From: Neolewinella xylanilytica
Lineage (GTDB): Bacteria > Bacteroidota > Bacteroidia > Chitinophagales > Saprospiraceae
Assembly: GCF_002934605.1 (NCBI RefSeq)
Contig: NZ_PTJC01000005.1
Span: forward strand, 1,984,001 to 2,048,000
DNA: 64,000 nt
Direction of reading: 5' to 3'
The notes below the pieces were generated by a model that saw nothing but the letters and a program-made list of their open reading frames with translations, ran no database searches and was not told where the DNA came from. Of the stretch, positions 1-64,000 are shown piece after piece. A program made the translations under genes and the position numbers. How positions within the stretch are numbered: the stretch's first letter is position 1; every line of letters starts with the position of its first letter.

Positions 1-1577
1 TCCAGAATGAAGCGGCCGATGCTGTCGCGGCGGAGTTGCGGCCGACCGGTGACCGGCATCTCGTCCGCCCCGTTCCAGAACCGTTGTACCATTTCCACTT
101 CCGGTTCGCCGCCGAGGTCACCGACGCGTTGCAGCCAGGCGTCGGTGGCGTTACGCAGTTCGACCAGTTTATCCTGGTATTCCGCGCGGCCAGCCAGGTT
201 TTCCAGTTCGTAGCCGTCGTTCCAGGTGTCGAAGAGTTCCTCCGTGGACTTGCGGTCGCGGAACCACTGCGCCTGGGCGTCGGTGAGGCTCCCCTCGTCG
301 CGTTTACGCAGCAGTTCCTGCATGCTGGCCATCTGTTCGCGGTAGGCGAGGGGGAGGTAGTAGCCACGCTCGGGGTAGTAGTTACGCAAGTACTTGAAGC
401 GGTGGTCGCGGGCGGCGCGGATGCGGTCGTAGTGCTCGTCGAGGCGGTCGCTGGCGCCGAAAACGTACGCCCGTTCATCCGCTTGGTACTCCCCGAAGGT
501 TGCTTGCCCCTGGAGCCATTCCGGAGGCTCGATGCCGGTCATGCTGAACACCGAGGGCGCGAAATCCACGAAACTGAACAGCAGACTGTCAATTTCCCCG
601 GCGCGGCGGTCGTCCGGCCAGGCCACGATCATCGGCACGCGCAGGCCGCTGTCGTAGAGCAATCGCTTCTGCCGGGGCAGGGGCCCGCCGTGGTCGCTGT
701 ACCAAAAGATGATGGTGCTGTCGGTGAGTCCGTCGGCCTCCAACTGGTCAAGTAGGAAACCGACCTGCCGGTCCATGATGCGAATGTTGTCGTACACCCG
801 GCGGACGTCCTCCCGCGTGGCTTCGGTATCGGCGAGATAGGGAGGCAGCGGGAAATTGACGTCCGGCGGGATCTGCGGTTCCGGCCGGTCTGCTCCGGTG
901 TATATATCCTCCCAGCCGTAAATGGTCGAGGTGTCGTTCTCGAAGCCCGGGCGGAAGCGCAGGTTACCCTTGCTGGTCTGCCACACCTGGCTTTCGTGGG
1001 TGATTTCCAGGTTGAAGATGCTGAAGAAGGGCTGCCCCGGCGGGCGATGGCGCCAGTGGGCGCGCGGGCCGTTCTCGTCCCAGGCGGTTTTGGGGGCCTG
1101 GAATTGGTAGTCGGTTTTGGCGTTGTTGGTGGTGAAGTAGCCGTTTTCGCGCAATACCTGCGACATCATTTTGACCTCGGGGTCCACCAGGGCTCCGTAG
1201 GCCCCGGGTAATCCGAGTTCGCGAAGCCGCTCTTCGTTGCCCTGGGTGCGCATATGGTGTCCGCCCCCGCTGATCGGGTACACCCCCGTAGCGATGGCAA
1301 AGCGGCTGGGCGCGCAGACTCCCGCCACGCTAAAGGTGTTCGGAAAGCGAACGCCCCGGGCGGCCAGGCGGCTGAGGTTGGGTGTCTGGATCGTGCTGTC
1401 ACCGAAGGCCGCAATGAGGGGACTCATATCCTCGCAGACGATCCAGAGGACGTTCGGGCGCTCCGGGAGCCGAGCGGCTTCGACCTTGGATACGTCCGAA
1501 TCACCCTGGCAGGTACTTAATAGCAACAGAAGCAGGGCGGCGGGGGCGCAGGAGAATAGCCTGTTCGGAAAGCGCAT
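1..1577 (-). CDS. sulfatase lipoprotein (partial, 3' end outside window)
   Basis: I translated this frame by hand from the ATG at 1577; it stays open to the left edge, giving about 525 residues with the C-terminus missing. Residues 1-23 are a lipoprotein signal peptide with lipobox LSTC. The type I sulfatase nucleophile motif C-A-P-S-R lies at residues 88-92, where C88 would be oxidised to formylglycine. An acidic metal-binding pair (CED, about 48-50) follows strand VLWIV, and a Y-S-D-H-G-G metal site lies near the middle of the protein. It should hydrolyse sulfate esters, probably on a glycan, at the cell surface or in the periplasm. The family (alkaline-phosphatase fold) is clear; the substrate is not. 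A strong hairpin (1631-1688) lies just upstream. The FGly-generating enzyme is not encoded in this window. Confidence 0.93.
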   Translation of the reverse strand, partial: MRFPNRLFSCAPAALLLLLLSTCQGDSDVSKVEAARLPERPNVLWIVCEDMSPLIAAFGDSTIQTPNLSRLAARGVRFPNTFSVAGVCAPSRFAIATGVYPISGGGHHMRTQGNEERLRELGLPGAYGALVDPEVKMMSQVLRENGYFTTNNAKTDYQFQAPKTAWDENGPRAHWRHRPPGQPFFSIFNLEITHESQVWQTSKGNLRFRPGFENDTSTIYGWEDIYTGADRPEPQIPPDVNFPLPPYLADTEATREDVRRVYDNIRIMDRQVGFLLDQLEADGLTDSTIIFWYSDHGGPLPRQKRLLYDSGLRVPMIVAWPDDRRAGEIDSLLFSFVDFAPSVFSMTGIEPPEWLQGQATFGEYQADERAYVFGASDRLDEHYDRIRAARDHRFKYLRNYYPERGYYLPLAYREQMASMQELLRKRDEGSLTDAQAQWFRDRKSTEELFDTWNDGYELENLAGRAEYQDKLVELRNATDAWLQRVGDLGGEPEVEMVQRFWNGADEMPVTGRPQLRRDSIGRFIL

Positions 1578-1630
1578 GGGTGGCAAGCATGATTCCTGGT
1601 TAAGGTAATCCGCATTTCCGGGACGGGGTG

Positions 1631-1688
1631 GTGGTCGGACGAGTAGTGGTCGCGCCAGTTGTGGTCCGACCACTATTCGTCCGACCAC
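1631..1688. repeat. long inverted repeat (hairpin)
   Basis: Bases 1631-1652 pair with 1667-1688. The stem is about 22 bp with one G-T wobble and a loop of about 14 nt. The core word GTGGTCGGACGA recurs inverted as TCGTCCGACCAC. It sits between the end of the Nramp-like gene and the start of the sulfatase, both on the minus strand. It could be a terminator of the first gene or a dispersed palindromic repeat. There is no clear T-tract on the minus-strand side. Confidence 0.7.
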
Positions 1689-1813
1689 TTGACGTACCGA
1701 CGAGGGTGGGGAAATTAACACTGAGTTAACATGCGAGGCGTAAAGAAGGTGATCGATACCCGCGCCATAAAATCACCAGGCATTGTACGGTACGGCTGTC
1801 AATCGCCGCAAAG

Positions 1814-3064
1814 TCAGCCGGGTATCGCTAATTGGGTGGCCAACAGGATCAGAAACAGCAGCAGGCTCACCCCCAGCACCGCATTCGTCAGCCAGCCGTT
1901 ATGCAGGGGGCGTACCCAGGCCTTCCGGTTATTCAAATACAAAAGGGTGCCGGCCAGGAAGGGCATGAAGGCGGCCCCCGACACGGCGTAGGCGATGCCG
2001 ATCCAGGCCGGCTGCTGGTAGATCGTCAGCAGTACGGGCGGTAGGGCGAGATACAGCAGAAAATAGGGGTAGGCGGCGGTTGTCCGCAGGGCGGCGACGG
2101 GATTGGGGCCGGCGGCATACCGACGGCGGTAGCGCTGCCAAAGGTCGGCGAAGAGGTAAGGAACTCCGCTCCACACCCCCACCATCGAGGTGAAGACCGC
2201 CGCCCAGAAACCGAGCAAGAATACCCAGTAGCCGGCCTCCCCCAGGATGGTAGCCAGCTGTTCCGCAAGGCCGGTCACCATCCGGTAGCCGCCTACGTCC
2301 TCCGGGCGGAGCTGGGCGGCGATGACCGTCACCGCGATGCCGAATAGCGCCGTCAGGAAGTAGGCCACGCCCAGGTCGAGGCGCACCCCGCGCAGGGATA
2401 CCTCGTCCAGCGCCCGCTTTTCCCGCAACCAATACGCGTAGCACATGATGGTGAGCGTACCGCCGACGCCGCCAATCAGGGCCAGACTAAATAGGACGGA
2501 TTGCCGGTCGGCGGGAAGGGTAGGCAGCAGGACTCCCCGCAGCACCTCCCCGGCCGGGGGAAGTACGGCCACCGCGCAGCCGATCACGATCACGAACATG
2601 ATGGAGATGACGACTTTCATGGCCACCTCCACACTACAAAAGCCCCCGAAGCGGACTAGCAGCAGGGCCACGACCGAATGCAGCGCCCCCCACACCGCCG
2701 TTCCCCCCGCGTCCGACAGGGGGAGGGGCAGCAGGGTATGCGCCACGAGGCCGGTGTAGGAAATGAGGGTGCCGGCCACGAGACACGCCCAGAAGCAGAG
2801 GTAAACACCGAAGTAAATTACGAGATAGCGCGGCAGCCGCTCCACCCAACCCTCCAGCAGGGTAGTGCCGGTGGCCAGTTCCCACCGCGCCAGCCCTTCG
2901 TTCAGAAAGAACTTCAGCACGGCCCCGACGGCAATGGCCCACAACAGGGTGTATCCGTACCGCGCACCCGCCAGGGCCGAGATGACCAAATCGCCCGCAC
3001 CGACGCCGGTGGCCGCCACGAGCAGGCCGGCGGAAAGGGTGGGGAGAAGGGGCTTTCCGGACAT
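1814..3064 (-). CDS. Nramp-family-like divalent metal/proton transporter
   Basis: A 416-residue polytopic membrane protein with about 11 hydrophobic segments, the length expected for Nramp (LeuT-fold) transporters of Mn2+/Fe2+. TM1 carries GVGAGDLV and a later helix carries GGVGGTLT followed by YWLREK, which matches the divergent Nramp subgroup common in Bacteroidetes and Planctomycetes. Classical Nramp metal ligands (DPGN in TM1, MPH in TM6) are not present in the expected places, so the transported ion is uncertain. It starts at the ATG at 3064 and lies 14 bp downstream of the dioxygenase gene, so the two are probably co-transcribed. Confidence 0.82.
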   Translation of the reverse strand: MSGKPLLPTLSAGLLVAATGVGAGDLVISALAGARYGYTLLWAIAVGAVLKFFLNEGLARWELATGTTLLEGWVERLPRYLVIYFGVYLCFWACLVAGTLISYTGLVAHTLLPLPLSDAGGTAVWGALHSVVALLLVRFGGFCSVEVAMKVVISIMFVIVIGCAVAVLPPAGEVLRGVLLPTLPADRQSVLFSLALIGGVGGTLTIMCYAYWLREKRALDEVSLRGVRLDLGVAYFLTALFGIAVTVIAAQLRPEDVGGYRMVTGLAEQLATILGEAGYWVFLLGFWAAVFTSMVGVWSGVPYLFADLWQRYRRRYAAGPNPVAALRTTAAYPYFLLYLALPPVLLTIYQQPAWIGIAYAVSGAAFMPFLAGTLLYLNNRKAWVRPLHNGWLTNAVLGVSLLLFLILLATQLAIPG

Positions 3065-3078
3065 TACATCGGCATTAT

Positions 3079-3816
3079 TTACACGTCCAGTATCGCCCGC
3101 CCCCTCGCACCGATCCGCTCCCGGGTTTCGGGGGTGATGTACCGCTGCTGGTCGATCTGCTGGGGTTGGTCCTTCGTACAGAAATAGCTGTGAATGCTTC
3201 GGCGGTCCCGATCGGTATGGTTGGTCGTGCCGCCGTGCCAGACGTGTGAATTGAAGATGACTACGGATCCAACGGGCGCGACGATCAGGATCTCATCCGG
3301 GTGCCGGTCCTCGGCATCCCGCATGACGGCTTCGGGCAGGTCCTTCGACCGGTGGGTGCCCGGGACGATCCGGGTGGCGCCGTTGCGTTCGGTGAACTCG
3401 TCCAGTAGCCAGATGCTGTTGCACACTTTGAAGGCGTCTTCCGCCACGGCATTTTTATAGTCGACGTGCAGTTTTTGGTGCCCCTTTCCCGGTTTAGCCG
3501 CGCGGTAATTCAGGGAGGATAGTTTAAAGTCGGCACCCAGTACCGCCTCGATGCCAGCCAGTACTTTGGGATGGGTGTAACACACGTCGAATACGGGCCC
3601 TTTATTGACCAGATCCGCCAACCGATCGGCCCCCTCCTCCTTCGGATGGCGGATATACTTCGAATCCACCAATTCGGCCCCGGCTCGATCGCCTTCGAGC
3701 CGCTGTAACTCCGCAATGCGTTCGTTGATCCGATTTACTTCGGTGGGGGTCAGCAGTTGGCCTAGGTTCAGGTAACCGTTGGCGTGTAAAAACGCTGTTT
3801 CCGCTTCGGTGAGCAT
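3079..3816 (-). CDS. phytanoyl-CoA dioxygenase (PhyH) family protein
   Basis: A non-haem Fe(II)/2-oxoglutarate oxygenase. The iron ligands are visible as LHVDY (H-x-D) and the distal His in VWHGG, followed by an Arg-rich RRSIH segment that would bind 2-oxoglutarate. The sequence GATRIVPGTH is typical of PhyH. I chose the ATG at 3816 because MLTEAETAF-HANGYL is the usual N-terminus; an in-frame ATG at 3882 would add 22 polar residues. Substrates in this family range from phytanoyl-CoA to small metabolites, so none is assigned here. It probably shares a transcript with the downstream Nramp-like gene. Confidence 0.88.
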   Translation of the reverse strand: MLTEAETAFLHANGYLNLGQLLTPTEVNRINERIAELQRLEGDRAGAELVDSKYIRHPKEEGADRLADLVNKGPVFDVCYTHPKVLAGIEAVLGADFKLSSLNYRAAKPGKGHQKLHVDYKNAVAEDAFKVCNSIWLLDEFTERNGATRIVPGTHRSKDLPEAVMRDAEDRHPDEILIVAPVGSVVIFNSHVWHGGTTNHTDRDRRSIHSYFCTKDQPQQIDQQRYITPETRERIGARGRAILDV

Positions 3817-3882
3817 GGCATGACTAGTTGTGAAGGTGGATTGGTTCGGGCTGCGGGTACTATCCAACGGCGAACGCTCCAT

Positions 3883-4651
3883 CCAGCCGGATCTGTAGAA
3901 ATATCGAAGTATAAACCAGGGTTGCGAAGGAAATATAAGGTTGCTGGTGTAACGGAGTGGCGCTCACCAAAAGAAACCCCCTAAATTATTTCCGCATCCC
4001 CGTTCGGCCATTCTTTGGATGCGGCCCGTAGTTACCCGATCCCGGTAGCCCGGGTCCCTTATCGTCGGTTGGGATGTAGCTTTCGGTCGTTGTTTCCATC
4101 GCCACCTATGGAACATGCATACGGATCTACATTGACCGGCCGAGCGTGACAGGGCAGGCCGCGCAGCGTGTGATTCGCGGCCAGGCTACTGGGTGGACAG
4201 CTGGCAATGGCGCAAGCTAAGGGCGAATTTCAAGTGATCGGTTTCCCTGAATCAACCGCTGTAAGGGCAACCGGATTCTACCACACAGGATACCCGCACG
4301 GCGCGTTCATGTGCCTTATGTCCGGAGGCTACGGGAAAAGTGAGATTGGGCCCCGGGAATTCGGCGGTGGCCGTATCGCCTGCCCTATTTCCGCCGGCGT
4401 AGTCAGGATGGGCAAATCCGGGATACAAGGATCCGTAGATTGGCATTTCATGCTTGATTTTGTGGGCGTAGGTCACATCGTAGCGGACCCTACGGCGGCC
4501 CGACTTCTTGACAAACCGGCTCTACGGATCGGCTGCCCCGAAAAGCATGATCAAGGACCGGAAGCGTAGCGTAACCTTCGGGATCGCGCCCTTGATCGGG
4601 TAGTTGCCGGTCGGGATACTATTCTCGTAGACGGTTACTCCGCCGACCACG
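3883..4651. other. gene-poor stretch, no supported gene
   Basis: About 770 bp between the dioxygenase and Hsp20 genes. Short frames exist on both strands (for example plus-strand 4207-4569, 120 codons) but none resembles a known protein or shows a signal peptide, domain or coupling to a neighbour. I see no tRNA fold and no tandem repeat. It could hold a decayed gene or a small RNA, but the sequence alone does not show which. Confidence 0.5.
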
Positions 4652-5056
4652 CTACTGGATCGGTACTTCCCGTTCCGGTCCCCGCGCCTCTGGTTTGACC
4701 GGCGCCTGGATGATGAGTATGCCCTCCTCGAACCGGGCGCTGATTGCTTGTTGGTCAACCTGATCGCTGAGTTCGAACCACCGCTCGAACGACTTGACGG
4801 GATATTCTTGCAGCATGAAGTCCGGCTCGGGATGCTCGGGTTGGCGGGTTCCGCTGATGTAGATGACGTTATTGGTGAGCGTAATCTGGATGCGATCCTT
4901 GGGGAATCCTACGCAGAAGATACGCGCCTCGAAACCGCCATCGGTGTGCTCGATGTTGACCGGTACATTGTGCTTCGGACGGCGAGGACCGTACTGGGGG
5001 CGGTGTTGCTTCCTGCCGCGGCCGGGGCCCTGTTGCTGGTGCATGGATTGGTACAT
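4652..5056 (-). CDS. Hsp20/alpha-crystallin small heat-shock protein
   Basis: 134 residues, an ATP-independent holdase of the small heat-shock family. The N-terminus is Gln/Arg/Gly rich and disordered. The alpha-crystallin domain follows (about 40-125) with pattern ISG-TRQPE and the strand FEEGILIIQAP. A short C-terminal tail contains an I/V-x-I-type anchor (VPI). I chose the ATG at 5056 because longer in-frame starts would run back into the upstream sigma-factor gene; AAGAAAG upstream could serve as a weak ribosome-binding site. The 52-bp gap to the sigma-factor gene and shared strand suggest one transcript. Confidence 0.9.
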   Translation of the reverse strand: MYQSMHQQQGPGRGRKQHRPQYGPRRPKHNVPVNIEHTDGGFEARIFCVGFPKDRIQITLTNNVIYISGTRQPEHPEPDFMLQEYPVKSFERWFELSDQVDQQAISARFEEGILIIQAPVKPEARGPEREVPIQ

Positions 5057-5108
5057 GTGCTTTCTTGGTTGGTGGTATGCAGGAAGTCGTTGCGGACGGG
5101 CAATTACT

Positions 5109-5627
5109 TTATTCCGGCCCGAAATAATCGTCATATAATTCCTGGAGCAGGTCCCGAAGCCGCTGCCGGGCATATCCTTTGCGCGAGATGACGGTCTTCA
5201 GGGGCACCCCGAGGTCTGCGGCAATCTCGCGAAGGGTTTCGCCCCGTACGGCATTGCGGATAAACACCTCTCGCTGTTTGGCGGGAAGGGTGTCGATGGC
5301 CCGGTCGATCTCTTCCCGGAGGTCCCGCGGTGCGCTATAGGGTACATCGGCTACTTCCTCCTGGTCCACTACGGTAGGATCCAGGAAGTCCGGCCGGCTT
5401 GATTGACTGCGGAAGCGATCGGTCAGCCGGTTACGGGCAACGCGGTAGAGCCAGGCTCTTGGATTATCCAGTTGCTGGTTTTCCAAGGCGGCGGATAGCG
5501 CAGCCCAGACATCCTGTAAGATATCCCGGGCCTCCTCGTCATCGATGCGGGAGTGGACAAACGCCTCCAGCTCCGACCGGTACCGGGCGTAAATTTCCTG
5601 CCAGCGAACGGTGGTGGAGTATCGCAT
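5109..5627 (-). CDS. ECF-type RNA polymerase sigma factor
   Basis: 172 residues. Region 2 (about 10-80) includes RDILQDVWAAL and PRAWLYRVARNRLTDRFR, which bind core polymerase and the -10 element. Region 4 (about 115-170) contains LPAKQREVF and the helix-turn-helix segment LREIAADLGVPLKTV. I chose the ATG at 5627 because the longer reading frame adds 60 residues with no family similarity. The gene precedes hsp20 on the same strand, so it may control a protein-folding stress response. No anti-sigma gene lies beside it. It diverges from the DUF3616 gene across 118 bp that must hold both promoters. Confidence 0.93.
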   Translation of the reverse strand: MRYSTTVRWQEIYARYRSELEAFVHSRIDDEEARDILQDVWAALSAALENQQLDNPRAWLYRVARNRLTDRFRSQSSRPDFLDPTVVDQEEVADVPYSAPRDLREEIDRAIDTLPAKQREVFIRNAVRGETLREIAADLGVPLKTVISRKGYARQRLRDLLQELYDDYFGPE

Positions 5628-5745
5628 TACCTCCGAAGACGTTTGGCAAAGGCGAATACTCGGTACGTTGGGAAAAAAGTTTTCGGGTTCACTTTTCTTC
5701 CTGCGCTCCGGCGCACAAATGGGTTGCCGACGGAATTTGAGTGTT

Positions 5746-6828
5746 ATGAAAATGAAGCGACGGGATCCGGTGCGCCAGGTCAAGCTGGTTTTTAATAAAA
5801 ACCACAAGAAACTGGAGGACGTGCGGGGGGAATTATCGACTTCGGTCCTGGCCGACCGTACCCTCTTCCTGGCCTACGACGAGAGCTCGGCCATCGAGCG
5901 GCTCCTGGAGCAGGACGGAGCGTTCACCAAGCACAAAAGCTTCGAACTGGCCGAATTTTTCGATTTGCCCGACGGCGGGGAGGGAGAAATGGACATTGAG
6001 GGGCTGGCGTGGGAGGAGCCTTACCTGTGGTTCACCGGGAGCATGTCGCTGAAGCGCAATACCCCGGAAGAAGGGGATGATGACGCAACCGGTGCGGAAA
6101 AGCTTCAAACCATCGGCGTGGATAAAAACCGCTTCTCCCTGGGCCGGATTCCTTGCCAATACGACGCGAAAAAGGGGAAGTGGACACCGAAGAAAAAGGT
6201 GAAATCGAATGGCGAAGTGTACCGAGCCATGCTCCTGGAGGGCGGGTCCGACAGCACGGTACTGACCGAATTACTCAGTACCGACCCCCACATCAGCCGC
6301 TTCATGAACATTCCGTGCAAGGACAATGGCTTCGACATCGAGGGGCTCGCGGTTTTCGCGGGCCGGATCTTTATCGGCTTGCGGGGGCCGGTGATCGGCG
6401 GCTGGGCGATCGTCTTGGAATTCGGCGTTCACGAGCACGGCGACTTCCTCCACCTCGACGGCCGGGGCCACCGCGACAAGCCCTACCGCAAGCACTTCCT
6501 GAAGCTGGCGGGAATGGGTATCCGGGAGATCAACGTGGAAAATAAAACGGGTGATGTCCTGATCCTGGCCGGACCGACGATGGACCTCGACGGTACCATC
6601 AGTGCCTGGTGTATTCGCGGGGGCTTTCCGAAGCGGGAGGTGTCGATATGCCACGAGGCCGAACGATTGTACGACGTGACGTACGGCGGCCAGCATGCCT
6701 ACGGCAAAGACAAAGCCGAGGGGATGGCCATCATGCGCGACGGCATGCACCTGGTGGTGTACGATAGCCCGCTACCGGACCGGCTGGTGGGGAAGAGCGG
6801 GGTCTGGGCGGATGTGTTTCATCCTTAG
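5746..6828 (+). CDS. DUF3616 domain-containing protein
   Basis: 360 residues. The protein shows repeated beta-propeller-like segments: FDIEGLAV, RIFIGLRGPV, GTISAWCI and AEGMAIM. These are the D-I-E-G-L and K-A-E-G phrases typical of DUF3616. No signal peptide is seen and the N-terminus is basic, so it is probably cytoplasmic. The function of the family is not established. The ATG at 5746 was chosen because the region upstream in frame overlaps the divergent sigma-factor promoter and has no family-like sequence. The gene stands alone, with 113 bp to the next gene. Confidence 0.82.
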   Translation: MKMKRRDPVRQVKLVFNKNHKKLEDVRGELSTSVLADRTLFLAYDESSAIERLLEQDGAFTKHKSFELAEFFDLPDGGEGEMDIEGLAWEEPYLWFTGSMSLKRNTPEEGDDDATGAEKLQTIGVDKNRFSLGRIPCQYDAKKGKWTPKKKVKSNGEVYRAMLLEGGSDSTVLTELLSTDPHISRFMNIPCKDNGFDIEGLAVFAGRIFIGLRGPVIGGWAIVLEFGVHEHGDFLHLDGRGHRDKPYRKHFLKLAGMGIREINVENKTGDVLILAGPTMDLDGTISAWCIRGGFPKREVSICHEAERLYDVTYGGQHAYGKDKAEGMAIMRDGMHLVVYDSPLPDRLVGKSGVWADVFHP

Positions 6829-6941
6829 GAGCCCGCCGGGTTTAGGAGGTTGGCGGTATTGGGAAAGGCATCATATGCTGAATTTTAGTTCCTTCACTCA
6901 CGTCGCTACCCGGTCGGGCGTCAGGATATGTGAACGGACTA

Positions 6942-7514
6942 ATGCACCTTCCTTTGACCCCTACTTCTCCACATGCCGATCTGATCGATGCCTGCCTGCG
7001 GGGAGAGCGGCGGGCGCAGGAACAATTTTACCGGAGCCACTTTCCGAAATTGCTACCCATTTGCCTGCGGTACCTGGGAAACCGGGAGGAGTCGGTGGAA
7101 GTCCTGAACCAGGCCATGCTGAAAATCTTCCAATCGCTCGACGGCTACCGGGGAGACGGCTCCTTCGAAGGCTGGCTGGCCACCATCGTACGCAATCACG
7201 CCCTGAGCTTTCTGCGCGAGCAGGCGCGCGCCCAGCGCAAGTTGGTGGATAAGACGTTCGTCTGGCCTCCATCGGTACCCAACCGGGCACTGGATCAACT
7301 GGCGGTCGAAGATATTCTGAAATTACTCGAGCGCCTGCCGGATCACCTGCGGGTGGTCTTCAGCCTGGTGGTATTCGATGGCTACACCCACGCCGAAGTA
7401 GCCGCCGAATTGGAGATCACGGAAACCGCCAGCCGGTGGCGGCTGATGAAGTCGCGGGACCACTTACAGCGCGGCTACCGCGCCACCCACGCCGATAAAA
7501 CGTCCGAATCATGA
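6942..7514 (+). CDS. ECF-type RNA polymerase sigma factor
   Basis: 190 residues. Region 2 includes EEQFYR-like RAQEQFYRSHF, then GSFEGWLATIVRNHALSFLR. Region 4 contains RLPDHLRVVFSLVVFDGYTH and the HTH AEVAAELEITETASRW. This pattern is the Bacteroidetes ECF subgroup found upstream of one-TM proteins. The ATG at 6942 is used; a GTG at 6930 is the alternative. Its stop overlaps the start of the next gene by 4 bp (ATGA), the signature of translational coupling. It is the first gene of a four-gene operon ending at 9751. Confidence 0.92.
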   Translation: MHLPLTPTSPHADLIDACLRGERRAQEQFYRSHFPKLLPICLRYLGNREESVEVLNQAMLKIFQSLDGYRGDGSFEGWLATIVRNHALSFLREQARAQRKLVDKTFVWPPSVPNRALDQLAVEDILKLLERLPDHLRVVFSLVVFDGYTHAEVAAELEITETASRWRLMKSRDHLQRGYRATHADKTSES

Positions 7515-8116
7515 GCGCACCCGAGCCCTTTGAAGCACACTGGCGGCGACAACTTGCGGACTATCGGTCCGAAGCTACCGACGCGGATTGGTCCGCCATG
7601 GAGCGCCACCTTCCACCCACTCCCGGTGGTCGTTCCGCCTGGCCCTACACCTTGCTGTTAATTGCCGTGGTTGCCCTGGCTGGTTGGGGATTGTTTGCTC
7701 CGGCCACCGCCCCCCCACTTTCCTCCTTCCCGGTGGAGGTACCGGCGCCGCTGGGGCCGACCTATAACCGACCTGACCGGGTACCCTCGCTTTTGCCGGC
7801 ACTGCCCCGGGATGGCATCAGCACCGCAGCGGGTAAGGCCGCGCTATCCCTTCCGGCCTTGCCGACATTGCGCCTTGCTGCTATCGGCTTCGTGGCGGAT
7901 ACGATGCCGGCGAGGCGCTCCGCGCGGCTTGCTTCGGTGGTGACGGAACTCCCTTCACTAGGGATTCCAAAGGTACGGTCATCCTCTCCGGACCATCTCG
8001 CTACCATCGGTAAAACGCTGATTGTGGTACCCTACGCTCCGAGCGAAGCAGGTTCCAACCCCCGGTATAACGGACTTTACCCCCGCCTCCGCCAACCTAC
8101 AAAGGATAACCGATGA
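7511..8116 (+). CDS. one-TM anti-sigma-factor-like protein
   Basis: 201 residues with no clear named domain. About 45 N-terminal residues are charged and start FEAHWRRQLADY. One transmembrane helix follows (about 45-66, YTLLLIAVVALAGWGLF), then a Pro/Ser-rich region of about 135 residues expected in the periplasm. Position directly after an ECF sigma factor with an ATGA overlap, together with this topology, makes an anti-sigma or sigma-partner role likely. That is inference from context, because no zinc-binding ZAS motif (HxxxCxxC) is present. The gene also overlaps the next one by 4 bp. Confidence 0.7.
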   Translation: MSAPEPFEAHWRRQLADYRSEATDADWSAMERHLPPTPGGRSAWPYTLLLIAVVALAGWGLFAPATAPPLSSFPVEVPAPLGPTYNRPDRVPSLLPALPRDGISTAAGKAALSLPALPTLRLAAIGFVADTMPARRSARLASVVTELPSLGIPKVRSSSPDHLATIGKTLIVVPYAPSEAGSNPRYNGLYPRLRQPTKDNR

Positions 8117-8997
8117 AGCTCCTTCGACTCGTACTGTTCACCATGCTATGGACCCCGACACTTACTGGGCAGGATGCCGCCACCGATACCGTGCCGTTTC
8201 CAATGCGGCATAACGGTCGCTCTTCCGGCCTCCAGGTGAGCTACGGTCTTAATGCTTACGTTCCCGTCTTCGGCGGAACCACCTTCGGTGCGTCCCTTGA
8301 CCTCGAAGGGCGCTTCCATCGTAACTTCAGTTTCCTGGCCACGCTGGGTCGTCAGATCGAAACGACCACTGACGTCTGGGGGAACATGCCACTGGATACG
8401 ATCGGGCCGCCGCTTCCGCCGGCATGGCCGCGGGAACGGGTGGGCTCCGACGTAGGACAGCACCAGCGTTGGACCTATTTGGGCGGCGGTGTCCAGACTA
8501 ACCTGCGAATCGGCGCCGGGGACTTTTGCCTGGGCGTGCTGCTGACAGTTGGCTTGGATCAATTGCGTCAGTTCATCCCCTACGGTAGCCTTGTCCTTCC
8601 TACCGTGATCGATCCGCCAAAACCAAATACCATTGGTGCCCCGCGCGGGCTCTCCGGGGTGGCAACCGTCAACTACCAGCCCCTGATCCGGCTCGGGGGC
8701 CGGCTGCAGCTGCACTACACCCGTTGGTTCTCCCGCCACCTTGCCCTGCGGGTTGGTGCCGCGATCGACGGTCGAGGCACCGTCATCTCCGGAACGTACA
8801 ACGATCGCTCCCCGGAGCGTAGTCGGTACCAAGTGAGCGAGATAAGCTACTCCGAATTGTTCCGCTCAGGGATTGAGAACTATGGTTTACCTATCCCGGA
8901 ATTCTTCCAAACGTCCGATCCTACTTCCCGACGCGCAGCCGTCTTAGTGAACGTCGGGGTTATCTACAAACCTTCGAAAAATTTACCCGGTGAATAG
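8113..8997 (+). CDS. outer-membrane-type beta-barrel protein, unknown function
   Basis: 294 residues with a signal peptide ending near T-L-T-G-Q. The mature part shows alternating aromatic/hydrophobic strands, for example LQVSYGLNAYVPVFGG and RLQLHYTRWFSRHLALRVG, as in porin-like barrels of Bacteroidetes. I do not recognise a specific family. It overlaps the anti-sigma-like gene by 4 bp and the next gene by 8 bp, so it is translated with them. A role in an envelope-stress or surface-remodelling output of the sigma factor is possible. Confidence 0.72.
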   Translation: MKLLRLVLFTMLWTPTLTGQDAATDTVPFPMRHNGRSSGLQVSYGLNAYVPVFGGTTFGASLDLEGRFHRNFSFLATLGRQIETTTDVWGNMPLDTIGPPLPPAWPRERVGSDVGQHQRWTYLGGGVQTNLRIGAGDFCLGVLLTVGLDQLRQFIPYGSLVLPTVIDPPKPNTIGAPRGLSGVATVNYQPLIRLGGRLQLHYTRWFSRHLALRVGAAIDGRGTVISGTYNDRSPERSRYQVSEISYSELFRSGIENYGLPIPEFFQTSDPTSRRAAVLVNVGVIYKPSKNLPGE

Positions 8998-9751
8998 CTA
9001 TTGGCTACCATGGCTGCTCCTGCTAGCCCCCGCCCCCTTCGTGGCCCAGATTACGCTCGAACCCTCCACTTCGGCCGGAACGGCCTGGTTCAAAGAGGAG
9101 GTAGGAGACAACCGGGGGGCAAAATTTTCCTACGGCCTCGGCTTACATTACGCCTTCAATGATACCGACCGGCGAAGCTTAGGGGTCGAATTCGCCCGGG
9201 AGGATTATGGAGGGTTTCATATTCCCCGCAGTTTCTCGCAGATCGTCCCTGCACCCGACGCTACCGGTGAGTTGCGGGCGGTCAGTATGCAGACCAGCTA
9301 CCAGACACTGGGTGCCTACCGTCTTTCACTGGTGTATCGTGAGGCGCTAAGCCGTACCCTCTCTCGGTTCACCGTAGGCCTGGCCAGCACCCTCGTGCGA
9401 CTGAAAACCGACGGGGGCGTCATAAACAATGTCGTACAGCAGTCGCTCGATGGCGAGATCGTACCTTATTCCTACTGGCTGCGGGAAAGCGTGAAATTGG
9501 AGGAGGGTGTTCTACGGCGAATACTTCGTACGGAAGCACCTATGAAAGAGGACAATCAACTCCACCGCTACCGGTATCAGTATAGCGTAATCGCTTACTA
9601 CGCATTATCTGCCGACCTAAAGGTTTTTGTGTCTTTCGATTCCACGATCGGAGCGCTCGGCAAGCGGTACGGGCGGGGGGGCAACCAGTTAATGTTAGGA
9701 GAAGTAAGAAGCTGGAACCTGGGTTTTTCGGGTTCTATTTTCCAGTGGTGA
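8990..9751 (+). CDS. outer-membrane-type protein, unknown function
   Basis: 253 residues. Translation starts at a GTG (8990) 8 bp before the previous stop, and residues 1-19 form a signal peptide ending P-F-V-A-Q. The rest has beta-strand character (FSYGLGLHYAFN, TLGAYRLSLVYRE, YSVIAYYALS) and ends in an aromatic residue (SIFQW), as barrels recognised by the BAM machinery often do. No named family is recognised. It is the last gene of the sigma/anti-sigma-like/outer-membrane operon and resembles its neighbour in size and style, though I cannot show they are paralogues. Confidence 0.7.
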   Translation: MNSYWLPWLLLLAPAPFVAQITLEPSTSAGTAWFKEEVGDNRGAKFSYGLGLHYAFNDTDRRSLGVEFAREDYGGFHIPRSFSQIVPAPDATGELRAVSMQTSYQTLGAYRLSLVYREALSRTLSRFTVGLASTLVRLKTDGGVINNVVQQSLDGEIVPYSYWLRESVKLEEGVLRRILRTEAPMKEDNQLHRYRYQYSVIAYYALSADLKVFVSFDSTIGALGKRYGRGGNQLMLGEVRSWNLGFSGSIFQW

Positions 9752-10230
9752 TCATACCGGTCACGGCATCAGGAACGCCACATAATGAAGTGGACTGCTG
9801 CCTGACTGAGCCATCACTTTGCCGCAACCCGAAATTTTCGCCCGGGGCTTACCCGTAGGGGTTTCTTCAATTAGGCATCAAAGTCGAATACCGCCTGCCT
9901 TCACGTCCGCTTGCCGTGTAACGCGCCTACGACTGGCCAAGGCTATCCAGCGCCGCCCGATTGGGGCACGGTGACCGAAGCGCTTACAGCAGGTTCCAGA
10001 TGGAAGCTGCCAGGTAGTTCAGGTGCACTATGCTCGAAACCGTCGCCATCTTCGGGCGGGCCGACGAAGAACGAGCGGATAGTTTTAGACCGGACGTTGC
10101 CCGCCGCGCGCGGGTGCGCTCGATGTGGCCCGCGCGATAGGAACCGCCGGGGAAGGGGAGTCCGCTGCCAAACCGCCGCGGGCTGAGGTTACCGTAGCGG
10201 CCGAATGGAGGAAGATTCAGGGGGTTTGAT
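9752..10230. other. intergenic region between convergent genes
   Basis: About 480 bp between the end of the sigma operon and the end of the T9SS cargo gene. Small frames on both strands lack signal peptides or recognisable motifs. I see nothing in it that can be named; terminators for both flanking genes are expected here but no clear stem with a T-tract was found. Confidence 0.45.
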
Positions 10231-12501
10231 TTATCGTACGACATATAAAGGGCTAAGCATCAAATTTTTGCCGGGAGTGAAGGCGGATACCACGTAGCTA
10301 CCGGCGGGTAAGTGGTCGACGGGTAAGTCCAACGTATTCTGTCCGACGTGCCCGCGGTATTCCCGTTCCGCGACTACTTGACCGCCCATTGTCACGAGGC
10401 GGAGCGTAACGTCCTTTTCCACGTCGAGGTCGATCGAAAGCTTGGCCAGGTCGCTGGCGGGGTTGGGATAAATATTCAAGTGGGGAGATTCTTGGAGCGC
10501 CCTGGTAACGGCAAGTACGCTACTGATGGTGCTGCTCCCATCCAGGTCTTCCGTAACGATCCGGTAGTACGACAAGTCTTCCGGGTAGCGGTCATAGAAT
10601 TCGTAGTCAAGGATGTCGTCGCTGTTCCCTGCCGCCGGTAAGCTGCAAATAATCTCCCAGTCACCCAGTCCCGTCGTACTCCGTTCTACGTGGTGGTAAG
10701 CCGTCTCGTGCTCAAAGGCGGTACTCCACGAAATCAGGTTATAATCCCGGAGGGCTTCCCCGGTGACCAGCAATAGCTCGACTGGGAGTGCCGCCGCATT
10801 GTAGGCGGGGTTGCTGGAAATGGTGATATGGTCGATCGGCGTACCGTCTTCGCGCATGGCGAAGGTCAGCTTATGAATGCCGGTCGAAGGGACGTTGATC
10901 GTCGGTAGATCCTCGTAGAAGGTCCAGCTGCCTGGTGACAGAACGTTAAATTGCTGTTCCCCCAGCTTTACGTCATTGAATAAGTAGGTGTAAGAATTAT
11001 CGCTACCGGTGGGCGCTCGGTGCCGGACGTTGAGGTAGTGGATACCGGTTTGTACGAAGTTGATGTCGAACTCCTCAACGGGCGCGTTGTACGACAGCGC
11101 TCCGTTCAGCAGGTTATTGACCAGGCCGGGATCTTCCACCTGGGCGTACATTCCGCCGAGGGCGGTGGGATCCGTTTTGACTTCCCAGCCCAGCTGGTTG
11201 AACAAACCGATACCGGGCAAGCGGCGGCTCGGCGTCTCCATCGGTAGCTGTACGAGGTGATCGGGAGTATTATCCTGCTGGTAGACCAACCGGGCGGGGA
11301 ACATCGTCGTAGGGATCGGTCCGGTACCGGTAGGATTGAAATAGGGATCCGTGGTCACTACGATCTTGTCGATCGGCGCGCCGTCACTCCGCATTACCAG
11401 ACTCAACAGGAAGGTACCGGAAGTCTTGTTCGTGTAGCCAAGATAGTATCCATTCCACCGCCAGCCGGTGGAGTTCGTTAATCCGCGTGCGTACTGATAG
11501 GTGCCGCTGTAATCGAGGGCGGTGAAGATGGTGTTGTTCCCGTTAGAAGCCTTGTGCCGGATGAATACGTAGTAGTAATCAGCTTGCGCCACGGTGATCT
11601 CGAAATCCAACATCGGCGCGGACCAGATGGAACCGTTCGGAACTTCCACGCCGTTGTTCTCGGTGGCCATATACTGGCCTCCGCTCGCGGTGGGGTCGGA
11701 GCGAATGATCCAGGGCTGGCATTCGTAGTCCCGTAAACCGGACATATTGTAGGTGAAATCCTCGGCTTCGATCACCGCGTAGCCTTCACCGGTACGGTAG
11801 TCCATGTGGTGCTCGACGCGTTCGTTCATGCCGCGTGTCAGGGAGGTCCCGTCCTCCGTGGCATCGGGGCCGATGCCGGTAAAGGGATAATTGGTGGTCG
11901 TACTAATGGCCAACCGATCCAGGTCGAAGCCATCTTCCCGGTGAAAGATCGTGAGGGTATGCACGCCGGTAGTGGGCACGGTAAAGGTGAGGGGGGCCTC
12001 GATCCACGTCCAGCCGGTCACGTTCGTGGGCACGTTCCAGTTAGCCTGAAACACCGTGCCGTCGAACGCGGCATGAATGGAATTGTCGCTTCCGTCATCC
12101 GCGAAATAGCGGATATAGAAATGGTGGATACCCGTCTTGACGAAGGTGATGTCAAAATCCAGGCGGGCCCCGGCGGGCGGGAGGGTCAGGGCATTCTGGT
12201 TGGTAGAATTGACCCGCACGTACCCCCCGTTTCCGGCGTCGTTGGAGGTGTACTCCAGCCAGAGGGCGTTGGCGTCGTGCGTCGGTACCTGGGATGCCAG
12301 GCTGCGGGTGGATGCCTCGGCTTCCATTACCGCCAGGCCATCACCACTACTGTCGTCTTGGTAATAGGCGGTAGCGCCACAGCCGGGGGCAACCGAGGCT
12401 GCGCCAACGGTAGTTGGCCGTCCGAAGAAAAAGAAACAGATGAGCGTGGCCACGAAGGTGGCCCGGCGGACTATGTCCTGGCGAGTGATCAAGGTTTGCA
12501 C
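10231..12501 (-). CDS. secreted three-module lectin-like protein with T9SS sorting domain
   Basis: 756 residues. The start is a GTG at 12501, with a signal peptide of about 35 residues. Three related modules follow (about 40-210, 235-390 and 405-575). Each begins with a Y-Q-D-D or A-V-I-E-A-E-D-type strand and ends with the phrase I-D-x-I-x-I-S/T after R-E/S-D-G. This resembles CBM6/malectin-like beta-sandwiches that bind carbohydrates. A fibronectin-like segment (about 580-665) contains YHHVERSTTG. The last 80 residues start HLNIYPNPASD and match the type A T9SS sorting domain. The protein is therefore expected to be exported through T9SS and anchored or released at the surface. The ligand is unknown. 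Confidence 0.85.
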   Translation of the reverse strand: MQTLITRQDIVRRATFVATLICFFFFGRPTTVGAASVAPGCGATAYYQDDSSGDGLAVMEAEASTRSLASQVPTHDANALWLEYTSNDAGNGGYVRVNSTNQNALTLPPAGARLDFDITFVKTGIHHFYIRYFADDGSDNSIHAAFDGTVFQANWNVPTNVTGWTWIEAPLTFTVPTTGVHTLTIFHREDGFDLDRLAISTTTNYPFTGIGPDATEDGTSLTRGMNERVEHHMDYRTGEGYAVIEAEDFTYNMSGLRDYECQPWIIRSDPTASGGQYMATENNGVEVPNGSIWSAPMLDFEITVAQADYYYVFIRHKASNGNNTIFTALDYSGTYQYARGLTNSTGWRWNGYYLGYTNKTSGTFLLSLVMRSDGAPIDKIVVTTDPYFNPTGTGPIPTTMFPARLVYQQDNTPDHLVQLPMETPSRRLPGIGLFNQLGWEVKTDPTALGGMYAQVEDPGLVNNLLNGALSYNAPVEEFDINFVQTGIHYLNVRHRAPTGSDNSYTYLFNDVKLGEQQFNVLSPGSWTFYEDLPTINVPSTGIHKLTFAMREDGTPIDHITISSNPAYNAAALPVELLLVTGEALRDYNLISWSTAFEHETAYHHVERSTTGLGDWEIICSLPAAGNSDDILDYEFYDRYPEDLSYYRIVTEDLDGSSTISSVLAVTRALQESPHLNIYPNPASDLAKLSIDLDVEKDVTLRLVTMGGQVVAEREYRGHVGQNTLDLPVDHLPAGSYVVSAFTPGKNLMLSPLYVVR

Positions 12502-12814
12502 CTGTATTTGTTTAGTCGCTACCGATGTCCTTCAACTACTAAATAGTGTCGAAAATCAGGCGGTACGAGATAAATAAAGCAGTGTCAAGGGCCTATGATG
12601 TCGTAAAGTCAAATGTCGAAATGAACGGATGCTACTGCTGCCGAGCGACAGCTGATTCCGCGGGGCCGATAAGCGGCATATGCGGAATGAAATTAATGCG
12701 GAAGTCCTAGGTAATAAAAGCTACCGAAGTCTTCCCCGGTTGAACGTGTTTAAAGGCCGGTGGAGTATGCCGGGCAGCCGGATTTAGCACAACGGGTAGG
12801 CTACGGCGGCCCGA
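12502..12814. other. intergenic region
   Basis: About 310 bp between the FtsK stop and the T9SS cargo start, both on the minus strand. It must contain the cargo gene promoter. No repeat, RNA gene or small coding frame could be supported. Confidence 0.4.
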
Positions 12815-15310
12815 TCAGCTCCGGTTCCGCAAATCATCGATAAAGCGCGTCAACTCCATCTCGTCGTAGACCAATACTTCCCGGGGTTTACTGCCCTGTG
12901 AAGGCCCTACGATGCCGAGTTGTTCCATCTGGTCCATGATGCGGCCGGCGCGGTTGTAGCCGAGCTTGAGGCGACGCTGCACCATACTCGTGGAACCGTG
13001 CTGCTGCTGGATGATCAGCCGGGCGGCATCTTCGAACATGTCGTCGAGATCGGCGTAGCTGAGCGCTCCGGAGCCGGCCATTTCCTCGTCGGTGTTGTAT
13101 TCGGGCAGGAGGTAGGGCTCCACGTAGCCGCGCTGCTGGCCGATGTAGTTGATGACTTCCTCCACTTCCGGCGTATCGACGAAAGCTCCCTGCAGGCGGA
13201 CCACGTCGCCCCCGTTGCTGAGCAGCATGTCTCCCCGTCCGATCAGCTGGTCGGCACCGCCGGAGTCGAGAATGGTACGGGAGTCCACCTTGGCGGTAAC
13301 CTTGTAGGCGATCCGGGCCGGGAAGTTGGCCTTGATCACGCCGGTAATGATGTTGACCGAGGGGCGCTGGGTGGCAATCACCAGGTGAATGCCTACGGCC
13401 CGTGACAGCTGCGCCAGCCGCGCGATCGGCATTTCCACCTCCTTACCCGCCGTCATGATGAGGTCGGCGAACTCGTCGATGATCAGCACGATGAAGGGGA
13501 GGAATTTGTGCCCTTTTTCGGGGTTCAGCCGCCGCGCCACGAATTTTTCGTTGTACTCCTTGATGTTCCGCGCGGCCGCCTTCTTGAGCAGGTCGTAGCG
13601 CTGGTCCATCTCGATACAGAGCGAATTCAGGATGTGGATCACCTTGGTGGTCTCCGTGGTGATCGGCTCCGTCTGCCCCGGCAGGAAGGCCAGGAAGTGG
13701 CTCTCCAGCTTGGCGTAGGGGAAGAGCTCCACCTTCTTCGGGTCGATCATCACGAGCTTCACCTGGCTGGGGTGCTTCTTGTACAGGATCGACATGATGA
13801 TCGAGTTGATACCGACCGATTTACCCTGACCGGTAGCACCGGCCACCAGCAAGTGGGGCATCTTCGCCAGATCGGCCACCAATACCTCGTTCTTGATCGT
13901 TTTGCCGAGCGCCAGGGGAATGTCCATCTTAGCGGTGCGGAATTTCTCGCTTTCCAGTACCTCCCGCATGCTCACCATCTGGGGGTTCTTGTTCGGCACC
14001 TCGATACCGATGGTACCCCGGCCGGGTATCGGCGCGATGATCCGGATCCCTAGGGCCGCCAGCGACAAAGCGATGTCGTCCTCCAGGTTCTTGATCTTGG
14101 ATATGCGTACGCCGGGGGCCGGCACGATCTCGTACAAGGTGACGGTAGGCCCGATCGTGGCGCGGATCTTCGTGATCTCGATCTTGTAGTTGAGCAGCGT
14201 CTCGATGATCTGATCCTTGTTCGCCTCCAGTTCGGCCCGGTCCACCTCGTGCTTACCGGTTTCTCCTTCGAGAAGCAGTTGCAGATGCGGCTTCTCATAG
14301 GAAGGTAGGTCGGCGGTAGGATCGTAGGGCTCCGAGTGATCGGCGTTTTCCTCGGTCACCGCCAGGCTGGTATCGATCCCTTCGTCGCCGTCGGCTACGA
14401 TCAGGTTGTCGCCACCCACCGCCAGGGGGTCCTTTCCGACGAGGGTGAGGTCGCCCACGGACTCCAGCGGCATCTCCATCTGGTCGCCCCGCAGCTGTTC
14501 GCGGCCTTCCTCGGACAGTGTACGCGGCCGCGGCCGGGGGCTTTCGATCTCGAAGTCGCCATGATTGCCCGGAGCGAGTGTCTGCGGGCGGTCCGTCTCG
14601 CGTTTAGGCGAAGAAAGGTTGGGCGCCGGGGGCGCAGGTGCGGGGGCTGTCCGGGGAGCGGTGGCGGGCTTTGGTTTGCCCCGAAAGCGAACCATCTCGG
14701 AGAAGTGGTCGACCACGTCGTTGCGGATCTGCCGGGGTGAGCCGTTGAAGTCGATCCGGGCTTCGAAGATCAGGTACAGCCCGAATAGCAACAGCAGCAG
14801 CAGGATCACCCCGAAACCACCCAGCACCCCGGAGAGGTGGGATACTAGATAGTCACCGATCCCCCCACCCAGCGGAAAATCCGTCAAACTACCGAAGGCG
14901 AAACTCAGCAACACCGACAAGCCGAGCGTGAAGAGCATCAGCTTCACGAAAAGGTTCGTCATCGGCCGCAGCGGTGCCCTCCGCAGCCGGTTGAGGCCCA
15001 GCCGCCCCAGGAAGTACACCAGGATAAAACTCGGTAACCCGAAACAGAAGTAGATGAAGAAATTGGACAGGAAAGCACCCAGTCTTCCCAACCAGTTGTC
15101 GACCGTAGCCGCATCCTCACTCAGCAGTTTCCAACTGAAGCGCAGCACGCGGTCCTGATCGATCTTCCACGTAAAAAGGTAGGAGACGAAAGCAACGGTC
15201 AGGTAGACGGAGATGAACAACAACAGCAGACCGAATAATTTCGGAATACGCTCGTCCTTCAGTCCCATTCGAAGACCGAGTTGTCCGCTCTGTTTCTTTG
15301 TTTTGGCCAT
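12815..15310 (-). CDS. ftsK: DNA translocase FtsK/SpoIIIE
   Basis: 831 residues, full length for Bacteroidetes FtsK. Four or five N-terminal transmembrane helices lie within residues 24-185. A Pro/Ala-rich linker follows (about 210-340). The alpha/beta motor domain carries Walker A GATGQGKS at 491-498, Walker B LIIDEFADL near 609-617 and the ATQRPSVN motif near 646-653. The C-terminal gamma winged helix (about 760-831, with YNRAGRIMDQME) would read KOPS-like sequences. It anchors at the septum and pumps chromosome termini for dimer resolution at division. It stands alone, with no obvious operon partner. Confidence 0.97.
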   Translation of the reverse strand: MAKTKKQSGQLGLRMGLKDERIPKLFGLLLLFISVYLTVAFVSYLFTWKIDQDRVLRFSWKLLSEDAATVDNWLGRLGAFLSNFFIYFCFGLPSFILVYFLGRLGLNRLRRAPLRPMTNLFVKLMLFTLGLSVLLSFAFGSLTDFPLGGGIGDYLVSHLSGVLGGFGVILLLLLLFGLYLIFEARIDFNGSPRQIRNDVVDHFSEMVRFRGKPKPATAPRTAPAPAPPAPNLSSPKRETDRPQTLAPGNHGDFEIESPRPRPRTLSEEGREQLRGDQMEMPLESVGDLTLVGKDPLAVGGDNLIVADGDEGIDTSLAVTEENADHSEPYDPTADLPSYEKPHLQLLLEGETGKHEVDRAELEANKDQIIETLLNYKIEITKIRATIGPTVTLYEIVPAPGVRISKIKNLEDDIALSLAALGIRIIAPIPGRGTIGIEVPNKNPQMVSMREVLESEKFRTAKMDIPLALGKTIKNEVLVADLAKMPHLLVAGATGQGKSVGINSIIMSILYKKHPSQVKLVMIDPKKVELFPYAKLESHFLAFLPGQTEPITTETTKVIHILNSLCIEMDQRYDLLKKAAARNIKEYNEKFVARRLNPEKGHKFLPFIVLIIDEFADLIMTAGKEVEMPIARLAQLSRAVGIHLVIATQRPSVNIITGVIKANFPARIAYKVTAKVDSRTILDSGGADQLIGRGDMLLSNGGDVVRLQGAFVDTPEVEEVINYIGQQRGYVEPYLLPEYNTDEEMAGSGALSYADLDDMFEDAARLIIQQQHGSTSMVQRRLKLGYNRAGRIMDQMEQLGIVGPSQGSKPREVLVYDEMELTRFIDDLRNRS

Positions 15311-15613
15311 TCAGTAAGTGGCTTGTTAGCCTAAGCGGCGAAATTACGATAAATGAGGGGAACGGCAGGGGTGCCCACCGGTGAAGTTTGCGCTGTTAAT
15401 TTTACGACGCTGCCTCCCGCCCCTCGTTCATAGGCGGCGGCGCACTAAAACCCGGATGTTAGGACGCGGTATTTTCTCTAGTAGATTGCTCGCTCCCGCA
15501 TCGCTCGTAGTTCGCTGTCTCCACGTCGAATAGGGAGCCGCCTGCTCCTGCGCTTGCCGCCATCACCAAGGTACAGTCCGCCGGTAATTGCCGCGGGCTA
15601 CGGACCAGTCGCT
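15311..15613. other. intergenic region
   Basis: About 300 bp between the photolyase stop and the ftsK start, both minus strand. It should hold the ftsK promoter. A frame of 231 codons overlaps it (15459-16154) but is an out-of-frame shadow of the photolyase gene. Nothing else is visible. Confidence 0.4.
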
Positions 15614-17119
15614 TTAGGCTAGCGGAAAAGGCTGGCGACCCTGGCCGGCGGGCTTCCCTTTTTGCTCCTTGCCTTTCTTCGGGCGCCAGTGGGTACTGTT
15701 GACGATGGCATGGGGGTAATCGGTGCCGAGTTCGAGGTCGTATTCCGCCTGCTGGGAAGCGCTCAGCAAGTCGGGCTGGTGGACGTACTCCTCGGGCACT
15801 TCCGCTAGCTCGGGGCACCAGAGCCGTACATATTCTCCCTTCGGATCGTATCGTTCCGCCTGGCTGAGCACGTTGAAGTGCCGATCTTCGCGGGGGTCGG
15901 TACCCACGCCGGCGGCGTACTGCCAGTTGCACCAGTTGCTCGTGACATCGTAGTCGATCAAGGCGTGCTCGAAGTATTCCGCCCCGAGTCGCCAGTCGAG
16001 TTGCAGCTCCTTGACGAAATAGCTGGCTACGTTTTGTCGGCCACGGTTGCTCATGTAACCGCTGCGGGCGATCTCCCGCATATTGGCATCCACGAAGGGG
16101 GTGCCGGTTTGCCCGTCGATCCAGCGGCGCAGCAGACTGCGGTCGGTAGACCATTCCGAATGCTCGGTCTCCGAAAAACCGTTCTTGTGAAAGATCCGCT
16201 CCCCGTGTTTTTTACCCATCAGGCGGAAGAAGTCGCGCCACAGCAACTCGTAAATGACCGAATACGTACTGTCGTTTGCTCCGTTCTTGGTTTCGTAGGC
16301 CTTGATCTCGGCGTAAAGTTGCTTGGGGCTCAGGCAACCCTGCGCCAGCCAGGCACTGAATTTCGTGCTGTAGTCGCTGCCGATCAGGCCGTTACGGGTT
16401 TCCTTGTACGTGGAAATTCCCTGACGGTCGAAGAGGTAATAGGCCAGTCGGTCCAGACCGGCGGTTTCGCCCCCGTGCCAGCGAAGGGCCGCGCGTTCGT
16501 CCTCGGGGGGCAACGCCATCCCGAACTCGGAAAGCTCGGGAATATCGCCGCTCTCGATGCCGGTACCCTGTGGGAAAGGGATGCGGGCCGGGGTCGGGAT
16601 CGGTTCCCGAATTGGGGTCAGCCGCTCGGTTTCCTTCCGAAACTGGGTGAAGGTATCCGGCGTCTGGGTAATGGGAAAGGGCAAATCGGAAGTATAGTAG
16701 AGTAACTTGCCCCGGGAGTAGTACACCTCGCGGCCGATGGACCAAAGATTTAGCTCGACGTCGTTCTGCACCCGCAGCTCCTCCCGAGTACGCTCCCGGT
16801 TGCAGAACACCCAGCTCGCGCGGCACTGTTTGGACAACTCCGGCAGGATATCCTCGGGATAGCCGATGCGTACGATCAGATCGGCCCCCCGGTGGCGGAG
16901 GCTTTCGCGCAGGTCGGTGACACTCTCGAGCACGAAGCGGGCCCGGTGCGGACCGATCTTCGGCAGGCCGGTAAGGGGAAGGGTGCCCCGCCATTCCCGG
17001 GGGTCGATAATGTACACGGGAAGCAGCTCGTCCCCCTGCTTCAGCGCGTCGTTCAACGCTTCGTTGTCGTGCAACCGGAGGTCTCTTCGAAACCATACTA
17101 TTGCCGCTCGCTTGCTCAT
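15614..17119 (-). CDS. DASH-family cryptochrome/photolyase
   Basis: 501 residues. The N-terminal photolyase domain starts IVWFRRDLRLHDNEAL, the hallmark of the family, and would bind an antenna cofactor. The FAD-binding C-terminal half contains GCLSPKQLY, ELLWRDFFR, DANMREIARSGYMSNRGRQ and the W-rich segment SNWCNWQYAAGVG-DPREDR, all typical of the DASH branch. DASH proteins repair cyclobutane dimers, best in single-stranded DNA, and may act in blue-light signalling. The last 25 residues are basic and poorly conserved. It begins at the ATG at 17119 and stands between ftsK and a divergent esterase. Confidence 0.95.
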   Translation of the reverse strand: MSKRAAIVWFRRDLRLHDNEALNDALKQGDELLPVYIIDPREWRGTLPLTGLPKIGPHRARFVLESVTDLRESLRHRGADLIVRIGYPEDILPELSKQCRASWVFCNRERTREELRVQNDVELNLWSIGREVYYSRGKLLYYTSDLPFPITQTPDTFTQFRKETERLTPIREPIPTPARIPFPQGTGIESGDIPELSEFGMALPPEDERAALRWHGGETAGLDRLAYYLFDRQGISTYKETRNGLIGSDYSTKFSAWLAQGCLSPKQLYAEIKAYETKNGANDSTYSVIYELLWRDFFRLMGKKHGERIFHKNGFSETEHSEWSTDRSLLRRWIDGQTGTPFVDANMREIARSGYMSNRGRQNVASYFVKELQLDWRLGAEYFEHALIDYDVTSNWCNWQYAAGVGTDPREDRHFNVLSQAERYDPKGEYVRLWCPELAEVPEEYVHQPDLLSASQQAEYDLELGTDYPHAIVNSTHWRPKKGKEQKGKPAGQGRQPFPLA

Positions 17120-17168
17120 TTTTGCTGGGATTTGTCGCTGCTAGGGTAACCCCGGGGAGCGGCTATGG

Positions 17169-17201
17169 TTGCGACATCCCGCGGATGGGGAGCTATCTTT
17201 G
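17169..17201 (+). promoter_or_regulatory. candidate Bacteroidetes promoter, near-leaderless
   Basis: TATCTTTG at 17194-17201 is an exact match to the Bacteroidetes -7 box TAnnTTTG. A TTG at 17169-17171 lies 22 bp upstream, slightly wide for a -33 box. The box ends 3 bp before the ATG at 17205, so a transcript starting 5-8 bp downstream would be leaderless or nearly so. Confidence 0.45.
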
Positions 17202-17204
17202 AGC

Positions 17205-18035
17205 ATGCGAATCGCTCTCTTCTTCCTCACGCCGATTTTCTTCCTGGGCGGACTTCCGGGAATGCACCTTGGCTCCTGCGCTTTGGCGCAAGCAACGTAT
17301 ACCACCCTCGAAAACGTCAATTATCGTCCCGACAGCGCGGATGCCTACGTACGCGAACGCTGCGTGTTGGATCTGTACTATCCGCAAGACAGCGCCGGCT
17401 TCGCCACCGTCGTTTTCTTTCACGGGGGCGGACTGAGCGCAGGTGACAAGTTCATTCCCGAACAGTGGCGCGAACAGGGCATTGCCGTTGCGACCGCCAA
17501 CTACCGGCTGCATCCCCGGGTACAAAATCCGACCTACATCCGCGACGCCGCCGCGGCTGTCGCCTGGGTAATGGAACATATCGCGGAATACGGCGGCGAC
17601 CCCACCCGCATCTACGTCAGCGGCCACTCCGCCGGCGGCTACCTAACCAGCATGATCGGCCTGGATACCACCTACTTGGCTGCCTTTGGCAAGCATCCGG
17701 ATAGCCTGGCGGCCCTCATCCCCTTCAGCGGGCATACCATCACCCACTTTACGGTTCGCCAGGAAAGGGGGTTGGAGTGGAACGACGTGGTGGTCGACCG
17801 GTACGCGCCCATCCGTCATCTTCGCCCCGGCGCCCCACCGATCCTCCTCATCACGGGCGACAGGGAACGGGAGCTTTTCGGGCGGTACGAGGAGAACGCC
17901 TACTTCTGGCGGATGCTCCGGCTCTCCGGTCATGAGGAAAACTGGCTGTACGAAATGCAGGGTTTCGACCACGGGGGCATGGCCCGGCCCGCCAGTATCC
18001 TGACCCTCGATTTTATCCGCGGAAACCTCGATTAG
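17205..18035 (+). CDS. alpha/beta-hydrolase (BD-FAE/carboxylesterase-like)
   Basis: 276 residues with an N-terminal hydrophobic signal segment (about 1-28). The oxyanion-hole motif F-H-G-G-G lies after strand ATVVF, and the nucleophile elbow is G-H-S-A-G-G. The acid is probably in ITGDRE and the catalytic His in GFDHGG near the C-terminus. This is the hormone-sensitive-lipase or feruloyl/acetyl esterase style of fold. It probably acts on ester bonds of small or glycan-bound acyl groups in the periplasm; the substrate is not evident. The ATG at 17205 gives the signal peptide. Its 3' end overlaps the convergent MscS gene by 4 bp. Confidence 0.88.
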   Translation: MRIALFFLTPIFFLGGLPGMHLGSCALAQATYTTLENVNYRPDSADAYVRERCVLDLYYPQDSAGFATVVFFHGGGLSAGDKFIPEQWREQGIAVATANYRLHPRVQNPTYIRDAAAAVAWVMEHIAEYGGDPTRIYVSGHSAGGYLTSMIGLDTTYLAAFGKHPDSLAALIPFSGHTITHFTVRQERGLEWNDVVVDRYAPIRHLRPGAPPILLITGDRERELFGRYEENAYFWRMLRLSGHEENWLYEMQGFDHGGMARPASILTLDFIRGNLD

Positions 18036-19180
18036 CTCCGGTCGCCTTCGGGGAGGGGAAGCTGCTCGGCGTCGGGGTGGGGTACTCTGGACGTTTCGGA
18101 GGGACTCATTTCCACCCGAGTTTTCGGCAGGTGATCGGGGTAGGTTTCCTGAATCCACCCGATCAGGTGCTCCCGGATGGCACAACGCAGGTTAAAGGTT
18201 TGCCCGCTGTCGGCCGCGCTGGCAATGATGCGGATGGTAATCACGTCCGCGTTGTTGTCCGTTACCGCCACGCCGAACACCTGCTTGTCCCACAGTTCCT
18301 GGGTTTCGGTAAACCGCTGGGCTTCTTCCCGGAGTTTTTGGACGGGAAACGTATAGTCCACGTACATAAACACGCTGCCGATCAGCTGGGTGGTGCTGCG
18401 CGTCCAGTTCTGGAACGTATCGTCAATGAACTTCTGGAGGGGCACGATCAGGCGGCGCTGGTCCCATATTTTCAGGGTCACGTAGGTTAGCGTGATTTCC
18501 TCCACGCGACCGAATTCGCCGTTTACGATCAGGGCGTCGTCGATGCGGATCGGTTGGGTGAAGGCGATCTGAAAGCCGGCCAGGAGGTTAGCGATCGATT
18601 TCTGAGCCGCGAAACCGATGATGATCCCGCCGACGCCCGCCGAGGTGAGCAAACCGGTACCGATGCTGCGTACGGCGTCGAACTGGAGCAGGATAAAGGC
18701 CACCGTAACGATGAAGATGATGATCCCGATTATCCGTTGGATGTACTGCAACTGGGTGAGGATTTTCCGCTCCTGCAGGTTGTTCGAGGTTTCGATGCTG
18801 TAGCGGTGGCGGACGGTATCGGCGGCCACGTTCACAATCCGGATCAGCAGCAGGGCACCGGCGATGTACAGGATCGTCCGCACCATGCGGATACCCCAGT
18901 GCAGGTACCAGGGAGAGGTATCCGGTTCTGGGAAAACGGTGGCCTCGAGTTGGTTCCAGAGGATGACGGTCACCGTCAGGGTTAGCACCCAGTAGAAGGC
19001 GTTCCGGGTATTGTCCACGATGGCTTCCAGCGTGAAGCTTTCCGTGCGCCGACCCGTGCGGCGCAGAATGGCGTAAAGCACCAGCGTGATCAGGGCCGCG
19101 ACCAGCGCGGCAATCCCGAATCGAACGGCCATACGAATGAACGGTGGCGTAGCATTGATAATATCGATAAGGTCATTCAT
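18032..19180 (-). CDS. MscS-family mechanosensitive ion channel
   Basis: 382 residues from the ATG at 19180; a TTG at 19225 would add 15. Hydrophobic helices lie near 15-40, 60-80, 95-120 and 150-175. The pore helix TM3 is rich in Gly/Ala (TSAGVGGIIIGFAAQKSIANLLAGFQI), which is diagnostic when read with the following beta domain (IRIDDALIVNGEFGRVEEITL). The C-terminal alpha/beta region ends in a charged tail. It would open under membrane tension to release solutes. It is the last gene of a minus-strand run that starts with the MORN lipoprotein. Confidence 0.93.
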   Translation of the reverse strand: MNDLIDIINATPPFIRMAVRFGIAALVAALITLVLYAILRRTGRRTESFTLEAIVDNTRNAFYWVLTLTVTVILWNQLEATVFPEPDTSPWYLHWGIRMVRTILYIAGALLLIRIVNVAADTVRHRYSIETSNNLQERKILTQLQYIQRIIGIIIFIVTVAFILLQFDAVRSIGTGLLTSAGVGGIIIGFAAQKSIANLLAGFQIAFTQPIRIDDALIVNGEFGRVEEITLTYVTLKIWDQRRLIVPLQKFIDDTFQNWTRSTTQLIGSVFMYVDYTFPVQKLREEAQRFTETQELWDKQVFGVAVTDNNADVITIRIIASAADSGQTFNLRCAIREHLIGWIQETYPDHLPKTRVEMSPSETSRVPHPDAEQLPLPEGDRS

Positions 19181-19234
19181 CGGCGTGGGGCTCGTTTCAA
19201 AACCGGGAAACAAGGCTGGCCGCAACCGGTTCGC

Positions 19235-20500
19235 TCAATCCGGCTGTTCCGGCGGTAGGACGTGCAGATGCACCACTTCGATCCGGGTATTGCTGACCTC
19301 CAGCATGCGGAAGTTGAAGCCTTCGAGTTCCAGGCTTTCGTCCTGCTCGGGCACCCGCTCGGCGGTGGTCACGATGAAGCCGGAAAGGGTCTGGTAGTCA
19401 CCCTCCGGCAGCGTGAGGCCGTATTTATCGTTCAGGTAGCTGATCTCCAGGCGGCCGCTGAAGCGGTAGTACCCGTTGCCCTCATCGATCTCTACGTACT
19501 CGTCTTCGTCGTATTCGTCTTCAATTTCCCCGAAGATCTCTTCCAGCAGGTCTTCCATGGTGGCCACACCCGCGATGCTGCCGAACTCGTCCACCACACA
19601 AAAGATGCTAAGTTGCTCCTTCACGGCGCGATCGAGTAAATCGGCCACGCGCGCTACTTCCGGTACGAAGGTGATTTCCAGGATACACTGCCGGATAGTG
19701 TCGGGGAACTCCAGCAGCTGCTGATGATGGACGTATCCCAGCACATTGTCAGCGTCGCCATCGATCACGATGAGCCGGCTGAGGTGGGTGTCAATAAATT
19801 TCGCCTCCAGTTCTTCCACGGTGGCCGATACGTCGATGCTTTCGATCTCGGTCCGGGGCACCATACAATCCCGGATGCGGACGTCGGCCAGGTTCAGGGC
19901 ATTGCCGAAGAGCTTGGTGTCGATGGCGGATTCCTGCTCTTCGGAGGTTTGACTGCGGTTCACGAAGTTTTCCAGGTCCAGCCGGGTGAGCACGGTGTCG
20001 AGTTCCGCGCTCGGGCGCTTGAAGAACAACCGCAGCAACCAGTCGCTAACGGTGGTCATCACGATGCTAGGTATCCATAGCAGCGCCTGCAGGATCCGCA
20101 GGGGAAGGGCCCAGAAGTAGAGCGCATTGTCCGAATACATGCGGAAAACCGTCTTGGGGACGTACTCACCGAAGATGAGCACGACAATCGTAATGATCAG
20201 GGTGTTGAGCAGCAGCACCAGGATTTCCGTCTCGATGCCGAGGTAATTGTTCACCATCAGCGTGAGGGGCACCGTCATCAGCGACGTGAAGGCCACCAGG
20301 GCGATGTTGTTCCCGACAAGCATGGTGCTCAGAAACTGGGCTGGCTGCTCGAACCAGCGCGTCAGGATCCGACTGCGGGTATTGTTGCGCTTTTTCTTTA
20401 GCTCGACCCGCAGTTTGTTAGCCGACACGTACGCGATCTCGGAGCCACTGAACAGGGCCGATAGCAACAAGCAAACAATGATGGCGATCGTCAGGCTCAT
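19235..20500 (-). CDS. CNNM/HlyC-CorC family protein (DUF21, CBS pair, CorC_HlyC)
   Basis: 421 residues. An N-terminal DUF21 membrane domain (about 1-180) contains SGSEIAYVSANKLR and a helix with GEYVPKTVFR. Two CBS domains follow (about 200-320), starting VRIDC-like RIRDCMVPRTEIES. A very acidic linker (DEYDEDEYVEID) leads to the C-terminal CorC_HlyC domain with YRFSGRLEISYLND. Members take part in Mg2+/Co2+ efflux or homeostasis, and gliding protein GldE belongs to the same superfamily. No gld gene lies next to it, so I do not call it gldE. Only 9 bp separate it from the nucleotidyltransferase gene. Confidence 0.9.
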   Translation of the reverse strand: MSLTIAIIVCLLLSALFSGSEIAYVSANKLRVELKKKRNNTRSRILTRWFEQPAQFLSTMLVGNNIALVAFTSLMTVPLTLMVNNYLGIETEILVLLLNTLIITIVVLIFGEYVPKTVFRMYSDNALYFWALPLRILQALLWIPSIVMTTVSDWLLRLFFKRPSAELDTVLTRLDLENFVNRSQTSEEQESAIDTKLFGNALNLADVRIRDCMVPRTEIESIDVSATVEELEAKFIDTHLSRLIVIDGDADNVLGYVHHQQLLEFPDTIRQCILEITFVPEVARVADLLDRAVKEQLSIFCVVDEFGSIAGVATMEDLLEEIFGEIEDEYDEDEYVEIDEGNGYYRFSGRLEISYLNDKYGLTLPEGDYQTLSGFIVTTAERVPEQDESLELEGFNFRMLEVSNTRIEVVHLHVLPPEQPD

Positions 20501-20509
20501 GGAGTGAAT

Positions 20510-21514
20510 TTAAAGCTGACCGCCAAAATCGATCTCGGTGTTGTCACCGATGTTAAGGCTATGCCGCATCCCACCGATACTGGCGTCGTTGCCGACCACC
20601 GATTTACGGAGAACGATGTCGTAGATGCGGGCGTAATCGCCGATGATGCTGTCGGACACGATGGCGTTTTCCAGCTTGGAGTTCGCGCCGACCGTGACGT
20701 GGGGGCCAACGATGGAATTGCTGATCACGCAGTCCTCCCCGATGTGGACCGGGTGAATGATGATGCTGTTGTCGTACGGCGGCGGATCGTCGGTCGCGAA
20801 CCCGGGCCGGTCGAGAAAGATGGCGTTGGTTTGCAGCAACACCTCGCGGCGCCCGCAGTCGAACCAGTTGTCCACGCGAATGGCCCGGAGCTCGGTACCC
20901 CATTCCAGCATCCGCGCCAAGGCATCGGTGAGGGGGTATTCGCCGATGCTGCGGATCTTGTGCTCGAGATTATGGGCACAGGCTTCGATGAATTGTTGCA
21001 CCTCCCGGATCTTGTAGCAGCCCACCATGGCCAGGTTGGATTTCGGGATGGTCGGCTTTTCGATGAGGCCGCGGATGTTTCCCTCCGCATCCTGCTCGAC
21101 TACCCCGAACTGCCGTGGATCTTCCACCGTCTTTACGCCGACGCAGCTGGTACGGGAATTGACGAATTCGCTTAGGTCTGCATCGATAATGGCATCGCCG
21201 AAAAAGATCATGATCTGGTCGGCATCCACGTAGTGGTCGCGCGCCAGCCAAATGGCGTGGGCGGACCCCATGCGCTCTTCCTGATTGACGAATTTTGTAT
21301 TCAATTGCGGATAAACCCGCTCGATGTATTCCCGGATCTTTTCCCCGAGGTACCCGATAATGAACACGAAGTCGTTTACCCCGAGCTCGATGAGCTGATC
21401 TACGATGAAGCTTAGAATCGGTTTGCCCGCAACCGGGATGAGGGGTTTAGGCTGGGTGTAGGTAAGGGGTCGCAGACGCATGCCCGCCCCGGCAACGGGG
21501 ATGATGGCTTTCAT
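20510..21514 (-). CDS. sugar-phosphate nucleotidyltransferase (glucose-1-phosphate thymidylyltransferase-like)
   Basis: 334 residues. The NTP-transferase domain opens MKAIIPVAGAGMRLRPLT with the G-x-G-x-R-L-x-P-L-T signature; a Lys in KPLIPVAGKP follows and the metal site is in FFGDAII. A left-handed beta-helix of hexapeptide repeats occupies about 240-330 (VHIGEDCVISNSIVG). It activates a sugar-1-phosphate to an NDP-sugar for cell-surface glycans. Specificity cannot be read with certainty. A TACCTTTA box ends 5 bp before the ATG at 21514 and resembles the -7 promoter element. The gene sits between CNNM and porQ. Confidence 0.92.
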   Translation of the reverse strand: MKAIIPVAGAGMRLRPLTYTQPKPLIPVAGKPILSFIVDQLIELGVNDFVFIIGYLGEKIREYIERVYPQLNTKFVNQEERMGSAHAIWLARDHYVDADQIMIFFGDAIIDADLSEFVNSRTSCVGVKTVEDPRQFGVVEQDAEGNIRGLIEKPTIPKSNLAMVGCYKIREVQQFIEACAHNLEHKIRSIGEYPLTDALARMLEWGTELRAIRVDNWFDCGRREVLLQTNAIFLDRPGFATDDPPPYDNSIIIHPVHIGEDCVISNSIVGPHVTVGANSKLENAIVSDSIIGDYARIYDIVLRKSVVGNDASIGGMRHSLNIGDNTEIDFGGQL

Positions 21515-21568
21515 ATGGTAAAGGTACGTAGGGGGACTGGTTTGTTGGGGTAGACTTACGGAGTCGCC

Positions 21569-22621
21569 TTACCGTATTATCGTCCCCAGGCCCAGCTGGT
21601 TCACTCCGCCACCCAAATGGTAGGTGGTCCGTCCGTAGCTGATGCGAAAGCGTTTCGTCCGCCAACCAAAGCCGAAGCTATAGCCTGCCCCGGAACGAAA
21701 ATCGACCAGTCGGAGTTCGCGCCGGAGGCCGTGGTTGTAGCCCACCCGCAAGCTGAGGTTCCGTTGCTTGCCGATAAGCAGCTCGCCGTTGAAGACGAAG
21801 TGGCGCGCCAGGTTGTCAAAAAACAGGGCGCCCGCTCCCCGGGTATTGTCGGTGCTTTCGTCGTTGATGAGAATAGGGGAATCGTCGGCCGTATTAGGAT
21901 TATCGTACAGCACGTTCCAGCGATCCAGGTAGCGGTAGATGACCGAAAAGCGAAATGGCAGGTACTTGAGTTCCCGGCTCAGTCCGACCTGGAGCTCGAA
22001 GGGCATGGGCTCCCGGTAGCCCCCGTCGGCATAATGGGTGAGCTGCCGGCCGAAGTTGCGGGCCAGGAGGGTGATGCCGAAACGCCCGGAGGTATCGCGG
22101 TAGAAGACCCCGGCGTCGAAGCCGATGCCGAAGCTTCCGTAACCGGCGAGCTGGGAGCCGATCAGCTTCATGTTCACTCCCACCGACAGCCGTTCCTCGA
22201 TTTCGCGCGCCGCCCCGAGGGTAAGCGCGAAATCGCCCGCGCTGAAAGTGCCGATCGCCTGTCCGGTCACGTCCCGGCGCACCAGGTCCGAACCGTAGCC
22301 AACGTACTGCAGCCCGCCCTGCAGCGTGAGTTTCGGGTCGTCGAGGTAGCGGCCGTAAGCCAGGTAGCTGTTGTGGATACCGGCGGGTACGAAGGCGTGG
22401 CTGAGGGCGACCTGACCGTGCATATCGCGATTCAGCAACGCCGGGTTACGGGCCGCAAGCGTGAGGTCGTCGTTCCGTACGGAGATGTGATGGCCCCCCA
22501 GTCCCGCTACGGCGGCGGAGGTGGGCAGGTTCAAAAATTCGTAGGCGGAAATCCCGCCTACCTGGCACGTAAGCGTAGCGGTAAACAGGACCAGGACGGA
22601 AACGAAGCGGCATCGGCTCAT
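21569..22621 (-). CDS. porQ: type IX secretion system protein PorQ
   Basis: 350 residues. After a signal peptide the mature protein begins with the PorQ hallmark YEFLNLPTSAAVAGLGG, followed by S-x-R-N-D-D and NPALL. The remainder is beta-rich with many Gly/aromatic strands, as in the PorV/PorQ/FadL-like barrel group. PorQ with PorZ/PorU/PorV forms the outer-membrane attachment complex that handles T9SS cargo, so it fits the T9SS-tagged protein at 10231. The ATG at 22621 is preferred over a TTG at 22630. Gaps of 26 and 54 bp to its neighbours suggest an operon. Confidence 0.92.
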   Translation of the reverse strand: MSRCRFVSVLVLFTATLTCQVGGISAYEFLNLPTSAAVAGLGGHHISVRNDDLTLAARNPALLNRDMHGQVALSHAFVPAGIHNSYLAYGRYLDDPKLTLQGGLQYVGYGSDLVRRDVTGQAIGTFSAGDFALTLGAAREIEERLSVGVNMKLIGSQLAGYGSFGIGFDAGVFYRDTSGRFGITLLARNFGRQLTHYADGGYREPMPFELQVGLSRELKYLPFRFSVIYRYLDRWNVLYDNPNTADDSPILINDESTDNTRGAGALFFDNLARHFVFNGELLIGKQRNLSLRVGYNHGLRRELRLVDFRSGAGYSFGFGWRTKRFRISYGRTTYHLGGGVNQLGLGTIIR

Positions 22622-22656
22622 ACGGGACAAGATAGGAAAGTCGGCAGGGGCGTGGC

Positions 22657-23316
22657 CTAGTCTGCTGCGTTAAGGTCGGGCGGACGCGTCATATCCGGGG
22701 CCGCCGCCGGGGGCTGCCCGCCTTCCGCCACCTTCCACCTGGCCAAACAGATACCATCCTCGCAGTTCCTGACGGCGATCAACTGGCCCGTTTCGTCGAA
22801 TTGCCAGAGGGTGCCGCTCTCCTTGCCGTCGGTGTACGTGCCGGCGGCCCGCGGCTGGCCGTTTTCGTACCATTCCCGGAAAGGGCCATTTTCCTTATTG
22901 TCCGTAACGGCCACCACCTCCCGGACCCGGCCATTGGGCCAGTACCGGATCCAGTCGTCGCTCATAACGCCCGCCGTGTACCTGCCGCGGAGCCGTAAGT
23001 TCCCCAGGGAATCGTAGGTGATGTACGGCCCGTCGAACTGGCCGTCGCGGTAGGTTTCTACCAGTTCGATTTTTCCGTCGGCGTAGTAGGCGGTTCGTTC
23101 CCCTTGTAGCTGGCCTTGCTCGTACAGTTCCTCGCTGATCAGGTTGCCGGCCGGGTCGTAGCGGCGGGAAAACCCTTCCCGTTCCCCGGTTTCGGGAGAT
23201 ACCTGGTACTCGGTTCGGTAACCCTGCCCGTCCGTTTCTTCTTTTGTTTCGAGCGCCGGGCCGCAGGAGCAGAGCAATAGCGTAAACACCAAGGCTGATT
23301 GGAAACGGATCATCAT
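22657..23316 (-). CDS. MORN/YwqK-type repeat lipoprotein
   Basis: 219 residues with a lipoprotein signal peptide and lipobox L-L-C-S-C. Residues about 30-190 hold at least six copies of a 22-24 residue MORN-like repeat, for example LISEELYEQGQLQGERTAYY and KIELVETYRDGQFDGPYITY, each with the pattern G-x-x-x-G-x-x-x-x-Y/W. The YwqK group was named from a Bacillus antitoxin, but in Bacteroidetes such lipoproteins usually have no toxin partner, and none is seen here. It is probably anchored in the envelope. It is the first gene of the run leading to porQ. Confidence 0.85.
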   Translation of the reverse strand: MMIRFQSALVFTLLLCSCGPALETKEETDGQGYRTEYQVSPETGEREGFSRRYDPAGNLISEELYEQGQLQGERTAYYADGKIELVETYRDGQFDGPYITYDSLGNLRLRGRYTAGVMSDDWIRYWPNGRVREVVAVTDNKENGPFREWYENGQPRAAGTYTDGKESGTLWQFDETGQLIAVRNCEDGICLARWKVAEGGQPPAAAPDMTRPPDLNAAD

Positions 23317-23518
23317 CGGTCAATCGGGTTTGTCTACGGTAGCGTTTTATCCGCCCCCCGCTTTTCGATGTAACGTCAGACCCAACCGAAGTGTTATCGT
23401 CAGCGTCCGGGGTGGGGGAGTAGGACACGGCCGTACCCGGTGGAGCCGTGGCACAATAATTCATCCTTCTTGGTCCGAGGGTTAGGTCGGACCCATTCCT
23501 TTTTTGCACATTTGTACC

Positions 23519-24073
23519 ATGCCGGTTTTTCTGTGTTTTCTCATCCTATGGTTGTCTTCCTGTGGGCCATCCACACCTCCGGATGACGACTCCGATCGGG
23601 CGCCGGCCGAGCGGTCAGCCATCGAGGAGCGTTTGATTACGGAACTGAGTCCGACCGAGGATCTCGCCGGCCGACAGCGGAACGCCATCATCAACCGCGC
23701 CATCGACCGGCATTACGACGTCTACGTGGCCCCGGAAGGCTATTTCTACGAGGTGCTCGACTCGGGGAACTACAATCCGCTCGCTTCCGGCGATATCGTT
23801 TCGGCTCACTACACCGGCTGGTTTTTAGACGGGACCCAATTCGACGGCAGCCGGCGACGGGGCGAACCGCTTCGGTTCCGTATCGGCGACCTCATTCCCG
23901 CCTGGAACCTCGCCCTGCCGCGGGTACGGCCGGGAGCCCGCTTACGTATTCTGACACCGAGTAGCCTGGCCTACGGGACGGAAGGGCTGGTGGCTCCCGA
24001 CGGAGATACGCTGGTGCCGGCAAATGAGCCCCTGGAGTTTTTGATTGAGGAAATTACCATCCTGGAAGAGTAA
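23519..24073 (+). CDS. FKBP-type peptidyl-prolyl isomerase lipoprotein
   Basis: 184 residues. The signal peptide ends in lipobox L-S-S-C. A mostly helical stretch (about 20-70) precedes the FKBP fold (about 75-184), seen as GDIVSAHYTGWFLDGTQFDGSRRRGEPLRF-type sequence broken here as HYTGWF, G-T-Q-F-D-G-S, then LPRVRPGARLRILTP and SSLAYG. It catalyses proline isomerisation for exported proteins. The ATG at 23519 is chosen over a TTG at 23504. A short inverted repeat (GGTCCGA ... TCGGACC, about 23472-23493) lies just upstream. The HTH gene follows after 9 bp. Confidence 0.92.
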   Translation: MPVFLCFLILWLSSCGPSTPPDDDSDRAPAERSAIEERLITELSPTEDLAGRQRNAIINRAIDRHYDVYVAPEGYFYEVLDSGNYNPLASGDIVSAHYTGWFLDGTQFDGSRRRGEPLRFRIGDLIPAWNLALPRVRPGARLRILTPSSLAYGTEGLVAPDGDTLVPANEPLEFLIEEITILEE

Positions 24074-24082
24074 TCCACCACC

Positions 24083-25081
24083 ATGCCACCATCCGATTTT
24101 CAGAGCAGGTACTTTTCGAACCTGAAAAAGCGCTTTTCGAGTAAGCAGGCCATGATCGAGGCGGTGGCCGAGGAACTGCACCTGAGCCGCGACGCCATCT
24201 ACCGGCGGGTAAGGGGAGACAGCCAGCTGACGGCCAACGAACTGGCGACCCTCGCCCGTAGCTTCGAACAGCCGCTTCCCGATGGCCAACAGCACATTCC
24301 CTTTAAATACAATCGGTCGGAAGGAACCATCCGCCGCCCGGAAGACTACTTCGCGCAGCTGGCAACCCACTTCGAGCAGGTGCGGCAATTGACCGACCCC
24401 CGCCTCTATATCGCCAATCCGGGTATTCCGATCTTCTACGAGATGCTATATCCCCGGCTGTTAACGCTAAAGCTCTACGTATACGGTAATACCTGCTGGG
24501 ATTTTCCGGGGTGGCGGGAAATGGCCTTTTCCAACGCCCTGATCGACCCACAACTCCTGGACCTGGCCTTCGAGATGGGCTTAGCTTCGCTGGACATTCC
24601 CGGGGTGGAACTCTGGTCGCTCGGCCTGTTGAATACTACGCTGGACCAGATCGAATACCTCCACGTGGCGGGGCGTTTCGAAGACCCGGAAGGGGCGTTA
24701 TTGTTGCTCGACGATACGGAGCATATGATCAATCACCTTCACGGGATGGCGCGGGTCGGCAAAAAGTATCGCCCCGGCGGACAGCCTACGGAAAATAGCG
24801 CCCCCTTTCGGCCGGTACATAACGAACTGGCCAACAACGACAACGCGATTATCGTGGAGTCGAAGCACCGCAGTACGCTGTTCGTTACCTTCATCACTCC
24901 CAACTTTTTGCAGACCGAGGACGCGCAGACCTGTCGCGTAACCCGCGAATGGTTCGACCGGATGGCGGCTGTGTCCGGTTCGCTGGGGCCGGAAGCCAAT
25001 AAATACCGGGAGTGGTTCTTCAACCGCCTGCGGTCACAGGTCGACCAGGTTCGCCGCCGCGTGCTGGCGGGGGCCTACTGA
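24083..25081 (+). CDS. HTH-domain protein, unknown function
   Basis: 332 residues. Residues about 20-70 form a helix-turn-helix of lambda-repressor style (AVAEELHLSRDAIYRRVRGDSQLTANELATLAR broken by turns at H-L-S-R). The remaining 260 residues are predicted alpha/beta and contain the phrases YGNTCWDFPGW and LLNTTLDQIEYL, which I do not assign to a named domain. Bacteroidetes have many such regulators with an N-terminal HTH and an uncharacterised C-terminal effector region. It follows the FKBP gene by 9 bp and is probably co-transcribed; whether it regulates that gene is unknown. Confidence 0.65.
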   Translation: MPPSDFQSRYFSNLKKRFSSKQAMIEAVAEELHLSRDAIYRRVRGDSQLTANELATLARSFEQPLPDGQQHIPFKYNRSEGTIRRPEDYFAQLATHFEQVRQLTDPRLYIANPGIPIFYEMLYPRLLTLKLYVYGNTCWDFPGWREMAFSNALIDPQLLDLAFEMGLASLDIPGVELWSLGLLNTTLDQIEYLHVAGRFEDPEGALLLLDDTEHMINHLHGMARVGKKYRPGGQPTENSAPFRPVHNELANNDNAIIVESKHRSTLFVTFITPNFLQTEDAQTCRVTREWFDRMAAVSGSLGPEANKYREWFFNRLRSQVDQVRRRVLAGAY

Positions 25082-25094
25082 TGGGACCGGGAAA

Positions 25095-25706
25095 TTAGCG
25101 GCGGACTTGCTGCTCCGGCAGCTGGTAGCTAACGTCGAAATCGTCCAGCACGGCATCCAGAATGCGGTCGTCGCCGATCTCGTATTTCTGCTTGAGTTTG
25201 TGGCCATAGAAGCCCGCGAGCGTGGCCCAATAGCGGGCTGTGAGCCCGCCGCGCAGATCCTTGATCAAATCGTAGATAGGCTCGCCGGTTTCCCGTTCGA
25301 TCATGGATATCAGCACTTTGCCCTGCGTTTTCGACATGCTCTTCAGCGGCTCTTCGAATTTTTCCTCCAGTTCTTTCTGCAGCCGTTTGATGTAGCGGCG
25401 GCGGTCGCGGTTGTTCATGTTCTGGGTCATGTACTCCGTTTCCCGGAAGATCCGAATGGCATCGACGGCGTAGGGGTAAACGCGCTGGGCGTAGATGCGG
25501 TAGCGGCGGTACAATTTGTATTCCTCGTCGGACTCGAAAAATTCGGGCGAACTGACGGAGACATCTCCCAGCTGCGCAATAATGATGGTGTCCCCACAGT
25601 CATCCAGCGTATACGGATAGTAGGACCCGTTCACCTTCGTGTATCCCGTCTGAGCAGTAGCCGAGGCGGCAAGAACTATATAAAGACCGAGAAGTAAAAG
25701 GCGCAT
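25095..25706 (-). CDS. DUF4294 domain-containing exported protein
   Basis: 203 residues starting at the ATG at 25706 with a signal peptide ending A-T-A-Q. The conserved core (about 60-175) includes YKLYRRYRIYAQRVYPYA, RRRYIKRLQKELEEKFEEP and LYG-like GFYGHKLKQKYE. DUF4294 is found almost only in Bacteroidetes and its function is unknown. A longer in-frame start (25847) would run back into the neighbouring lyase gene and lose the signal peptide, so it was rejected. It converges with the HTH gene, 13 bp apart. Confidence 0.85.
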   Translation of the reverse strand: MRLLLLGLYIVLAASATAQTGYTKVNGSYYPYTLDDCGDTIIIAQLGDVSVSSPEFFESDEEYKLYRRYRIYAQRVYPYAVDAIRIFRETEYMTQNMNNRDRRRYIKRLQKELEEKFEEPLKSMSKTQGKVLISMIERETGEPIYDLIKDLRGGLTARYWATLAGFYGHKLKQKYEIGDDRILDAVLDDFDVSYQLPEQQVRR

Positions 25707-25794
25707 AAAGGGGGTTGTCTGACGTAAAGTAAATGCGCGGTGGCCGTATTTCGGTGGGTTCAGTCGGACGATTTGTCGCGCATCCTCCGTCAAT

Positions 25795-26643
25795 TTACGT
25801 AAAAACGGCCAGGCTGGCCTGCATGGCTTCCGCAAAGTCATTGGCATTCACGCCGGTAGGGCGGTTTCCGAAGTATTCAACGAGATGCTCCGTGGGCATA
25901 TTGCCGGTAAGCTCGTCCCGGGCCATCGGGCAGCCGCCAAACCCGCGAATAGCCCCGTCGTACCGTTTACAACCCGCTTCGGCCGCGGCAACTACTTTTT
26001 CCCGCCAGGATGTCGGAGTGGTGTGCAGGTGAGCACCGATTTCCAGGGCGGGATACCGGGGAATCAGGTTGGAAAACAGGTAGGAGATGCTGGCCGGCGA
26101 GCCCACCCCGATCGTATCCGAAAGCTGGAAAATGGAGATATCGAGTCGGGCGAGGCGTTCCAGCCACAATTCGACGACGTCTACGTTCCAGGGGTCACCG
26201 TAGGGATTGCCGAAAGCCATACTCAGGTAAATCACCAGTTCCTTCCCCCGGGCGCGGGTAAGCTCCTGAATCTGTTTAACCCGCTCGACGCTATCGGATA
26301 GGGTGGCGTTCGTATTACGCAACTGAAACGTTTCGCTGACGCTAAAGGGGTAGCCGAGGTAATCGATCTGCTCGTGTTCCAGGGCGGCCACGGCGCCCCG
26401 ACGGTTGGCCACGATGGCGAGCAGTTTCGTATCGGTGTCCTGCAGATCGAGGCCCCGAACGACCTCCGCCGTATCGCGCATCTGAGGGATGGCCTTGGGC
26501 GATACGAAGCTTCCGAAATCAAGGGTGTCGAATCCACAGTGTAGCAACCGCTGCAAATACGCCGTTTTCACCTCCGTAGGGATGAACGCGTGGCGGCCTT
26601 GCATGGCGTCGCGTGGGCATTCTATTATCTTGATTTCTGGCAC
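25795..26643 (-). CDS. hydroxymethylglutaryl-CoA lyase
   Basis: 283 residues if the GTG at 26643 is used. The TIM-barrel enzyme opens IKIIECPRDAMQG, whose catalytic Arg is in C-P-R-D-A. It then shows FDTLDFGSFVSPKAIPQM and LAIVANRRGA; metal-binding His residues lie in GAHLHTTP, and the active-site Cys is in the glycine-rich loop GFGGCPMARDELTGNMPTE. It cleaves HMG-CoA to acetoacetate and acetyl-CoA, as in leucine breakdown. No ATG lies before the first conserved motif; the GTG (V-P-E-I-K) gives the normal length. A much longer frame to 27024 is antisense to a small membrane-protein gene and was rejected. Confidence 0.93.
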   Translation of the reverse strand: MPEIKIIECPRDAMQGRHAFIPTEVKTAYLQRLLHCGFDTLDFGSFVSPKAIPQMRDTAEVVRGLDLQDTDTKLLAIVANRRGAVAALEHEQIDYLGYPFSVSETFQLRNTNATLSDSVERVKQIQELTRARGKELVIYLSMAFGNPYGDPWNVDVVELWLERLARLDISIFQLSDTIGVGSPASISYLFSNLIPRYPALEIGAHLHTTPTSWREKVVAAAEAGCKRYDGAIRGFGGCPMARDELTGNMPTEHLVEYFGNRPTGVNANDFAEAMQASLAVFT

Positions 26644-26727
26644 GTAGAACGGCTTGTTAAGGGATATTTCCCCCTGGATCCGACAACACCTACCGGTGCG
26701 CGGGAGTTTTGTTGCAAAGTTGCGGCT

Positions 26728-26949
26728 ATGCTCAGACACTCCACCACGCTTACGGTCATCGGATTTTTGCTCCTCTTCCTCGGGCTGGTGTCCCTGGTGC
26801 TGAACTACGTCGGCGTCGACATTTTCTTCCTGGCCTGGATCTACGATCTCGGCGTCGGGGTGTCCTTCGCGATCCGTCTGCTGATGGTGCTGATTGGGTT
26901 TACCCTGATTTACATTGCCCAAATCGACTGGGACCGGGAGGACGTCTGA
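26728..26949 (+). CDS. small two-TM membrane protein
   Basis: 73 residues from the ATG at 26728. Two hydrophobic helices (about 8-28 and 42-65) flank a short loop FFLAWIYDLGVGVS, and the C-terminus is acidic (DWDREDV). This matches the small uncharacterised integral membrane proteins common in Bacteroidetes. It diverges from HMG-CoA lyase, with 84 bp between the two start codons. Function unknown. Confidence 0.68.
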   Translation: MLRHSTTLTVIGFLLLFLGLVSLVLNYVGVDIFFLAWIYDLGVGVSFAIRLLMVLIGFTLIYIAQIDWDREDV

Positions 26950-27040
26950 ACGCTCCCGGTCGCTCAGCCGTAGGGGGATACCGAAGCCCGTTAAGTTTGG
27001 CGCCGCTGCGGATAAACGCCCCACCGGGCCGCCATACGGC

Positions 27041-27652
27041 CTACTTCAGTACGCCCGCGCCGGCACGCTCCAGCAGTGCTTCCTCGCCGGTACAGTCGAT
27101 GATCGTGCTGGCCTCGTTGCCGCCGATGCCCCCGTCGATCACCGCGTCCACTCGCTTTCCGTACACTTCGTGAATGTCGCGGGGATCCGTGTAGTATTCC
27201 ACTACGTCGTCGATGTGTTTGACGCTGGCGGTGAGGATGGGCCGACCGAGGCCGCGTACCAGGGCGTCAACAATATTGTTATCGATGATGCGGACGCCGA
27301 TGGTTTCCTTGCGGTTTTTCAACACCTTTGGAGTCCGGTTATTGGATTTCAGAATAAAGGTGAAGGGGCCGGGAAGGTTATGTTTCATCACCCGGAAGAT
27401 GTCGTTGTTGATCGTGGCGGAGTACTCGGTAACCTGGCTGATATCCTGACAGATAAAGCTGAACATGGCCTTGTTCGGGTCGATACCGCGAATTTGCGCC
27501 ACGCGCTCCACCGCATTCTTGTTGGTGATGTCACAGCCAATACCGTAGACGGTGTCGGTGGGGTAGATGATCACGCCGCCCTCCTCGAGAATGTCGATCA
27601 TTTGCTTGATGAGGCGAGGCTGGGGATTGTCTGGATTAATGGTTACTAACAT
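27041..27652 (-). CDS. Sua5/YciO/YrdC-family L-threonylcarbamoyladenylate synthase
   Basis: 203 residues from the ATG at 27652. The YrdC fold is seen in GGVIIYPTDTVYGIGCD, then NKAMFSFICQD, NLPGPFTFILK, TIGVRI, and RPILTASV with a conserved Ser/Thr and Lys set. It makes threonylcarbamoyl-AMP, the first step of the t6A modification of tRNAs reading ANN codons. The YciO-like length without a Sua5 C-terminal domain is normal for this group, whose members do not all have proven synthase activity. CAATATACACA at 27670-27680 gives TATATTG on the coding strand, a near -7 box. Confidence 0.9.
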   Translation of the reverse strand: MLVTINPDNPQPRLIKQMIDILEEGGVIIYPTDTVYGIGCDITNKNAVERVAQIRGIDPNKAMFSFICQDISQVTEYSATINNDIFRVMKHNLPGPFTFILKSNNRTPKVLKNRKETIGVRIIDNNIVDALVRGLGRPILTASVKHIDDVVEYYTDPRDIHEVYGKRVDAVIDGGIGGNEASTIIDCTGEEALLERAGAGVLK

Positions 27653-27821
27653 ATTGCGGGTTTTAACGACAATATACACAGGATGGTGAACGGCGAAAGG
27701 TACGCGCTGCTGTTCAATCCGGCGGAGCAATCGGATGTTCGCGGAATGGGGCACAAGCTTTCCGGTGCACCCACTCTAGCCGGGGTTCGCTCGCTACCGG
27801 AACGTTCCGGTAGCCACACCA

Positions 27822-29060
27822 TCAGCTCCGATGAATCGCCGCTACCGGATCCAGGCGGGCCGCCCGGCGGGCGGGGTAAGTGCCGAAAACGATGCCGGTG
27901 ACCACCGCCACCCCGAACACAATCGCCAGGGTACGCAACCTGAACACCGCCTCAAAGTCGGTTTCCAACCACAGGGAAATGACGGCGGCAATGGCAACCG
28001 CAGCCAGGGAACCGACCGCCAGTCCGATCAGGCTACCCAACGTGGAGATGGCGACGCTTTCCGACAGGAACTGGGCGAGGATACGGCGGGGATCAGCCCC
28101 CACCGCTTTCCGGATGCCGATCTCCGGGGTCCGCTCCGTGATCGACATGAGTAACACGTTCATGACCCCCACGCCGCCAACCACCACGGCGATCCCGATC
28201 AGGAAGCTCATGACGAGCCGGAATACCGTAAAGCCAAGTTCCAGTTGTTTCACCAGGTCCAGATTGGCCACCGCTTCCACCGGGTCCTCGATGTGGGCAA
28301 AGCGTTCACCGAGCCACTCCAGCATGAAATCGCGACCGGGCGCGATGTCTTCCACGCGGTCGAAATTCACGATGGCGAGCAACGGGGAAGTCTGCTGCTC
28401 CGGTAAATTTTCCACCACGCGGAGGGGTAGGATGGCCTCCATCCGCTCGTCGCCCGCCTCCGCGGGGTAAATGCCCACCACCTCGACTTCGCCGCCGAGG
28501 ATGCCGATTGATTGTCCGAGTGCCGCGGACAAGGAATCGCTTCCGGTAACGAGCCGGCGGGCGAGCACATGGTTGATGACCACCGACCCCCCCGACGGCC
28601 GATCGTCCGCTGCTTCGAGTTGGCGGCCGTAGGTGGGTGTGGGTGCCTCTTCGGCGAAGGGGAGGGACGCCGCCGTATACCGCACCGCCAGGGCTTCGGA
28701 GGTGTCGAGCCGTTGCACCATTGTCGCCCCCGCCAGGTAACTTTGTCCGGCCGCCGGGTAGGGCATAGCGAGGAGCATACTATCGATGAGGTCCCGGCGT
28801 AAGTCGGCGGTTTCCCGCATCGGAACCACTACGCCGTCTATCCGCCGACTCGTTCTGGCGCGGACCAGCACCGATTCCATACTTGAGTTGGCGGCAATGC
28901 CTTCGCGGGCCAACTTTTCCAGTCCGTCAATGATCGCCAGCATGGCTACCAGCGCCGCCACGCCGATGATGATGCCGAGCACGGAGAGGAAGGTCTGGAA
29001 GAAATTGTTGCGTAGGTTCTGGAAGGCTTCCGCGAAAGCGGTCCGGACGGAGGTGAGCAT
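27822..29060 (-). CDS. ABC transporter permease (MacB/FtsX-like)
   Basis: 412 residues from the ATG at 29060. One N-terminal TM helix (about 20-42, LSVLGIIIGVAALVAMLAII) is followed by a periplasmic MacB-PCD domain (about 45-265) and three C-terminal TM helices in the FtsX domain, with R-T-P-E-I-G-I-R-K-A in the cytoplasmic loop. Such permeases pair with a MacB/LolD-type ATPase to export lipoproteins, peptides or drugs by mechanotransmission. No ATPase gene is adjacent. The start lies 128 bp from the divergent Hsp70 gene. Confidence 0.92.
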   Translation of the reverse strand: MLTSVRTAFAEAFQNLRNNFFQTFLSVLGIIIGVAALVAMLAIIDGLEKLAREGIAANSSMESVLVRARTSRRIDGVVVPMRETADLRRDLIDSMLLAMPYPAAGQSYLAGATMVQRLDTSEALAVRYTAASLPFAEEAPTPTYGRQLEAADDRPSGGSVVINHVLARRLVTGSDSLSAALGQSIGILGGEVEVVGIYPAEAGDERMEAILPLRVVENLPEQQTSPLLAIVNFDRVEDIAPGRDFMLEWLGERFAHIEDPVEAVANLDLVKQLELGFTVFRLVMSFLIGIAVVVGGVGVMNVLLMSITERTPEIGIRKAVGADPRRILAQFLSESVAISTLGSLIGLAVGSLAAVAIAAVISLWLETDFEAVFRLRTLAIVFGVAVVTGIVFGTYPARRAARLDPVAAIHRS

Positions 29061-29188
29061 AGGGTAGTGGGCGTTTGCACCGAAATAAATCGGATGCCAC
29101 CGCATTACGCACTTTTTTCGACCGGGGGGTGAGTCACATCGTCCACCGAAGCGCCAAACCAGCCCCGCCGCTTCGGTGTATACCCACT

Positions 29189-31069
<1,881 letters not shown>

Positions 31070-31070
31070 T

Positions 31071-31394
31071 TTACCATTTCTCGCGGCTCAGCGCCTGGAC
31101 CAATTGGCGCATCATCTCCAATAGCCTGGATTTGCGCGACGGGGAAATCGGCCGACGGTGGCGCAAATCTTCCGTTATAGCGGTTAGTTCGTCGCGGATG
31201 GAAGTTGCGTCCACCAAGTGGAGGCTGGTCTTTAGTTTGTGCTTTAGGTCCGCTACCTGCTGCGCATCCTCCCGGGAAAGCGCGGTAGCCAATTGATCGA
31301 TCGCGGTGGATAGTTCCCGCTCGAGCACTTTCGCGAATTGCTTCAGGTCGTTGCTATCGTGGTCCATGGCTTCCCGTAGTTCCAGGTAGTTCAT
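31071..31394 (-). CDS. stand-alone Hpt (histidine phosphotransfer) protein
   Basis: 107 residues forming one helical bundle. The core phosphorylation-site-like sequence is DLKHKLKTSLHLVDA, matching the Hpt pattern H-x-L-K-x-S with H at about residue 52. Length and all-helical character agree. Hpt proteins relay phosphoryl groups between response regulators in phosphorelays. No kinase or receiver gene is adjacent, so the partners are unknown. The ATG at 31394 is used. Confidence 0.68.
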   Translation of the reverse strand: MNYLELREAMDHDSNDLKQFAKVLERELSTAIDQLATALSREDAQQVADLKHKLKTSLHLVDATSIRDELTAITEDLRHRRPISPSRKSRLLEMMRQLVQALSREKW

Positions 31395-31755
31395 GACAGT
31401 AGGGTTTAATCGCTTCGCTACTGGTAGGTGCGAAGCCTTTGGGGCGAAATAGTTACCTCGATCGACCGATCCTCCGTGGTAAAGATGGTGGTGTCAACGA
31501 ATGGGTATGCAATAATAGCAAGCTTTCGCGGCCCGGCCCGGAATTAGCAAGTCGCCGAGGTTTATCGCACCGCTTTTCCGCCGGGGAAAAGCAAACGGGA
31601 GGAAGGAACCAATTTTACCGTCGATGGCGGGGTGGCCTCCGGCCGAAATAACCGGCTTGGGCGGATTACAAATGAGTCTGCCCCGGAACGCGGCGAGCGG
31701 TAAACATTAGCGCCGACCCCTTGTCTTAAATTTATACCTACCAAAAGCCACCTAA
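31395..31755. other. divergent intergenic region
   Basis: About 360 bp between the Hpt gene and the peroxiredoxin gene, which are transcribed away from each other. It should hold both promoters. TAAATTTA at about 31732 is one base from the -7 consensus for the plus-strand operon. A 70-codon frame at 31439-31651 has no supporting features. Confidence 0.4.
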
Positions 31756-32226
31756 ATGAATTTGAAATCCGGCGACAAAGCACCGCTATTTACGCTGTTC
31801 AGCGACACCCAGCAAGCGGTCAGTTTGACTGATTACCGCGGGCAAAATCTCGTCCTGCTTTTCTTCCCGCTTGCCTTCACCGGCGTTTGCACTGAAGAGA
31901 TGTGTACGATGCGCGACACCCTCGAAGCCTACAATAAACTGGATGCGGCCGTCGTAGCTATCAGTGTGGACAGCCCGTTTACCCTGGCGCGCTTTAAGGA
32001 GGCGGAGGGACTGAATTTCGCCCTACTCAGCGATTTCAATAAGGAAGTGAGTCGGCAGTACGGAGTCCTCTACGAGCGCTTCGTTATGGAGATGCAGGGC
32101 GTCAGCAAGCGAGCAGCTTTTATTATCGATGGGGAGGGAATCGTTCGCTATACGGAGGTGCTTGCTTCCGCCGGGGACCAACCGGATTATTCCGCGATCC
32201 AGGAAACTTTGGCCCATCTGCAGTAG
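31756..32226 (+). CDS. peroxiredoxin (AhpC/TSA family)
   Basis: 156 residues, the normal size for small thioredoxin-fold peroxiredoxins. The peroxidatic Cys is in FTGVCTEEMC within the pattern P-L-A-F-T-x-x-C; a second Cys lies four residues later and could act as resolving Cys or simply be conserved. The Arg that activates the thiol is expected in SKRAAFIID. It reduces H2O2 or organic peroxides. It resembles the AhpE and BCP-like groups. It is the first gene of a possible transcript with clpS (29 bp gap) and aat. Confidence 0.92.
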   Translation: MNLKSGDKAPLFTLFSDTQQAVSLTDYRGQNLVLLFFPLAFTGVCTEEMCTMRDTLEAYNKLDAAVVAISVDSPFTLARFKEAEGLNFALLSDFNKEVSRQYGVLYERFVMEMQGVSKRAAFIIDGEGIVRYTEVLASAGDQPDYSAIQETLAHLQ

Positions 32227-32255
32227 TTTTTTTATCGAATTTAGTGCGTGAACTT

Positions 32256-32552
32256 ATGAGTATATATGCATCTGGTCAGGAGGATGTCCTTTTGGAGGAA
32301 GACATTGACGTTGGCACCGGCGAACCCGCCGATCTGATCGTATTCAACGACGACCATAATACCTTCGATTGGGTTATGCAAAGCTTCGTCGAGATACTCG
32401 GCCACACCGCCGAGCAATCCGAGCAGCTTGCCTTGATGATTCACCTGAAGGGTAGGGCAACCGTAAAGTCCGCCGCCTTCAACGAACTTCGCCCCAAAAA
32501 GGAAGCGCTCTGCGATCGGGGCCTGAGTGCCGTGATCGAGGGCAAAGGATAA
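32256..32552 (+). CDS. clpS: ATP-dependent Clp protease adaptor ClpS
   Basis: 98 residues from the ATG at 32256 (a GTG at 32244 is in frame). The ClpS core is LIVFNDDHNTFDWVMQSF, with N-D-D-x-x-T, and later MIHLKGRATVKSA; the acidic N-terminal tail is normal. ClpS binds N-terminal Leu, Phe, Trp or Tyr on proteins and delivers them to ClpA(C)P for degradation. The gene is 3 bp upstream of aat, which makes such N-termini, so the pair is a complete tag-and-target unit of the bacterial N-degron pathway. Confidence 0.95.
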   Translation: MSIYASGQEDVLLEEDIDVGTGEPADLIVFNDDHNTFDWVMQSFVEILGHTAEQSEQLALMIHLKGRATVKSAAFNELRPKKEALCDRGLSAVIEGKG

Positions 32553-32555
32553 TGA

Positions 32556-33254
32556 ATGCCCCTGTACCGTCTCGACCCCCGGTTTCCGGAATTATTCCCC
32601 GACCCTCAGCGAACGAATGGGGACGGACCTGCCTGCTTCGGGGGTGACCTGAGTCCGGAACGGCTCTTCAACGCTTATCGATTAGGATTCTTTCCCTGGT
32701 TCGCCGAGGGAGAACCCATCCTTTGGTGGCATCCGGACCCGCGCTGCGTGCTGTACCCCGATAAGCTCCGCGTCAGCAAGAGTATGCGGCCCTATTTTAA
32801 CCAGGAAAAATACCACGTCACCTACGATCAGCGATTCCGCGAGGTCATGGAATCCTGCCGCGGCCTCTACCGGCCCGGGCAGTGGGGGAGCTGGATCACC
32901 GACGAACTCATCGAAGGCTACGTAGGGCTCCACCAGCTTGGTATAGCCCACAGCGTCGAGGTCTACGAAGGAAGCGACTTGGTTGGTGGGCTATACGGCC
33001 TTTCCCTCGGGAAAGTATTTTTCGGGGAAAGTATGTTTTTTACCCGGCCGAATGCTAGCAAGTTCGGCTTTATAAGCCTGGTTCGGCGGCTCAGCGACCA
33101 CGGTTACCGGCTGATCGATTGCCAGCAAGAAACGAATCACCTATTGAGTCTCGGGGCGGAATCGATTCCCCGCTCCACCTTCCTTGAGCATCTGACCGAG
33201 ATTGATGCCGGGAACACGGAGCGGGGGAAATGGTCGATCGGGAACGGATACTAA
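32556..33254 (+). CDS. aat: leucyl/phenylalanyl-tRNA--protein transferase
   Basis: 232 residues, full length. The family hallmarks are present: AYRLGFFPWF, ILWWHPDPRCVL, WITDELIEGYVGLHQLGIAHSVEVY broken at G, then GGLYGLSLGKVFFGESMFF and IDCQQETNHLLSLGAE. It transfers Leu or Phe from aminoacyl-tRNA to the N-terminus of proteins with Arg, Lys or Met, marking them for ClpS. The reading frame begins 3 bp after the clpS stop. Its stop overlaps by 4 bp the stop of the convergent oxidoreductase gene. Confidence 0.97.
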   Translation: MPLYRLDPRFPELFPDPQRTNGDGPACFGGDLSPERLFNAYRLGFFPWFAEGEPILWWHPDPRCVLYPDKLRVSKSMRPYFNQEKYHVTYDQRFREVMESCRGLYRPGQWGSWITDELIEGYVGLHQLGIAHSVEVYEGSDLVGGLYGLSLGKVFFGESMFFTRPNASKFGFISLVRRLSDHGYRLIDCQQETNHLLSLGAESIPRSTFLEHLTEIDAGNTERGKWSIGNGY

Positions 33255-34666
33255 AAGTTCCGTAGCTCTCCGGGGCCGACGAAGCGGTTCATGTCTTCCA
33301 CGTTCGTCACCCGCATGTTTTCACCGTCCCAAAGCAGGCGCGTACGGCCGCGCAGTTCGAATTCACCTTCCTCGCCGTTGAGCTTTGGAAAGCGGTATTC
33401 GTAGCCCCGTACGGCGAGGTTACCCATCAGGATGGTTTCCGTCAGCGGGCCGGCCTTGCCGAGGTGACTGCTGGGTTGGTAGCCTTCCTTGATGCCGTTG
33501 ATCCAGTCCATTTCGTGGGATGTCTCGACCCGGGCCAGCGTTTCGGGCACGTTGATGTCCTCCATGCGGCTGGTGGGCAGCAGGCGGGGATTTTGACCGT
33601 AGGTGTCGGCCATCAGTTTACCCTTGTCGCCGACCATCAGGAAACCGCCATCGCTGCCGCCCATCGGTTCGTCGACTCCGAGTTCTTCGGGGCGTCCGGG
33701 TAGGATGCCGCCGTCGGTCCAGATAAGTTCGACGGGCGGGCGCTCGCCGCGCTGGGGGAACTTCACGTGAATTTTGGCGGCGGGGGGGCAGGTTTCGGGA
33801 GTATAGTCCGGATTCCAGTTTTGACTAAATACCTGTACCACGCTGGCCTCTGCGCTTACGGGGTAGCCCAGTTCCAGAATGTAGAAGGGGGTGTCGAGGA
33901 TGTGGCAACCCATGTCGCCGAGAGCTCCGGTACCGAAATCCCAGTATCCCCGCCACGCGAATGGATAGTAAGCGGAGTTGTGGGGCCGCATCTCGGCGAT
34001 ACCGAGCCAGAGGTTCCAGTCGAAATCAGCGGGAATGGGGTCGGTACCCTGGGGCAATTTGCCGCCCTGGGGCCAGATGGGGCGGTTGGTCCAGGCATAC
34101 ACGGTATGAACGTCGCCGATGAGCCCGGACTCGACGAGTTCCTGGGTGCGGCGGATGCCGTTGCCGCTGGCGCCCTGGTTGCCCATCTGGGTGATGAGCT
34201 CCGGTTTGCGTTTGGCCATCTCGGTGAGCATCCGTACCTCCGCGATGGTCCGTGCGAGGGGTTTCTCGATGTAGACGTGCTTACCAATTTCCATGGCCGC
34301 GAGACCGGCGGTAGCGTGCATATGGTCGGGAGTGGTAACGACCACGGCGTCAATATCCTTCCCGTATTTCTCGAGCATGACGCGGAAATCCCGGTCGTAG
34401 GAAGCGTCCGGGAACCGTGCTCTGGTATCGGCGGCGCTCGAGTCGTGTACGTCACACAGCGCCACGACGTTTTCGCTCATCAGGTTTCGCAGCGTCCCGG
34501 TTGCCTTTCCGCCGGCACCGATGGCGGCGATGTTGACCGTGTCGGAAGGCGCCTGGAAGCCTTTTCCACCCAGGACGTGGCGGGGAACGATGGTAAAGGC
34601 CGCAGCCGCTCCAGCGGCGGTGCGCAGGAATTGCCGACGATTACTGGGTATAATTTTCTTCTGCAT
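33251..34666 (-). CDS. Tat-exported Gfo/Idh/MocA-family oxidoreductase
   Basis: 471 residues from the ATG at 34666. A Tat signal peptide has S-N-R-R-Q-F-L-R followed by AAGAAAAFTIV. The Rossmann fold begins VNIAAIGAGGKATGTLRN and continues with ALCDVHD. The catalytic Lys is in HVYIEKPLA and the substrate His near GDMGCHILD. Members of this exported group act on sugars or polyols with tightly bound NAD(P) in the periplasm and are abundant in glycan-degrading Bacteroidetes. The exact substrate cannot be told. A promoter with both boxes lies upstream at 34686-34715. Confidence 0.93.
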   Translation of the reverse strand: MQKKIIPSNRRQFLRTAAGAAAAFTIVPRHVLGGKGFQAPSDTVNIAAIGAGGKATGTLRNLMSENVVALCDVHDSSAADTRARFPDASYDRDFRVMLEKYGKDIDAVVVTTPDHMHATAGLAAMEIGKHVYIEKPLARTIAEVRMLTEMAKRKPELITQMGNQGASGNGIRRTQELVESGLIGDVHTVYAWTNRPIWPQGGKLPQGTDPIPADFDWNLWLGIAEMRPHNSAYYPFAWRGYWDFGTGALGDMGCHILDTPFYILELGYPVSAEASVVQVFSQNWNPDYTPETCPPAAKIHVKFPQRGERPPVELIWTDGGILPGRPEELGVDEPMGGSDGGFLMVGDKGKLMADTYGQNPRLLPTSRMEDINVPETLARVETSHEMDWINGIKEGYQPSSHLGKAGPLTETILMGNLAVRGYEYRFPKLNGEEGEFELRGRTRLLWDGENMRVTNVEDMNRFVGPGELRNF

Positions 34667-34685
34667 GATCAGTGTATTGGTGGAG

Positions 34686-34715
34686 CAATATACACAAAAC
34701 ACGGAAGCGCAAAAA
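34686..34715 (-). promoter_or_regulatory. candidate promoter of the Gfo/Idh/MocA gene
   Basis: On the minus strand TTTTTG (34715-34710) and TATATTG (34692-34686) are separated by 17 bp, close to the Bacteroidetes -33 TTTG and -7 TAnnTTTG boxes. Initiation would fall about 12-15 bp before the ATG at 34666. The same TGTGTATATTG word precedes the Sua5 gene (27680-27670). Confidence 0.5.
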
Positions 34716-34813
34716 TGAAATAAATCGATTTAGTCGTTTCTTAACTCGGTCGCCCGCTGTCGCTTCCCCCGACCTGCGAACCTTCTCCCCGTCTGGGGGC
34801 TTACTGCCAGCAT

Positions 34814-36112
34814 ATGGATCCTACTACCAAGATCAACATCCCCGAAAGTCCGCTGGAACGCATCGTCATCGTCGGTGGCGGGTTCGGGGGGCTGCAGATG
34901 GCCCGTAAACTGGTCAAGGCCGAGTACCAGGTGGTGCTCATCGACCGCAACAATTACCACCAGTTCCAGCCGCTGTTCTACCAGGTGGCCATGGCCGGAT
35001 TGGAGCCGAGCAGCATCGTTTTTCCCTTCCGTAAGTTGTTCCAGGGTAGGGACAACATCTTCATCCGAATGGCGGAAGTCACCCACGTCGATCCCGTGGC
35101 TAAGCAGCTACAGACCCCGTTGGGCCACTGTAACTACGATCACCTCATCATCGCGACCGGGGCGGATACCAATTATTACGGCAACGAGGAACTGGAGCGG
35201 CAGACCCTGCCTATGAAGTCGGTGGTCGAGGCCCTCCAGCTGCGGAATGCCATCCTGGACGACTACGAAGACGCGCTGACCACTCCTGGCTATGACGACC
35301 GCCAGGAACTCGTGGATGTTGTTATCGTAGGCGGAGGGGCTACCGGCGTCGAACTGGCCGGCTCCCTGGCGGAAATGAAGACCCACGTATTGCCAAAGGA
35401 TTATCCCGAACTGCACGTGGAGGAGGAGTTTGACATCTACCTGATCCAGTCGGGAGACGTCATTCTCAAGGGCATGAGCGCGAACAGCAGCGAGAAAGCA
35501 CTCAAATACCTGGAAGAACTGGGCGTGAAGGTGATCCTCAACAGTCGCGTCACGGCTTTCGACGGCCGGTTGGTCTCCCTGGACGACGGCAGGACCATTG
35601 CCTCCCAAAAGGTCATCTGGGCCGCGGGAATTAAAGGAATGCCGCTGCCGGGCTTACCTCCGGACACGATCACCTACGGCAACCGCCTGGCCGTCGACCG
35701 CTTCCACCGCGTCAGGGGCATGGATGGCATCTATGCGATCGGCGACGTGGCTTATATGGAAGAGCCGGACTTTCCCAAGGGGCACCCCCAAGTGGCGCAA
35801 GTGGCCATACAGATGGGAGAACACCTCGCGAAAAACTTGCGCTACCGCCACGCCCGCGGAGAAAGTTGGGAACCCTTTCACTACCACGACAAAGGGAGCA
35901 TGGCTACCATCGGAAGGGGCCGCGCCGTGGTGGATATCCCCAAGCCGGAATTCCACTTCGGCGGCGTCATGGCCTGGCTGGTGTGGTTATTCGTACACCT
36001 CTTTGCCATTCTCGGTACCCGCAATAAGCTCTTCGTTTTCCTGAACTGGCTATATAACTACATCAATTACAACCAGAGCTTGCGGTTGATCATTCGCCCA
36101 CGGAGTAAGTAG
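34814..36112 (+). CDS. ndh: type II NADH dehydrogenase (NDH-2-like NAD(P)/FAD oxidoreductase)
   Basis: 432 residues. The FAD-binding Rossmann motif is RIVIVGGGFGGLQMARKL at about 16-33; NHY-like YHQFQPLFYQVA follows, which is typical of NDH-2. The second Rossmann motif (NADH) is VVIVGGGATGVELAG at about 170-185. A third FAD contact is IYAIGDVAYM. The C-terminal 60 residues have an amphipathic to hydrophobic stretch (VMAWLVWLFVHLFAIL) for membrane attachment. It passes electrons from NADH to the quinone pool without pumping protons. It stands alone, followed by a hairpin. Confidence 0.95.
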   Translation: MDPTTKINIPESPLERIVIVGGGFGGLQMARKLVKAEYQVVLIDRNNYHQFQPLFYQVAMAGLEPSSIVFPFRKLFQGRDNIFIRMAEVTHVDPVAKQLQTPLGHCNYDHLIIATGADTNYYGNEELERQTLPMKSVVEALQLRNAILDDYEDALTTPGYDDRQELVDVVIVGGGATGVELAGSLAEMKTHVLPKDYPELHVEEEFDIYLIQSGDVILKGMSANSSEKALKYLEELGVKVILNSRVTAFDGRLVSLDDGRTIASQKVIWAAGIKGMPLPGLPPDTITYGNRLAVDRFHRVRGMDGIYAIGDVAYMEEPDFPKGHPQVAQVAIQMGEHLAKNLRYRHARGESWEPFHYHDKGSMATIGRGRAVVDIPKPEFHFGGVMAWLVWLFVHLFAILGTRNKLFVFLNWLYNYINYNQSLRLIIRPRSK

Positions 36113-36133
36113 TTGCCATTCTAACGACGGAGC

Positions 36134-36152
36134 GGTACGGTACTACCGTACC
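36134..36152. terminator. hairpin between convergent ndh and STAS genes
   Basis: GGTACGGT (36134-36141) pairs perfectly with ACCGTACC (36145-36152) across a 3-nt loop. It lies 22 bp after the ndh stop and 39 bp after the convergent gene stop. No long T-run follows, so it may be a bidirectional terminator or an mRNA 3' end stabiliser. Confidence 0.55.
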
Positions 36153-36190
36153 AAACTCCCACCCCGGGCGGCCCGACACTACCGCATAAT

Positions 36191-36934
36191 TCAGTCCAGC
36201 CAGGCAATGGCCCGCTTCCGCTCGATGGAAGAAAAGGCCGCGAGTTCCAGTCCGGGGGTAAGTAGGTCGCTAAGCTTTACGCTGGTTTTGAGCCACGACT
36301 GGTCGCCGATGATGGCCACCCGTTCGATGTCTTTATAGAACTTCAGGCTCGCCTTCAGGTCTTCCCAGGGTTTGCGAGCCTTGATGCCATCGGTGCCGAT
36401 CACTTCCAGGAGGATGCGCGCCTTGCCGTAGTGTTTTACTTTTTCACCGATGAGGACGTTGATCCGGTCGTAATCGGCCGGGTAGAGCTGGCCCACGATC
36501 GCCAGGCCCAGCAGGCGCTCGTCACCGAGATCGATCTCCTTTACGGCCGCTGCGGTGGCTGGCGCTTCGCGGTCGCCCTGGAGCCACTGGTGGGCCAGTT
36601 CCCCCTCACTGAGTTTAAAGGTTTTTACCTCCATGCGGGTGGTGAAATAGTCAATACCCCCGGTGATGGCGGAAAGCCAGCCATGGTCGGTTAGCACTGC
36701 GTATTTCTCGATCCTATCGAGCAGGTCTCGCTTTCCTTTGATGGTGTCCCAGAATGATTGGTAATTAGCGAAACCACTGACGTTTTTGATGTTGCCGAGG
36801 AGCCGGATACGCCCGTGGGTGACCACTTTGGCTTCGATGGCCATCAACAACTTGCGCATCCCCTCTTCGTCCACCTCCCCGTCGAGGGTAAAGCCTAACA
36901 TATTGGGTTGCGATAAGGGGAAGACAGAGACCAT
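36191..36934 (-). CDS. tandem SpoIIAA-like (STAS/SEC14-type) protein
   Basis: 247 residues built from two similar halves (about 1-120 and 130-247). Each half has a start such as LGFTLDGEVDEEGMRKLL or GLAIVGQLYPADYDRINVLI, then a Gly/Arg-Ile-Leu-Leu strand (HGRIRLLGNI, YGKARILLEV), then a helix and VLTDHGWLSAI or AIIGDQSWLKTS. This is the SpoIIAA-like fold of short single-domain STAS proteins, here duplicated. The role in bacteria is unclear, possibly lipid or ligand binding. No anti-sigma kinase is adjacent. Confidence 0.82.
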   Translation of the reverse strand: MVSVFPLSQPNMLGFTLDGEVDEEGMRKLLMAIEAKVVTHGRIRLLGNIKNVSGFANYQSFWDTIKGKRDLLDRIEKYAVLTDHGWLSAITGGIDYFTTRMEVKTFKLSEGELAHQWLQGDREAPATAAAVKEIDLGDERLLGLAIVGQLYPADYDRINVLIGEKVKHYGKARILLEVIGTDGIKARKPWEDLKASLKFYKDIERVAIIGDQSWLKTSVKLSDLLTPGLELAAFSSIERKRAIAWLD

Positions 36935-37125
36935 GAATGAAATTTCTTGTTCTAACTGCTGGGGCGGGGGAAAGGATTACTTGCCGGGTAATTTATCGAC
37001 GAGGACCCGCTTCGGCTCGATGTGGAAAACCTATCCCGGTTTTTCAAAACCAGGATGGAAAAGTTTAGGTTAGACCGGTACCTGCCCTATTTCTCATATG
37101 GCAGAAAACCTTTAGCCCTGCGTTT

Positions 37126-38244
37126 ATGAAGATTGCCATCATCGCCCACCTGAAATTTCCGATCGCGGAACCCTTCCACGGCGGGTTGGAAATGCACACC
37201 CATTGCCTCACCGAGGCGTTGATGCGCCGGGGGCACGACGTCACGCTTTTCGCCTTACGGGAGTCGGACCACCGATTCCAAATCGTGCAACCTACCCTGG
37301 ACGCGATCACGCCGACACCGGGCGTGGACCTGTTTGACGGAGAGCCGGGCTTCGGACTGGAGTTCGTCAACAAGTTCCACGCCTACATGGAAGTACTGCA
37401 GGTCATTCAGCGGAGCGATTTTGACGTCGTGCACAACAACTGCCTGCATTTCCTGCCCCTCTCCCTAGCCCATACCCTGGGCTGCCCGATGGTTACCACC
37501 CTGCACTGTCCGCCATTTGCTTCCTTGCGTAGCGGCGTCATCCTCGCCCGGCCCTACCTCGGCAACCAGTTCGTAGCCGTTAGTGAAAGCATCGCGCGGC
37601 AGTGGACGGAAGACATTACGCACTGCCGGGTGGTGCTGAACGGCATTCAGGTCGATCGGTGGGCATTTTCCCGGCGGGGTAGGGAAGGAACCGCCTTCTG
37701 GTTCGGTCGCTTCTGTCCGGAAAAGGGTCCACACCACGCGATCCGGGCGGCTAAATTAGCCGGCTACCGCTTGCGGCTGGCGGGATCGATCTACGACCAC
37801 GCCTATTTCGACCGCTGCATCGCCCCGGAGCTCGACGACCGCATCGAGTACGTCGGCCATCTCGACCACGCCGGCATCTGTCGCGAAGCGGGCAACAGCG
37901 CAGTGGGGCTATTTACTTCCGTCTGGGAAGAACCCTTCGGATTGGTGCTCGCCGAACTACTCGCCTGCGGAACGCCGATCGTCTCCTTCGACAGCGGTGC
38001 GGCCCGGGAGATCGTCGGTACCGGCTGCGGCGTGATCGTACCAAAGGGGGACGCGGCAGCCATGGCTTCCGCCATTCCCCAAGCTGCCGGCCTCGACCGG
38101 GCTTACTGCCGGCAGTACGCCGAGCGGCACTTCGGAATCGACCGCATGATCGACGACTACCAAGCCCTCTACCAAAAACTGGCTCCTAACTCCGGCAAGA
38201 CCCGTGAGGCCGTGCTCCATCCTCCCAGCATCAGTGTCGCCTAG
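37126..38244 (+). CDS. glycosyltransferase family 4 protein
   Basis: 372 residues with the GT-B fold. The acceptor domain starts MKIAIIAHLKFPIAEPFHGGLE (G-G-x-E loop), and FDVVHNNCLHFLPL lies at its end. The donor domain has WFGRFCPEKGPHHAIRAA and the E-x-7-E-like motif EEPFGLVLAELLACG. Such retaining enzymes move sugars from NDP donors onto lipids, sugars or proteins. The protein is cytoplasmic. Its 3' end overlaps the next glycosyltransferase gene, so the two probably act on one glycan or glycolipid. Confidence 0.92.
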   Translation: MKIAIIAHLKFPIAEPFHGGLEMHTHCLTEALMRRGHDVTLFALRESDHRFQIVQPTLDAITPTPGVDLFDGEPGFGLEFVNKFHAYMEVLQVIQRSDFDVVHNNCLHFLPLSLAHTLGCPMVTTLHCPPFASLRSGVILARPYLGNQFVAVSESIARQWTEDITHCRVVLNGIQVDRWAFSRRGREGTAFWFGRFCPEKGPHHAIRAAKLAGYRLRLAGSIYDHAYFDRCIAPELDDRIEYVGHLDHAGICREAGNSAVGLFTSVWEEPFGLVLAELLACGTPIVSFDSGAAREIVGTGCGVIVPKGDAAAMASAIPQAAGLDRAYCRQYAERHFGIDRMIDDYQALYQKLAPNSGKTREAVLHPPSISVA

Positions 38245-39289
38245 ACCCGTAGCCTTTTACGTACACCACCACGGTAGCGGCCACGCCAATCGTACCAGAT
38301 TGCTGGCGGAGCGATTCGCTCCAGACGTCCCGGTTCACGTGTTTACCTCCGCGCCGCAGCGGTTTGCCGACTGGCAGCGTGGCACCGTTCACTACCTGCC
38401 GCCGGACAGCGCTCCCGACCGGGATCCCGCCGCCGATCTCCTGCAGGAGGAAATCTTTCACTACGCGCCGGTGGATCTTCCCGGCCTGCAGCAGCGTATG
38501 GCACGAATGGCTACCTGGGTCGCCAATCACCGACCGGCCCTTTTCGTGGTCGACCTTTCGGTCGAAGTGCTCCTCCTCGTTCGCCTGTGCGGGGTGCGTA
38601 CCGCTCTCGTACGCTTGCACGGGCATCGCGACGATCCCGCCCACGTTGCCGCCTTCCGCCTGGCCGACCGGCTGCTGGCACCCTTTTCCCCGCACTTGGA
38701 AGACGCCCATACGCCGGCGTGGATCCGCCGGAAAACCCGGTATCTGGGTGCGTTCAGCCGCTACGATCACCGAACGGAATCTAAGGCTGTCTGTCGCGAA
38801 CAGCTTAAGCTGGAGCGGGACGCGAAAGTGGTCACCGTGATCAATGGTTCGGGCGGCGGAGCGCGGGAGCCGGGTCACTGGGGAGCTATCGCGCGGGCCT
38901 GTCCGGAATGGACCTTTCTCCTCGTCGGGAAGGTGGAGGCCGCTACCGATGGCCCGGACAACCTGCAGTTCGTCGGATTGGTCCGCGATACGTTTCCGTA
39001 CCTGCGGGCGGCCGACGTGGTGGTCGGGAGCGGCGGGACGAACACCATGATGGAAGTCGGGGCCGCCCGTACGCCATTTCTGAGCTTACCGGAGCCCCGT
39101 CCCTTCGACGAGCAGCTTTGCAAGATGCGGGCATTGGAACGGCTGGACCTTACCCGGATTCTGGAACCGAACCTACCGGTAGACGCCTGGAGGGATCGCC
39201 TGGAGGATGCCGCGGGTCTGGATACTTCGGCTTGGGATCCGCTTTTCGCCTGGCGTTCCGACGACGACCCGTTCGGGGATATGGGGTAG
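38204..39289 (+). CDS. MurG/GT28-like glycosyltransferase
   Basis: 361 residues from a GTG at 38204; a second GTG at 38234 would give a shorter overlap of 11 bp with the GT4 gene. The N-terminal domain has YVHHHGSGHANRTRLLAER, the glycine-rich loop of MurG-like GT-B enzymes. The C-terminal domain has TVINGSGGG, then LRAADVVVGSGGTNTMMEV, which matches the UDP-sugar-binding G-G-x-x-T/S region, and ends acidic. The exact sugar is unknown. The overlap with the GT4 gene shows they are one transcription unit. Confidence 0.82.
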   Translation: MRPCSILPASVSPRPVAFYVHHHGSGHANRTRLLAERFAPDVPVHVFTSAPQRFADWQRGTVHYLPPDSAPDRDPAADLLQEEIFHYAPVDLPGLQQRMARMATWVANHRPALFVVDLSVEVLLLVRLCGVRTALVRLHGHRDDPAHVAAFRLADRLLAPFSPHLEDAHTPAWIRRKTRYLGAFSRYDHRTESKAVCREQLKLERDAKVVTVINGSGGGAREPGHWGAIARACPEWTFLLVGKVEAATDGPDNLQFVGLVRDTFPYLRAADVVVGSGGTNTMMEVGAARTPFLSLPEPRPFDEQLCKMRALERLDLTRILEPNLPVDAWRDRLEDAAGLDTSAWDPLFAWRSDDDPFGDMG

Positions 39290-39381
39290 AAGAGGTAAAA
39301 GTGGCAGTCGGTGGAGTCCGGCACGATCGTTGCACCTTTCCACCTGCGCTCCGGCGCCATACACGCTCTCCAATCCTTCCG

Positions 39382-39389
39382 TACCTTTG
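39382..39389 (+). promoter_or_regulatory. candidate -7 promoter box for lon
   Basis: TACCTTTG matches TAnnTTTG exactly, 60 bp before the lon ATG at 39449. No clear -33 TTTG lies 19-22 bp upstream. It would give a leader of about 55 nt. Confidence 0.4.
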
Positions 39390-39448
39390 TACTTTGGAAG
39401 TTCGCCCTCCAACCCCAGCCCGTGACCCGACCGAAGATTAAAATTAAA

Positions 39449-41842
39449 ATGGATAACCGCGCATTCGACGACGACCAGGAAATGCTTCCCTTCATCGGTC
39501 TGGAAGACGGTGACGAAGAGCGGGTCGACGGCAACACTCCCAGTCCGATCCCCATTCTGGCCCTCAAGAACGCCGTGCTGTTCCCGACGATCGTCACGCC
39601 CATTAACATCGGCCGCGATCGCTCCATTAACGCCGTCAACCACGCTCAGCAGGGCAACCGGCTCGTAGCGGTCTTCTCCCAGCGCGACCAGGACATCGAG
39701 GAGCCCGAGGTGAAGGACCTCTACGAGGTAGGAACCCTGGCGCGTATTCTGAAAATGCTGCGGATGCCGGATGGCAGCCTCACCGCCGTCCTGCGGGGCG
39801 GACAGCGGGTGCGTCGTACTTCGGTGACCCAGGAGACCCCCTTTATGGCCGGCGATATCGTGCCCCTGGAGTACGAAAAAACCGGGGAGGAAATGACCTT
39901 CCAAGCGACCATGGACAGCATCCGCGACAAGGCGGTGCGGGCGGTGGAGCTCAGTCCCAACATCCCGACCGAGGCCCGGGTCATGCTGGATAACATCAAG
40001 CGGCCCAGCCAGCTGCTGAATTTTATTGCCAGCAACTTGAACGGCGAGATCGAGGTCAAGCAGCGGCTGTTGGAAACCAACGACCTTGCTACCAAGGCGG
40101 AAGGTGTGCTGAACGAACTCCGTCGGGAACTACACATTTTGGAACTGCGCGACCAGATCGAAAACAAGACCCGCGGCGACATCGAGCAGCAACAACGGCA
40201 GTATTTCCTCAACCAGCAGATCAAGGCGATCCAGGACGAGCTCGGTGAGAATCCCAACGAGCAGCAGATCGAGGAAATGGAAGCCCGGGCGGAGAAGAAA
40301 AAGTGGCCTGAAGAGGTAGCCAAAACCTTTGATCGGGAGATTGTCCGGCTCAAGCGCATGAATCCGCAGGTCGCCGAATTCAGCGTCCAGTTGTCCTATC
40401 TGGAGATGCTCCTCGATCTTCCCTGGCAGGACTACACCGAGGATAATTTCGACCTGAAATCGGTTGCCAAGACCCTCGACGACGATCACTACGGGCTGGA
40501 GAAGGTGAAGGATCGCATTCTGGGCCACTTGGCGGTGCTGAAGCTGAAGGGCGACATGAAGGCACCGATCATCTTGCTGCTGGGCCCTCCCGGGGTGGGG
40601 AAGACCAGCCTGGGTAAGAGCATCGCGCAAGCGCTCGGCCGCAAGTTTGCCCGCATCAGCCTCGGCGGCCTCCACGACGAGAGTGAGATCCGCGGGCACC
40701 GCAAAACCTACATCGGTGCCATGCCCGGGCGCATCGTTCAATCCCTGCGCAAGGTGGGCAGCGCCAATCCGGTATTTATCCTGGACGAGATCGATAAGAT
40801 CGGGCAGAGCCACCGAGGCGACCCCTCCTCCGCCCTGCTCGAAGTGCTGGACCCGGAACAGAATACCACCTTCCACGACAACTATCTGGACCTGGACGTG
40901 GACCTGAGCAAGGTACTGTTCATCGCCACGGCGAACAGCCTTCAGAACGTACAGCCGGCCCTACGCGACCGGATGGAGATCATCCGGCTCAGCGGCTACA
41001 GCACCGAGGAAAAGCTGGAGATCGGTCGTCGCCACCTGCTGCCCAAGCAACGCAGCGCCCACGGGTTGAAGGCTAAGCAAGTCAAAGTGCCGACCGCCAC
41101 TTTGCGGGAAGTGATCGAGGGCTATACGCGGGAAAGCGGCGTGCGCTCCCTGGATCGCCAGATTGCCGGCCTGATGCGGCACGCCGCCAAGCAGGTCGCC
41201 ATGGAGGATGCCGAGCAGGTGACCATCGGTAAGGACGATTTGGAAACGGTGTCCGGCCCCCGCATTTTCGAAAGGGAGCCCTACCGGGTGGGCCGCCAGC
41301 CGGGCATCGCGATCGGCATGGCCTGGACGCAGGTGGGCGGGGAGATCCTCTTCGTGGAAGCCAGTCTGAGCCCCGGAAAGGGGAACCTGTTACAAACCGG
41401 CAACCTGGGCAGCGTCATGAAGGAGAGTGCCACCACCGCCCGGTCTTACCTGCGGGCCAAGGCCGAGGAGATCGGTATCGACCAGGAGGCATTTAAATCC
41501 CAGGATATCCACGTGCACGTCCCCGAGGGAGCAACCCCGAAGGACGGACCAAGTGCCGGCATAACCATGCTTACGGCGATGGCGAGCGCCTATACGGGAC
41601 GGCCCGTCCGGCCCTACCTTGCCATGTCGGGAGAGATTACCCTCCGGGGCCGCGTGCTGCCGGTAGGCGGAATCAAGGAAAAGCTACTTGCCGCGCGCCG
41701 GGCCGGCATGAAGGAGATCATCCTGAGCCAGTCTAACGAACGGCACGTACGCGAAGTGGAAGCCCGTTATCTGAAGGGGGTAGCGATCCACTACGTAGAA
41801 AACATGCTAGACGTGCTGAAACTGGCGCTGGAGGAGGCGTAA
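39449..41842 (+). CDS. lon: Lon endopeptidase (ATP-dependent protease La)
   Basis: 797 residues from the ATG at 39449; longer frames to 39311 add residues unlike Lon. The LonN substrate domain covers about 28-230, a coiled coil about 240-300. The AAA+ module has Walker A GPPGVGKT at 379-386 and Walker [10 protein letters not shown] at about 442-450. The protease domain has catalytic Ser702 in PKDGPSAGI and Lys744 in [14 protein letters not shown]. It degrades misfolded and regulatory proteins in the cytoplasm. A -7 box at 39382 suggests its own promoter, separate from the glycosyltransferases. Confidence 0.97.
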
Positions 41843-41960
41843 GGAACGGGATGTGTCCGCCCGACAACCCACCGCCCTAAATAATCGTTAACGAAGAGCG
41901 GGGCGGCCAACCGCCAGAGCCGCCGCGGCGTCTTTTAACCGATTACGTTCCCCGTCGACT

Positions 41961-42608
41961 ATGAAATACCTGTTCCTGTTTTTGCTCTGTTTTGGCTTTG
42001 GCACTGTGGCCCGTGCCCAGCTCGTCGACCAGTACGGTGATCCACTAGTGCAATTTTCCGGTATGGTCCTCGACGGAACGACCAGTCAGCTGCAACCGGT
42101 TCCCTACGCTACCGTTCTCATCAAAAACGACGGTCGTGGCACCTACGCCAACCTGGAGGGCTTTTTCAGCATCGTGGCGCACAAGGGAGATACGATCCTC
42201 TTCAGCGCCCTGGGCTACGACGACGTGGAATTCGTAATCGACCCGGAGCTGGAGGATGATAAGTACAGCTTAGTGCAGTTAATGACCTACAACGCCATCG
42301 ACCTGCCCGAAGCGGTGGTATTTCCCTGGCCGAGCCGCGACCATTTCAAGCTGGAGTTCCTGGCCATGGACGTTACCCCGGAACTGCAGTCCCGGGCCAC
42401 CGAAAACCTGAGTGCCGATAAGCTGGAGCGACTCCAGGAAACCGTACCCCGCAGCGGTGCCGAGAACAGCAGCTACTACCTCCGGCAACAGGCCCGGCAG
42501 ACCTACTACATCGGTCAGCGGCCCCCGATGAACATCTTTAGTCCCATAGCCTGGAAGCAATTCTTCGACGGGTGGAAGCGGGGTGATTTTAAGCGGCAGG
42601 ACGACTAA
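41961..42608 (+). CDS. CarboxypepD_reg-like exported protein
   Basis: 215 residues. The signal peptide ends A-R-A-Q. A carboxypeptidase-regulatory-like beta-sandwich (about 30-115) has QFSGMVLDGTTSQ, VPYATVLIKNDGRGTYANLEGFFSIVA (broken by turns) and GDTILFSALGYDDVEF. The C-terminal 100 residues are helical with Asp/Arg. Bacteroidetes encode many such short surface or periplasmic proteins with unknown function; the same fold caps SusC proteins. A perfect 16-bp hairpin starts 32 bp after the stop. Confidence 0.83.
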   Translation: MKYLFLFLLCFGFGTVARAQLVDQYGDPLVQFSGMVLDGTTSQLQPVPYATVLIKNDGRGTYANLEGFFSIVAHKGDTILFSALGYDDVEFVIDPELEDDKYSLVQLMTYNAIDLPEAVVFPWPSRDHFKLEFLAMDVTPELQSRATENLSADKLERLQETVPRSGAENSSYYLRQQARQTYYIGQRPPMNIFSPIAWKQFFDGWKRGDFKRQDD

Positions 42609-42640
42609 GGAGAGTACGGAGCTCATGGCGGGAAGTATTG

Positions 42641-42675
42641 CTACGGCCTGACACATCCGATGTGTCAGGCCGTAG
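42641..42675 (+). terminator. perfect 16-bp hairpin, probable terminator
   Basis: Bases 42641-42656 pair without mismatch with 42660-42675 across the loop CCG; the stem word is CTACGGCCTGACACAT. It lies 32 bp after the CarboxypepD_reg gene and 65 bp before the ABC transporter start. The following bases (AATGTCTGTC) are only weakly T-rich. Confidence 0.7.
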
Positions 42676-42740
42676 AATGTCTGTCATAATGGCAGTATCC
42701 TCCGAAGCAACTACCGCTCCCGACCAACTGTTACTGCCGC

Positions 42741-44576
42741 ATGCCTTCTTCCCGATCCCGCGGCCAACAGGACGACGCGGAAACCTCCTGGCGCGATCAG
42801 CTTTCCGCCCTCCGCAACCTGCCGCCCTTTTTTCGCCTGATCTACCGGACGAGTCCGTCCCTCACGGTCACCAACGTGCTGCTGCGTTTGGTACAATCTG
42901 CCCTGCCGGCCGCCAAACTATACGTTGGTAAGCTGATCATCGATGAGGTGATCCGGATCCTGGATGCCGGTGGCGATACGACCTACCTCTGGGAGCTGGT
43001 GGCGCTGGAGTTGGCGCTGTTCCTGGCGTCCGATTTATTGAATCGGGGCATCAACCTGGTGGATAGCTTACTTGCCGATCTCTACACGAACCAAACCAGC
43101 GTCGATCTGATGCGCCACGCGGCTACGCTGGACCTCTACCACTTCGAGGATGCTGAATTCTACGACAAGATGGAGCGGGCGCGGCGGCAGACTACCAGCC
43201 GGTCTACGCTGATTTCCCAACTGCTGGCCCAGTTTCAGAGCACCGTTACCCTGGTGGTCCTGGGCGTCAGCGTAGCCGCCTTCAATCCGTGGCTGATCGT
43301 GTTGCTGGTCGTGGCGGTGATCCCGAGCTTTATCCAGGAGAATTACTTTAACCAACAGGTCTATAGCCTGACCCGCAGCTGGACGCCCGAGCGGCGGGAA
43401 CTCGACTACCTGCGGTACCTCGGTGCCAGCGACGTGACCGCGAAGGAAGTGAAGATATTCGGGTTGGCCGACTTCATCACCACCCGCTTCCACAAACTGT
43501 CAATGCAGTACTACCACGTAAACCGCAAACTGAGCATCAAGCGTGCCAGCTGGGGCGCCTTCTTCAGCGCCGTGAGTGCATTGACCTACTACGGCGCCTA
43601 CGTGCTGATCATCTTCCAGACTATCAATGGGGTGATCACCGTGGGCTCGCTCACCTTCCTCTCGGGAGCCTTCCGACAGATGCAGCAGGGGCTACAAACG
43701 GTGCTCTCCCGCTTTTCCACCATCGGCGAGAACGCCCTCTATCTCCAGGACCTCTTCGACTTCTTCGCTATCCGGCCCAATATCGCGGACCGTCCCGGTT
43801 CCATACCCTTTCCCACCCAACTGCGGATCGGCTGGGAATTCCAGGACGTCAGCTTCAAGTACCCGAACAGCGACACCTACGCCATCCGCAACCTGACCTT
43901 CAAACTGCCCGCCGGCCAGAAACTGGCGCTGGTAGGGGAGAATGGCGCCGGTAAAACCACCTTGGTCAAACTACTGGCCCGGCTGTATGAACCCACCGAA
44001 GGCCGGATCCTGCTGGATGGCCGCGACCTCCGGGAATACGAGCTCAGTACCCTCCGCGACAACGTCGGGGTCATCTTCCAGGACTTCTTCCGCTACCAGC
44101 TCACCGCCCGGGAAAACATCGTGGTCGGCCGCGTAGAGGAAGGGGAGAACACCGAGCGCATCCAGGACAGTGCCCGGAAGTCCCTGGCCGAAGCGGTTAT
44201 CAACGACCTTGCCGGCGGGTACGACCAGCTGCTCGGGCGTCGGTTCGCAGGAGCCGTGGACCTCAGCGGCGGACAGTGGCAAAAGATCGCCCTCGCCCGG
44301 GCCTACATGCGGGATGCCCAGTTGCTCATCCTGGACGAGCCCACCAGTGCCCTCGACGCCCGGGCGGAGTACGAGGTCTTCCAACGCTTCACCGCCCTGA
44401 TCGAAGGGAAGACGGCCGTGCTGATCAGCCACCGCTTTTCTACCGTTCGGATGGCCGATCATATTCTATTCCTGGAGTACGGGGGCTTGCTGGAGGAGGG
44501 GAGCCATGAAGAGCTGCTGGCGCTGGGCGGGCGGTATGCGGAGCTTTTCGAACTGCAGGCTGCTGGGTATAGGTAG
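42741..44576 (+). CDS. ABC transporter ATP-binding/permease fusion (exporter)
   Basis: 611 residues, a half-transporter with six TM helices (about 30-340) followed by the nucleotide-binding domain (about 360-605). Walker A is GENGAGKTTLVKL, the Q-loop is in GVIFQDFF, the signature is LSGGQWQKIALARA and Walker B is QLLILDEPTSALDA, with H-loop ISHRFSTV. It would work as a homodimer to export lipid, peptide or drug. The ATG at 42741 is used. Its TAG stop is shared with the first GGTAG of the repeat array at 44576. Confidence 0.94.
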   Translation: MPSSRSRGQQDDAETSWRDQLSALRNLPPFFRLIYRTSPSLTVTNVLLRLVQSALPAAKLYVGKLIIDEVIRILDAGGDTTYLWELVALELALFLASDLLNRGINLVDSLLADLYTNQTSVDLMRHAATLDLYHFEDAEFYDKMERARRQTTSRSTLISQLLAQFQSTVTLVVLGVSVAAFNPWLIVLLVVAVIPSFIQENYFNQQVYSLTRSWTPERRELDYLRYLGASDVTAKEVKIFGLADFITTRFHKLSMQYYHVNRKLSIKRASWGAFFSAVSALTYYGAYVLIIFQTINGVITVGSLTFLSGAFRQMQQGLQTVLSRFSTIGENALYLQDLFDFFAIRPNIADRPGSIPFPTQLRIGWEFQDVSFKYPNSDTYAIRNLTFKLPAGQKLALVGENGAGKTTLVKLLARLYEPTEGRILLDGRDLREYELSTLRDNVGVIFQDFFRYQLTARENIVVGRVEEGENTERIQDSARKSLAEAVINDLAGGYDQLLGRRFAGAVDLSGGQWQKIALARAYMRDAQLLILDEPTSALDARAEYEVFQRFTALIEGKTAVLISHRFSTVRMADHILFLEYGGLLEEGSHEELLALGGRYAELFELQAAGYR

Positions 44577-44799
44577 GTAGACGGCTGGATCGCTTCGCTC
44601 CCTGCCTTGGTAGACGGAGCTTCGCTCCTGGTAGACGGCTGGATCGCTTCGCTCCCTGCCTTGGTAGACGGGCTTCGCCCTTGGTAGACGGCCGGGTCGC
44701 TTCGCTTCCGGCCTTGGTAGACGGAGCTTCGCTCCTGGTAGACGGCTGGATCGCTTCGCTCCCTGCCTTGGTAGACGGAGCTTCGCTCCTGGTAGACAG
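44576..44799 (+). repeat. 54-bp composite tandem array (33 + 21 bp modules)
   Basis: Eight modules run in a row, alternating long (33 bp) and short (20-21 bp). Long modules start at 44576, 44630, 44683 and 44737; short ones at 44609, 44663, 44716 and 44770. Every module begins GGTAGACGG and has a TTC-loop hairpin core (for example GGAGC TTC GCTCC, or GGGC TTC GCCC). Two modules (44663 and 44683) carry compensated changes that keep the stem paired. A ninth partial module begins at 44791. The array starts on the stop codon of the ABC transporter gene. Confidence 0.9.
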
Positions 44800-44870
44800 G
44801 CCAACCCGCTTTCATAATCGCCGGCTGGTAAGACGAAAGGGTTGGCATTCAACAGCACCCCGGCGAGTAT

Positions 44871-45295
44871 CAGCAACGAATAGCAAGAGATAACCACATC
44901 ATCCCCCGAAAGCCACTAAAAGACTACCCGACTAAAAGACTCCCAAATCGGTAGCCAGCAACGAATAGCAAGGGAAAACCCCGCCATTCCCGGAAAGCCA
45001 CTAAAAGACTACCCGACTAAAAGACTCCCACTTCGGTAGTCAGCAACGAATAGCAAGGAAAAACCCCGCCATTCCCGAAAAGCCACTAAAAGACTACCCG
45101 ACTAACAGACTCCCACTTCGGTAGTCAGCAACGAATAGCAAGGAAAAACCCCGCCATTCCCGGAAAGCCACTAAAAGACTACCCGACTAAAAGACTCCCA
45201 AATCGGTAGGTAGCAACGAATAGGAAGGAAAAGCCCCGTCATTCCCGGAAAGCCACTAAAAGACTACCCGACTAACAGACTAAACCTACCTACGC
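44871..45295. repeat. 85-bp tandem repeat, five copies
   Basis: Units start at 44871, 44956, 45041, 45126 and 45211, exactly 85 bp apart. Each begins C/TAGCAACGAATA and contains CCACTAAAAGACTACCC and a second GACTAAAAGAC or GACTAACAGAC. Copies differ at a few sites. The array fills the space between the convergent ABC-transporter and GH15 genes and ends within the last bases of the latter. Frames across it are not protein-like. Confidence 0.92.
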
Positions 45296-47085
45296 TTTTT
45301 ATTAATCTGGAAAGCAGCCGAGATCAAACTAAGGTGCGAAAACGCCTGAGGAAAATTCCCCAGTTGTTCGCCGTGCAGGCCGATCTCTTCGCTCATGAGG
45401 CCGAGGTGATTGGCGTAACCGAGCATCTTTTCGAAGACGACCGTGGCTTTGTCCAGTTCGCCGATGCGGGCCAGGCACTCTACGTACCAGAAAGAGCAAA
45501 TGGCGAAGGCCCCCTCGTCGCCTTCCAGTCCGTCGGTGGCGCCGTGTTCGAGTTTGTAGCGGAAGATGAGCACGTCGGCGGAGAGCTTCTCCTCGATGGC
45601 TTTGAATGTCTTTAGCCACCGCGGCTCCTGGCTGCTCACGAAGCGAAGTAGCGGCATAAGCAGGGCGCTGGCATCCAGGGTGGAGCTGCCCTTGAACTGG
45701 ACGTAGGCCTGCATTTCCTCGTTCCAGAAGTTGTTGAAGATATCTTCGTAGATGGTATCGCGCACCTTGCGCCATTCACCCATGGGGCAGGGTAGACTGC
45801 GGTCTTCGGCGATCTTCATCGCGCGGTCGATCGCTACCCAGCAGCAGACGGCCGAGTGCAGGAAACGTTCCTTGCCGCTGCGAACCTCCCAGATGCCGTG
45901 ATCCTCCTCCTGCCAGTGGGCCACCACGTAATCGACCAGCTTACGGATAGACTGCCAGAAGCGGTGCGTTATGCTTCCTCCGGCCTTGTTGTAGAGGTAG
46001 ATCGTATCGATCAGCTCCCCGTAGATGTCCATCTGCTTCTGGTCGTGGGCGCCGTTACCGATGCGCACGGGCTTGCTGCCGCGGTACCCCTCCAGGTGGT
46101 CGAGTTCCATTTCGTGGAGTTCCGTTTCCCCGTCGACGGCGTACATCAGCTGCAGGTGATCCATGCATTTATCGCGGATCCAGTCCATGAACTGCTCCGC
46201 TTCCTTCGTATACCCCAGTCGTAAAAACGCATACATGGTAAACGCCGCGTCGCGCACCCAGGTGAAGCGGTAATCCCAGTTCCGAGAACCGCCCATTGTT
46301 TCCGGTAATCCGAAGGTCGCCGCGGCAATCGTACTTCCGTAGCGGGCGGAGGTAAGGAGCTTTAGGGCAAGGGCCGACCGCAGCACGGCCTCCTTCCAGA
46401 AACCGTCATACTTGCATTTTGCCGACCAGTCATTCCAGTAGCGCCGGCATTCGGTGAAGCATTCCATCCAGTCCAGGTCGAAATCCTTGCCTTCGTTCAG
46501 GGTGAGGATGAAATCCAGGTTGTCATCCCGGTTGAGGTCGATAGTAGCCGTCAGTGCGCTGTCGTGAATCTCCATCTCCACGTCGCAGATGAGGTGCATA
46601 CTAGGCTGTTCCCCATTGGGATCGTGGATGAGGTAGCCCCGGCCGTCCGGGTTCTTCTCGATTAGGCATTCCGACTTACCGTAGCTGTAGCGGGGGGCGA
46701 TCTTGACGCGCACAGTGTGCTGGCCGTAAACGCCCTTCAGCCGGCGGAAAATGGCGAAGTCGCGCTCCTCACTCACAATCGGCATGAAGTCAGTGAGTTC
46801 GGCGATACCGTTCTCACTCAGGAAGCGGGTGATCAGGATGTTGGTGCCCGGTAGGTAGAGCTGCTTATGCTGAGTATCCTCCGCCACGCATTCAAAGGCA
46901 AAAAAACCGCCGACGTCCGCGTCCAATATGCGAGCGAAAACCGTCGGTGAATCGAAGCGCGGGAGGCATAGAAAGTCGATACTTCCGTTCACGCTTACTA
47001 AGGCCGTAGTGTGAAGATTTCCGATGATGCCGTGTTCGGCAATGGGAAGATAGCGGTCGGGGTATGCGAAATTATGCTCACTCAT
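45286..47085 (-). CDS. glycoside hydrolase family 15 protein (glucoamylase/trehalase-like)
   Basis: 599 residues from the ATG at 47085; a longer frame to 47187 adds residues without family similarity. The N-terminal beta-sandwich (about 1-230) starts YLPIAEHGIIGNLHTTALVS, typical of the trehalase-like GH15 group. The (alpha/alpha)6 barrel includes MGGSRNWDYRFTWVRDAAF. Catalytic Glu residues are expected in HLEGYRGSKPVRIGNGA and GLEGDEGAFAICSFW. It would release glucose from alpha-glucans or split trehalose. No signal peptide is seen, so it is probably cytoplasmic. Its 3' end meets the 85-bp repeat array. Confidence 0.93.
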   Translation of the reverse strand: MSEHNFAYPDRYLPIAEHGIIGNLHTTALVSVNGSIDFLCLPRFDSPTVFARILDADVGGFFAFECVAEDTQHKQLYLPGTNILITRFLSENGIAELTDFMPIVSEERDFAIFRRLKGVYGQHTVRVKIAPRYSYGKSECLIEKNPDGRGYLIHDPNGEQPSMHLICDVEMEIHDSALTATIDLNRDDNLDFILTLNEGKDFDLDWMECFTECRRYWNDWSAKCKYDGFWKEAVLRSALALKLLTSARYGSTIAAATFGLPETMGGSRNWDYRFTWVRDAAFTMYAFLRLGYTKEAEQFMDWIRDKCMDHLQLMYAVDGETELHEMELDHLEGYRGSKPVRIGNGAHDQKQMDIYGELIDTIYLYNKAGGSITHRFWQSIRKLVDYVVAHWQEEDHGIWEVRSGKERFLHSAVCCWVAIDRAMKIAEDRSLPCPMGEWRKVRDTIYEDIFNNFWNEEMQAYVQFKGSSTLDASALLMPLLRFVSSQEPRWLKTFKAIEEKLSADVLIFRYKLEHGATDGLEGDEGAFAICSFWYVECLARIGELDKATVVFEKMLGYANHLGLMSEEIGLHGEQLGNFPQAFSHLSLISAAFQINKKRR

Positions 47086-47350
47086 TGGGGGTACCAACCA
47101 AGGAATGAGCTGCTGGTTTACCCGCGCTTCCAGTAAGATGCGCACGAAGCCGTTTACGGCGGTTTGGGCGCCGGAGCGCGAGAGCAAAAGTTGTTCGGTA
47201 AATCCAGCGACATCGCACCCGCGCCCCGGCGCCCCGTCCCCCCGAAAATAACGTTTTCTTAAGTCTGGACGACAAGCACGGCTTAGGGGTGGTACCGTCT
47301 TACGGGTGTTATTTCCGTGAAGGATCTTCCCAATAGACTAAGTGCATAAG

Positions 47351-50300
47351 ATGAAACCGATATACAGAATTTTACTCCTCGCGCTCCTCGCGGTGCCATT
47401 CTCCTCCTTCGGACAGGGCTTCAACTCTTTCGGACAGAACAAGCCCAACTACGAGAATTTCGACTACGACGTCTACCAGTCGCCCCACTTCGAGATGTAC
47501 ACCTACATCGACAACGAAGAGTGGCTGAAAAACTTTCTCAACGACAGTGAGGAGTGGTACCGCGTCCACCAACTGGTGCTGAACGATACCATCGACTTCA
47601 AGAACCCGATGATCATCTACGCGAACCACGCGGATTTTCAGCAAACCAACGCCATCAGCGGCCAGATCGGCTCCGGTACCGGCGGGGTGACCGAGGCCTT
47701 TAAAAACCGCGTCGTCTTACCGGTCGCGCATACCAACGCCCAGACCCACCACGTGCTCGGCCACGAGCTCGTGCACGCCTTCCAGTACGATATGGTGATT
47801 CGGGGCGACAGCACCAACCTGCGCAACCTCAGTAACCTCCCGCTCTGGATGGTTGAAGGACTGGCGGAGTACCTCAGCATCGGCTCCGTAGACCCCTTCA
47901 CCGCCATGTGGATGCGCGACGCCGTGCTGAACGACGACGTACCCAGCCTGAAGGACTTAAGCAGCGGCCGGTACTTTCCCTACCGTTACGGTCAGGCTTT
48001 CTGGTCGTTCGTCACCGGGTTGAAGGGCGACGACATCATCAATCCGTACTTCCGCGCCACCGCTAAGTGGGGGTTGGAACCCGCCACTAAGATGGTGCTG
48101 GGGTACGATTTCGAGGACTTCAGCAAGCTCTGGGAGGACGCCCTGCGCAAGACCTACGGCGACCAGATCGGTGAGGCCAAGGAGGACCGCTTCGTCGGCG
48201 ATCTGCTGGTCGGTGGCGAAAAGAATGGCGGCCGGATCAACATCGCCCCGGAGATCAGCCCCAATGGCAAGTACATGATCTACCTCTCCGAGCAGGATCT
48301 CTTCAGTATTGACATGTTCCTGGCCGATGCCAAGACCGGCGAGCAGATCCGCAAGATCCGTACCCGGACCGTCGGTACCCACATCGACGAGATCAGCTAT
48401 ATCGAAACCAGCGGTACCTGGAGCCCGGATAGCAAGCAATTCGCCTACACCGCCGTGAGCAAGGGGCAGAACGTCCTCATCATCGCCGACGTCGAATCCG
48501 GTAAGTCGGAACGCGAGATCCGGCCCAAGGACCTGCCGGCCTTCACCTTCCCCAGCTGGTCGCCCGACGGCCGTTCCATCGTCGTGGCCGGTCTGAAGCA
48601 GGGGCAGACGGACCTCTATTCCATCGACGTCCGCAGCGGCCGGGTCACGCAGCTGACCAACGACATTTACAGCGAGATCCATCCTTCCTGGTCCGCCGAC
48701 GGAACAACGATCTATTACAGCACCGACGCCCGGGGCATGCAGCTAAAAGAGCGTCCCCACGGTGCCCTGCGCTTTAACCTGGCCGCCCTAAACGTAGCGA
48801 GCCGCGAAAGCCGGGAGATCGACGTGTTCCCCGGAGCCGACAACCTGAACCCCATCGAGGGGCAGGATGGCAAGCTGTACTTCCTCAGCAACCGGGACGG
48901 ATTCCGGAATATCTACCGCTTCGACCCCGCCACCGGGGTCGCCGAACGCATGACCGACCTCATCACCGGCGTATCCGGCATCACGCACTACGCCCCGGCG
49001 ATGTCTATGGACCGCAGCAACAACCGCTTGGTCTACACTTATTTCAACCAGAAGGGCTACAAGCTCTTCGGTACGCAGGTGGAGGCCATGACCGCCGTGG
49101 AGGTTCCCGCCGATTCCGTCGACCTGAGCCCGGCCACGCTGCCGCGCCTCAACCCACGTGCAACCCTGCAGGTAGACGAGCTGCTGGCGAATATGGACAA
49201 GTACGACATGATCACCAGCGACGAGATCATTTCTCAACCCTACCGCCCCCAGTTCAAGCTCGACTACGCCAGTGGTGGCGCCGGTGCAGGCGTGGGAACG
49301 AACCAGGTGTTCGGTACGACTACGGGACTGGCCGGCGGCGTGCAGCTACTCTTCAGCGACATTCTCGGCAACAACCAGCTCATGACTTCCCTCAGTCTGA
49401 ACGGGGAGATCACCGATTTCGGCGGCAGCGTGGCCTGGCTGAATAAAAAGACACGGGTTAACTACGGCTTTAGCCTAAGCCGCATCCCCTTCCGCAACTT
49501 TGCTACGATTCAGCCCTTCCTGGATACCTTGCAGTACGCCGACGACCAGCAGATCGAGCTGATCAACGCGCCGTACATCATCAGTCGGCTCTACCAAAAC
49601 CAGGTGGGTGGATTCGCTTCCTACGCCTTCAATACCAACCTGCGGCTGGAGGGTAGCCTGAGCGGTGCGATCTACAACAACCGGGTAGACGAGTACGCCC
49701 GCTACTTCAACCCCAACACCGGCTATCCCATCCAGGTGAACGCCCAGCCCGAACGACGGGAAGACCTCGAGCAGGAAAGCTTCAACCTCTACAACGGTGG
49801 GGTGGCCCTGGTAGGGGACAACGCCAGCTTCGGTCTCACCGCTCCGATCAAGGGGCACCGCTTCCGCATCGGGGTGGATCAGTACGCGGGGCGCTACGAC
49901 TTTACCGCGGTGAACACCGACTACCGCCAGTACCTCTGGTTCGGTAAGGGGGCGCTGGCTTTCCGCGCCCTCCACTTCGGTCGCTACGGCGAGGGCGGCC
50001 AGGATCTGTATCCGCTCTACGTGGGCAGTCCCTGGTACATGCGCGGTCTGAACGCGAATGATGCCATCAATACCCTGGAAAACAACGGCCGCAACATCAA
50101 CGAGCTGCTCGGCAGCAAGGTGCTGGTCTCCAACCTGGAGTTGCGGATTCCCTTCACCGGGCCCAAGCAGATCGCCCTCATCAAGTCCGGGATCCTGTTC
50201 AGTGACCTGAACCTCTTCGTCGATGCGGGTATGGCCTTTACGGATTTCGCCCAGTTCAGCGGCCCGGAGTATACGCTGGACAAGAACGGAGAGATCCTGA

Positions 50301-50476
50301 CCGGTCCCGACGGCGAACCTTACCTGGTGCGTCCCGGCGTCCAGCCCATCTTCACCGCCGGGGTCAGCACCCGGGTGAACGTCTTCGGCCAGATCGTGGT
50401 GGAGCCCTATCTGGCCCGCCCGCTGATTGACGGGGGGCGCTGGAGCTTCGGGGTGAACTTGCTGCCTGGCTGGTAG
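47351..50476 (+). CDS. metalloprotease-like / TolB-propeller / Omp85-like barrel fusion
   Basis: 1041 residues. A signal peptide ends S-S-F-G-Q. Residues about 30-270 form a gluzincin-like domain with zinc-binding HELVH (in GHELVHAFQYD), the downstream Glu in WMVEGLAEYLS and FWSFVTGLKG. Residues about 280-590 are PD40/TolB-like propeller blades, for example APEISPNGKYMIYLSEQD and FPSWSPDGRSIVVAG. The last 380 residues form a beta-barrel like bacterial surface antigen D15/BamA, ending VNLLPGW. It is probably anchored in the outer membrane with periplasmic or surface protease and propeller domains. GTG at 47342 is an alternative start. Confidence 0.88.
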   Translation: MKPIYRILLLALLAVPFSSFGQGFNSFGQNKPNYENFDYDVYQSPHFEMYTYIDNEEWLKNFLNDSEEWYRVHQLVLNDTIDFKNPMIIYANHADFQQTNAISGQIGSGTGGVTEAFKNRVVLPVAHTNAQTHHVLGHELVHAFQYDMVIRGDSTNLRNLSNLPLWMVEGLAEYLSIGSVDPFTAMWMRDAVLNDDVPSLKDLSSGRYFPYRYGQAFWSFVTGLKGDDIINPYFRATAKWGLEPATKMVLGYDFEDFSKLWEDALRKTYGDQIGEAKEDRFVGDLLVGGEKNGGRINIAPEISPNGKYMIYLSEQDLFSIDMFLADAKTGEQIRKIRTRTVGTHIDEISYIETSGTWSPDSKQFAYTAVSKGQNVLIIADVESGKSEREIRPKDLPAFTFPSWSPDGRSIVVAGLKQGQTDLYSIDVRSGRVTQLTNDIYSEIHPSWSADGTTIYYSTDARGMQLKERPHGALRFNLAALNVASRESREIDVFPGADNLNPIEGQDGKLYFLSNRDGFRNIYRFDPATGVAERMTDLITGVSGITHYAPAMSMDRSNNRLVYTYFNQKGYKLFGTQVEAMTAVEVPADSVDLSPATLPRLNPRATLQVDELLANMDKYDMITSDEIISQPYRPQFKLDYASGGAGAGVGTNQVFGTTTGLAGGVQLLFSDILGNNQLMTSLSLNGEITDFGGSVAWLNKKTRVNYGFSLSRIPFRNFATIQPFLDTLQYADDQQIELINAPYIISRLYQNQVGGFASYAFNTNLRLEGSLSGAIYNNRVDEYARYFNPNTGYPIQVNAQPERREDLEQESFNLYNGGVALVGDNASFGLTAPIKGHRFRIGVDQYAGRYDFTAVNTDYRQYLWFGKGALAFRALHFGRYGEGGQDLYPLYVGSPWYMRGLNANDAINTLENNGRNINELLGSKVLVSNLELRIPFTGPKQIALIKSGILFSDLNLFVDAGMAFTDFAQFSGPEYTLDKNGEILTGPDGEPYLVRPGVQPIFTAGVSTRVNVFGQIVVEPYLARPLIDGGRWSFGVNLLPGW

Positions 50477-50492
50477 TCTTTAGTACGGTAGT

Positions 50493-50556
50493 CGTTGGCT
50501 TCGCCAACGGTGTAGTACGGTAGTGCGGTAGTCGGCCCTGGGCTGGTTACCGCACT
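50493..50556 (+). terminator. two hairpins after the fusion-protein gene
   Basis: CGTTGGC TTC GCCAACG (50493-50509) is a 7-bp stem with the same TTC loop seen in the array at 44576. AGTGCGGTA (50522-50530) pairs with TACCGCACT (50548-50556) and is followed by GTTATTTATT, which looks like a weak intrinsic terminator. The word TAGTACGGTAGT appears twice between them. Both lie 17-80 bp after the stop. Confidence 0.6.
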
Positions 50557-50645
50557 GTTATTTATTGGCGATAGCTGGGCCGACGAGCCGGCATAGTACC
50601 CCGCTGCGGGAAAATTTTCCGGGTGGCTCGGCGGACCAGCAGGCG

Positions 50646-53600
50646 TCACGTCACCAAATCATCCGATTTGGCGTAGTCGCCCGGGGAGACGTTGAACTGT
50701 TTCTTGAAGTTTCTGCCGAAGCTGGTGGCCGAATTGTAGCCGACCATCAGGGCCACCTCGTACACCTTATACCGCTGCGTTTTGAGCAGTTGGGCTCCTT
50801 TCTTCAGGCGAACCAGGTTGATGAGGTCGTTCGGGTTGGTGCCGCTGATGTCCTTGATCTTGCGGTATAGCGTCGACCGGCTCATGTGCATCCGGTCGGC
50901 CAGGTCCTCTACGTTGAGATCCGGGTTCGCCAGGTTGTCCTGGATGACGGCATCCAGTTTGGCCGTGAAGTCTTCGTCTACCGGCGATTGGGCAATGCTC
51001 TGCAGGTGGGCGAGGGGGGTGCGCGAGAAATGCTCGACGATCCTGGCGCGGTTGTCCAACAGGTTCCAGATTCGGGCGCGCAGGTACCCGATGGCAAAGG
51101 GTTTGGTTACGTAGGCGTCCGCCCCGCTTTCCAGGCCGGTGATTTCCGCGGCGGGGCCGCTCTTGGAAGTGAGCAGGATGACGGGGACGTGGCTGAGCTT
51201 GACGTCCGCCTTGATGGTCCCGCACAGGGTGAAGCCGTCGATCCCCGGCATCTTTACGTCGCTAACGACTAATTGGACCACGTGGTGCTGTAACACGTCG
51301 AGGGCGGTTTCGCCGTCGGTAGCGCGCAGCATGGTAAAGGTGTCGGCGAGTTCTTTTGCCACGAAATCCAGCAGGTCGATATTGTCTTCCACGAGGAGGA
51401 TAGTAGGCGATAGCGCCGGTCGCCGGGCATTTTCGACCCCGGTGCCCACCGGCGCTGCGTGTTGGGTTTCCACCGACGGGAGCGGAAGGTCGAAGCCGCC
51501 GGGGTGATGAAGGGGCAGGGTGACTACGAAAGTGGTTCGGGCGCGATCGCCGCTGTAAAGCTTCAGCGCTCCTCCGTGGAGTTCGGCCAACGATCGGGCC
51601 AGCGGCAGGCCGAGGCCGGTACCGGGGAGATCGTCGTGGCCCGGCATTCGGTAAAACGGCTGCATAACTTGTTCTTGCTCGCTCTCCGGGATACCCGGTC
51701 CGTCGTTACTTACCGTAATCCGGAGTTCGTCGTTGTTATGTTCCAGGCGAACGTCCACCAGCCTTTCTCCGTACTTGATGGCATTCGCTACCAGGTTCCC
51801 GGTGATCTTGCGGAAGGCCTCGGCATCCACGTAGGCCAATACGGGGCTATCGCCGAGATTGTCGGTAACGGTCATTCCGCTCTCCGGCGGGGGGGCGTGG
51901 CGCTCCAGGGTATCCCGCAGCAGCGCGGCCACGTCGGCACGCACGAAGGAAAGGGACACGTGCTCCATTTCCACTTTGCGAAAATCGAGCAGTTGCTTTA
52001 CCAGGTCTACCAGGCGAACGGTGTTCCGGTGTACCAGGCTGAGGGTACCGTGCAGGCGACTACCGGCGTCCGTTTCCGATAGGGCCATTTCCACCGGATT
52101 CCGAATCAGCGTGAGGGGAGTGAGGATCTCGTGGGAGACATTGGTGAAGAATTCGATCTTGGCGCGGTACAGTTCCTTCTCCTTCTCGTGCTCGAAAAGC
52201 CGTTGACGCTGGTTGGCCCGGTCGCGGGAATACCGATGGTAGAGGTAGCCCACCAAAAGCAGCAGTACCGCTCCCGCCGTTACGTAGGCGGCATAGGCCC
52301 ACCCGCTCCGCCACCAGGGCGGCGTAATGCTAAGCGTTAGAAAGTCTTGCGGGGGGCTCCAGTCACTATTGTGGCCCCGCACCCGGAGGCGAAGCGGATA
52401 GGATCCCGGATGCAAATTGGTGAAGTGGATCTCGTGGTGCTGGTCCAGGTCGACCCAGTTTTGCTCGGGGCCGCCGAGCTGGTATTGGTACTGGGTGAGG
52501 CCGGGAGAGCGGTAGTCCAGTGTGGAAAAGGACAGGCTGAAGGTAGCCAGATCGTACGGTAGCTCCACCGCTCCCTCCTCCACCGCGATTCGGTAGGCGG
52601 CATCGGAAGCTCCGACCGGGGCTCCGGAAATGCGCAGCTCGGTTAGCACCAGTTCGTCCGCGTGCTCCCGCTGGTCGAAGCGGGCGTCCCGCGGGTCGAA
52701 CGACACATACCCCTTTACGGTGCCGAAGTATAGGTGGCCCGCTGCGTCGGTGAGGGCCGAGTTGTAGTTAAACTGGTTGCTGGGCAAGCCGTTTTCGGTA
52801 CCGTACGTATCGATGCGGCCGGAAGTGGGGTGGTAGCAGACCAGCCCGTTGGCGGTACTCATCCAGAGCTTGCCGGTTTCATCTTCCTGGATGGCGTAGA
52901 AGACGTTGCCGGGAAAGCCATCGGCGGTACCAAAATGTTCCACCCCACCGCTACCGGGGGTAAGCTTGTTCAGCCCGTTTTCGGTGGTTACCCAGATATT
53001 TTGCTGGCTGTCTTCAAAGATGCCGTTGATCGCGTCGTTGCCCAATTGCCGACCGGGGGTACGTATGCCGTAAGCCGTGGTCTGCTTCTCGCGGGTATCG
53101 TAGTGGTACAGCCCGTCCCAGTAGGTCCCGGCCCAGAGATCCCCGTCGCTGTCCTCCAGCAGCGAAGTGTAGAAATAGTCCGGTGCAAAGCCTTCGAGTA
53201 GCTCGAATCGGTCCGTTTCCGCGTCGTACCGGTGCAGCCCCGAGGCGGTGATGGCCACGACGGTGCCGTCGCGGGTAGCATACAGCGAGAAAATGAAGTT
53301 GCTCCGCAACCCGCTGGCTTCGCCGGCCATCCAATGGCGCTTAATCGCCCCGGTGCCGGCGTCAATGACGAAAAGCCCGTTCTGGAAGGTGCCTACCCAG
53401 ACGTCGCTGCCGCGAACCAGAATTCCGTGGATGTTCGTAATGGCCGGTCCCCCGTCCGTACCCTCCAGGGCGAAATGCGTGAACTGTCCGGTGGTTGGGT
53501 CAAAGCGGTTCAGGCCGGCGTCCTCGGTGCCTACCCAAATTTTTCCCTGCTCGTCCTGCCGCATCTCGCGTACCGCCGATCCACTGACCGAATTCTCGCC

Positions 53601-54656
53601 GGCAACCGGTAGGAATTTCCGGAAACCCGTCAGAGCTTCGCTGTAATAGTTGAGCCCCCGAAAGTAGGTGCCGATCCACACGTCGCGGTCGCGGTCTTCG
53701 AATAACGTGTACACGGCATCGTCCGACAGGCCGTAGGGGCGGCCGGCATGCTTTTCCAGATGCTGCCGGTTGCCGGTGCGTAAATCGTAGAGGAATACGC
53801 CGTCTTCCGTTCCGATCCATAGCACCTGCTCGCGAAGCAAAAAATCACGTACGTACAGGCGGTCCGTACTTTCGGTAAGGGGAAGCACCGTGCCTTGCGT
53901 CACGTCGATCACGAAAGCGCCGTGGCTGACGGTGCCCACCGCCAGGCGGTTTCCGGGGAGGGAATAGAGGGCGGAAAACCGCAACGGGTAGCGGGTGTCG
54001 ACGGGTAAGGAGACGTCGAGCAGCCCGAAATCGTCCGTTGCGGAGCGGTACCGGAACAGGGCGCTTTCGGTGGCCAGGAATACTTCCCCCGCTTCGGAGG
54101 TCGCTACCCGGAGCGCGGATTGCCGGTTCGGCGTGGCGTAGTGCCGCAGTTCCCTTCCGGTTGCCGGGTCGATACGGCGCAATCCCCGGGCCGCTACCAC
54201 CCACAATTCGCCGGAGGGAGTGGCGACCAGGTCCAGGATCGGCTCGTCGGCCGTAACCGCCACTAGCTTGAAGCTGACGGAGCGGCTGTTGCGAGTATAT
54301 AGTCCGTTATCCGTGCCCACCCACAACCGCCCGTCGGCGAAGCCGAGGCACTCGATGAAGTTACTGCCGAGGGACCCGGAGACCGTAGAGTCCGACTGGT
54401 ACCGCTTGAATTCGTAGCCATCGAAGCGGTTGAGTCCGTTCTTGGTGCCGAACCACATGAAGCCCCGGTCGTCCTGGGTGGCGCAGTGGATGGTGTTGTG
54501 AGACAGGCCGTCCGTAACCTCGTAGTGCTTGAAGTAGTACGGTTGCGCGTGGAGCATCGCCGGAGCCCAGGTAAGGACCGCCAGCACCAGCGCTGATAGA
54601 GCGCGGTAAAGGACGCGAAGACCGCGTCCGGGGGCTTGTTGATCGACGTTCCACAT
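50646..54656 (-). CDS. hybrid two-component regulator (HTCS) of the PUL
   Basis: 1336 residues in one chain. Signal peptide 1-37; Reg_prop propeller repeats about 40-655 (D-x-x-G-x-x-W-x-G-T phrases); Y_Y_Y domain about 715-780; one TM helix about 786-808. The HisKA domain has phospho-acceptor H842 in NVSHEILTPLT. HATPase motifs are NLVANAIKYGE (about 954) and GTGLGLPLARS (about 1012). The receiver domain has phospho-acceptor D1133 in VVSDVKMPG. The AraC-type HTH ends the protein (about 1245-1330). It would bind an oligosaccharide in the periplasm and activate the divergent susC operon, as HTCS proteins do. Confidence 0.96.
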   Translation of the reverse strand: MWNVDQQAPGRGLRVLYRALSALVLAVLTWAPAMLHAQPYYFKHYEVTDGLSHNTIHCATQDDRGFMWFGTKNGLNRFDGYEFKRYQSDSTVSGSLGSNFIECLGFADGRLWVGTDNGLYTRNSRSVSFKLVAVTADEPILDLVATPSGELWVVAARGLRRIDPATGRELRHYATPNRQSALRVATSEAGEVFLATESALFRYRSATDDFGLLDVSLPVDTRYPLRFSALYSLPGNRLAVGTVSHGAFVIDVTQGTVLPLTESTDRLYVRDFLLREQVLWIGTEDGVFLYDLRTGNRQHLEKHAGRPYGLSDDAVYTLFEDRDRDVWIGTYFRGLNYYSEALTGFRKFLPVAGENSVSGSAVREMRQDEQGKIWVGTEDAGLNRFDPTTGQFTHFALEGTDGGPAITNIHGILVRGSDVWVGTFQNGLFVIDAGTGAIKRHWMAGEASGLRSNFIFSLYATRDGTVVAITASGLHRYDAETDRFELLEGFAPDYFYTSLLEDSDGDLWAGTYWDGLYHYDTREKQTTAYGIRTPGRQLGNDAINGIFEDSQQNIWVTTENGLNKLTPGSGGVEHFGTADGFPGNVFYAIQEDETGKLWMSTANGLVCYHPTSGRIDTYGTENGLPSNQFNYNSALTDAAGHLYFGTVKGYVSFDPRDARFDQREHADELVLTELRISGAPVGASDAAYRIAVEEGAVELPYDLATFSLSFSTLDYRSPGLTQYQYQLGGPEQNWVDLDQHHEIHFTNLHPGSYPLRLRVRGHNSDWSPPQDFLTLSITPPWWRSGWAYAAYVTAGAVLLLLVGYLYHRYSRDRANQRQRLFEHEKEKELYRAKIEFFTNVSHEILTPLTLIRNPVEMALSETDAGSRLHGTLSLVHRNTVRLVDLVKQLLDFRKVEMEHVSLSFVRADVAALLRDTLERHAPPPESGMTVTDNLGDSPVLAYVDAEAFRKITGNLVANAIKYGERLVDVRLEHNNDELRITVSNDGPGIPESEQEQVMQPFYRMPGHDDLPGTGLGLPLARSLAELHGGALKLYSGDRARTTFVVTLPLHHPGGFDLPLPSVETQHAAPVGTGVENARRPALSPTILLVEDNIDLLDFVAKELADTFTMLRATDGETALDVLQHHVVQLVVSDVKMPGIDGFTLCGTIKADVKLSHVPVILLTSKSGPAAEITGLESGADAYVTKPFAIGYLRARIWNLLDNRARIVEHFSRTPLAHLQSIAQSPVDEDFTAKLDAVIQDNLANPDLNVEDLADRMHMSRSTLYRKIKDISGTNPNDLINLVRLKKGAQLLKTQRYKVYEVALMVGYNSATSFGRNFKKQFNVSPGDYAKSDDLVT

Positions 54657-54993
54657 ACCGATTGGAAGACTTCCGAACGTCCGGGCGCACGAAATTCAGG
54701 CTAAGATATTCAAAACGAACGGCAGCGGGGCGCCGGGGCGCGGGTGCCCAAGCCATCGACCGTCCTAAGCTAACAACAATCCGTTTCAGGAATACGACAA
54801 TATGGTGCATTTCCTGCCAAGACAAGCCAAACGCGGGGCGCTGCAACATACCGTACGGAAAATGAACGGATTGGTTGATTCGGAACTAATGCGGATAAAT
54901 ACCTTGTCGACCAGAATAAATGTTCGACCTGATAGATTATCCAAAAAATTAATTGGATTTCTGGAGGGTGTACGTATCCATAAGTCGCTAGTC
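54657..54993. promoter_or_regulatory. divergent control region between HTCS and susC-like genes
   Basis: About 337 bp separate the two start codons. The region must carry both promoters and the HTCS binding site. It becomes A/T-rich towards the SusC start (about 54860-54980). No exact TAnnTTTG box was found. An in-frame extension of the SusC frame back to 54802 has no signal peptide or family similarity and was not used. Confidence 0.55.
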
Positions 54994-57900
54994 ATGCAAA
55001 GATCTTTCTTTTACACCTACTGCCTCTGGGCTTGCCTCCTGGTATCGGGCAGTGTGCTTTCCGCCCAGGACCTATTATCGGTTTCCGGTACCGTTACGGA
55101 TGAAGAAGGGCCGCTGATCGGCGCGACGGTCGCGGTAAAGGGAACCGGCCAGGGCACGGTGACCGGCGTCGACGGGGGCTTCACCCTAAACGAGGTAGCA
55201 CCCGACGATTCCTTACAGGTCACCTACGTGGGGTACGCGTCGCAGACCATTGCGGTGGGCGGGCAGACCACCTTCACCATCAATCTCAGCGAAAATATCA
55301 GCAACCTCGGTGAGGTGGTCGTCATCGGCTACCAGGAAGTCAAACGCTCGGATCTCACCGGGGCGACCGCCGTCGTTCCCTCCGAGCAGATCAACAAGAC
55401 GGTGACGAACTCGCTCGCCGAGTCGCTCCAGGGCCTGGCCTCGGGGGTCACGGTCCGTAGCGGGGGTGCCCCGGGAGCGGGCGCGACCATCGAGATCCGG
55501 GGCGCGGCGAGTTTCGTCAACACCAATCCGCTGTACGTCATCGACGGGATGATCGCGGATGCCAACGTTACCTTCAATAACAACGACATCGAGAGCGTCC
55601 AGATCCTCAAGGATGCCTCCGCGGCGGCTATCTACGGGTCGCGGGCCGCCAACGGGGTGATCATCATCACCACCAAATCCGGGCGTAAAGGACCCATTCG
55701 TCCCTCCCTCAGCGTAACCACCGGCATCCAGCAGATCCCGAACCGCTGGGACGTGATGGACGCGGCGGGCTACGCCGAATTGCAGCGGACCAGCTACCGG
55801 AACTCCGGACTGGAGGTGCCCGCTTCGGTGGGGGACGATTTCGACCCGACGATCGACACCGACTGGCAGGACGAGGTGATTCAGACCGGCAGTACGCTCG
55901 ATGCCAACCTCTCCGCATCGGGGGGCTCCGACAACCTGAAGTACTTCGTCTCCGGCAGCCACTTCCGCAACGACGGGGTGATCATCGGCCGCAGCTTCAA
56001 CCGGACGGCTTTCCGCGTAAACAGTACACTGAACCTGGGACGTATCACGGTCGGGGAGAATCTGGTCCTGACCAACAACAACATCCGGCAACCGCTGGGC
56101 GGCTTCGACACCGGCAATCCCTTCTTCGATATGGTGACCATGCTGCCCGTCATTCCGGTGCAGGCGGACGAATACATCTCGGACACGAACCCGGGGGGGT
56201 GGGGGATCGGTACGGTCGACGCCGTCAGCTACGCCAAGAACCAGGTGGGGGTAACCGACCTGCTGCGGGAGAAGATTAACTTCCTGAAACTCATCGGCAA
56301 CGCCTACGTGCAGGTGGAGTTGGTGAAGGGACTCCGGTACAAGTTCAACGTGGGTCTGGAGAACAGCGACGACTTTTCTAAGGGGCTGCGTCGGTTTGGC
56401 GTCACTCAGTTCAACGCTGCGGTACGGCCGAGTTCGATCCAGGACAATCGCTCGCGGTTTTCCAGCTTACTAATGGAGCATACGCTGAATTTCGAACGGG
56501 CTTTCGGTTCCCACACCCTTAACGGCGTGGTGGGGATCTCCGATCAGCAGACCCAGCGCAACTATACCTTCGCCTCCCGCAGCGACCTCGTGGAAAGTGG
56601 CGGCGATCCCTTCGAGCAGATCAATTCGGCCACCGGAGAATCTCTCGCGGAGGGTGGGGTGACCTCCGACTACCGAACCATCGGTTTTCTGGGTCGCCTT
56701 AACTACAACTACGCCCAGAAGTACTACCTGACGCTGACTGGCCGGGTCGACCAGGACAGCCGTTTCAGCGCCGACAATCGCACCGGGATTTTCCCCTCCG
56801 TGGCCGGTAGCTGGCGGATCAGTAAGGAAGATTTCTTCCAGGTGCCGTGGATCGACGACCTGAAGTTCAACGCTTCCTACGGTACATTGGGGATCGTGAC
56901 GCTCGGCTCCTGGGACTGGCGGGGCACGATCAACAACAACCCCCGGGCCATCCTGGGCACCATTCAGGTCGGCGCCACCCAGGCCGGTCTCGTGAATCCC
57001 GACTTGCGGTGGGAAAACCGAAAATCGCAGAATTACGGCATTGAAGCCGCGGTGCTGGACTACCGGCTTACGCTCTCCGCCAACTACTACCGTATCCTTT
57101 CCGAGGATGCCCTGGTCACCAACCTGCCCGTGGCTACTTACCTGGGAAATCTTGGCGGCAGCCCCCCGGTGAACGCCGGCTCCATCCAAAACACCGGCTT
57201 TGAGTTTGAAGCCAACTACCGGCAGCAAATGGACCGGGTGGAACTCAACGTCGGGTTCAACCTCACTACCATTAACAATACCGTCCAGGCCGTGGGTAAC
57301 CGGGGTGAGGGCATCGACTACATCCAAACCGGACTGACCCGTTCCCGTGTTGGCGAACCCCTCGGCGAGTGGTACCTGCTGCAAACGGACGGCATCTTCC
57401 AGAGCCAGGCCGAGGTGAACGCCCACGCGGTGGAAGGCACCCTGATCCAGCCTTTCGCCCAACCCGGTGATATCCGCTACGTAGACGTGGACGGCGACGG
57501 GCAGATCACCGACCAGGACCGTTCCTTTACCGGTAAGTCCCCCTGGCCGAACCTGCAGTTGGGCAGCCAGCTTGGGCTCTCTTACGCCAACTTCGACGTT
57601 TCCGCCCAGATCATTGGAGTCTTCGGGAATACGCTGTATAACTCGGTCCGTAGCCAGCTCGATAGCTACCAAAATACCAACTTCCGGTCTGACGTCAGCC
57701 CCTGGACCCCGGATAACACCAATACCGACGACCCGCGGATCGGCGTGGCTACCAACGATCAGGGGCTGGTCGACAACGCCCGCGGGAATACCGATCGCTG
57801 GCTGGAAGACGGCTCCTACCTGCGGCTGCGCAACCTCCAAATCGGATACACCATTCCGCAAGCTGCCCTGGACCGCCTTAGTATCAGCGATCTGCGCGTA

Positions 57901-58050
57901 TACGTCACGGGGCAAAACCTGCTGACCTTCACTAAGTACACCGGCCTGGACCCCGACGTGCAGGGCAACGGTATCCTAGAACGGGGCGTGGACAACGGCA
58001 ACTGGCCGTCCAGCCGGATCGTCTCCCTGGGCCTGAACCTCAACTTCTAG
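54994..58050 (+). CDS. SusC/RagA-family TonB-linked outer membrane transporter
   Basis: 1018 residues from the ATG at 54994. The signal peptide ends V-L-S-A-Q. A CarboxypepD_reg domain (about 28-105) has VSGTVTDEEGPLIGATVAVKG broken at turns, and VDGGFTLNEV. The plug domain shows the SusC signature with YVIDGM, then IESVQILKDASAAAIYGSRAANGVIII-type sequence, including I-Y-G-S-R-A-A-N-G. A 22-strand barrel follows, ending VSLGLNLNF. No STN domain is present. It imports SusD-bound oligosaccharides using TonB energy. It leads the PUL operon, divergent from the HTCS gene. Confidence 0.96.
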   Translation: MQRSFFYTYCLWACLLVSGSVLSAQDLLSVSGTVTDEEGPLIGATVAVKGTGQGTVTGVDGGFTLNEVAPDDSLQVTYVGYASQTIAVGGQTTFTINLSENISNLGEVVVIGYQEVKRSDLTGATAVVPSEQINKTVTNSLAESLQGLASGVTVRSGGAPGAGATIEIRGAASFVNTNPLYVIDGMIADANVTFNNNDIESVQILKDASAAAIYGSRAANGVIIITTKSGRKGPIRPSLSVTTGIQQIPNRWDVMDAAGYAELQRTSYRNSGLEVPASVGDDFDPTIDTDWQDEVIQTGSTLDANLSASGGSDNLKYFVSGSHFRNDGVIIGRSFNRTAFRVNSTLNLGRITVGENLVLTNNNIRQPLGGFDTGNPFFDMVTMLPVIPVQADEYISDTNPGGWGIGTVDAVSYAKNQVGVTDLLREKINFLKLIGNAYVQVELVKGLRYKFNVGLENSDDFSKGLRRFGVTQFNAAVRPSSIQDNRSRFSSLLMEHTLNFERAFGSHTLNGVVGISDQQTQRNYTFASRSDLVESGGDPFEQINSATGESLAEGGVTSDYRTIGFLGRLNYNYAQKYYLTLTGRVDQDSRFSADNRTGIFPSVAGSWRISKEDFFQVPWIDDLKFNASYGTLGIVTLGSWDWRGTINNNPRAILGTIQVGATQAGLVNPDLRWENRKSQNYGIEAAVLDYRLTLSANYYRILSEDALVTNLPVATYLGNLGGSPPVNAGSIQNTGFEFEANYRQQMDRVELNVGFNLTTINNTVQAVGNRGEGIDYIQTGLTRSRVGEPLGEWYLLQTDGIFQSQAEVNAHAVEGTLIQPFAQPGDIRYVDVDGDGQITDQDRSFTGKSPWPNLQLGSQLGLSYANFDVSAQIIGVFGNTLYNSVRSQLDSYQNTNFRSDVSPWTPDNTNTDDPRIGVATNDQGLVDNARGNTDRWLEDGSYLRLRNLQIGYTIPQAALDRLSISDLRVYVTGQNLLTFTKYTGLDPDVQGNGILERGVDNGNWPSSRIVSLGLNLNF

Positions 58051-58067
58051 GTCCCGTCATTCTCCTG

Positions 58068-58085
58068 CCCCGATCGCTATCGGGG
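58068..58085 (+). terminator. hairpin between susC and susD genes
   Basis: CCCCGAT (58068-58074) pairs with ATCGGGG (58079-58085) around a CGCT loop. An A-rich tract, not T-rich, follows. It lies 18 bp after the SusC stop and 20 bp before the SusD ATG. It may set different mRNA levels for the two genes by stability or processing rather than full termination. Confidence 0.55.
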
Positions 58086-58105
58086 TCGCCAAAAAATAAA
58101 ACATC

Positions 58106-59626
58106 ATGCAACGCATCTATTTATATCTCCTGTGTACCGTCCTGACGCTGACGGCCTGCCAGGATGAACTGGACATCATCAACCCCAACCAGATCACGAA
58201 CGACAGCTTCTGGCAGGACGAAACCGACGCCGTACAGGGCATCAACGCCGCCTACAGCACGTTGCACCGGACGGGCTTCTCCCGCTGGCAACCCATGCTC
58301 TACGACCTGCGCTCCGACGTAGGTACGAGTTACAGTCCCTGGAGCGAGCTGGCTAACGCGATGAATAACTTCATTCAGCCGAATTCCAATTTCGGACCGA
58401 TGATGGATGTGTACACCGACAACTACGTCGGGATCTCGCGGGCCAACCAGGTGATCGCCAACGTGCCGGACATCGATATGGACGAGGAGCTGAAGGCCCG
58501 CGTCCTGGGCGAGGCCCACTTCTTCCGCGGCATGCACTACTACCACCTGGCCAGCCTGTGGGGCAACGTGCCGCTGCAGCTGACCCCCTCCACGCCGAAC
58601 GACCTGCCACCGACCTCCTCCGAGGAGGAAGTGTGGGCGCAGGTGATCGCCGACCTCGAGTACGCCGCCGACAACCTGCCGTTGCAGTACGGGGCCGACG
58701 ACCGGGGGCGCATCACCCGCGGCGGGGCGCTGGCCCTGCTGGCCAAGGCATACATGCAGAACGACCGCTACCAGGATGCGGTAGATGCCCTGGACTTCTT
58801 CTTCACCGGCGACGGGGCCGGGCTGTACGACCTGACCGATAACTACGCGGACAACTTCAGCGCGCAGACGGAATGGAACGTGGAGTCGGTGCTCGAATGG
58901 GGCTACGCCGACAACCCCCTGGAATTTACCGACCAGGACACCCAGACGCCGAACCATAACTACGGCACCTCCATCGCCCAGTTTTACGCCCCCCCCGGCA
59001 TCGGTTTCAGCGACGGGGAAGCCCTGCGTTGGCCGGTAGCGGAATTCGAGGAGGAATCGACCACGGCCGGAGACCGGGATCCTCGTCTCGCCGCGACCTA
59101 CCTCTACGACCATACCGACCCGGCCGGTCCGGAGGCATCCATTGTATATGGAACCTCCTGGGCCGAGCGCTACGGCGACAGTGACCGGCTGTTTTTCCGT
59201 AAGTTCCTCAATGATGATTACAAGAATGAAGAAGGCTTCCGTTCTCCGAACAACTATCGCTTCATTCGCTTCGCGGACATCTTGCTGATGTACGCCGAGA
59301 GCCTGAACGCCATCGGGCAAACGGAGGAAGCCTATGCCTACGTGGACCGCGTGCGGGAGCGGGCGGGACTGGCACCTCTGTCGGAGGCCATGCCCGGACT
59401 GGACCAGGCCGCCTTCCTGGAGCAACTCAAGCACGAGCGCCTGACGGAGCTGACCGGCGAAGGCCACCGCTTCAACGATCTCAAGCGCTGGGGCGACCTG
59501 GGCCCGGAACTGGCTGACCGGGACCCCGGCTTCGCGAATTTTCAGACCGGCAAACACGAATTGCTCCCGATACCCCAACGCGACCTGGACATCAACCCGA
59601 ACCTGGTCCAAAATCCCAAATGGTAG
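58106..59626 (+). CDS. SusD/RagB-family glycan-binding lipoprotein
   Basis: 506 residues. The signal peptide has lipobox LTAC (Cys18). The SusD fold is indicated by IINPNQITNDSFWQDETDAVQGINAAY, the TPR-like region RVLGEAHFFRGMHYYHLASLWGNVPL, ALLAKAYMQ, and the C-terminal NNYRFIRFADILLMYAESLNAIG and ERLTELTGEGHRFNDLKRWG (quoted in parts). It caps the SusC channel at the cell surface and binds the glycan. It begins 55 bp after SusC. Its 3' end is only 32 bp before the first GH43 gene. Confidence 0.96.
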   Translation: MQRIYLYLLCTVLTLTACQDELDIINPNQITNDSFWQDETDAVQGINAAYSTLHRTGFSRWQPMLYDLRSDVGTSYSPWSELANAMNNFIQPNSNFGPMMDVYTDNYVGISRANQVIANVPDIDMDEELKARVLGEAHFFRGMHYYHLASLWGNVPLQLTPSTPNDLPPTSSEEEVWAQVIADLEYAADNLPLQYGADDRGRITRGGALALLAKAYMQNDRYQDAVDALDFFFTGDGAGLYDLTDNYADNFSAQTEWNVESVLEWGYADNPLEFTDQDTQTPNHNYGTSIAQFYAPPGIGFSDGEALRWPVAEFEEESTTAGDRDPRLAATYLYDHTDPAGPEASIVYGTSWAERYGDSDRLFFRKFLNDDYKNEEGFRSPNNYRFIRFADILLMYAESLNAIGQTEEAYAYVDRVRERAGLAPLSEAMPGLDQAAFLEQLKHERLTELTGEGHRFNDLKRWGDLGPELADRDPGFANFQTGKHELLPIPQRDLDINPNLVQNPKW

Positions 59627-59658
59627 CCTCCCTGCGGTTACCCATACTATCTTCCGCT

Positions 59659-60741
59659 ATGCTTTTTGTCTTCCGACGCTTCCCCTCCTTTGTCTGGATC
59701 CTGATTGCCTGCACCGGCTGTCTGGCCTGCGACCCCTCCGGCGGGGACGAACCGACCACCCCGGAACCGCAGCCCGAGCCCGACGCGAACTTTTTTAATC
59801 CGGTTTACCAGGTCGGCCCCGACCCCTGGGTCTTCCAGGAGGGCGATACCTACTACGTGACCTACACCACGGGGCGGAACATCACCCTGATCGAAACCGA
59901 GAAGATGTCCGGCCTGCGGACCGCCGACGCCCGCGCCCGCACGGTATGGTCGCCGCCGGCCTCCGGCATGAATTCCAGCCAGATCTGGGCACCGGAGATC
60001 CACCGGATCGACGGAACCTGGTACGTGTACTACGCGGCCAGTGACGGTAACAACGACAACCACCGCATGTGGGTACTGGCCAACGAGGACGCCGATCCGA
60101 TGTCCGACAACTGGGAAGACCGCGGCGAACTGGAACTGCCCGACGACAAATGGGCGATCGACGGCAGCCCCGTAGCGATCGACGGACAGTGGTACTTCGC
60201 CTGGTCCGGCTGGGAGGGCGATACCAATGTGGCACAGGATATCTACATTACCCGAATGACCTCGCCCACCGAGGTGACGGGGGAGCGGGTCCGCGTCCTC
60301 CAGCCCGAGGCGGACTGGGAGCGCAACGGAACCGACCCCCGCGTGGTGGAGGGACCGCAATTTATTGCCCACGATAACTCGCTCTTTATGTTCTACTCGG
60401 CCGGGGGCTGCTGGACGGACGGCTACAGCCTGGGCGCCCTGCAGCTGGCGATCGGCGACGATCCGCTGGCGGCCGACAGCTGGACGCGGTTGGAGCAGAA
60501 TCCGCTCTTCGTGAGCAACGCCGCCGCGCGGGCGTACGGGCCGGGGCACAACTCCTTCTTCACCTCTCCGGACGGCACCGAAAACTGGATCCTTTACCAC
60601 GCCAACGCCCAGCCCGGACAGGGGTGCGGCGACGAGCGGAGCATGCGGATGCAGCTCTTTACCTGGTCGGCCGACGGGCTGCCGGTGCTGGGGGAGCCCG
60701 CGGCGCTGGGACAGGCGTTGCCCGTGCCGGCGGGGGAATAG
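59659..60741 (+). CDS. glycoside hydrolase family 43 lipoprotein (arabinosidase/xylosidase-like)
   Basis: 360 residues from the ATG at 59659; an ATG at 59620 overlapping the SusD stop is in frame. A lipoprotein signal peptide ends near C-L-A-C. The five-bladed propeller has the general-base Asp in VGPDPWVF, the pKa-modulating Asp in WAIDGSPVAI and the catalytic Glu in RVVEGPQFI. Each blade has a Y-Y-V-x-Y-type strand. GH43 enzymes remove arabinofuranose or xylose from arabinan, arabinoxylan or similar glycans with inversion. Lipidation suggests cell-surface action together with SusD. Confidence 0.92.
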   Translation: MLFVFRRFPSFVWILIACTGCLACDPSGGDEPTTPEPQPEPDANFFNPVYQVGPDPWVFQEGDTYYVTYTTGRNITLIETEKMSGLRTADARARTVWSPPASGMNSSQIWAPEIHRIDGTWYVYYAASDGNNDNHRMWVLANEDADPMSDNWEDRGELELPDDKWAIDGSPVAIDGQWYFAWSGWEGDTNVAQDIYITRMTSPTEVTGERVRVLQPEADWERNGTDPRVVEGPQFIAHDNSLFMFYSAGGCWTDGYSLGALQLAIGDDPLAADSWTRLEQNPLFVSNAAARAYGPGHNSFFTSPDGTENWILYHANAQPGQGCGDERSMRMQLFTWSADGLPVLGEPAALGQALPVPAGE

Positions 60742-60782
60742 CTCCCAGGTCATTTACTTAGCTGAATAAATTCGATACGTCT

Positions 60783-61925
60783 TTGCAACACATAAGCTTA
60801 CTGACCTTCCTGGCCGCGGTGCTTCTCGGCGCGGCCTCCTGCGGCCGGACCACGCCCCCGGAGGACACTTCGGCGACCGCCCTGCCCGAATTCCAGAATC
60901 CGCTGGACGTGGAGTTCGGCGACCCCTTCATCCTGGATGACGGCGACGGGACCTACTATCTCTACGGCACCGGCGGCGGCGCGGAGGACGGATTCGCCGT
61001 GTATTCCTCGACCGACCTGGTCGACTGGAAGAACGAGGGGCAGGTGTACTTTGGCAACACCGAGGACAGCTGGAACGAAAGTGCCTTCTGGGCCCCGGAG
61101 TGCTACAAGAAGGACGGCAAATACTACCTCTTCTACAGCGCCAACTGGAAGCATAATCCCACCAACGAGGCCGAGAACTTCCACATCGGCGTAGCGGTAG
61201 CGGACGCGCCGACGGGGCCATTTACCGACCTGCAGAACCAGCCGCTCTTCGAGCCGGGCTACCCGATCATCGACGCGAACGTTTACCAGGACGACGACGG
61301 CAAATTCTACCTGTACTATTCCCGCGCCTGCTACAAACACCCGGTGGAAAGCGAGATCGCCGACTGGGCCCGGGAGCAAGGCATGTACGAGGAGATCGAG
61401 GAGAGCTGGGTGTACGGCGTGGAGTTGAGCCCGGACTTCCAATCCGTGATCGGCGAGCCGGTGCTGCTGCTGCGGCCGCCGGTGAGCATGGACGACGAGA
61501 ACGCGGAGTGGGAGAGCCGTTCGGTGACGACGGGGGAGATCAACCGGCGGTGGACCGAAGGATCCTTTACCTTTAAGCACGACGGTACCTACTACATCAT
61601 GTACTCCGCCAACCACTACGCCGGACCGAACTACGCGGTGGGGTACGCCACCGGCGACCATCCGTTAGGCCCCTTCACCAAGGCGGACAATAACCCGGTA
61701 TTGGAAAAGAATGTCGACGAGGGCGGCGACGTGACCGGCACCGGCCACAATATGGTCCTTTTCCTGGAGGACGCAAACAAGATGTACGCCGTCTACCATG
61801 GCCGGACGCAGCCGACCGGCGACGAGCGGGTAGTCTTCATGGACGAGCTCGAGATCCTCTCCAACGGCCAACTTACGGTTAAGGGGCCGACGACCCGGGT
61901 CATCGCGCACCCCCTATCTAAATAA
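60783..61925 (+). CDS. glycoside hydrolase family 43 lipoprotein with TTG start
   Basis: 380 residues. No ATG or GTG lies between an upstream in-frame stop (60759) and the signal peptide, so TTG at 60783 must be the start. The lipobox is A-A-S-C. GH43 residues: general-base Asp in VEFGDPFIL, the middle Asp in IIDANVYQDD, and the Glu in RWTEGSFTF. The typical blades FYLYYSRACY and YYIMYSANHY are visible. It belongs to the PUL and would cleave arabinosyl or xylosyl residues, perhaps different linkages from its neighbour. It sits 41 bp after the first GH43 gene. Confidence 0.92.
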   Translation: MQHISLLTFLAAVLLGAASCGRTTPPEDTSATALPEFQNPLDVEFGDPFILDDGDGTYYLYGTGGGAEDGFAVYSSTDLVDWKNEGQVYFGNTEDSWNESAFWAPECYKKDGKYYLFYSANWKHNPTNEAENFHIGVAVADAPTGPFTDLQNQPLFEPGYPIIDANVYQDDDGKFYLYYSRACYKHPVESEIADWAREQGMYEEIEESWVYGVELSPDFQSVIGEPVLLLRPPVSMDDENAEWESRSVTTGEINRRWTEGSFTFKHDGTYYIMYSANHYAGPNYAVGYATGDHPLGPFTKADNNPVLEKNVDEGGDVTGTGHNMVLFLEDANKMYAVYHGRTQPTGDERVVFMDELEILSNGQLTVKGPTTRVIAHPLSK

Positions 61926-61947
61926 CTGCTTTCTGAATTCCGTCATC

Positions 61948-63012
61948 ATGCACAAACTCATTTGCCTCGCGCTATTTGCCACTCTGTCCCTGTCCGCTTT
62001 CGGGCAGGATTCCGTACTGGAAACCAACCGATGGTCGCGGGAGCGGGCCGCCGAGTGGTACGCCGAACAGGACTGGCTCACCGGCGCCAACTTCAATCCC
62101 AGCACGGCCATCAACCAGCTGGAAATGTGGCAGGAGGCCACCTTCGACCCGGAGACCATCGACCGGGAACTGGGCTACGCCGAGGGCATCGGTTTCAATA
62201 CCATGCGCGTGTACCTGCACAGCCTGGCGTATAAAGCCGATCCGGAGGGGTTCAAAGAGCGGATGGATACCTACCTGGGCCTGGCGGACCAGCACGGGAT
62301 CCGGACCATGTTCGTCATCTTCGACGACGTATGGGGCAAGACCCCGGAAATCGGGGAGCAACCCGACCCCGTACCGGGTACCCACAACTCGGGCTGGATG
62401 CAGGACCCCGGTGACCCGGCTTCGAAAAATCCGGAGAACTTTCCGGCCCTCGAGACCTACGTGAAGGACATCATCACCACTTTCAAAGACGACGAGCGGG
62501 TGCTCATGTGGGACCTGTACAACGAGCCGGGCAACAGCGGTAAACTGACTACCTCGATGCCGCTGCTCAAAGCCGTCTTTACCTGGGCGCGGGAGGTCAA
62601 TCCGAGCCAGCCGCTCACCGTCGGTCTATGGGCCTGGGACTTCCAGGAGCTGAACACCTTTCAGGCTCAGCACTCCGACATCCTGACCTACCACCAGTAC
62701 GAGGGGCCGCGGGAGCACCAGCTGACCATCAATATGCTCAAGACCCACGGTCGGCCGATGATCTGCACTGAATACATGGCCCGCACCCGTAACAGCCGCT
62801 TTTGGAACATCCTGCCGATGCTGAAGGAGGAGAATATTGGGGCCATCAACTGGGGACTCGTCGCCGGCAAATCCAATACGATCTACGCCTGGAACATGCC
62901 CATCGAGGACGGCAGCGAGCCGAACGAGTGGTTCCACGATGTCTTCCGGCCGGACGGGACGCCTTACCGGCAGGACGAGGCGGATTTGATTCGGCGGCTG
63001 AACGAGGAATAG
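61948..63012 (+). CDS. clan GH-A glycoside hydrolase (cellulase/xylanase-like)
   Basis: 354 residues. Signal peptide ends S-A-F-G-Q. The TIM barrel shows TGANFNPSTAINQLEMWQ near the start, then GFNTMRVYLH, and the acid/base E193 in WDLYNEPGN. The nucleophile is probably E275 in MICTEYMART, followed by NWGLVAGKS. This sequence type is often labelled cellulase or 1,4-beta-xylanase in Bacteroidetes, but it does not closely match a standard GH5 or GH10, so the substrate is uncertain. It has no lipobox and is therefore probably periplasmic. It begins 22 bp after the second GH43 gene. Confidence 0.87.
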   Translation: MHKLICLALFATLSLSAFGQDSVLETNRWSRERAAEWYAEQDWLTGANFNPSTAINQLEMWQEATFDPETIDRELGYAEGIGFNTMRVYLHSLAYKADPEGFKERMDTYLGLADQHGIRTMFVIFDDVWGKTPEIGEQPDPVPGTHNSGWMQDPGDPASKNPENFPALETYVKDIITTFKDDERVLMWDLYNEPGNSGKLTTSMPLLKAVFTWAREVNPSQPLTVGLWAWDFQELNTFQAQHSDILTYHQYEGPREHQLTINMLKTHGRPMICTEYMARTRNSRFWNILPMLKEENIGAINWGLVAGKSNTIYAWNMPIEDGSEPNEWFHDVFRPDGTPYRQDEADLIRRLNEE

Positions 63013-63035
63013 CCGACACCAGCCGTCCGCCCAGC

Positions 63036-63342
63036 GTAGCTGGTCTGCCGGCGGGTCTTTATAAATAGTTCCCCGCATTCGGCAGACGAGCTCCGTTGCA
63101 CTCCGCTCGGCGGACGAATGCCGGTGGTGTAGCTGGTCTGCCGGCGGGTCGTCGCGATAAAGTATTTCCTCGGGCATTCGGCAGACGAGCTCCGTTGCAC
63201 TCCGCTCGGCGGACGAATGCCGGTGGTGTAGGTGGTCTGCCGGCGGGTCTCTGAAAAAGCCCTTCCCCTGCATTCGGCAGACGAGCTCCGCTGCACTGCG
63301 CTCGGCGGACGAACGCCCTGCGCCCGGCGGATGAATGCGCCC
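63036..63342. repeat. 93-99 bp imperfect tandem array with variable spacers
   Basis: Three units start at 63036, 63129 and 63228. A conserved block of about 75 bp (GTAGCTGGTCTGCCGGCGGG, then GCATTCGGCAGACGAGC, then GCTCGGCGGACGAATGC) alternates with unlike spacers of about 17-24 bp, at about 63058-63074, 63151-63174 and 63249-63270. The block is palindromic in part: GCATTCG and CGAATGC close it. The array lies 24 bp after the GH-A stop and ends about 35 bp before the third GH43 gene. It is not CRISPR: the repeats are too long and too few, and no cas gene is near. Confidence 0.85.
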
Positions 63343-63377
63343 GTACTATCTTTCCCGTAAACAACCACCGCTCTCCT

Positions 63378-64000
63378 ATGCTACGCCCAGTTTGCTTTTT
63401 TGGCTTGATCTGTTTACTCGCCGGTTGCCGCTCCGCGGAGGGCGGGGGCGGGGAAGCCGTAGGTGATGCCCTATCCGGCAACCCGATCTTTCCCGGCTGG
63501 TACGCCGACCCCGAGGGGGTGGTCTTCGGCGACGAATACTGGATCTTTCCAACCTATTCCGCGGCCTACCGTGATCAGCTGCACCTCGACGCCTTCTCTT
63601 CACCGGATCTCGTGAACTGGACGAAGCACGAGCGCATCCTCGATACCACTATCGTGCCCTGGGTACGGCAGGCCATGTGGGCACCAGCCGCCATCGAGAA
63701 AGACGGACGCTATTACCTTTTCTTCGCGGGCAACGACGTGCAGCGGCCCAGCCGGCCGGGCTGGAACCCAGACAATGACATCGACCACTATGGCGGGATC
63801 GGCGTAGCGGTGTCCGATGCGCCCGGCGGGCCTTACACCGATCACATCGGCGGACCCCTGATCGATACCTTCTACCAGGACGCCCAACCCATCGATCAAT
63901 TCGTATACCGCGATACGGACGGCACCCACTACATCTACTACGGTGGCTGGGGACACTGTAACATCGGCAAGTTGAACGATGATTTTACGGGCTTCATCCC
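63378..64000 (+). CDS. glycoside hydrolase family 43 lipoprotein (partial, 3' end outside window)
   Basis: I translated this frame by hand from the ATG at 63378; 207 codons are open to the edge. The signal peptide has lipobox L-A-G-C. GH43 features: GWYADPEGVVFGDEYWIF with the general-base Asp, WAPAAIEKDGRYYLFF, and the second Asp in DAQPIDQFVYRD, followed by HYIYYGGWG. The catalytic Glu should lie beyond the window. It is a third GH43 of the same PUL. A 365-bp gap containing the repeat array separates it from the GH-A gene, so it may have its own promoter. Confidence 0.9.
   Translation, partial: MLRPVCFFGLICLLAGCRSAEGGGGEAVGDALSGNPIFPGWYADPEGVVFGDEYWIFPTYSAAYRDQLHLDAFSSPDLVNWTKHERILDTTIVPWVRQAMWAPAAIEKDGRYYLFFAGNDVQRPSRPGWNPDNDIDHYGGIGVAVSDAPGGPYTDHIGGPLIDTFYQDAQPIDQFVYRDTDGTHYIYYGGWGHCNIGKLNDDFTGFI

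Follow-up and report, generated by a model that had tools for sequence, protein, structure and literature searches.

In signalling systems of the FecA/FecR/FecI type, an outer-membrane protein, an inner-membrane anti-sigma factor reaching into the periplasm and an ECF sigma factor are separate polypeptides. The dual membrane-spanning anti-sigma (Dma) family, by comparison, works with cognate sigma factors of group ECF21. Its members unite a sigma-binding N-terminal region, a single transmembrane helix, a long, intrinsically disordered tether and an outer-membrane barrel in one chain. They are reported to control a cognate sigma factor, and deletion of dma2 left the dma2 operon itself among the most changed genes (PMC13088901).

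Four overlapping genes of Neolewinella xylanilytica (Table 1), found in a 64,000-nucleotide stretch of its genome (the window; NZ_PTJC01000005.1, positions 1,984,001 to 2,048,000), can be compared with both. As in the Dma system (PMC13088901), an ECF sigma factor stands beside an anti-sigma, here a probable one, with an N-terminal region that would bind sigma, one transmembrane (TM) segment and a tether, and an outer-membrane barrel is present. Unlike in the Dma system, the barrel is separate from the anti-sigma chain, the partner ends after 201 residues, two barrel genes are present, of which barrel 1 is unrelated by profile to the fused barrel, and a conserved peptide ends the tether, with a lipoprotein added in other genera. 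The division of outer-membrane protein, membrane-tethered partner and ECF sigma factor among separate polypeptides is shared with the FecA/FecR/FecI type, but the predicted barrels are small eight-strand barrels rather than TonB-dependent receptors, and no FecR or TonB-dependent-receptor domain matched any of the four proteins in Pfam at E up to 1. We put the probability at roughly two in three that the operon is a split Dma-type system, one that regulates itself and senses the complex formed by its own outer-membrane barrels.

Table 1. Features of the operon in window coordinates.
Feature	Position	Strand	Basis
ECF-type promoter-like site, CTCACG-N16-CGTCA	6897..6923	+	ends 18 bp before sigma start
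ECF sigma factor (regions 2 and 4)	6942-7514	+	ATG 6942; Pfam; nine genus orthologs
Partner, probable anti-sigma	7511-8116	+	201 aa; N-terminal HMM, hydropathy
Conserved partner C-terminal peptide, residues 187-201, NGLYPRLRQPTKDNR	8069..8113	+	alignments; shuffle test
Barrel 1, predicted 8-strand OmpA-like outer-membrane barrel	8113-8997	+	AF2, VIA-align, alignment
Barrel 2, predicted 8-strand OmpA-like outer-membrane barrel	8990-9751	+	GTG 8990; AF2, VIA-align, hhalign

The initial annotation had described a four-gene operon with overlaps at every junction, and this layout was confirmed: 4 bp (ATGA) between sigma and partner, 4 bp between partner and barrel 1, and 8 bp between barrel 1 and barrel 2. 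The ATGA overlap between sigma and partner was conserved in 10/10 orthologous loci of the genus and in five further ones (G019, G104, G258, G062 and G276), that is, in 15/15, and therefore the coupling goes beyond chance. The later junctions were compared in seven intact genus operons (in the order G000, G001, G020, G008, G009, G018 and G015) and measured -4, +5, -4, -4, +20, -1 and +20 between partner and barrel 1, and -8, +4, +11, -4, -4, +4 and +4 between barrel 1 and barrel 2. Because both vary, synthesis in a fixed ratio, which had been proposed for all four proteins, is supported for sigma and partner, where the overlap is constant, and not for the barrels.

A Pfam scan of the four proteins identified sigma regions 2 and 4 in the ECF sigma factor (Sigma70_r2, 4.5e-13; Sigma70_r4_2, 1.3e-10) and gave no accepted family for the partner, barrel 1 or barrel 2. 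The sigma factor has nine genus orthologs at 56-79% identity and scored 72 bits against TIGR02985, below the cutoff of 126.4 bits. Its start at 6942 is likelier than the GTG at 6930, since the promoter-like site ends at 6923. The same kind of site, CTMACN-N16-CGTCA/TGCTA/CGATA, was present 5' of sigma in 15/15 loci. With patterns derived from and tested on one and the same data, both promoter-like blocks at their fixed spacing were found in 10/10 genus loci versus at most 1/10 in any of 2000 shuffled sets, and the strict C-terminal peptide pattern of the partner was found in 8/9 partners versus a shuffled mean of 0.03 of 9. Other exact copies of the site were few in the searched genomes, lying within open frames or before the barrels of G258. 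Additional exact copies in G000, in G014 and on contig C11 of G258 were rejected as further regulon members, as they lie within open frames of 589, 728 and 482 aa and are level with backward-pattern controls. The sites being almost confined to the operon, the circuit may have its own sensor as its output; such a one-site regulon refers to exact patterns, which occur at about the backward-pattern control level, and weaker promoters would escape it. Nine fused loci had no match to another version of the pattern, which is no valid negative because the spacing of that version also missed the sites of G104 and G019.

The partner consists of an N-terminus (about residues 1-42), a single hydrophobic stretch at about 47-65 in the hydropathy profile, matching the one TM segment of the Dma family, and a Pro-rich tether of 132 residues (14.4% Pro) that aligns poorly. 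The initial annotation stated that this protein lacks known anti-sigma motifs, and it has indeed no match among the curated anti-sigma families of Pfam and NCBIfam; a search for any known curated family or solved structure likewise returned nothing. The statement nevertheless fails, as the N-terminal region of the partner matches that of Dma-like proteins of the host's order, in which anti-sigma and barrel are fused. An HMM built from residues 1-48 of 11 partners was run on 2898 open reading frames of 152 loci, and the rows after the partners were ten (nine genes), all frames of 367-515 aa with E of 1.8e-7 to 2.4e-3, a result that is not independent because those loci had been fetched with the partner profile. 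The next rows were L128 (E 0.006) and L104 (E 0.009), both from loci fetched by sigma alone. The match to the fused N-termini thus makes the partner a probable anti-sigma factor, with a cytosolic N-terminus, a TM segment and a periplasmic tether. The missing match in curated anti-sigma families and solved structures would also suit a partner that serves as a scaffold for the barrels, with sigma controlled otherwise (e.g. by its level alone); this is very improbable, given the resemblance to Dma-like proteins, a type whose described representatives are reported to control their cognate sigma factor (PMC13088901), and the invariant ATGA coupling of partner to sigma in all 15 loci.

At the other end of the partner, a [YF]P peptide (NGLYPRLR, RTLYPDVIERY) was found at the C-terminus of 13/13 split-type partners read. 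It is possible that this peptide docks the barrels, judging from its conservation. An OMP-like beta-signal with a terminal aromatic residue was rejected, as a terminal Y/F is not universal: it is present in the partners of G018, G015, G104, G258, G062, G276 and G148 and absent from those of G000, G001, G020, G008, G009 and G019. Nor does the peptide disappear cleanly where the barrels are missing: in the barrel-less loci G005 and G014, the partner C-termini keep YSPSVR and LYPELR.

The barrel-like nature of the last two proteins, which had been suggested from their sequences, was borne out by structure prediction for both. Barrel 1, with a signal peptide (by reading) and the family motifs NxRxGxGD and YTxW, had a mean AF2 pLDDT of 71.9 and VIA-align Z up to 16.5 (175 aligned, 3.6 Å); barrel 2, also with a signal peptide (by reading), had a mean pLDDT of 75.4 (best of five models) and Z up to 18.6 (166 aligned, 2.9 Å). 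Both are predicted to adopt an eight-strand antiparallel OmpA-like fold. In hhalign comparisons with two sets of fused barrels, barrel 2 reached 87.9% and 94.3% (weaker, 57.6% and 12.2%, with its genus rows alone), versus about 2% or less for barrels 1 and 2 against control barrels and up to 11.8% for one fused-barrel set against Pedobacter control barrels. The label 'orphan', given to both barrels in the initial annotation, is thus lost for barrel 2, which is related to the barrel at the C-terminus of the fused Dma-like chains. Barrel 1 reached 15.1% and 2.1%, and its identification with the fused barrel was not accepted; by profile, it belongs to a different family. A duplication relating the two barrels was discarded as well, since a 28-column match at 74% dropped to 4.9% without the signal peptides.

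Four genera together yielded eleven split operons that are contiguous and intact, and a fifth genus has one at a contig edge. Within the genus, the neighbourhood comparison showed the barrels to be kept at orthologous sigma loci: the operon was intact in 7/10, frame-broken in one (G011) and without barrels in two (G005 and G014, which keep sigma and partner and lack adjacent barrels). The earlier view of a sigma factor coupled to barrels holds, and cell-surface signalling is plausible, with the barrels as sensor and output. The locus of G011 was left out as evidence of a decaying operon: the frames of its partner and barrel 1, and probably that of barrel 2, are broken, and an assembly error is possible because a neighbouring methyltransferase also looks broken. 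All candidates were scored in the barrel search of 21 genus genomes; the barrel-1 profile found nothing elsewhere in G005 and G014, and the barrel-2 search away from the locus covered G005, with the best 13 of 49 candidates. In G258, sigma and partner lie on contig C9 and the barrels and lipoprotein on C16, unlinked, with the promoter-like site common to both and a 34-residue sigma remnant (62% identity) 5' of the barrels. A lipoprotein is also encoded in the split operons of other genera (e.g. G104 and G276). Separate barrel genes also follow sigma/partner pairs in Pedobacter-type loci.

The barrels could be mere regulon members that never contact the partner, the signal being sensed elsewhere (by a periplasmic protease or the tether). 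This is what the retention of sigma and partner in G005 and G014, the Pedobacter-type arrangement and the placement of the G258 barrels behind the same site on a separate contig, as for plain regulon members, would favour. We consider it unlikely, as a conserved peptide caps a variable tether and barrel 2 is kin to a barrel covalently joined to an anti-sigma-like chain in fused relatives.

Those relatives point to the split Dma-type reading. In fused Dma-like proteins of the host's order (L143, L145, L146, L151, L152 and others), the N-terminal motif, TM segment and tether are arranged as here, an ECF sigma gene adjoins where read, and the barrel is related to barrel 2; they form one chain of about 370-520 aa, whereas the parts are separate genes here. 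Ten fused-type family proteins were scanned, and OMP_b-brl was above cutoff in seven, weak in one and absent in two. Partner-profile matches occurred in at least 60 of 248 genomes of the order, the tallies being lower bounds as the best 10-14 candidates per genome were searched. Listed first were seven split-clade partners, two of them barrel-less; later matches fell almost entirely within open frames that are 419-683 aa long (the exceptions measure 221, 226, 287 and 1805), and within the order the partner's relatives usually have the fused form. In a sigma tree, 15 rows (13 split-type and two barrel-less) formed one clade (91/93) beside the fused relatives; compared with a first tree, four long-branch fused rows had been dropped and three split-type rows added.

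Under the split Dma-type reading, the partner N-terminus would keep sigma at the inner membrane, while the Pro-rich tether would span the periplasm and the C-terminal peptide dock on the two-barrel complex (plus the lipoprotein in other genera). A change in the state of the complex (unassembled, ligand-bound or stressed) would lead the partner to free sigma by release or proteolysis, and the freed sigma would transcribe mainly its own operon, yielding more barrels and inhibitor in a closed homeostatic loop. Sigma binding, docking, release, the signal, autoregulation and the regulon are steps we infer. More tentatively, and with somewhat less than even odds, the conserved peptide may be a non-covalent plug on the two-barrel (plus lipoprotein) complex, through which a trans-envelope anti-sigma reads the outer membrane, in a circuit that measures and restores its own outer-membrane assembly and that arose once from a fused Dma protein plus a second, unrelated barrel.

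The best reading of the split layout, as judged from sequence comparison, is a variant of the known Dma kind with the barrels detached from the anti-sigma chain. With tether, end peptide and barrels in separate genes, the step by which signals at the outer membrane reach the cytoplasm becomes testable by deletions and co-purification, and G258, where sigma and partner are on one contig and the barrels on another, offers a natural complementation test.

The four open reading frames that the initial annotation described in the window, with overlaps of 4, 4 and 8 bp, were confirmed; they encode an ECF sigma factor, a one-TM partner (a probable anti-sigma factor), barrel 1 and barrel 2. Sigma matches of some kind were present in 60/60 related genomes, and ten loci of the window's genus formed a separate group (the window's genome G000, of about 5.4 Mb, and G001, G020, G011, G008, G005, G009, G018, G015 and G014), with the nine non-window sigma factors 56-79% identical. 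Among the best 80 of 434 relatives, the closest named locus in the genome collection was that of Lewinella sp. IMCC34183 (68% sigma identity). A search for the four-gene order in relatives bore out its conservation: partner, barrel 1 and barrel 2 were intact and in the same order in seven of the ten genus loci, while one (G011) was frame-broken and two (G005 and G014) held sigma and partner only. When every candidate was scored with the barrel-1 profile, matches were obtained in 9 of the 21 genus genomes, with none in G005 or G014. Divergence inside the operon was uneven between G001 (L036) and the window (sigma 79% identity; partner 34%, a value that shifts with the alignment used; barrel 1 34%; barrel 2 21%), the envelope components diverging much faster than sigma.

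Coordinates of the operon and of other features in the window and related loci
Locus	Feature	Positions	Strand
Window	Whole operon	6942-9751	
Window	ECF sigma gene	6942-7514	
Window	One-TM partner gene	7511-8116	
Window	Barrel 1 gene	8113-8997	
Window	Barrel 2 gene	8990-9751	
Window	Second ECF-type sigma gene beside HSP20 gene	5109-5807 and 4652-5173	-
Window	Type IX sorting domain protein, weak CBM6 match	10231-12501	-
L040 (G005)	Dense repeats; runs of undetermined bases	11130-11665	
L230 (G276)	Recurring barrel-2-like gene and lipoprotein gene	5261-8952	
L183 (G000, contig C2)	Fused-type paralog preceded by 283-aa OM protein and another surface-type protein	7148-8975	-
L051 (G023, contig C7, oriented)	Sigma near split clade, giant one-TM protein downstream	4440-8604	
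L187	Sigma near split clade, giant one-TM protein downstream	5019-10001	

The best subfamily match of the second ECF-type sigma gene, TIGR02985, was below cutoff. Proteins resembling the type IX sorting domain product adjoin the operon in G001, G020 and G011. One frame of the L040 repeats reads ERSEHVPAAASPKSRI; they are possibly an interspersed repeat family.

Beyond the seven intact genus operons, the order sigma, partner, barrel 1, barrel 2 was found in G019 (L047, window's genus; followed by a lipoprotein-like gene, plus a second barrel-1-like gene), G104 (L180, a different genus; followed by a lipoprotein-like gene), G062 (L229; consecutive behind a promoter-like site) and G276 (L230; followed by a lipoprotein, two extra barrel-2-like genes and a second lipoprotein), giving 11 contiguous intact split operons in four genera (g1, g84, g42 and g120). 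Within L230, the barrel-2-like gene and lipoprotein recur as though one unit. In addition, G148 (g128) carries barrel 1, barrel 2 and a lipoprotein behind the terminal part of a partner gene, at a contig edge. Barrel 1 is uncommon, as at least 14 of 248 family genomes match a wider profile (six with E < 1e-18), a lower bound because no more than 10 candidates were scored in each genome.

AF2 models built from seven-row alignments gave a mean pLDDT of 71.9 and pTM of 0.69 for barrel 1 (five models, 65.9-71.9; 63 residues below 50) and 75.4 and 0.68 for barrel 2, whose predicted fold is less settled because its five models spread from 44.1 to 75.4. The proposal that both are barrels, to be checked by structure prediction, held in these models: the closest structural matches were small OM barrels at low identity, and eight main strands per predicted barrel were counted from secondary structure. 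Barrel 1 matched 9nh2 (Z 16.5, 175 aligned, 3.6 Å), NspA (15.6), and OprF and OmpA (about 15), and barrel 2 matched the OmpA model 9a2m (Z 18.6, 166 aligned, 2.9 Å) and NspA (18.2). Foldseek alone returned 4 and 60 matches, respectively, at E ≤ 0.001, with query-length TM-scores of at most 0.42 among the matches listed. Signal peptides of both barrels were assigned by reading.

The partner had no accepted match in curated libraries or solved structures. A nine-row partner profile matched 19 of 199 family genomes, at 18 places besides G000 and G005; 14 lay in open frames of at least 413 aa and the other four in frames of 189, 310, 336 and 362 aa; on reading, two of these four resembled FecR proteins. 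In the order as a whole, an eleven-row profile matched 60 of 248 genomes, ranking seven split-clade partners first and then nearly all places in frames of 419-683 aa. Among ten family proteins scanned, seven scored above gathering for the OMP_b-brl domain (L142, L143, L145, L146, L147, L151 and L152), L153 matched weakly, and L149 and L157 gave no match. Genes downstream of sigma were read in 48 of the 80 named loci: many were one-TM proteins with W-x-x-I-type motifs, some were long with a barrel-like end (L060, L062, L075, L101, L113 and L127), and Pedobacter-type loci encoded the barrel as a separate gene. A barrel-domain scan placed L101, L113, L127 and L070 above cutoff and L060 slightly below. 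Two more sigma loci in the window's genome, L183 and L185, encode fused-type partners of 424 and 493 aa, respectively; the Pfam barrel match was weak in L185 and absent from L183, and a profile containing L183 does match other fused barrels. The OM and surface-type proteins preceding L183 may belong to the fused-type system, because comparable gene pairs precede the fused-type paralog in other genus genomes. The giant proteins of L051 and L187 (at least 1388 and 1661 aa, truncated by the end of the stretch read) combine a W-motif N-terminus with what look on reading like repeats of alpha-2-macroglobulin type, apparently joining an anti-sigma-like tether to a different module.

In hhalign comparisons with two sets of C-terminal barrels from fused proteins, barrel 2 scored 87.9% (3.3e-6) and 94.3% (9.7e-8), and the sets scored 89.2% (2.2e-6) against each other; barrel 1 scored 15.1% and 2.1%. 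The seven genus rows of barrel 2 alone dropped to 57.6% and 12.2%, and three distant rows alone gave 70.6% and 94.4%. As controls, both barrels scored 1.4-1.9% against Pedobacter separate barrels and 0.5-2.1% against a family of OM proteins encoded upstream of fused loci, reversed decoys stayed below 1%, and the fused sets scored 3.6% and 11.8% against Pedobacter barrels. By these comparisons, barrel 2 is likely the released barrel of a dual membrane-spanning anti-sigma factor (Dma), and barrel 1 is taken as an added family. In a 49-sigma tree, 10 split-type and 2 barrel-less rows formed a clade (82/90) inside a larger one (100/98) whose remainder was 11 fused and two macroglobulin-like rows. 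After three split-type rows were added and four long-branch rows taken out, 15 rows grouped together (91/93), again beside fused and macroglobulin-like neighbours (83/89); the G019 sigma is a long branch. The type label has to change three times, which could be a single gain plus two losses, and a single origin of the split type is favoured, not proven.

The partner tether is variable and its terminal peptide conserved. Partner ends were NGLYPRLR, SGSYYPTP, NGYYPPTR, NGLYPPVR, NGHFPAYR, NGHFPPIN and NGLYPRVR in the seven intact genus operons, NTLFPDVINN in G019, RTLYPDVIERY in both G104 and G258, KTLFPDVIEKY in G062, KALFPEIFESY in G276 and RKLYPDVIENY in G148, so [YF]P lies close to the end in 13/13 split-type partners. 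For patterns defined after the alignment had been seen, strict [GT][LHYS][YF]P occurred within the final 20 residues of 8/9 partners tested, the exception being G001 (5000 shuffles: mean 0.03/9, maximum 1/9), and [YF]P within the final 16 residues of 10/11 including barrel-less ones (shuffled mean 1.0, maximum 5). The barrel-less partners of G005 and G014 retain YSPSVR and LYPELR, with 5.9% and 5.1% tether proline vs. 10.5-26.4% in nine others.

A promoter-like layout precedes sigma in 15/15 loci read; G148 has no upstream sequence. CTMAC[GA]-N16-CGTCA/TGCTA or similar lies 41-58 bp upstream of the start in 10/10 genus loci (shuffled mean 0.0035/10, maximum 1, for a pattern derived from the same data), with a weaker second block in G020 (AGTTT) and G011 (AGCTA), and CTMAC[CGT]-N16-CGATAGT lies 48-111 bp upstream in G019, G104, G258, G062 and G276. 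Exact-pattern whole-genome searches gave counts comparable to their controls: 2 sites in G000 (the operon and one within an open frame; backward control 3), 7 for the GGTGCTA form in nine other genus genomes (six at the operon, one within an open frame; control 6) and 6 for the CGATAGT form in six genomes (four at sigma operons, one before the G258 barrels and one within an open frame; control 2). Single-letter differences cause the GGTGCTA form to miss G001, G020 and G011 and the CGATAGT form to miss G062.

In G258, sigma and partner stand without barrels on contig C9 (L227), at the position of the complete operon in its congener G104, flanked by the same two genes. Barrel 1, barrel 2 and the lipoprotein are on C16 (L228), downstream of CTAACC-N16-CGATAGT, and a 34-residue sigma-gene remnant lies between this site and barrel 1 (62% identity, E 4e-13 in a one-sequence search). 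It seems from these sequences that the operon was duplicated, one copy retaining sigma and partner and the other the barrels, with the same kind of site. The shared site and the split retention support a joint function, and the arrangement would fit equally with a role of the barrels as ordinary members of the regulon.

In a Dma, anti-sigma and barrel share one chain, whereas the window operon, tested for this defining feature, encodes them separately and in that respect is not a Dma. By analogy, the operon probably works like a Dma, in which case the partner would hold sigma, with the barrel joined non-covalently. We consider it reasonably probable (roughly two in three) that the operon is a split Dma-type self-regulating sensor system. 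The fuller proposal, that the peptide docks non-covalently on a two-barrel complex, that sigma mainly targets its own operon and that the split arose once with an added barrel, is tentative and somewhat doubtful. The odds of both readings are slightly reduced because promoter-site counts match the control level and because, of the two barrel-less genomes, the barrel-2 search covered G005. No description of a split form of a Dma-type system was found in the open-licence papers searched. The finding is real and conserved, belongs with a known kind of system and is of more interest than an ordinary sigma/anti-sigma pair.
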